Source: a virus
Length of the DNA stretch: 23,456 nucleotides
Strand: one strand, 5' to 3'
IMG/VR virus record: IMGVR_UViG_3300013129_000035
Coordinates: 1 to 23,456 of that record
The position numbers and the translations under genes are program-made. This document shows positions 1 to 23,456 of the stretch, one piece after another. The stretch's first letter is position 1. Each line of letters begins with the position of its first letter. Below the pieces are notes generated by a model that was not told where the DNA came from, did no database searches, and saw nothing but the letters and a program-made list of their open reading frames with translations.

Positions 1-1
1 G

Positions 2-85
2 AATGAAGACGGCGATCTAATGTGGCGTCCAGAATCACCTGGACCAGAATGGCAGTTAGGTATGGAATGGGACGATAATCTCTAA
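2..85 (+). CDS. 3' end of an unidentified gene (partial)
   Basis: This is an open frame from the left edge to a TAA at 83-85, giving 27 C-terminal residues that end in MEWDDNL. The fragment is acidic and rich in Trp, Pro and Gly (two P-x-W or W-x-P type spots). Its GC content, about 50%, matches the small gene that follows rather than the structural block. I do not recognise the family from this fragment. It is called coding because it lies in the same orientation as all other genes, ends cleanly, and leaves an 85-nt gap before the next start. It could be a chance open frame, since only 28 codons are visible. Confidence 0.5.
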   Translation, partial: NEDGDLMWRPESPGPEWQLGMEWDDNL

Positions 86-170
86 GTTTCACTAATACTC
101 TCTGGGAATGAGATGCGCCCCTACAAAGACACTCACTGTTCCACACATATTCTAACACAAAACACACAAA

Positions 171-296
171 ATGTCTAAGTCTGTGATTCTTTCTCTTCTG
201 CGTCAAGGTAACACTGGCAACGAGATTCTGTCCATTCTGGATGTCATCGTTGCTGATGTTGAGAGTGATACTGAGGAGGCAGAAGTCGAGTTCTAA
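171..296 (+). CDS. Small conserved cyanophage-type hypothetical protein (41 aa)
   Basis: The ATG at 171 opens a 41-residue protein beginning MSKSVILSLLRQGNTGNEIL and ending in an acidic tail (EEAEVEF). Residues 1-29 look like a short amphipathic, mostly helical domain, followed by about a dozen acidic residues. From memory, proteins of this size starting SKSVILSxLRxGNxGNxIL recur in T4-like cyanophages with no assigned function; a homology search should confirm this. Codon use is typical of a real gene (many C/G third positions, unlike the AT-rich structural genes). There is no obvious Shine-Dalgarno sequence; the leader is A/C-rich (acacaaaacacacaaa). A strong hairpin lies 16 nt after the stop, so the gene probably ends a transcription unit. 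Confidence 0.7.
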   Translation: MSKSVILSLLRQGNTGNEILSILDVIVADVESDTEEAEVEF

Positions 297-311
297 AGTG
301 TAACTAACCGT

Positions 312-339
312 GTGCCCCGTGGTTGACACCGTGGGGCAC
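312..339 (+). terminator. Strong GC hairpin, probable terminator
   Basis: The sequence gives a 12-bp stem (GTGCCCCGTGGT pairing with ACCGTGGGGCAC, two G-T wobbles) with a TGAC loop, 16 nt after the stop of the 41-aa gene. The following bases (ttatgttagactt) are only moderately T-rich, so it is not a perfect intrinsic terminator. It may instead act as an RNA-stabilising 3' end. The loop overlaps a perfect TTGACA box (323-328), see the promoter entry. Confidence 0.6.
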
Positions 340-351
340 TTATGTTAGACT
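323..351 (+). promoter_or_regulatory. Possible sigma70-like promoter nested in the hairpin
   Basis: A perfect -35 box TTGACA (323-328) is followed after 17 nt by TAGACT (346-351), a 4/6 match to the -10 consensus. Predicted initiation near 358 would leave almost no leader before the ATG at 361. The -35 box lies in the hairpin loop and 3' arm, so it may be a coincidence of the stem sequence. Confidence 0.35.
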
Positions 352-360
352 TATTCGTGT

Positions 361-507
361 ATGCGTGATCCGGCAGTGTTTCGGGGGGTTGTTGATGCCG
401 TCGGGGTTGGCGTTGCGTTTATAAAAATCAATAAGTCCCTAACCTACAGAGGTGACAAATCGAGAGCTAAGTATCACACTCATAAAAATTTTCCGGAGGT
501 ATTCTGA
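361..507 (+). CDS. Possible small gene (48 aa) after the hairpin
   Basis: The ATG at 361 opens 48 codons to a TGA at 505-507. The protein starts MRDPAVFRGVVDAVGVGVAF, a hydrophobic Val/Gly/Ala-rich half, and ends with a basic, His-containing half (about residues 24-48). The codons follow a clear purine-any-pyrimidine pattern in the first half (GTT GTT GAT GCC GTC), which favours real coding. There is no Shine-Dalgarno sequence, and a sigma70-like promoter would place the transcript start almost at the ATG. I do not recognise the family. The frame could be spurious: the G-rich tract 381-420 is unusual for this AT-rich window, and the last codons run through a 16-mer that is repeated at 752-767. 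Confidence 0.42.
   Translation: MRDPAVFRGVVDAVGVGVAFIKINKSLTYRGDKSRAKYHTHKNFPEVF
482..497 (+). repeat. Copy 1 of a 16-bp element ATAAAAATTTTCCGGA
   Basis: It matches the element at 752-767 at 15 of 16 positions (A/T difference at base 8). This copy lies at the 3' end of the doubtful 48-aa frame and is followed by ggtattctgagg. Other ATAAAAAT strings occur at 421-428 and 525-532, without the CCGGA part. The role is unknown; it could be regulatory. Confidence 0.5.
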
Positions 508-597
508 GGTGTTTAATTGGATTCATAAAAATAGAAAGAGTCGCCCCCAATAAAAACAAAGCAAAAGGTGCCGGTGAAACAATCGAAAAAAGAAAAA

Positions 598-744
598 ATG
601 ATTCATAGAAAAAAAATCTATTGGAACTTCTGGAGAGTAGTTCTTGCAGGATGGACAATTCGTTATCCAAAGACAATGGCAAAGGTAGTATTAATACCAC
701 TTACATTTTTGATTGTGCTTATATATAATGCAGTGGTGAACTAA
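598..744 (+). CDS. Small single-span membrane protein (48 aa)
   Basis: The ATG at 598 opens a 48-residue protein. It has a basic N-terminus (MIHRKK), an aromatic amphipathic stretch (YWNFWRVVLAGW, about 8-19), a basic linker (RYPKTMAK), and one strongly hydrophobic segment at about residues 30-47 (VVLIPLTFLIVLIYNAVV). The pattern suggests a small inner-membrane protein with a positive-inside N-terminus. The frame stays open upstream to a TAG at 532-534, and GTG codons at 568 or 574 would add 8-10 basic residues (VPVKQSKKEK), so the start is uncertain; ATG is chosen by default. Upstream there is only an A-rich run with no clear Shine-Dalgarno sequence. A TATAAT box (724-729) near its end may belong to a promoter for the next gene. 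Function unknown; small membrane proteins of this kind are common in cyanomyovirus accessory regions. Confidence 0.6.
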   Translation: MIHRKKIYWNFWRVVLAGWTIRYPKTMAKVVLIPLTFLIVLIYNAVVN

Positions 745-750
745 TCACCC

Positions 751-780
751 TATAAAAAATTTCCGGAAAATATTTTTATA
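751..780 (+). repeat. Near-palindrome with 16-bp element copy 2, touching the next start codon
   Basis: The outer arms TATAAAAA (751-758) and TTTTTATA (773-780) are perfect 8-bp inverted repeats, and the centre contains the perfect palindrome TTTCCGGAAA (760-769). The last base of the 3' arm is the A of the ATG at 780. In RNA it could fold over the start codon; in DNA it could be a dimer-binding operator. The 16-mer ATAAAAAATTTCCGGA (752-767) repeats the element at 482-497. Confidence 0.55.
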
Positions 781-971
781 TGGAAAAGGTTTATCACATA
801 TACGCAAAAGATAAGTGTTTGTTTCACTCGATTCAAGAAGAAGAGTTTCAAACAATATGGAATACTCTCAACAACATGGTCGGCATTATGAAAACTGACT
901 ATAATGTTGAGGATTTGGCATATGAGGAATTGGTGATTAATAAAGAAATAACTTTACAATCTTCATATTGA
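780..971 (+). CDS. Conserved cyanophage-type hypothetical protein (63 aa)
   Basis: The 63-residue protein starts MEKVYHIYAKDKCLFHSIQ. Residues 3-17 alternate like a beta strand pair and carry one Cys and two His. About residues 20-40 (EEEFQTIWNTLNNMVGIMKT) look helical, and the tail (DYNVEDLAYEEL) is acidic. From memory, short proteins with the pattern VYHIYAKxxCLxHSLxExEF and xxNNMVGxxxTDY occur widely in T4-like cyanophages with no known function. There is no Shine-Dalgarno sequence; the ATG is the last element of a near-palindrome (751-780), so translation may be controlled by RNA structure or a bound repressor. A TATAAT box at 724-729 with a poor -35 may promote it. Its TGA stop is embedded in the TTGACA -35 box of the next transcription unit. 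Confidence 0.8.
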   Translation: MEKVYHIYAKDKCLFHSIQEEEFQTIWNTLNNMVGIMKTDYNVEDLAYEELVINKEITLQSSY

Positions 972-997
972 CAAGTGCTATATAAAACTGTTAAAAT
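968..997 (+). promoter_or_regulatory. Sigma70-like (early-type) promoter for the glycosyltransferase operon
   Basis: A perfect -35 box TTGACA (968-973) is separated by 18 nt from TAAAAT (992-997), a 5/6 match to the -10 consensus. The predicted start near 1004 leaves a leader of about 18 nt before the ATG at 1022. The -35 box overlaps the TGA stop of the preceding gene. Early promoters of T4-like cyanophages are read by host sigma70-type polymerase, which fits this form. Confidence 0.6.
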
Positions 998-1021
998 TGA
1001 TCTGAAAGTTATCTCAAACTT

Positions 1022-1789
1022 ATGGCAAAAGGATTTACTGTTAAGACTGTCCCACCCAAGAAGAATGTTGAGGAGTGGGATTATGATGCAATTAAAGAAA
1101 GAATGAGAGGAAAATCAATTGTCTTTTGTCTTCCTGGCAGAGGATGCTCTTTTATTTTCCTGAAAGCATTTGTACAACTCTGTTTTGATCTTGTGCAAAA
1201 TGGAATGAGTATTCAAATCTCTCAAGATTACTCATCGATGGTTAATTTTGCACGATGCAAGTGTCTTGGTGCAAATGTTCTGAGAGGACCTAAGCAAATT
1301 CCTTGGGATGGAAAACTGCAGTATGATTATCAACTTTGGATTGATAGTGATATTGTCTTTGACTCAAACAAGTTCTGGCAACTTTGTGATATGGCACTAC
1401 CCGCAGAAGGTGAAGAGAAAGAAATTGTTGGTGGTTGGTATGCAACAGAAGATGGACACACAACCTCTGTCGCACATTGGTTAGAAGAAGATGACTTCCG
1501 CAAAAATGGTGGAGTCATGAATCATGAAACTGTCGAATCAATCTCCAAACGTAAAAAACCTTTCACTGTTGATTACACTGGTTTTGGTTGGGTACTGATT
1601 AAGAAGGGTGTCTTTGAGAATCTTGAGTATCCTTGGTTTGCTCCGAAGATGCAAGTCTTTGAGTCTGGTAATGTACAGGACATGTGTGGAGAAGATGTTT
1701 CATTCTGTCTTGATGCAAAAGAAGCTGGATTCGAGATTTGGTGCGATCCACGCATTCGTGTCGGACATGAAAAGACTCGGATTATCTGA
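1022..1789 (+). CDS. Putative GT-A type glycosyltransferase (255 aa)
   Basis: The 255-aa protein has the hallmarks of a GT-A nucleotide-sugar glycosyltransferase. A hydrophobic first strand is at about 32-37 (SIVFCLPGRGCS). A DxD metal/nucleotide-binding motif follows in WIDSDIVF (D108, D110). An acceptor-side segment is at about 183-199 (VDYTGFGWVLIKK), and a late acidic motif GEDVSFCLDAKEAG (from 223) would hold the usual catalytic-base position. A terminal VGHEK (247-251) supplies a His typical of the metal site. I expect transfer of a sugar from a nucleotide-sugar donor to a phage or host surface molecule; donor and acceptor cannot be read from the sequence. Full length, no truncation. 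It has a sigma70-like promoter of its own, and its TGA overlaps the next ATG by 1 nt (TGATG). GC is about 45% in a hand-counted line, far above the structural genes. The GT fold is well supported; a substrate-free structural role is the main alternative. Confidence 0.75.
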   Translation: MAKGFTVKTVPPKKNVEEWDYDAIKERMRGKSIVFCLPGRGCSFIFLKAFVQLCFDLVQNGMSIQISQDYSSMVNFARCKCLGANVLRGPKQIPWDGKLQYDYQLWIDSDIVFDSNKFWQLCDMALPAEGEEKEIVGGWYATEDGHTTSVAHWLEEDDFRKNGGVMNHETVESISKRKKPFTVDYTGFGWVLIKKGVFENLEYPWFAPKMQVFESGNVQDMCGEDVSFCLDAKEAGFEIWCDPRIRVGHEKTRII

Positions 1790-1944
1790 TGAAAGAATCT
1801 CTGTATAATATTCTATACAAAGGACGTAAAATTTATAGGAATCTCACTGCAGAAGAATGTAGTGAGATTCTTCAAGACTTCTCCGAATCATTTTTTTCAG
1901 GAGAGTTAATTGATCCAGAATTAATTGAATTGGAGGAAATTTAA
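1789..1944 (+). CDS. Small conserved hypothetical protein (51 aa), coupled
   Basis: The ATG at 1789 overlaps the TGA of the glycosyltransferase (TGATG), and its own TAA overlaps the next ATG (TAATG), so it is translationally coupled on both sides. The 51-aa product starts MKESLYNILYKGRKIYRNLT. It has a strand-like KGRKIYRNLT segment (11-20), a helical stretch AEECSEILQDFSESF (21-35), and an acidic C-terminus ending LIELEEI. From memory, cyanophage small proteins with the pattern GxxIYxNLTxEExxEILQDxxExF and a DPxLIELEEI end are common and unassigned. It is too short for many gene callers but convincing by its overlaps. Function unknown; no membrane segment. Confidence 0.78.
   Translation: MKESLYNILYKGRKIYRNLTAEECSEILQDFSESFFSGELIDPELIELEEI
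1932..1936 (+). promoter_or_regulatory. Strong Shine-Dalgarno GGAGG for the 47-aa gene
   Basis: GGAGG at 1932-1936 lies 7 nt before the ATG at 1944, ideal spacing. It is one of only two clear Shine-Dalgarno sites in the window and fixes the start of the next gene. Confidence 0.75.
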
Positions 1945-2087
1945 TGACAAACCGAAAAAGTCTGAGTGGCTCAGCACAACTTGAGTCGCATCCAAAAAAT
2001 ACACGACAGGGACTCGGGAAGAATACAAAGTATGCTGCAACGAGCAGAAACAAAGCAAAAAAACCCTACCGAGGACAAGGCAAATAA
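1944..2087 (+). CDS. Small highly basic conserved protein (47 aa)
   Basis: The ATG at 1944 overlaps the preceding TAA and follows an ideal GGAGG site. The 47-aa product starts MTNRKSLSGSAQLESHPKNT and ends SRNKAKKPYRGQGK. It is rich in Lys, Arg, Ser, Gly and Asn and almost free of hydrophobic residues, so it is probably unfolded alone and binds nucleic acid or an acidic partner. From memory, T4-like cyanophages encode very similar short proteins with the pattern GKNTKYAATSRNKAxKxYRGQGK; function unassigned. It is the last gene of the unit that starts at the 968-997 promoter; the terminator stem begins 9 nt after its stop. Confidence 0.8.
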   Translation: MTNRKSLSGSAQLESHPKNTRQGLGKNTKYAATSRNKAKKPYRGQGK

Positions 2088-2095
2088 TCTTCAAG

Positions 2096-2124
2096 ACACT
2101 TAGAGATTCTCTAAGTGTTTTTTT
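2096..2124 (+). terminator. Intrinsic (rho-independent) terminator
   Basis: A perfect 10-bp stem ACACTTAGAG / CTCTAAGTGT with an ATT loop is followed directly by seven T (2118-2124). It closes the operon of the glycosyltransferase and the two small genes and isolates it from the genes leading to the baseplate block. Confidence 0.92.
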
Positions 2125-2215
2125 ATGTTTTTATAACTAGTTGCCGGAGGCGCCGTCGTTTCTCGTCTTGAAGAAAACCGGAAAACCCGAAAAACAAAAC
2201 ACCGAAATCCTCTGA

Positions 2216-2911
2216 ATGTCTTACTTAAATCACAATCTTCCCACGTTTACTTGCTATATTCGTAATGAATTTCTCTATAATCATAAAAAAGGTCATGGAG
2301 AGGTAACTTTATGTGACGTGCATTCCGTAGCATCATTAGAGAAGCACGTACCCCTCTTTGAGACGTTTTTAGAGAATGGTGTCAACTGGACAAGAAGACC
2401 AATTCATGCGTTTTGCTGGAAACCCGATGCACCTACGCCAAAATTAGAAGAATGTATGTGGTGGGATTGCTTTTCTCCTTACATCGATGTCCAAGTTCGT
2501 TCTAGACTAGCTGGATTAAGGGCTGAATTGGCAAATCATAAAGGTGAAAAAAATGAAGGCACCTATATGTTTACTCTCGATTGGTCATGGGAATCAAAAT
2601 CAACACTGAACACCAACTTTAGTGAAACTCCGGAACATAAAAGTGCTCATTTTTTCAAAATGGATAATGGAAATTTTTATGCATATCCTAATAATAAGAT
2701 TTCATGGTACGATGATGCATGGATTCGCAATCGAATTACCAAAAATCCAGGTTATGAAATTGATTTAACCGAATATTCTGTTGAAAATCGTCGTAAAATA
2801 GAAACGTCAGACGACTTTATGTATGAAATTAAAGAAATTCGGGATAGCAACCCCGTAAAAAGTTCTGATCTAACAAATCAGGAGCAAAACAATGACCAAA
2901 CAAGTCGATAA
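2216..2911 (+). CDS. Conserved cyanophage hypothetical protein (231 aa)
   Basis: The 231-aa protein starts MSYLNHNLPTFTCYIRNEFL. It is unusually rich in Trp and aromatics, for example WTRRPIHAFCWKP (about 58-70), MWWDCFSPYIDVQVRSRL, LDWSWES and ISWYDDAWIRNRI. It has a single-domain look with a polar, likely disordered tail (about 200-231: EIRDSNPVKSSDLTNQEQNN). From memory, proteins with the pattern RRPIHAFCWKP and HFFKMDNGNFxAYPNN are found just upstream of gp25 in many T4-like cyanophages, with no assigned function. There is no signal peptide or membrane segment. The 90 nt before it hold GC-rich patches (ttgccggaggcgccg) but no clear Shine-Dalgarno sequence. Its last 20 nt overlap the next gene. 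The conserved position suggests a virion or assembly role, but that is inference. Confidence 0.82.
   Translation: MSYLNHNLPTFTCYIRNEFLYNHKKGHGEVTLCDVHSVASLEKHVPLFETFLENGVNWTRRPIHAFCWKPDAPTPKLEECMWWDCFSPYIDVQVRSRLAGLRAELANHKGEKNEGTYMFTLDWSWESKSTLNTNFSETPEHKSAHFFKMDNGNFYAYPNNKISWYDDAWIRNRITKNPGYEIDLTEYSVENRRKIETSDDFMYEIKEIRDSNPVKSSDLTNQEQNNDQTSR
2880..2884 (+). promoter_or_regulatory. Shine-Dalgarno AGGAG inside the upstream gene
   Basis: AGGAG at 2880-2884 lies 7 nt before the ATG at 2892. It supports that start even though it sits inside the last codons of the 231-aa gene. Confidence 0.7.
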
Positions 2912-3143
2912 AGACAAAAAATTTATGAAAAATGAGTGGGGAACTGAATTTTTAGCATCAGAATACGGTTGGGAGCAAAAAGTTGAGGAGCAAAAAATGC
3001 TTCGTGAGATTGCAAGTGATGATTTAACGCCAAAAAAACATGATTTTCACATTCAAAACGAAATTCATGAAAAAATTCGCAATGATAATGATTATGATGA
3101 CTGGGAATATGGAACAGAACCTATTCCATTATCCGAATTTTAG
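2892..3143 (+). CDS. Acidic/charged hypothetical protein (83 aa)
   Basis: The 83-aa product begins MTKQVDKDKKFMKNEWGTEF and overlaps the previous gene by 20 nt in another frame, with a good AGGAG site. It is highly charged, with helical-looking stretches (ASEYGWEQKVEEQKMLREI, about 22-40; a possible short coiled coil) and an acidic end (DNDYDDWEYGTEPIPLSEF). There is no membrane segment. I do not recognise a domain. The overlap implies co-translation with the 231-aa protein, so the two may act together. Its TAG stop is followed within 3 nt by the late promoter of the baseplate operon. Confidence 0.75.
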   Translation: MTKQVDKDKKFMKNEWGTEFLASEYGWEQKVEEQKMLREIASDDLTPKKHDFHIQNEIHEKIRNDNDYDDWEYGTEPIPLSEF

Positions 3144-3145
3144 TG

Positions 3146-3153
3146 AATAAATA
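3146..3153 (+). promoter_or_regulatory. T4-type late promoter AATAAATA before gp25
   Basis: AATAAATA sits in the 30-nt gap between the 83-aa gene and gp25, 20 nt before the ATG at 3174. The T4 late promoter is TATAAATA, and cyanomyovirus late genes are reported to use the looser NATAAATA form, read with phage late sigma factor gp55. Position and sequence make it the probable driver of gp25, gp6 and the giant gene. Confidence 0.72.
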
Positions 3154-3173
3154 AGATAGATTTATAATATTCA

Positions 3174-3575
3174 ATGCCAGTACAGCGCATTAGCAAGTCA
3201 TTTAAGGACATTAGTTTGTCCTTTCAGGTTAGTCCACTAACCTATGACTTGATTGCGATTAAAAATGAAAATGCAATTTCTAGATCTATTCGAAATCTTG
3301 TTCTTACCAATAGAGGAGAACGTTTTTTCAACAATACTCTGGGTTCTAGAGTTAATTCTTTGTTGTTTGAATCTTTGGATGATATTACTGCATCATCAGT
3401 AAGAGATGAAATTGAAAATGTAATTAATAATTATGAACCCAGAGTTGAGTTAATATCCGTTGATGCGGTTCCTAATTATGATGATGGCGAACTTAATGTA
3501 ACAATTCAATATTATATTATTGGAATTGATGCACAACCACAACAATTATCATTCGCATTACAGCCAACACGATAA
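3174..3575 (+). CDS. gp25: Baseplate wedge subunit gp25 (133 aa)
   Basis: The product is a member of the GPW/gp25 family, part of the T4 baseplate wedge close to the central hub and needed for sheath attachment. Length 133 aa compares with 132 for T4 gp25. Family signs are the segment NLVLTNRGERFF (41-52), the following small/polar turn NNTLGSRV, and the EPR motif (88-90, NYEPRVEL) in the alpha-beta core; the C-terminal half is beta-rich. The start follows the late promoter; there is no clear Shine-Dalgarno sequence. The stop TAA overlaps the ATG of gp6 (TAATG), so the two are translationally coupled. In T4, genes 25 and 6 are not adjacent; this gp25-gp6 order is typical of cyanomyoviruses. 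Confidence 0.95.
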   Translation: MPVQRISKSFKDISLSFQVSPLTYDLIAIKNENAISRSIRNLVLTNRGERFFNNTLGSRVNSLLFESLDDITASSVRDEIENVINNYEPRVELISVDAVPNYDDGELNVTIQYYIIGIDAQPQQLSFALQPTR

Positions 3576-5479
3576 TGCCATTAGTTAATTTTGCAAATCT
3601 AGATTTCGATCAGATAAAGACATCAATTAAAAATTATCTTAGATCAAATTCAAACTTCACTGATTATGACTTTGAAGGATCTAATTTATCTACAATTGTT
3701 GATGTGCTTGCCTATAATACGTATATAACCTCGTATAATGCCAATATGGTATCGAATGAGGTTTTTATTGATAGTGCAACTTTAAGAGAAAATGTCGTTT
3801 CTCTTGCAAGAAATATTGGATATGTTCCAAAATCTAAAACCTCATCTAAAGCAAGTATATCGTTTTTTGTAGATTTTTCTGCATATACAACGAAACCAGA
3901 GGCAATTACATTAAATAAAGGAGTTGTGTGCTCAACAACAACATTTGGAACAGAAAACTATACTTTTTCAATATTAGATGACATTACAGTTGCAGTAATT
4001 AATAATATAGCTACTTTTGATGAAATTACTGTTTATGAGGGAATTTATATTGCATCAAATTTTACTGTAGATTCTTATAATCCTAACCAAAGGTTCATAC
4101 TTCCAAACTCGAACATTGATACAACTACAATTAGGGTATTGGTTAAACCATCACAATTTAACGATATAAAAAGAAAGTATATACAAGCAAATAGTTTATT
4201 TAATATTAACTCAGACTCACCAGTATTTTGGGTACAAGAAATAGAAGATGAAAGATATGAATTAATTTTTGGTGATGGAGTTTTTGGAAAAAAATTAGAA
4301 TCACCCAATTACATCGAAGTAACTTATCTTGTTTCGAACGGTGAATCGGCAAATAATATATCTCAATTCAATTTTAGTGGAAAATTAACTTCTTCTAGAG
4401 AATCTATTCTAATAAATTCTGGAATATCTTTAATAACCACCAATCAGTCTTCATATGACGGAAGTGAAATTGAACAAATAGAGTCTATTAAAAAGTATGC
4501 TCCTAGAATTTATTCATCGCAAAATAGAGCAGTTACCGCAAGAGATTATGAATCAATAGTTCCTACAATATACCCAGAAACAGAATCAATTTCTGTTTTT
4601 GGTGGAGAAGAATTAAGTCCTCCGCAATTTGGAAAAGTTTTTATTAGCATTAAACCAACTAATGGTTCTTATCTTTCAAATCTAATCAAAGATAACATTA
4701 AAAAAGATCTTAGGCAATACTCTATTGCGGGAATAGTTCCGGAAATTATTGACTTAAAATATTTGTATATCGAACCAAATATAAATGCATATTACAACAC
4801 AAATTTAGCAGCATCTGCAAATTCAATATCAAATATTGTTTCAACAAATGTAGAAAGATATGCAAATTCATCAGAATTGAATAAATTTGGGGCAAGGTTT
4901 AAATATAGTAAATTTTTAAAAATAATTGATGACAGTAGTAATGCAATAACGTCAAATATTACGACAGTTATTATGAGAAGAGATTTGCGACCAGTGTTAA
5001 ATAGTTTTACCGAATATGAAATTTGTTTTGGAAATAGATTTCATATTAAAAATGAAAATGGATATAATATTAAATCCTCTGGGTTTAATGTAAGTGGAAT
5101 TGTTGGTACGGTGTATCTTTCCGATTTACCAAATGCCGACAAAGAAACTGGATCTATATTTTTGTTTAGATTAAATTCACCAACACAACCAGAGATTGTT
5201 AAAAAATCTGTAGGAATAATTGATTATATTAAAGGAGAAATTAAACTTTCTCCCATTAATATAACAAATGCAGTATTAAATATAGGTTTTCCTATCATTG
5301 AGATTTCGGTATCTCCGTATTCTAATGACATTATAGGACTTCAAGATTTGTATTTACAATTGGATATGACTAAAACAACTATTAATACTAAACCAGACAA
5401 TATATCTTCTGGAAACGATGTTACTGGTACAAATTATCTAGTTACATCAAGTTATGCAAACGGAATTTTAGTAAGATAA
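3575..5479 (+). CDS. gp6: Baseplate wedge subunit gp6 (634 aa)
   Basis: The product is a homologue of T4 gp6 (660 aa), the wedge protein that forms the inner ring joining baseplate wedges. It has a baseplate J-like core. The N-terminal region (NFANLDFDQIKTSIKNYLRS) carries a helical dimerisation-type segment followed by DYDFEGSNLSTIVDVLAYNT, which is typical of the family. A central YELIFGDGVFG motif (228 on; GDG 233-235) is followed by the strand YIEVTYLVSNG. A later segment, KKYAPRIYSSQNRAVTARDY (about 307-326), is the best conserved stretch of gp6/J-like proteins. The C-terminal about 150 residues are less conserved. It starts coupled to gp25 and is followed after 14 nt by the giant gene. 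It is strongly AT-biased at third positions. No truncation. Confidence 0.95.
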   Translation: MPLVNFANLDFDQIKTSIKNYLRSNSNFTDYDFEGSNLSTIVDVLAYNTYITSYNANMVSNEVFIDSATLRENVVSLARNIGYVPKSKTSSKASISFFVDFSAYTTKPEAITLNKGVVCSTTTFGTENYTFSILDDITVAVINNIATFDEITVYEGIYIASNFTVDSYNPNQRFILPNSNIDTTTIRVLVKPSQFNDIKRKYIQANSLFNINSDSPVFWVQEIEDERYELIFGDGVFGKKLESPNYIEVTYLVSNGESANNISQFNFSGKLTSSRESILINSGISLITTNQSSYDGSEIEQIESIKKYAPRIYSSQNRAVTARDYESIVPTIYPETESISVFGGEELSPPQFGKVFISIKPTNGSYLSNLIKDNIKKDLRQYSIAGIVPEIIDLKYLYIEPNINAYYNTNLAASANSISNIVSTNVERYANSSELNKFGARFKYSKFLKIIDDSSNAITSNITTVIMRRDLRPVLNSFTEYEICFGNRFHIKNENGYNIKSSGFNVSGIVGTVYLSDLPNADKETGSIFLFRLNSPTQPEIVKKSVGIIDYIKGEIKLSPINITNAVLNIGFPIIEISVSPYSNDIIGLQDLYLQLDMTKTTINTKPDNISSGNDVTGTNYLVTSSYANGILVR

Positions 5480-5493
5480 TTAAAAAAAGAAAC

Positions 5494-8400
5494 ATGATAT
5501 CAACAGATCTGCAAAGAGTACAAATTCAAGATATAGTTGAAAGTCAACTTCCATCCTTCATAAGAGAAGACTTTCCACTTATAACTGATTTTTTAAAACA
5601 GTATTATATATCTCAAGAATATCTTGGAGCTTCTGTTGATTTAATACAAAATATTGATCAATATTTAAAATTGGAATCTTTATCGGATAATTCTCAATAC
5701 ACAGAATTATCTGGAGATATTTCTTTTTCGGATACGGATATTAATACTACTTTTAATTTAGATCAACAAATTTTTGGCACGTATGGATTTCCTGAAAAAT
5801 ATGGATTAATTCAAATAGATGATGAAATCATTCTATATACAGAAAAAACTAATACATCTTTTACTGGATGTATCAGGGGATTTAGTGGAGTCACTTCATA
5901 TACTAATTTAAACTCAACAGATTCTCTAACATTTTCATCTTCAGAAGTTTCGGAACACACTTCTGGCACCAAAATTATTAATTTGAGTGCTTTATTATTT
6001 GAAGAATTTTTGAAAAAAATAAAATATCAATTTGCTCCGGGATTTGATAGCAGAAAATTAGATAATGATGTAAATGAAAGACTTTTTATATCGAGGACAA
6101 AAGATTTTTATCAATCAAAGGGAACAGATGAATCTTTTAAAATTCTTTTTTCTGCTTTATATGGAGAAAAAGTTGCTGTCATAAAACCAAAAGATTATCT
6201 TTTTAGACCATCTGATGCCGAGTATAGAGTAACAAAAGATATTGTTGTTCAATCGATAAATGGAAATCCACTAGATTTACTAAATCAAACTTTATTTCAA
6301 GATGCTTATGAAAATTACAATATACAAAAAGCTTATGCATCAATTACGAATGTTGAAAAAATTTCATATTCATCTCAAGAATATTATAAACTAAGTTTAG
6401 ATTTTGATTATTCAAAAGATATCACTATTGATGGTAGTGTTTATGGTGAATTTTCAGTACATCCAATTACAAAAGTAATAAATTCAGTTTCTATTGGATC
6501 TTCAATTATTGATGTCGATTCTACAATAGGATTTCCTAATTCTGGGGAATTGATTGCAGAATCTTCTTCTGGTAACATAGATATACTCACATACGGATCA
6601 AAAAGCAATAATCAATTTTTTGACGTTGGATTAGCTAGCACAACAGAAAAAGGTATAACTTTTAATATAAACTCTAAATCAAATATCAGACTAAACGTTA
6701 GTGCTTATGGATACGTTGGATTTGGAACAACATCAAAAGTAGAAGTTAGAATTGGATCTGTACTTTCTGATTTAATAATAAACGATGATACTTATTATTT
6801 TTCAAAAAATGATACTGCTCTCATTAAATCGTTGGGAATAACAACAAGTGGTCCAAAAACAAACAGTTGGATTTATAATATTGCAACAAAATTTGATATT
6901 AAATCAATTGCATTAATTGATACTTCAGACTTTACTTATAATATTGAGACTTATGTTCCAAATAATTTTAATATTGGGGACATTCTTTTAATTACAAACA
7001 ATGCATCTGAAATTAAAACATGTTCTGTAACAAACATAATAAATGAGTTTATATTTTCTATTAGTGGTCAGGGATTAATCAATGGAAATATATCAACAAT
7101 TGAAAGAAAAATTTTAAAACCTAAAGTAAGTTCTTCTTTATCAAATTATTCATATATTGAAAATTATATTTCAAATGTACAAAATACTTATGCAAAATTT
7201 AATCAAGATGTTTTAGTTTCTTCCTCATCCTTACCCAATTATTACAATCAACCATTAAATTTTTACGATAAAAAAATAATATTAAACGGACAATACAGTG
7301 GAGAAATTTTTACTATTGATGATATAAATGATCATGGATATTATACTGGTGATGCAATTTATTACAATTCATTTACATTTCAAGATACAATCGATGGAAC
7401 TTTAGTATCTACTACTAGTAAATTTCAAAATTTAACTCCAGGAATATATTATGTAAAGAGAGTAAATCAAAATCAATTTAAAATTGCAAGTAGTCCTGCA
7501 AATCTTTATAATAATAATTTTATTTCAGTATCAGGAATAGTTACTTCAAATACTTTTGAATATCTTGATTTTAATCAAAAAACTTTAAACCATCAAAATT
7601 TGTTGAGAGAAATTAAATCCCCAAATAATAAAAGTGATAATTACGTAACAAGTCCAGGAAAAACAGGAATATTAATTAATGGAGTAGAAATATTAAATTA
7701 TAAATCCGAAGATGTAATTTATTATGGATCTTTACAAAAAATTGAAGTAACATCTGGTGGAAATAATTATGATATAGTAAATCCTCCAATTTTAACAATA
7801 ACAGATGATAATGGTAGTGGAGCAATTGCTAATTGTTCGGTAAAGGGCAATTTAAAAAGAATTGATATAATTGATCCTGGTTTTGATTACCTATCAAAAC
7901 CAATAGTTACGATCACCGGCGGAAATGGAAGTGGAGCAAAAGCATTAGTAAATACAACTTTTATAGATCATTCGGCACTATTTAATTCAACAGCACAATC
8001 GGCAAATGTTGGATTGTCTAATAATGTTATAGGTTTTTCAACATATCACAAATTTAGAAATGCGGAAAAAATAATTTATAAAACCGATGGTCAAAATGGT
8101 ATATCTGGATTAGTTACGAATTCGCAATATTATGTTAGAACTATAGATGCCGTCACTATTCAATTGTTTAAAAATGAAGCAGATGCTATATCTGGAGTAA
8201 ACACAATTTCATTAAATTCTTTTGGAGATGGTGTACATAGACTGCAATCTTTCAATAAAAAGCAAATAATTTCAAATATTGTAATTGAAAATTCTGGTTC
8301 AAATTACGAAAATAAGAAAAGGATAGTTGGTAATATCGGAGTTAATACTGCATCTAATCAGATAAACATAAAAAATCATCAATACAATTCTGGGGATATT

Positions 8401-11400
8401 ATTCAATACACATTTAATCAAATTCCAATAATAGGATTGAGTTCAAATACATCATATATTGTTACAAAAGTTGATGAAGATCATTTCAAACTTTCTAATG
8501 TGGGTTTAGGATCGACCGCAAAACTTTTCTACTACGAAACAAAGCAATATATTAGTTTTAAATTCTCTGGGTCTGGAACGCATATTTTTAATTATGAACC
8601 AATTTCTGTAACTATCGAAGGCAAAATTGGAGTTACAACTTTTTCTGATCAAAATTTTAATGCAATAGTTCAACCAATTTTTAGAGGGTCAGTAGAATCA
8701 ACACAAATTATCGATGGTGGCATAGGATATGGGTCGTCTGAAATTTTAAATTACAATAGACAACCATTACTCGATCTTTATAGTGGATCGAGTGCAGAAG
8801 TTTTGCCAATCGTAAATAATGGTCGCATTGTAGAAGTATTAATTACAAATGGGGGAAGTGGATATAATTCTCCGCCAGAGCTAGCAATTAATGGATCTGG
8901 AAAATATGGTAAACTGACTCCTGTTATTAAAGATGGAAAAATAACAAAAGTAATAATTGAAAATCCGGGAATCGGATATGAAAATAAAATTCGAGTTGAC
9001 ATAATTCAAAGTGGAAATGGTGCAAAGTTTAATGTAAATATTCAAAAATGGACAATAAATTTATTTCAAAAGTATTTGAATAGTATTTCAGATGATGATG
9101 GAATCTTAAGCAAATCCCTAAATGAAAACTTTGGTATACAATATACTCATTTGTATGCACCAAGAAAACTAAGAGAATCCATATATTCGAAAAATCAAGA
9201 TAATGAAATTAAGTATGGTATATTTGATTTACAAAAAGTCAATGGTGAAGAAATAAAGTCTTCATATCATTCTCCAATTATAGGATGGTCCTATGATGGA
9301 AATCCAATATATGGCCCATATGGATTTTCTTCAAAAACTGGAGGAACAATTAGAGAAATGACCTCTGGATATCAGTTGGTAACCAAGTCAAATAGACCAC
9401 CAATTTCAAATTTTCCGCAAGGATTTTTTGTTGAAGATTATGAATTTACAAATTCTGGAGATTTGGATGAACATAATGGACGGTTTTGTGTAACCCCAGA
9501 TTATCCAAATGGAGTTTATGCATATTTTGCAACCATTAATCCGGGAAACGTTGAAAGTATTTTGCCATTCAAAAATTACAAAATACCAGTATTTCCATAT
9601 TTAATCGGTAATACTTTTAAATCTAAACCAAACGAATTCAATTTCAATCCAGATTCAAATCAAATTACATATGATTTGAACAAAGATGAATGGTTTAGAA
9701 ATACAACACCATATAATTTGACAGAAAATGCTGCCTATTATGAGTATCTTTTTCAACCAAATAAACTAAAATCACAAAAAGTTAATATTAATGAAGTTTC
9801 TACAGGTAGTATAAAATCGGTTGGAATTTTAACTGGAGGATTTGATTATAAAATAAATGATCAGATAATATTTAATCCTGAAGAAAATAATATTCAAAAA
9901 GCAAAAGCAAAGGTTTCTAGAATTCTAGGAAAACCTGTTACAAATATTAGTGTTGCATCAACAACTATATCCCAATTGGAGTTAATTCCATCCGATTCGA
10001 ATGGAACATATGTTGCTTTTTCAACTTATCCACATAATTTATCAAATAATGATTTAATTTCATTATCCGGATTTAATACATCAATTAATTATTTGAATAA
10101 TAATTTTAATATTGGTGTTAAAACTGAATCTTTTATTTTAAAATCTGGTGTAGGAACTGATGGAATAACTGGAGTAGTTACATATTTTAGTATATCGGGA
10201 TTATTTGAAAATAATATTTTTTCGTTGAGAGAAAATGATGTTCTTACAGCAGATCAAGAAATAGTTAAAGTTATTAATGTAGATGTCAAAAATTCCAGAA
10301 TTCGAGTTGTTAGATCTCAAAATAATACTATATCAGCAGCCCACACATCTTCAACTTTATTATATGAAAATTCTAGAAAATTTACTTTTAATTCAATACC
10401 AGAAAATAATGTAGAGTTTGAACTCAATAGAGAAATTTATTTTGACCCAAAAGAATCTCTCGGACTTGGATCTACGACCGGAGTTGGAATTGGAACAACC
10501 ATATTCTTCTCCAATCCAGGAGCAGGAATAACTCAATTTTTTATTCCTACACAATCAATATACTTACCAAATCATAAATTAAACACTGGAGATATTTTAA
10601 ATTATCAAACAAACGGCGGAACTTCAATTAATGTTTCAATGGGAGGAACTTCTCAATTCGATTTACCAAGTTCCTCAATTGTTTATGTTGGTAAAATTTC
10701 TGATGATTTAATTGGAATATCAACATATAGTGTTGGAATTGGATCTACTGGAACTTTTGTCGGAATTGCAAGCACCACTTCAAATTTTGGACTACTATTT
10801 TTTACTGGAATAGGAACGGGAGTCTATCATAGCTTTAAGACAATAAAGAAAAATATAATTTCAGCAGAAGTATCTAAAAATATTGTTACTGTTTCAACAT
10901 CTTCAACTCATGGATTGAGTTTAAGTGACAAAGTATTTGTTGAAGTCAATCCATTTGTTACTACAAATATTATAGTAAAATATGATGATTATAACCGAAG
11001 AATGGTATTTAATCCAAAACCATTCACTGCAGCAGATGTGGACGTTGAAGAAAACTCAATAACAATTGCTAATCATGGATTTTTAACAGGAGATAAAGTA
11101 ATTCATACCTCAACGTTTTCTTCTTTTGGATTAAATAATGAAGAAATTTATTATGTAATTAAAATTTCTAAAGATAAAATTAAATTATGCTCAAGTAAAT
11201 ATCAAACGACACAATTTACTCCTGAAGTTGTTGGTATAACATCTGCATCTTTTGGAACATTATCTACAATCAATCCAAAAATATATACATATAAAAATAA
11301 TAGTTTAAAATTTGATCTTTCAGATGCATCACTATCATCTCAAAATGGATCTACTTTATATTCTGCATTTGATTTAAATCTTTATACCGATAAAAATTTT

Positions 11401-14400
11401 AAAAATATTTTTAATTCTTCAGAAAAAAATACTTTTTTTGAAGTTTCAAAGATAGGACAAATTGGAATTACTAGCAATGCAGCATTATTGTTAAAGGTAA
11501 CAGAAAATTTGTCAAGACAACTTTATTATAATTTTACTCCAACCAATACTAATTTTATTTCGCAAAATAAAAAAGAAATTTACAATGACGAAGAGGTAGA
11601 AAGTAATAATCAAATTGAAATTATTAATAGTGCTTATTCTGGAGAATTTGACATTACTGGAATTGGAACCACATCAACATTTACTTATAATTTATCATTA
11701 GTTCCAGAATCAAATTCCTATGATATAAATTCGGCAAATATTAAATATTCGACAACATCACTTTCTGCATCTGGATCCATTGAAAAAATCTTTGTAAATT
11801 ATGGAGGAAGTTTATATAAAAATATTTCAGGTGTTTCAACAATAGCATCAAATTTTGGATATGGTGCAATTTTAGAATCATCTAGTGATAATATAGGAAA
11901 AATATTATCTACTCAGATAGAAGATATTGGATTTGATTTTCCTTCAGATAAAACTTTAAGACCAGTAGTAAATCTTCCAGAAATCTTAATAGTCGATTCT
12001 TTATCATCATTTGATGAAATTGGAATTAGTTCAGCAGGAAAAAATTATACGATACCATCAAATTTGGTTGTAATTGATGGATTTACTGGAAAACAAGTTG
12101 AAGATGTGGATTTAAAATACAATATTGGTGATACTAAAGTTAAAATTTTAAAAAATACTTTTGGTATATACAATGTCCCACCAAAAATTATTCCAGTCAG
12201 CAATCCGAATGGGGTAAAAATTAATAATATAAGTTACAATTCGACAACTAAAAAAGTAACAGTTGGATTAAATACTGGATTTAGTGATATTTCTCCATTT
12301 TCCGTAGGGGATAAAGTTTTGATTGAGAATATTAGTGTAGGAGTTGGTTCTACTGGCATAGGATATAATTCTTCAAATTATGGATATTCCTTGTTTACTT
12401 TATCGGAAGTTTATATTCCTCTAGGTGGAAGTGTAGGAATAGTTACATATAGCCTTGATGGATACATAGATGAAGGTTCAATTCCTGGCAATTTTGATTC
12501 TGTCAATTCATCTGGAAGAATAATAGCAGAAAAGGATTTTCCAGTTTTTGATATTAAATTGAAAAAAAATAATTTTATATTAGGAGAAACTGTAACATCA
12601 CAAAATAATATTGGTGAAGTGGAAAGTTGGAATAATGAAATCGGTCTTTTAAAGATTTCAACAACAAAAGATTTTAGCACAGGAAATATAATAAAAGGTC
12701 AAACATCCAAAACTCAAGGATTAATCAGAAAAAAAATAGATTTTAATGCAGAATTAAAAACATCAGCATCATCAATAGTTAAAAATGGATGGCACAAAGA
12801 AACTGGATTTTTAAATTTTAATACGGAGAGAATTGCTGATAATAACTATTATCAAAATTTTTCATATTCCTTAAAATCAAAAGTTCCATTTGAAACTTGG
12901 AAGGATTCTGTCAGTTCATTAAATCATTCTGTCGGATTCTTAAAGTTTAGTGATTTGATCATTGAATCAGAAGACTTAAATTATAACGGAGTTTATTCTG
13001 ATTATTTTGGATCAACTATTGATGTAATTACTGATATATCAAATGAAATTGATTTAGATTGTTATAATAATTTTGATTTAGTCACAGAAAATTCTTTAGA
13101 TATTAATGGTGCAAAAATTATATCTAATGAAATTTATTTTGGTTCTAAAGTTTTAACTGACTATTTTGAGTCTTTTGGAAACAGAGTTTTAGTAATTGAT
13201 GATATAAGCACACAATTTAATAGCACACCAAGACCCACTAAATTTTCTGTTGTTGATACCTTTGACATATCGCATAAATCTAAAAAATATGTAACTTATA
13301 TTAGAGATAAAAGGTTTACTGATGAAAGACAAGTAATGTTGGTGAGCCTTTTACAAGATGGGTCTTTTGGATTTTTGAATCAATATGGAAGAGTTGAGAG
13401 TGTTTTAGATTTGGGTAGTTTTGATTTTAATATTTCGGGGTCTGAAGGTCAACTTTTATTTTATCCCACAAAATATTCAATTAACAATTATAATGTAAGT
13501 TTTGCTAGTTTTGATATTATTAGCCTTTCTACATCTGGAATAGGATCTACTAGTCTTGGCGATATTGTTGATATCAGAACAACTAAAACAGTAGTTCCAT
13601 TGAACACTACGACAAGCATTGTTTCTATCGCATCATCATATAGAACTTCAAAAATTCTTATTGAATTAATGGGAAATAATGGTGAGTTTGAATTTGATGA
13701 AATTAATATGATTCATAATGGAACTAATGTAGACATTTTGGAATATGGTCAACTTACAAATACAACACTGAATAGATTTGGAACTTCAGGATTGGGAACT
13801 TACAATGCATATATTTCTGGAGGAAATACAATTTTAGATTTTATTCCAAATTCTGGAATAGCAGTTACCACAAATACATTAAGAATTTCTATATCAGATA
13901 CTTCATCAACAGGAATAGGCACACAATATCTTGGATTTGATCTTGAAAATATTGCATTTATAGATTCTTCATATACAGCAATTTCATCATCACCTACACC
14001 TACGGAAAATATTATTGCAAAGTACAGTAATGTAGTGCCAAATGACCATAGTTGTTCATATTTTATAGTTAGTGTTGAGGATACTACGAATAATCAATAT
14101 GAAATGTCGGAGGTCATTTTGTTAAATGATGGCAGTAATAGCAATGGATCGAAAACATATATTACACAGTACGGAAATCTTTCGACTAATTCTGGATTGG
14201 GGACTGTTGGTGCGGCAATTTCTACTACACACACAAATTTATATTTTACACCAATTCCAAACGCAAATGTAGAAGTTCGTGTTTTTCAAACAAGTCTTCA
14301 GTTGGTTGATTTGGAAGATAATCAATCTTCTTATATTGATTTAAACAATGCAACAATTAGTGCAGGGTTTGGTTTTTATCAAGGAACCGAAATTGATGTT

Positions 14401-17400
14401 AGAAGAGCATTTGATTTAACTCACAAACAAAGACCAATATTTTTAAGAAATTTTGATGGAGGAAACTCTTCAATCGTAAGTGTTTCTGAAGATACCATTA
14501 CTCTCCCAGAACACTTCTTTGTAACTGGGGAAGAAGTTTTATATTCACATGATCCAAATTATGCAAGTGCGATAGGAATAGCATCAACTAGTTTTGTTGG
14601 TGTTGGAACAACAAATATTTTACCATCTTCTGTTTATGCAATTAGAGTAAATGATCAAAAAATAAAACTTGCAAGATCTGCAGAGGATGCTTTAAATTCA
14701 ATCCCAATTTCATTGGATATAACAAACGTAGGAACGGGAACATATCATACATTTACTGCAAAAAATCAAAATACAAAATGTTTAATTGCCATCGATAACT
14801 ATATTCAATCCCCGATCGTTTCTACTTCAGTCACTACTGGTATTACCACTCACATTGGATTAATTGACGACATTATTAAGGTTTCAGGAATAACATCATT
14901 TTTTGGTGGAGACTTAATAAAAATTAATGATGAAATTATGTTAATTAATACTGTTGGGTTTGGAAGCACAAATTCAATACTCGTTACTCGACCATGGATG
15001 GGGACTGGATTGTCAACTCACTCACAATATTCTAAAGTGACAAAGGTAATGGGAGATTATAACATTACCGACAATACTATTAATTTTATTACAGCACCTC
15101 AAGGACCAATTCCAATTGGATCGTCAACTAATCCTCCAAGTGAGAGAGATTGGACAGGAATTACTACATTTTCTAAGTTTCAAGGAAGATCTTTCTTAAG
15201 ATCTGCACCGGAAAATAGTAACGAAGAAACATATGCAAAAAATTATGTTTTTGACGATATTTCTCAAGGATTTGATGCTACGCAAAAAATATTTACTCTA
15301 CAATCAGAAAATCAAAATATTTCTGGTTTTTCGACCAACAATTCAGTAATACTCATCAATGGGATATTTCAAGGACCAACAGGACAATTAACAATACCTC
15401 AAGATTATTCTTTATCCGAAAGTTCTGGAATTACAAGCATAACATTTACCGGAACTGCGACTTCTGTTGCATATGATCCAAATAACGCAAGTATACCAAA
15501 AGGTGGAATAATTATATCGGTTGGTTCCACAAGAGGGTTTGGGTATCAACCATTGGTATCTGCAGGAGGAACGGCAATAGTTTCAATTGCAGGTACAATT
15601 TCCTCCATCAGTATTGGTAATAGTGGATCCGGATATAGATCAGGTATTCAAACTGTTAGAGTTGGTGTTACAACATCTTCCTTAGAAACTCCAGATATTT
15701 TTTATGTTGGAATTGCATCAGTTGTTGATGGATATATTGTGGGGGTTGCAATAACAAATTCCGGAATTGGATATACGATTTCAAATCCACCGTATGTTAT
15801 TTTTGATGCACCACTTTCATACTCCAATATTTCTCTAATTTATAGTTCAGAATCTCCTTCTGGATTTGGTACTGAGGCAACAATTGATATTGTAGTTGGG
15901 CAAGGATCTAGTGTTATTGATTTTGAAATTAAGAATTTTGGATATAATTACGGACAATCTCAAATTTTAACAGTTGGGATTGGAGGATCTGTTGGAATTC
16001 CAACCGATACAACTAAAACTTTTGAAGAATTTCAAATTAGTATCGACAAAACTGCAACGGATGAATTTGCAGGTTGGCACTTTGGTCAACTTGAAGTGCT
16101 TGACAAAATTGAAAATCAGTTTAATGGAAAAAGAAAATCTTTTACTATTTCATTAAATTCTTCTCCAGTTACAATTAGATCAGCAAAAGGATCAAACATC
16201 GATGTTCAAACAACTCTTCTTGTCTTTTTAAATGATGTTCTTCAAGTTCCTGGAGAAGGATATACTTTCACTGGAGGGAGTGTGATAACTTTTGCAGAAC
16301 CACCAAAAGGGTCTTCTAATGATGGTTCTGTAATTGGAGACAAATGTAAAATTTTATTTTATAAAGGAAGTGGTGATGTTGATGTGGTGTTCCGTGATGT
16401 TTTAGAGACAGTTAAAGTTGGAGACAATTTAACAATTAAAGACCAAGAAAAACGAATAGTAACTGAAATTATTTCATCGGATGCCGTTGAAACAAATTCA
16501 TATAATGGTTTTGGTATTGATTCAAATCCAGCAAATCAAAGAATTGTTGAGTGGTGCAAACAAAAATCAGATAAAATAATTAATGGTAAAGTTGTAAGCA
16601 AAAGTAGAATTTTAAATGAAGCACTAATAAATCCTTCGACATATGTTATTCAATCTGTTGGAATTGGATCTACCATAGTATATGTTGAAAGTGTAAAATC
16701 TTTCTTCGATTCGGTAAAAGAAAACCAAACAACACCAAATAAACAAAAAATTATTTTAGTATCTCAAGATACAATCGTGGGTGCTTCTGCAACTGCAGTT
16801 GTTTCTGCTGCAGGAACTATCTCTTCTATAATTATCACAGATGGTGGAGTTGGGTATAGTACAAATCCAATCATAAGTATTGGAGATCCTGTTGGATACG
16901 GAGTTTCTACACCAAAAACAACCTATATCAATGGACAATCAATACCAGTAGGATTAGGTACAACTGCTTCAGCAACTTCAATTATTTCAGTTGGAGGAAC
17001 CGTATCATCAATAGTAATCACAAATCCAGGTGCAGGATATACTAGTTCTAATCCACCACAAATTTTAATCGAAGTTCCTCATGTTGTCTATGAACTTAAT
17101 ACTTCAAATTCATATGAGGGTGACTTTGGAGTGATTGTTGGTGTTTCTACTACATCAGTGGGAGTTGCCTCTACTGCATTTGTTTTTGACTTATTCATTC
17201 CTATTAATTCTTATTTAAGAGACACTACTATTGTAAGCAGTGCAGCAACTATTAGTGGTATTCAAACTGGATATTATTTCGTTGCCAAAAATACAAACGT
17301 TGGAAGTGGTGTTACATCTCTATATCAAGATAATACCACTCTTGGAATTGCAACCCAATTCTTAGACATTGTATATAAAGTTGCTTCAGTTTCAACAGCT

Positions 17401-17649
17401 ACAACAGCAGTTGCGGGTGTCGGTATTACATACGTAAGAAGAGTAATAGTAAGTATAAGTGATTTTGGAGATACTTCTGGAATTGGAGCAACAGAATTTT
17501 ATGGTGAGTATTCTTGGGGAAGAATTAATTTAGGTTCTAGACCTAATGCCAAACCATTCCCCGCATATACATTAAATGGTTCTTCTGGAATATCAACTTC
17601 TTCTTCAATTACTAGAGTTCAACCATTAAAATATCTGAATTATATTTAA
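5494..17649 (+). CDS. Giant (4051 aa) virion structural protein in the gp7 slot, with YHYH domain
   Basis: One uninterrupted frame of 12,156 nt. It lies between gp6 and gp8, exactly where T4 has gp7 (1032 aa). Residues about 10-230 resemble the C-terminal part of T4 gp7 as I recall it: LPSFIREDFPLITDFLKQYY (19-38), and ISRTKDFYQSKGTDESFKIL (199-218) leading to LFSALYGEKV. Residues from Y1258 to about 1375 are a YHYH-type domain (YHSPIIGWSYDGNPIYGPYG and GRFCVTPDYPNGVYAYF). The rest is built from repeated beta-rich modules: at least 14 GGxGY repeats, six GDxxxY...FKL modules, three tandem modules at 2596-2936, three E-I/V-x-x-x...RG/GT...H modules and two LNxxxQxPxxxY modules. Numerous G[IVLF]G[ST]T turns and only about ten Cys are present. 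There is no signal peptide. Likely a very large baseplate/fibre protein: N-terminus in the wedge, the rest extended outward. It has a weak AAAGAAA ribosome site and the most AT-rich codons in the window. Confidence 0.9.
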   Translation: MISTDLQRVQIQDIVESQLPSFIREDFPLITDFLKQYYISQEYLGASVDLIQNIDQYLKLESLSDNSQYTELSGDISFSDTDINTTFNLDQQIFGTYGFPEKYGLIQIDDEIILYTEKTNTSFTGCIRGFSGVTSYTNLNSTDSLTFSSSEVSEHTSGTKIINLSALLFEEFLKKIKYQFAPGFDSRKLDNDVNERLFISRTKDFYQSKGTDESFKILFSALYGEKVAVIKPKDYLFRPSDAEYRVTKDIVVQSINGNPLDLLNQTLFQDAYENYNIQKAYASITNVEKISYSSQEYYKLSLDFDYSKDITIDGSVYGEFSVHPITKVINSVSIGSSIIDVDSTIGFPNSGELIAESSSGNIDILTYGSKSNNQFFDVGLASTTEKGITFNINSKSNIRLNVSAYGYVGFGTTSKVEVRIGSVLSDLIINDDTYYFSKNDTALIKSLGITTSGPKTNSWIYNIATKFDIKSIALIDTSDFTYNIETYVPNNFNIGDILLITNNASEIKTCSVTNIINEFIFSISGQGLINGNISTIERKILKPKVSSSLSNYSYIENYISNVQNTYAKFNQDVLVSSSSLPNYYNQPLNFYDKKIILNGQYSGEIFTIDDINDHGYYTGDAIYYNSFTFQDTIDGTLVSTTSKFQNLTPGIYYVKRVNQNQFKIASSPANLYNNNFISVSGIVTSNTFEYLDFNQKTLNHQNLLREIKSPNNKSDNYVTSPGKTGILINGVEILNYKSEDVIYYGSLQKIEVTSGGNNYDIVNPPILTITDDNGSGAIANCSVKGNLKRIDIIDPGFDYLSKPIVTITGGNGSGAKALVNTTFIDHSALFNSTAQSANVGLSNNVIGFSTYHKFRNAEKIIYKTDGQNGISGLVTNSQYYVRTIDAVTIQLFKNEADAISGVNTISLNSFGDGVHRLQSFNKKQIISNIVIENSGSNYENKKRIVGNIGVNTASNQINIKNHQYNSGDIIQYTFNQIPIIGLSSNTSYIVTKVDEDHFKLSNVGLGSTAKLFYYETKQYISFKFSGSGTHIFNYEPISVTIEGKIGVTTFSDQNFNAIVQPIFRGSVESTQIIDGGIGYGSSEILNYNRQPLLDLYSGSSAEVLPIVNNGRIVEVLITNGGSGYNSPPELAINGSGKYGKLTPVIKDGKITKVIIENPGIGYENKIRVDIIQSGNGAKFNVNIQKWTINLFQKYLNSISDDDGILSKSLNENFGIQYTHLYAPRKLRESIYSKNQDNEIKYGIFDLQKVNGEEIKSSYHSPIIGWSYDGNPIYGPYGFSSKTGGTIREMTSGYQLVTKSNRPPISNFPQGFFVEDYEFTNSGDLDEHNGRFCVTPDYPNGVYAYFATINPGNVESILPFKNYKIPVFPYLIGNTFKSKPNEFNFNPDSNQITYDLNKDEWFRNTTPYNLTENAAYYEYLFQPNKLKSQKVNINEVSTGSIKSVGILTGGFDYKINDQIIFNPEENNIQKAKAKVSRILGKPVTNISVASTTISQLELIPSDSNGTYVAFSTYPHNLSNNDLISLSGFNTSINYLNNNFNIGVKTESFILKSGVGTDGITGVVTYFSISGLFENNIFSLRENDVLTADQEIVKVINVDVKNSRIRVVRSQNNTISAAHTSSTLLYENSRKFTFNSIPENNVEFELNREIYFDPKESLGLGSTTGVGIGTTIFFSNPGAGITQFFIPTQSIYLPNHKLNTGDILNYQTNGGTSINVSMGGTSQFDLPSSSIVYVGKISDDLIGISTYSVGIGSTGTFVGIASTTSNFGLLFFTGIGTGVYHSFKTIKKNIISAEVSKNIVTVSTSSTHGLSLSDKVFVEVNPFVTTNIIVKYDDYNRRMVFNPKPFTAADVDVEENSITIANHGFLTGDKVIHTSTFSSFGLNNEEIYYVIKISKDKIKLCSSKYQTTQFTPEVVGITSASFGTLSTINPKIYTYKNNSLKFDLSDASLSSQNGSTLYSAFDLNLYTDKNFKNIFNSSEKNTFFEVSKIGQIGITSNAALLLKVTENLSRQLYYNFTPTNTNFISQNKKEIYNDEEVESNNQIEIINSAYSGEFDITGIGTTSTFTYNLSLVPESNSYDINSANIKYSTTSLSASGSIEKIFVNYGGSLYKNISGVSTIASNFGYGAILESSSDNIGKILSTQIEDIGFDFPSDKTLRPVVNLPEILIVDSLSSFDEIGISSAGKNYTIPSNLVVIDGFTGKQVEDVDLKYNIGDTKVKILKNTFGIYNVPPKIIPVSNPNGVKINNISYNSTTKKVTVGLNTGFSDISPFSVGDKVLIENISVGVGSTGIGYNSSNYGYSLFTLSEVYIPLGGSVGIVTYSLDGYIDEGSIPGNFDSVNSSGRIIAEKDFPVFDIKLKKNNFILGETVTSQNNIGEVESWNNEIGLLKISTTKDFSTGNIIKGQTSKTQGLIRKKIDFNAELKTSASSIVKNGWHKETGFLNFNTERIADNNYYQNFSYSLKSKVPFETWKDSVSSLNHSVGFLKFSDLIIESEDLNYNGVYSDYFGSTIDVITDISNEIDLDCYNNFDLVTENSLDINGAKIISNEIYFGSKVLTDYFESFGNRVLVIDDISTQFNSTPRPTKFSVVDTFDISHKSKKYVTYIRDKRFTDERQVMLVSLLQDGSFGFLNQYGRVESVLDLGSFDFNISGSEGQLLFYPTKYSINNYNVSFASFDIISLSTSGIGSTSLGDIVDIRTTKTVVPLNTTTSIVSIASSYRTSKILIELMGNNGEFEFDEINMIHNGTNVDILEYGQLTNTTLNRFGTSGLGTYNAYISGGNTILDFIPNSGIAVTTNTLRISISDTSSTGIGTQYLGFDLENIAFIDSSYTAISSSPTPTENIIAKYSNVVPNDHSCSYFIVSVEDTTNNQYEMSEVILLNDGSNSNGSKTYITQYGNLSTNSGLGTVGAAISTTHTNLYFTPIPNANVEVRVFQTSLQLVDLEDNQSSYIDLNNATISAGFGFYQGTEIDVRRAFDLTHKQRPIFLRNFDGGNSSIVSVSEDTITLPEHFFVTGEEVLYSHDPNYASAIGIASTSFVGVGTTNILPSSVYAIRVNDQKIKLARSAEDALNSIPISLDITNVGTGTYHTFTAKNQNTKCLIAIDNYIQSPIVSTSVTTGITTHIGLIDDIIKVSGITSFFGGDLIKINDEIMLINTVGFGSTNSILVTRPWMGTGLSTHSQYSKVTKVMGDYNITDNTINFITAPQGPIPIGSSTNPPSERDWTGITTFSKFQGRSFLRSAPENSNEETYAKNYVFDDISQGFDATQKIFTLQSENQNISGFSTNNSVILINGIFQGPTGQLTIPQDYSLSESSGITSITFTGTATSVAYDPNNASIPKGGIIISVGSTRGFGYQPLVSAGGTAIVSIAGTISSISIGNSGSGYRSGIQTVRVGVTTSSLETPDIFYVGIASVVDGYIVGVAITNSGIGYTISNPPYVIFDAPLSYSNISLIYSSESPSGFGTEATIDIVVGQGSSVIDFEIKNFGYNYGQSQILTVGIGGSVGIPTDTTKTFEEFQISIDKTATDEFAGWHFGQLEVLDKIENQFNGKRKSFTISLNSSPVTIRSAKGSNIDVQTTLLVFLNDVLQVPGEGYTFTGGSVITFAEPPKGSSNDGSVIGDKCKILFYKGSGDVDVVFRDVLETVKVGDNLTIKDQEKRIVTEIISSDAVETNSYNGFGIDSNPANQRIVEWCKQKSDKIINGKVVSKSRILNEALINPSTYVIQSVGIGSTIVYVESVKSFFDSVKENQTTPNKQKIILVSQDTIVGASATAVVSAAGTISSIIITDGGVGYSTNPIISIGDPVGYGVSTPKTTYINGQSIPVGLGTTASATSIISVGGTVSSIVITNPGAGYTSSNPPQILIEVPHVVYELNTSNSYEGDFGVIVGVSTTSVGVASTAFVFDLFIPINSYLRDTTIVSSAATISGIQTGYYFVAKNTNVGSGVTSLYQDNTTLGIATQFLDIVYKVASVSTATTAVAGVGITYVRRVIVSISDFGDTSGIGATEFYGEYSWGRINLGSRPNAKPFPAYTLNGSSGISTSSSITRVQPLKYLNYI

Positions 17650-17656
17650 ATAAATA
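17649..17656 (+). promoter_or_regulatory. T4-type late promoter AATAAATA before gp8
   Basis: AATAAATA begins on the last base of the giant gene's TAA stop and ends 16 nt before the gp8 ATG at 17673. It is identical to the element before gp25. It would allow gp8 and the DUF4815 gene to be transcribed without reading through 12 kb. Between it and gp8 is ATG-TAA (17666-17671), a start codon followed at once by a stop. Confidence 0.72.
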
Positions 17657-17672
17657 GATAAAAAAATGTAAA

Positions 17673-19232
17673 ATGTCAGCAATTATAACTGATCAACTTC
17701 GTATTTTAAATGCAAAACAATTTGTTACTAGTGTAGCATTAACTACTAGTTCTTACTACACATTTGTGGGGCTTCCAAATGCAACACAAGTTAGTTCTAC
17801 TTGGGATACTACTCCACCAGACCCTAGAGATAATTTTGATGAAGAAAATAATTATTGGGATACGATAATTGCCCTCAAAAAAATAAATTCTTCAGACGTA
17901 AAACAAGTTGTAAGAAAAATAACTTGGCAATCTGGAATTACTTATGATATGTATAGGCATGACATAAGTGGAAGTGTTGGAAAGCAATCTAAACCATCAA
18001 ATGCGACTAGTTTATATGATGCCAATTATTATATTGTAAACTCTGATTATAAAGTGTATATTTGCCTTCAAAATGGAACTGATCCAGAAAATCTTTCAGG
18101 AAAAGCATCTTTAGATGAACCAACTTTTACTGATTTAGAACCAAGAGAAGCTGGAACAAGTGGTGATGGATATGTTTGGAAATATCTTTATACTATTAAA
18201 CCAAGTGATATTATAAAATTTGATTCAACGAATTTTATGCCAGTTCCATCCAATTGGGAAACTAATGTTGATGATGCTGCAGTAAGAAATAATGCAAAAT
18301 CAAGTGGACAATTAAAAATAGTAACAATTTTAAATAGGGGGGTTGGATTAGGAACAGCTAATAGAACATACACAAGAGTTCCAATTAAAGGTGATGGAAC
18401 AGGTGCTGAAGCAACAGTAGTAATTAATAATAATTCAAAAGTAGAATCAGTAACAATTTCTTCTGGTGGAAATGGATATACTTTTGGAACTTTGGATTTG
18501 GTTGGAGGTAATGTTCCAACAGGGACTATATCTCCAATTTTCAATGTAATTATTCCCCCACAGGGAGGACATGGTTCTGACATTTATCGAGAACTTGGTG
18601 CCAGAAATGCATTAATATATTCTAGAATTGAAAATGATACTGAAAATCCAGATTTTATTACCGGAAATCAAATTGCAAGAATAGGGATTGTACAGAACCC
18701 TAAAGCATATAACGCAGTACAAAATTTAGATTTAGATAAAGCCAGTGCAACTTATGCATTAAAATTAACAGGAGTTGGATATAGTTCAGCAACTTTTACT
18801 CCAGATTCTTTTATTACTCAAACCATTGGTATTGGATCAACTGCTGTAGGAAAAGTTGTTTCCTATGATCAAGTTACTGGAGTTCTAAAATATTGGCAAG
18901 ACAGATCAACGTCTGGATTTAATACTGATGGAACACAAAACATTTCACCAGTTTATGGATTTCAATTAAATAGATTTACTTCAACTCTAAATGGTGGGGG
19001 ATCAATAAGCATTATGGGTGGATCTTCGACATTATCAATACAAACCTCTTTTACTGGTGTTTCTACAGCAATAAATAGTAGAACATATTACTTAGGTCAA
19101 TCGTTTATTCAAGGTGTATCTCAACCAGAAGTTGAAAAATACTCAGGAAACATCATTTATATAGACAATAGACCTTCTATAACAAGATCTATTAACCAAA
19201 AAGAAGATATTAAAGTCATTTTGCAGTTCTAA
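17673..19232 (+). CDS. gp8: Baseplate wedge subunit gp8 (519 aa)
   Basis: The product is a homologue of T4 gp8, the wedge protein that binds gp7 and helps anchor gp10. The recognisable block is GDGYVWKYLYTIKPSD (from G164), which matches the GDGYVWEYLF region of T4 gp8, followed by the PVPSNW stretch. Upstream, WDTTPPDPRDNFDEENNYWD and TYDMYRHD fit the gp8 N-terminal domain. At 519 aa it is much longer than T4 gp8 (334 aa). Part of the excess is a glycine-rich insert at about 240-280 containing VESVTISSGGNGYTFG (257 on), the same repeat type that fills the giant neighbour. The ATG at 17673 is preferred because the ATG 7 nt upstream is immediately followed by TAA. No Shine-Dalgarno sequence, but its own late promoter. 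The stop is 6 nt before the next gene. Confidence 0.93.
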   Translation: MSAIITDQLRILNAKQFVTSVALTTSSYYTFVGLPNATQVSSTWDTTPPDPRDNFDEENNYWDTIIALKKINSSDVKQVVRKITWQSGITYDMYRHDISGSVGKQSKPSNATSLYDANYYIVNSDYKVYICLQNGTDPENLSGKASLDEPTFTDLEPREAGTSGDGYVWKYLYTIKPSDIIKFDSTNFMPVPSNWETNVDDAAVRNNAKSSGQLKIVTILNRGVGLGTANRTYTRVPIKGDGTGAEATVVINNNSKVESVTISSGGNGYTFGTLDLVGGNVPTGTISPIFNVIIPPQGGHGSDIYRELGARNALIYSRIENDTENPDFITGNQIARIGIVQNPKAYNAVQNLDLDKASATYALKLTGVGYSSATFTPDSFITQTIGIGSTAVGKVVSYDQVTGVLKYWQDRSTSGFNTDGTQNISPVYGFQLNRFTSTLNGGGSISIMGGSSTLSIQTSFTGVSTAINSRTYYLGQSFIQGVSQPEVEKYSGNIIYIDNRPSITRSINQKEDIKVILQF

Positions 19233-19238
19233 AGAATT

Positions 19239-22200
19239 ATGACACAAGAAACAAATCTGAATGTAGCACCATATTTTGATGATTTTGATGCAAACAATGA
19301 CTATTATAAAGTTCTTTTTAAACCTGGATATCCAGTTCAAGCTAGAGAGTTAACAACTTTACAATCCATTTTACAGAATCAAATTGAAAAATTTGGTCAG
19401 CACTTTTTTAAAGAGGGTGCTAAAGTAATACCTGGAAATACTGCATATAGCACTTCATATTATGCAGTTGAGTTAGAAAATATTTACTTAGGAGTACCAA
19501 TATCTGATTATATCAATCAAATTTTGGGATCAAAAATAACTGGATTGACTTCTGGAGTAACAGCAGTAGTTGATAAAATAATATTAGCAAATGAATCTGA
19601 GAGGGGAAATACGACATTATATATTAGTTACTTAGAATCAAACTCGCAAGATAATTCTTCTTTACAATTTTTAGATGGTGAATTATTATCAGCAAATAGA
19701 ACAATTACGTCATCCAATACTGTTATTGCTTCTGAGGAAGCATTTGCATCCACTTTGTCCGCAAATTCGACATCCATTGGATCAGCATTTTCAATATCTA
19801 ATGGAATTTATTTTGCAAAAGGTCAATTTTTAAATGTAAACGACGAAACAATCCTTTTAGATCAATATTCTAATAAACCAAGTTATAGGGTGGGACTTTT
19901 AATCAATGAAGAAATTATTAACTCTGATATTGATTTCTCTTTAAATGATAATTCAAAGGGGTTTAATAATTATGCAGCACCTGGAGCAGATCGACTTAAA
20001 ATAACAACTTCTCTACATAAAAAAAGTTTAGATGATTTTGATGATAATAATTTTATTGAATTAGCAACTATTGATAACGGTATACTAAGATCTCAAAAAA
20101 AGACAACAGATTATAATATTTTAGAGAATGAACTTGCTCGAAGAACATATTCAGAATCTGGAGATTATTATGTAACTCCATTTGATGTATCAATAAAAGA
20201 ATCTCTTAATAATAATCTTGGTAATAGAGGAATTTTTAACGTAAATCAACAAACATATGGAGGACAATCTCCATCTAAAGATTTAGCTCTCTATCAAATA
20301 TCTGCAGGAAAAGCATTTGTGAGAGGATATGAAATAGAAACGATTAGTTCAGCATTTCTGGATGTTCCAAAACCAAGAACAACAAAAACTTTAGAAAATC
20401 AATCAATAAACTATCAAACTGGTTCAACTTTAAAATTAAATAGAGTTTATGGATCTCCACAAATTGGCATAGGAAATACTTATGTTTTAAGTCTTAGAGA
20501 TACTAGAGTTGGAATTGCTTCTACAATTGCACCAGGAAAAGAAATCGGAGTTGCTAGAGTTTATGATTTTAAGTTAGATTCTGGATCTTACAATTCAACA
20601 AATTCAAATATAAACGAATGGAATATATCTCTTTATGATATTCAAATAATTTCCGAAATCACATTAAACGAACCGATCAATTTATCTGTTCCAACTTTTG
20701 TTAAAGGAAAATATAGTGGAGCAACTGCATTCTTAAAATCTTCGGTTTCTGCTGGTGTTGCATTAACAGTTTATGAAAAAACTGGCAATTTTATTCAAAA
20801 TGAACCATTTATTTTTAATGGAATAGAAAATACTAGAGTTGCAACAGCAATTACATCATACAATATTTCTGATGTAAAATCTGTTTTTGGAATTGTAGGA
20901 TCTTCTTCTACATTTTCTGCAGATACAATTCAATCTACAATTTTAAATATTGGAATATCTACTATAAGTGTGGTTAATTCTTTAGGAATTAGTACAATTA
21001 TCAGTACAAATCCAATATTTCCAAAAGGGTTGAAAGTTGGTAATCTACTAAAATTCAGTAACCAATCGGCAATTGATCCAATTTTTGCCTCAGTTGTTAG
21101 TGTGGCAACAACTCACGTAAGAATTTCTGGAGTAACAACTGTATCTGGAGTGTGTGGGGGACAACTTCCCCAGTCATCAACTCTTCAAGTTACAGACTTA
21201 CAGTTAATAGCAACAGATTTGCAAGGATCTGAGGATAATTCATTTTACACTGAATTGCCAAAACAAAATATTTCTTCAGTAGATTTGACTAATGCAACAT
21301 TAACTATTAGAAAATCTTATACGGTTAATATTACAAATAATCAACTATCAACGACAGTCCTTGCGGGAGAAAATGAAACCTTTTTACCCTTTGATTCAGA
21401 AAGATATTTACTTATGAGATCTGATGGGATTGTAGAAACTCTGACATCAGATAAAATTTCATTAACAAATGGTTCTACTGAGCTTCAAATTTATAATTTG
21501 GGTTCTAACAATGTAGGGGCTACTTTAGTTACAACATTAACAAAAATCAAACCAAAACAAAAAATTAAAATTAAAAATAGAGTAAATTCGATTATAGTTG
21601 ATAAATCTAAATATATTTCTTCTGGAATTGGATCCACAACTCTAAACGATGGTCTTAATTATGGTAATTATGCATATGGAACTAGAGTGCAAGATGAAAA
21701 TATATCATTAAATGTTCCTGATGTTGTTGAACTACACTCAATATATGAGTCAGTTGATACTTCTACTCCATCGGCTCCAACTGTTGAATTGTCATCAATA
21801 ACTGGCCCTACTGGAAAAACATTAGATTTAATAATCGGAGAAAAATTTACCGGACAAACAAGTGGTGCAGTTGCGATATATGCAGAAAGAATTACAGATT
21901 CTAAGATTTCATTTATTTCAAAAAATAATATTAATTTTAAAGAGGGTGAAATTGTAGTTTTTGAAGAGTCAAATATTCAAGCTTTTGTTACGACTTTAAA
22001 TACACCGAGTATCAATGTTTCTTTTAACTTTACATATAATAATGGACAAAATTCATCTTTTTATGATTACGGAGTAATTAATAGAAAATCGGGAGTAAAA
22101 GAACCTTCTAGAAAATTAAAAATTTATTTTTCTAATGGATATTATCAATCCTCTGATGATGGTGATATAACAACCGTAGATTCTTATTCTGGATTTGATT

Positions 22201-23456
22201 ACACTACAGAAATTCAAACTGTCAATTCAACAAGAAATTCGGATATTATTGATATAAGGCCAAGAGTTTCCACTTACAGTGTTTCTGAAGGATCAAGATC
22301 TCCTTTAGAATTTTATGGAAGAACATTTACCCAATCTGGAAATTCTTCATCAAATATTTTAGCATCGAACGAGTCTATTATAACAAATTTTTCATTCTAT
22401 TTGGGTAGAATTGATAGAATCTATCTAACAAAAGATGGAAAGTTTCAAATAAAGTATGGAACTCCAGCAGAAAAACCAGAGAAACCAATTTCTGTAGATG
22501 ATTCCTTAGAAATAGCATCTGTTTCTTTACCACCTTATCTTTATGATATATCTCAAGCTTCTATAACATTTCTTGAGCATAAAAGATACAGGATGGTTGA
22601 TATAAAGCAACTTGAAAATAGAATTAGAACTCTTGAATATTATACTGCACTTTCACTATTAGAAACAAATACAAGTAATCTTTTTATTCCAGATTCTTCT
22701 GGATTGAATAGATTTAAATCGGGATTTTTTGTTGATAATTTTACGTCACTTTTGGCACAAGAAGAAAATTATAATTATAAAAATAGCATAGATATAAAAA
22801 ATAAAGAATTGAGACCACAGCACTATACAGATTCAATTGATTTAATTGTCGGTCCAGTTGAAAATGTTGATCCAAACAGAGATTTGTCTACAGCAGACCC
22901 AGAAGGAATTAATATTAAAAAAACTGGAGATATAGTAACTCTAAATTATTCTGAGGTTGAATGGTTAAAACAGACATTTGCAACTAGATCTGAAAGTGTA
23001 ACTCCATTTTTGGTTAGTTTTTGGCAGGGGTCTATTGAATTGACACCATCCTCTGATACTTGGGTCGATACGGTAAGAATTGAAGCAAAAATCATCAATA
23101 CTGAAGGAAATTTTGCTGAAACTCTTGCTCTTGCTTCAAGAACGCTAAATGTAGATCCACAAACAGGGTTTTCTCCTACAATTTGGAATGCTTGGGAAAC
23201 TACTTGGACCGGACAAGAAGTTATTCAAAACACAAGAGAAAGAACAGAAACAACAAATAGTGGTGGCCGATGGGGCGCAAGAGGACTTCGCGGAAATGGT
23301 GATTTAACTGGTGGTGAGTGGATTACTAATAGCACTACAACAGTATTTAAAGATACTTTGCAAGAAGTTAGAGACACTGGAGTTCAAACAAGAACTGGAA
23401 CTCGAACTGTAGTTACTGAACAATTTGATAATACATCCGTTGGTGATAGAGTGGTC
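19239..23456 (+). CDS. DUF4815-type virion structural protein (partial, 3' end outside window)
   Basis: The ATG at 19239, 6 nt after gp8, opens 1406 codons with no stop to the right edge, so the C-terminus is missing. The N-terminus (MTQETNLNVAPYFDDFDANN, then YYKVLFKPGYPVQARELTTL and ILQNQIEKFGQHFFKEG) is the signature of the DUF4815 family of phage structural proteins. A second conserved block at about 1115-1165 reads YRMVDIKQLENRIRTLEYYT and GLNRFKSGFFVDNF, a short helical stretch inside a mostly beta protein. Towards the edge come SFWQGSIELTPSSDTW, NVDPQTGFSPTIWNAWETTW, a Gly/Arg-rich patch (GGRWGARGLRGNG) and a Thr/Arg/Glu/Gln-rich stretch, probably a fibrous or linker part. It stands where T4 has gp9/gp10 and is probably a peripheral baseplate or tail-fibre attachment protein; that role is inferred from position. 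Weak AAAG ribosome site. Confidence 0.9.
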   Translation, partial: MTQETNLNVAPYFDDFDANNDYYKVLFKPGYPVQARELTTLQSILQNQIEKFGQHFFKEGAKVIPGNTAYSTSYYAVELENIYLGVPISDYINQILGSKITGLTSGVTAVVDKIILANESERGNTTLYISYLESNSQDNSSLQFLDGELLSANRTITSSNTVIASEEAFASTLSANSTSIGSAFSISNGIYFAKGQFLNVNDETILLDQYSNKPSYRVGLLINEEIINSDIDFSLNDNSKGFNNYAAPGADRLKITTSLHKKSLDDFDDNNFIELATIDNGILRSQKKTTDYNILENELARRTYSESGDYYVTPFDVSIKESLNNNLGNRGIFNVNQQTYGGQSPSKDLALYQISAGKAFVRGYEIETISSAFLDVPKPRTTKTLENQSINYQTGSTLKLNRVYGSPQIGIGNTYVLSLRDTRVGIASTIAPGKEIGVARVYDFKLDSGSYNSTNSNINEWNISLYDIQIISEITLNEPINLSVPTFVKGKYSGATAFLKSSVSAGVALTVYEKTGNFIQNEPFIFNGIENTRVATAITSYNISDVKSVFGIVGSSSTFSADTIQSTILNIGISTISVVNSLGISTIISTNPIFPKGLKVGNLLKFSNQSAIDPIFASVVSVATTHVRISGVTTVSGVCGGQLPQSSTLQVTDLQLIATDLQGSEDNSFYTELPKQNISSVDLTNATLTIRKSYTVNITNNQLSTTVLAGENETFLPFDSERYLLMRSDGIVETLTSDKISLTNGSTELQIYNLGSNNVGATLVTTLTKIKPKQKIKIKNRVNSIIVDKSKYISSGIGSTTLNDGLNYGNYAYGTRVQDENISLNVPDVVELHSIYESVDTSTPSAPTVELSSITGPTGKTLDLIIGEKFTGQTSGAVAIYAERITDSKISFISKNNINFKEGEIVVFEESNIQAFVTTLNTPSINVSFNFTYNNGQNSSFYDYGVINRKSGVKEPSRKLKIYFSNGYYQSSDDGDITTVDSYSGFDYTTEIQTVNSTRNSDIIDIRPRVSTYSVSEGSRSPLEFYGRTFTQSGNSSSNILASNESIITNFSFYLGRIDRIYLTKDGKFQIKYGTPAEKPEKPISVDDSLEIASVSLPPYLYDISQASITFLEHKRYRMVDIKQLENRIRTLEYYTALSLLETNTSNLFIPDSSGLNRFKSGFFVDNFTSLLAQEENYNYKNSIDIKNKELRPQHYTDSIDLIVGPVENVDPNRDLSTADPEGINIKKTGDIVTLNYSEVEWLKQTFATRSESVTPFLVSFWQGSIELTPSSDTWVDTVRIEAKIINTEGNFAETLALASRTLNVDPQTGFSPTIWNAWETTWTGQEVIQNTRERTETTNSGGRWGARGLRGNGDLTGGEWITNSTTTVFKDTLQEVRDTGVQTRTGTRTVVTEQFDNTSVGDRVV

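Follow-up and report, generated by a model that had tools for sequence, protein, structure and literature searches.

Sequence comparisons relate the N-terminus of a giant cyanophage baseplate protein to the core of T4 gp7

T4-like cyanophages rank among the most common viruses of the ocean, and the first domains of the T4-type baseplate proteins gp6 and gp7 are related. No published structure of the outer baseplate of a T4-like cyanophage was found in the literature searched. In T4, gp7 is a protein of 1032 aa encoded between gp6 and gp8 in the record that we examined (PDB 5hx2, 5iv5). Its counterparts in Vibrio phage XM1 (gp17, 242 aa) and Anabaena phage A-1(L) (gp32), known here from papers (PMC10457771, PMC10966104), are small proteins with N-terminal core helices, and their fibres or spikes are attached either inside the core or behind it. 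The XM1 protein binds tail spikes via a loop inside the core and via its C-terminus (PMC10457771), and the gp7-like part of contractile injection systems has been described as a hotspot of evolutionary re-engineering (PMC8894135). For marine phages, T4 gp7 has been reported absent from pelagi- and cyanomyophages, apparently substituted by VrlC (PMC7029224); a further study lists gp7, as very divergent, among genes shared by non-cyanophages (PMC3037559).

Here we analysed a window of 23,456 bp, an IMG/VR fragment, in which a baseplate operon has the order gp25-gp6-giant-gp8, with a matching slot in T4 and relatives. The giant frame starts with ATG, runs through 4051 codons without an internal stop and takes up 51.8% of the window (Table 1). 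The first-pass annotation had placed it, by position and length, in the slot of T4 gp7, and the ORF together with PHROG and Pfam matches confirmed this. Since the protein aligns over its full length with orthologues from other phages (phrog_2885), the long frame is a gene, and a chance or artefactual ORF is ruled out. Two genes lie upstream, at 1022-1789 and 2216-2911; one matches phrog_1574 (unknown) and gives weak glycosyltransferase matches, the other matches phrog_3704 (named ferredoxin), and comparable small genes precede gp25 in relatives. The gene after gp8 encodes another very large protein, VrlC/DUF4815-like and ~2500 aa long in relatives, and in cyanophage S-CREM2 the ORF after gp8 (ORF124) contributed the most peptides (450) to a published virion proteome (PMC10665884).

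Table 1. Genes of the baseplate operon in the window and segments of the giant protein. Nucleotide positions are those of the window; where further copies are listed in brackets, the positions refer to the first copy.
Feature	Residues	Positions	Strand	Basis
gp25, sheath initiator / baseplate wedge (133 aa)		3174..3575	+	phrog_261, E=2e-53; PF04965, E=1e-14
gp6 baseplate wedge (634 aa)		3575..5479	+	phrog_219, E=3e-200; Gp6-like Pfam domains
Giant gp7 (4051 aa)		5494..17649	+	phrog_2885 'baseplate wedge subunit', 3649 bits
gp7 core, N-terminal helical hairpin (proposed gp6 core-bundle helices)	8-57	5515..5664	+	conserved block in alignment
R3 beta module inside gp7 core	70-126	5701..5871	+	R3 HMM
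gp7 core, second part (FYxSKGTxxSxxILFxxLYGE motif)	163-330	5980..6483	+	BLASTP, hhalign, PDB and reverse searches
R3 copy (others 3115-3155, 3716-3740)	326-378	6469..6627	+	R3 HMM
Stretch with proposed first half of YHYH in two pieces (~565-590, ~715-741), an R1 copy lying between them	565-741	7186..7716	+	weak, collinear alignment with a cellular YHYH protein
R1 copy	611-682	7324..7539	+	profile self-comparison, HMM
R1, other copies	841-915, 950-1030, 1684-1764, 1849-1922, 2995-3083
R2 (GGSGY-type) copy	745-820	7726..7953	+	profile self-comparison, HMM
R2, other copies	1019-1108, 1110-1186, 1430-1475, 2094-2160, 2174-2245
R2, further copies	3341-3395, 3413-3502, 3749-3804, 3801-3857
YHYH domain, C-terminal half	1205-1380	9106..9633	+	PF14240, E=4e-25
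R4 tandem modules	2641-2876	13414..14121	+	least conserved stretch; missing in S-CAM9
R5 module (another 3252-3309)	3543-3640	16120..16413	+	HMM
gp8 baseplate wedge (519 aa)		17673..19232	+	phrog_438, E=2e-159; PF09215, E=3e-14; R2-type repeats at residues 173-270
VrlC/DUF4815-like virion protein, truncated at contig end		19239..23456	+	phrog_358; PF16075, E=3e-56

Sequence comparison shows that the first ~330 residues of the giant share homology with the T4 gp7 core (about residues 650-820 in T4). BLASTP aligned residues 192-268 with T4 gp7 721-787 (E=8e-8, 38% identity). Using hhalign, a profile of twelve cyanophage N-termini matched three Straboviridae gp7 proteins with a probability of 95.5% (E=1.3e-8) and the single T4 gp7 sequence with 83%. 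Controls with T4 gp5, gp6, gp8, gp9, gp10, gp11, gp12, gp53 and wac all gave 0.4% or less, as did those from the window (its own gp6, gp8 and VrlC-like protein). When the N-terminal profile was searched against all PDB chains, the significant matches were to T4-type gp7 only (5hx2, 4e-5; 9f4a, 6e-5), and with a profile of residues 195-1394 T4-type gp7 alone was again significant. Conversely, a profile of T4-type gp7 found residues 172-230 of the window protein at 6e-8, and its positions 653-767 matched residues 5-116 of the gp7-slot protein of Stenotrophomonas phage BUCT608 at 4e-8, helical hairpin included. The BLASTP, hhalign, PDB profile and reverse-profile matches rule out that the giant is unrelated to gp7. 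We also considered a gp6 match in disguise and rejected it, the control hhalign comparisons to T4 gp6 and the window gp6 giving 0.1%.

These matches bear directly on the proposal that gp7 is absent from these phages, with VrlC in its place and the giant an unrelated insert. Apart from the published statement itself (PMC7029224), it could appeal to the N-terminal part of T4-type gp7 (T4 residues 1-640), for which hhalign against the whole giant returned no match (0.0%). Against it stand the homology of the giant's N-terminus to T4 gp7 and the reference pelagiphage HTVC008M, which has a gp7 core between gp6 and gp8, and we regard the proposal as extremely improbable. As a gp7 counterpart, VrlC was rejected directly: the VrlC-like protein compared with T4-type gp7 gave 0.2% in hhalign. 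On the strength of these alignments, the reported absence of gp7 is contradicted.

The giant and T4 gp7 thus share the slot between gp6 and gp8 and the core, but differ in what surrounds it. In T4, ~640 residues precede the core and are unmatched in the giant, whereas in the giant the core is N-terminal and is followed by ~3700 residues that are absent from T4. The T4-type N-terminal part is also missing before the core in BUCT608, in Methylophilales phage Melnitz-2 and in Pelagibacter phage HTVC008M, so it is a T4-side feature that does not define the wider gp7 family. Like the giant, these three proteins begin with the core and continue with R2 repeats, but they are shorter and R1, R4 and R5 were not detected in them. 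The cyanophage N-terminal HMM matches BUCT608 8-50 and HTVC008M 6-36, and the proposed gp6-binding hairpin is matched to T4 only via intermediates (BUCT608). BUCT608 has no counterpart of profile positions ~57-188, where the R3 beta module lies, which points to insertion of a module into the core. The spike-binding sites of the XM1 protein, a loop in the core and the C-terminus, correspond to the two sites that are enlarged in the giant, and this fits the description of the component as a re-engineering hotspot.

The first-pass annotation had left open whether gp7 was replaced or expanded in this operon; that the N-terminal ~330 residues are homologous to the T4 core shows expansion and not replacement. 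It had also named a second gp7 elsewhere in the genome as a finding that would count against its reading. In eight complete or near-complete relatives, a search with T4 gp7 gave a match in five, each at one site, the giant's N-terminus (T4 ~720-808), and none outside the giant in any of the eight. With the window's giant N-terminus as query there was one main site per relative genome; for the window's own genome, counts of gp7 refer to its 23,456 bp.

The expectation that a giant in the gp7 slot is unusual did not hold, as 3000-5200 aa is the norm in cyanophage relatives, many of them already annotated as gp7. A tblastn search with the N-terminal 400 residues retrieved 469 phage records, nearly all cyanophages, and many of these carry the names 'gp7' or 'baseplate wedge initiator'. 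Slot proteins range from those of BUCT608 (503 aa), OLIVR5 (881), Melnitz-2 (896), HTVC008M (1016), T4 (1032), V09 (1165) and AS-yj (1167), through that of S-CREM2 (1937 aa, from coordinates in PMC10665884), to those of S-PM2 (3048), S-CAM9 (3884), S-SRM01 (3895), the window (4051), Bellamy (4067), S-SM2 (4156), P-TIM68 (4307), S-CAM7 (4314), P-HM1 (4446), S-T4 (4749) and P-SSM2 (5195). The proteins of S-SM2, Bellamy, P-TIM68, P-SSM2 and S-CAM9 (phrog_2885, gp7 or 'baseplate wedge initiator'), at 3884-5195 aa similar in length to that of the window, share with it the slot, the N-terminal core, the module types and one YHYH domain. They are only 41-51% identical to the window's N-terminal 400 residues, and module copy numbers vary among them, S-CAM9 being without R4. 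We conclude that the window protein is a typical member of a known cyanophage (Kyanoviridae) giant gp7 family.

In two relatives the slot region is divided between chains: S-SSM7 has a 3007-aa protein and a second of 3001 aa, and S-PM2 a 3048-aa protein and a small one. This divisibility would suit a polyprotein that is cleaved so that only an N-terminal gp7 fragment enters the wedge. Most relatives, however, have single open frames of 3900-5200 aa, and the literature consulted reports no processing, so that we consider cleavage very unlikely. The two S-SSM7 proteins (4562-13585 and 14651-23656 of locus L004) flank a gp9-like gene, and the second is without profile positions 1-51, the proposed gp6-binding hairpin; it may lie outside the core bundle. 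Other variants were seen as well. The Syn2 giant gp7 (locus L092:15168-26765) has a second, partial core copy, with profile positions 114-408 at residues 616-906. In two metagenomic copies of the giant (L013:6655 and L073:14714) a stop interrupts the frame and the similarity resumes in a different one, which may reflect assembly error or real splitting.

The ~3700 residues behind the core consist largely of recurring beta modules and an embedded YHYH domain. HMMs and profile self-comparison distinguished about five recurring module types: six copies of R1, about ten of R2, four of R3 and two clear copies each of R4 and R5. BLASTP self-comparison of the giant did not reveal the repeats, and profiles were needed. 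Nothing useful was obtained from Pfam on single modules, from NCBIfam, from phmmer against the PDB with residues 1-1333 and the YHYH region, or from a C-terminal profile against the PDB. R2 also occurs behind the core in short gp7 proteins and inside gp8, so the combination of core and R2 is probably the older one. AlphaFold2 predicted almost entirely beta structure for residues 195-1394 (mean pLDDT 85.7, pTM 0.72) and 2990-4051 (mean pLDDT 75.3, pTM 0.54). Against the PDB, Foldseek found nothing convincing for either model (best E 7e-4, TM 0.05-0.07); in a viral library, the best match of the 195-1394 model was Bellamy gp7, with a TM of 0.84 by query length.

The YHYH domain is present once inside giant gp7 in each of ten cyanophages. 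In the window protein its C-terminal half scores 89.3 bits against a curated cut-off of 25 and covers profile positions 87-184 of 193. A cellular YHYH protein weakly and collinearly matches the two upstream pieces listed in Table 1, and among its shuffles listed none scored comparably. Splicing these pieces to the C-terminal half lengthened the Pfam match to positions 14-184, which two control splices did not do; the gain was small, from 93.8 to 96.2 bits (~2-3 bits). This pattern is suggestive of a YHYH domain split by inserted R1 and R2 modules, its first half displaced to ~565-590 and ~715-741. When genome contigs were scanned with the YHYH region, just two relatives emerged, and one of these is a phage-like contig from an archaeal MAG. 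A contig filed under a Woesearchaeota MAG encodes a cyanophage-like giant gp7 in an open frame of >2100 aa and is probably a misbinned phage.

A zinc site has been predicted in YHYH domains (PMC7824862), and one could imagine that the domain is an active metal-dependent hydrolase directed against the cell envelope at entry. By our own assignment of the site, made from one cellular homologue, D1268 is invariant in 58/58 relatives, as such an enzyme would lead one to expect, but H1259 is kept in 49 and H1219 in 34 of the 58, and the YHHH motif of the cellular homologue reads Y-T-H-L-Y in the giant. We consider a hydrolase very unlikely; since the proposed zinc-site histidines are only partly kept, the domain more likely serves a structural or binding function than a catalytic one. 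The sequence YAYF at 1342-1345 was considered as a degenerate YHYH motif and rejected, the cellular homologue having YAYF there too and its YHHH upstream.

We propose that the giant is probably an enlarged gp7, the organiser of the wedge, with an arm that would build up the periphery of the baseplate. As in T4, XM1 and A-1(L), the N-terminal core would link two copies of gp6 within the core bundle of the wedge, with one gp7 per wedge and six per baseplate. From each wedge an arm of ~3700 residues would run outward to form the periphery, where it would stand in for the N-terminal part of T4 gp7 and for gp9, gp10 and gp11, carry fibres or spikes, and relay the signal of surface contact to gp6 and gp25. 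In CsCl-purified virions of S-CREM2, a relative with a shorter slot protein, mass spectrometry detected this protein with 91 unique peptides and 27% coverage (PMC10665884). A Pfam search found the gp9/gp10 N-terminal domain in one of six complete cyanophages (a partial match in P-TIM68) and gp11 in none of the six, with T4 positive as control; divergence may account for these absences.

The extension may play the fibre or skirt role that the first-pass annotation had envisaged; its modules are beta-rich, but they gave no convincing match to a solved structure. In a stronger form, host contact would be made chiefly by the extension itself, acting as a long adhesin arm with receptor-binding variable modules and not as a platform for separate fibres. 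The low conservation of the tandem R4 modules and their absence from S-CAM9 point this way, as does the role in recognising the host with which YHYH domains of pelagimyophages have been linked (PMC7029224). Across genera, the extension is nevertheless for the most part conserved at full coverage, unlike typical receptor-binding tips, and Foldseek of the two AlphaFold2 models against the PDB found no receptor-binding fold; we hold the adhesin arm to be unlikely and favour the wedge organiser with a peripheral arm. More tentatively, a minimal gp7 might have been enlarged in cyanophages as a few module types were repeatedly inserted and duplicated within it and behind it, also inside the YHYH domain, with six giant chains forming an extra peripheral baseplate layer that replaces the N-terminal part of T4 gp7, gp9, gp10 and gp11.

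The same comparisons touch on existing annotation. In RefSeq the HTVC008M slot protein (NC_020484.1 33435-36485) bears the name 'head closure Hc2', apparently in error; it contains the gp7 core and R2 repeats. The Hc2 profile phrog_460 matches the giant and gp8 too, and the name is likely owed to R2 repeats that resemble this profile.

Collectively, our analysis reveals no new kind of system, and the protein type itself was already known; what is new is the case for its kinship with gp7 and the map of its repeated modules, which can guide the cutting of the giant into constructs. By establishing that gp7 is present, which part of it is conserved and which part is added, these results correct both the statement that cyanophages lack gp7 and use VrlC instead and the apparently wrong RefSeq name of the pelagiphage protein.

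Follow-up and report, generated by a model that had tools for sequence, protein, structure and literature searches.

What is the block of three tandem modules within the gp7 protein of this virus, and what might it do? T4-like cyanophages are common ocean viruses, but to our knowledge little has been established on how their fibres are held, and we know of no assignment past 'baseplate wedge' for most of the giant cyanophage gp7 proteins. The window, the whole stretch of DNA that was analysed, is a 23,456-base virus record with the gene order gp25-gp6-gp7-gp8, followed by the start of a DUF4815 protein, and the following features define the surroundings of the block:

3174..3575, + strand: gp25, baseplate wedge protein, upstream of gp7 (Pfam GPW_gp25)
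3575..5479, + strand: gp6, baseplate wedge protein, upstream of gp7 (Pfam Gp6 domains)
5494..17649, + strand: gp7, baseplate wedge protein of 4,051 residues which holds the three-module block (open reading frame, phrog_2885 and gene order)
12613..12972, + strand: conserved gp7 stretch, residues 2374-2493, shared with the gp7 (1016 residues) of pelagiphage HTVC008M (BLASTP E 5.1e-6)
17673..19232, + strand: gp8, baseplate wedge protein, downstream of gp7 (Pfam Phage-Gp8, phrog_438)

The 4,051-residue protein matches phrog_2885 ('baseplate wedge subunit') with 3649 bits and is placed between gp6 and gp8, and its closest relatives are the gp7 proteins of T4-like cyanophages, e.g. Bellamy, S-SM2 and S-B05. 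From the gene order, the phrog_2885 match and these relatives it is clear that the window is a fragment of a T4-like cyanophage, and that the block sits within gp7, where it comes after the stretch conserved in HTVC008M. The window gp7 has its gene order and PHROG family in common with T4-like gp7 proteins, and with T4 gp7 itself one stretch of similarity (E 1.7e-6), a second one in the same order being weak (E 0.022). T4 gp7 is 1032 residues long and the module was not matched in it, whereas the window gp7 has 4051 residues and three modules. The open reading frame in the gp6-gp8 interval varies from 1,016 residues in HTVC008M to 6,076 in Syn9 and 7,312 in P-SSM4, an approximately sevenfold range in gp7 size. 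In the window gp7 lies directly before gp8 with no gene between them; in other phages, genes between gp6/gp7 and gp8 contain matches to part of the PF07880 model (S-B05 12902-13147, S-SCSM1 21093-21212, P-TIM68 75803-75910, P-SSM4 79118-79330 and Syn9 79023-79430).

The original prediction, made from the sequence, placed three consecutive segments at gp7 residues 2596, 2718 and 2854 with spacings of about 122 and 136 residues. All three were found at these sites save for an offset of two residues (KYVTYIRD at 2598, KILIELMG at 2720 and YFIVSVED at 2856), and the spacings by the actual starts are 122 and 136. Within gp7, BLASTP linked modules 1 and 3 (E 5.7e-5) and modules 2 and 3 (E 7.8e-5), and by itself gave no significant match between modules 1 and 2 (E 1.8). 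The pairwise profile alignment proposed as a check, run with 66 aligned sequences, matched all three pairs (2.4e-8 for modules 1 and 2, 2.3e-11 for modules 1 and 3, and 4.5e-18 for modules 2 and 3). The repeat is genuine, and homology among the three modules is confirmed. No fourth copy was detected when the three module profiles were scanned over 80 windows of gp7, as the strong matches all overlap the block, and outside it the best gp7 window (residues 3001-3100, module 2 profile) reached E 8.4e-4 over 18 columns, followed by 5.7e-3.

The description of the block as the clearest true tandem block of the protein stands insofar as no other run of three adjacent copies was found, but the strongest repeat pair is located elsewhere. 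The gp7 protein is repeat-rich, with E < 1e-3 in 116 of 1,540 non-overlapping window pairs, and its strongest pair (E 7.9e-18) consists of the windows starting at residues 911 and 1821 (nucleotides 8224-8553 and 10954-11283). This repeat is dispersed, with further matches near residues 561, 841, 1681 and 3011, and the protein as a whole resembles a mosaic built from a few small repeated domains. Elsewhere in the protein, a YHYH domain (PF14240, E 4.1e-25) lies within residues 1254-1350 (nucleotides 9253-9543), and phrog_460 (head closure Hc2) matches residues 1107-1182 (nucleotides 8812-9039). Since a stretch of gp8 (residues 206-271) matches phrog_460 as well, a small domain may be common to baseplate and neck proteins.

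With regard to the fold, an AlphaFold2 model of gp7 residues 2540-2990, built with 56 sequences, had a mean pLDDT of 84.4 and a pTM of 0.82. Three beta-sandwiches of nine strands each and with identical strand order are predicted with confidence, in line with the proposal that each segment forms one beta-sandwich. With nine strands each repeat is longer than originally described (residues 2585-2701, 2707-2830 and 2839-2962), and hence the block extends to about nucleotide 14379 rather than 14302. Its parts are as follows:

13246..13521, + strand: module 1 body, residues 2585-2676, with no ordered first strand ahead (model strands; profile match to modules 2 and 3)
13558..13599, + strand: predicted link strand before module 2, residues 2689-2702, with the model strand at 2692-2701 (model; gp9 alignment)
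13612..13917, + strand: module 2 body, residues 2707-2808, best match to the T4 gp9 C-terminal domain (Z 11.0)
13945..13983, + strand: link strand before module 3, residues 2818-2830, predicted first strand of domain 3 (model strand; gp9 alignment start in the second model)
14008..14319, + strand: module 3 body, residues 2839-2942 (Z 8.9 to gp9 169-288)
14329..14379, + strand: tail strand behind module 3, residues 2946-2962, proposed as the missing strand of module 1 (pLDDT drop without module 1)

The best solved match to this model is T4 gp9, the socket or connector of the long tail fibre, a homotrimer which binds both gp7 and the long tail fibre. Residues 169-286 of gp9 (1qex) align with model residues 150-267, i.e. 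module 2, with a Z of 11.0 and 2.6 A over 114 residues, and in a second model made without module 1, gp9 169-288 fits module 3 (Z 8.9, 2.3 A over 114 residues). Folds that fail to superpose, named beforehand as the outcome against a triplicated block, were not seen, a statement which covers modules 2 and 3, as both fit gp9 169-288 at 2.3-2.6 A. The structural matches after gp9 were a Klebsiella phage baseplate chain (9f4a, Z 9.3), which in the model without module 1 aligns to module 2, and tailspikes (Z at most 7.2), and the top non-phage match had a Z of 5.4. Foldseek alone gave the gp9 match with a weak E of 2.8e-3 and a probability of 1.00, and matches in a viral structure library, outside the gp7 relatives, included a tail fibre-like protein of S-SM2, at 1.5 A over 112 columns.

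The sequence profiles point in the same direction. A combined module profile of 42 rows matched a gp9 C-domain profile from seven phages with E 1.8e-7, and the single module profiles matched it with 3.1e-4, 5.6e-5 and 3.1e-5, whereas the control comparisons of the combined module profile with the N-terminal and middle parts of gp9 gave E 0.43 and 0.64. A bridging stretch was found in a 675-residue open reading frame of S-TIM5, where the module profile (6.6e-14) and Pfam T4_gp9_10_C (E 0.0027, under the cut-off) match in one frame. When T4 gp6-gp12 and wac were compared with the modules as single sequences, gp9 was best with E 0.0025, which is insufficient by itself. Taken together, the modules are supported as remote homologues of the C-terminal domain of T4 gp9. 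The window is not hit by Pfam PF23618 (T4_gp9_10_C) even at E 10, nor are nine triplet-bearing isolates at E 0.1, and we therefore refer to the block as a remote relative of the gp9 C-domain, outside formal PF23618 membership. Similarly, PF07880, the gp9/10 N-terminal domain, is not found in the window up to E 10. The block thus has its fold, remote sequence similarity and home in a T4-type baseplate wedge in common with the gp9 C-domain (PDB 1qex 169-288; PF23618), but gp9 is a 288-residue homotrimer with one C-terminal copy per chain behind the gp9/10 N-terminal domain, whereas the block has three copies in the middle of a chain of 4051 residues. T4 gp10 also contains the Pfam gp9/10 C-terminal domain.

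No sequence of a solved structure matched the whole gp7 (E up to 1) or the block (E up to 10), and NCBIfam had no match to the modules. A Pfam match of module 1 to DUF6661 was below threshold (0.11), and matches of the S-SM2 module to Pirin (7.9e-4) and a sucrose phosphorylase domain (0.16) were both under the Pfam cut-off and were read as chance.

We expanded the module count, also proposed originally, to 16 other phages, of which nine were cyanophages found by similarity to the block and seven were chosen by name. The triplet was present in 11 of these 16, and none had a gp7 with one, two or four copies, so the number was three in each of the phages with the block. By profile search, three gp7 copies were found in eight of the nine similarity-found cyanophages. 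In the gp7 of ACG-2014f two copies passed the first profile search and the third appeared at E 0.0025 in a later one, and in P-SSM2 gp7 and in the S-SKS1 protein downstream of gp6 there are three copies, the middle one being weak (0.02-0.09). S-TIM5 is counted among the 16, but its gp7 could not be located for want of a gp6 or gp8 match. The profile search did not detect the module in the gp7 proteins of S-PM2, P-SSM4, Syn9 and HTVC008M, which rules out that the block is present in all T4-like cyanophages. All 166 metagenomic loci (138 distinct protein sequences) had three copies, albeit as a non-independent test of copy number, since the loci were chosen by similarity to a three-module query.

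In Syn9 and P-SSM4, the similarity to the window gp7 in this region stops at residue 2576, the edge of the block, and therefore the block seems to be gained or lost as one unit. Outside gp7, single copies were found in seven proteins, in all seven at the C-terminus as in T4 gp9, and some of these proteins are classed as tail or tail-fibre proteins. Examples are the cyanophage tail/fibre-like proteins S-SM2 E3SJ01 and S-PM2p089, which have the same module by profile, and for S-SM2 also by predicted fold, but in one C-terminal copy and not in gp7, whereas the window has three copies in gp7. Two variations in gene organisation were also seen: for the gp7 of Synechococcus phage B23 the annotation gives two genes overlapping by 4 bases (11257-11260 of the B23 locus), the break falling just past module 3, and S-SKS1 has the triplet in a gene of its own, with about 7 kb to gp6 that contains neither an annotated gene nor a single open frame.

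A tree of 37 module copies grouped them by position (modules 1, 2 and 3) and not by phage, with five label changes against a minimum of three and a shuffled mean of 20.8, and because the copies cluster by position, the tree indicates that the three-copy state predates the split of these phages. In the same tree, the single-copy modules of other proteins were placed, though weakly supported, among modules 2 and 3, which also allows an assembly of the triplet from copies that already existed. Of the proposed internal triplication followed by divergence, the three homologous modules are supported, and triplication in place and assembly from single copies are both candidate origins.

The predicted fold further suggests how the three domains may be held together. 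In domains 2 and 3 the first strand of the gp9 domain is supplied by the preceding link, and link 2689-2702 was assigned to domain 2 as the alignment of gp9 169-286 starts at model residue 150, which is residue 2689. Module 1 has no ordered segment ahead (pLDDT 35-60 over the first 40 model residues), and there is an extra strand behind module 3. As a ring test the block was re-predicted without module 1, and pLDDT was compared in ten-residue blocks, offset by one residue between the models. Without module 1 the tail-strand block dropped from 91 to 64 and the next block from 77 to 48, although the lower tail pLDDT in the shorter model could partly reflect the chain end; the tail strand shortened from 10 to 5 residues, and the module cores remained near 90 or above. 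With module 1 included, many immunoglobulin-type chains align over model residues 39-430 using only about 100 residues, a span that requires module 1 and the tail to be neighbours, and such rows are absent when module 1 is left out. A closed pseudo-trimer, in which the tail strand completes module 1 and the three domains would thereby close into a ring, is thus indirectly supported by the models. In sequence, the tail strand resembled the other first strands no more than the controls did, and a coevolution analysis of ring closure, with only 89 effective sequences, was too noisy to be informative, its top pairs being scattered.

In T4, the fibres stand coaxially on the gp9 and gp10 trimers (PMC3004832, excerpt). 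We lean towards the reading that the block is a single-chain pseudo-trimer of gp9-like domains in the wedge protein which serves as a fibre socket. The three gp9-like copies of one gp7 chain would fold into a closed pseudo-trimer, with domains 2 and 3 taking their first strand from the link ahead and domain 1, with none ahead, taking it from the tail behind module 3; this pseudo-trimer would be a covalently fixed fibre socket, one per wedge, and would offer a docking site to a trimeric tail fibre or fibre connector. That a fibre docks on the block is something we infer by analogy. The fuller version, of a covalent and closed three-domain mimic of the homotrimeric gp9 socket, shut by its own tail strand and with three faces diverged by position so that a trimeric fibre could sit on each wedge in only one register, is put forward more tentatively, at slightly below even chances. 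Fibres can be held without the block, as four gp7 proteins (S-PM2, Syn9, P-SSM4 and HTVC008M) lack it. As a rule, replacement of gp9 by the block was rejected, since a protein with a gp9-N match was also found in three of the nine isolates that have the triplet.

The best-surviving alternative is that the three gp9-like domains are arranged as beads on a string without a ring, forming an arm or spacer of gp7 or binding the cell surface themselves like other phage-tail beta-sandwiches. Tail proteins often contain beta-sandwiches in tandem, other baseplate wedge proteins have been predicted to carry carbohydrate-binding modules (PMC11406892, excerpt), and the gp7 modules also match tailspike domains with a Z of 5-7. 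We nevertheless consider such an arrangement unlikely, at about one chance in four: the pTM of 0.82 is high for a three-domain chain, the order of the tail strand depends on module 1, and copy number is constant at three in divergent phages, something for which a spacer would have no need. Less probable again is that the pseudo-trimer is a rigid core of the wedge, a substitute for gp8, gp10 or a pin, which touches neighbouring baseplate proteins and carries no fibre. Such a core would fit with gp10, in which Pfam finds this C-terminal domain too, belonging to the baseplate pins in T4 and with the block having no known fibre partner, but the gp10 trimer too holds a short fibre coaxially (both PMC3004832, excerpt), and the single-copy relatives lie at free C-termini, resembling a docking end. 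Finally, chance similarity within a repeat-rich, low-complexity protein with no real modules is hardly credible, for even though gp7 is rich in repeats and BLAST alone missed the match between modules 1 and 2, the profile E-values go down to 4.5e-18 with clean controls, the three predicted domains are confident and of equal kind, and three copies were regained in remote relatives.

A comparable arrangement to the proposed fibre socket is found in the distal tail protein claw of mycobacteriophage Mysterious, where one protomer offers a pseudo-trimer to a trimeric partner (PMC13252515, excerpt), although there it consists of loops with three arginines in a different protein and kind of phage, and in the block of three tandem domains. 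No description of the block was recognised among full-text papers other than subscription papers and bioRxiv preprints. The link to gp9, the constant three copies and the strand after module 3 go beyond the original prediction, and if the proposed reading is true, a fold and a relative can be assigned to a 380-residue stretch of gp7 together with a function open to testing, and what was a homotrimeric socket would have been turned into a single-chain pseudo-trimer within the wedge. Contractile tails in general face the problem of fitting a trimeric fibre to a baseplate of another symmetry, and a covalent pseudo-trimer would solve it cleanly.
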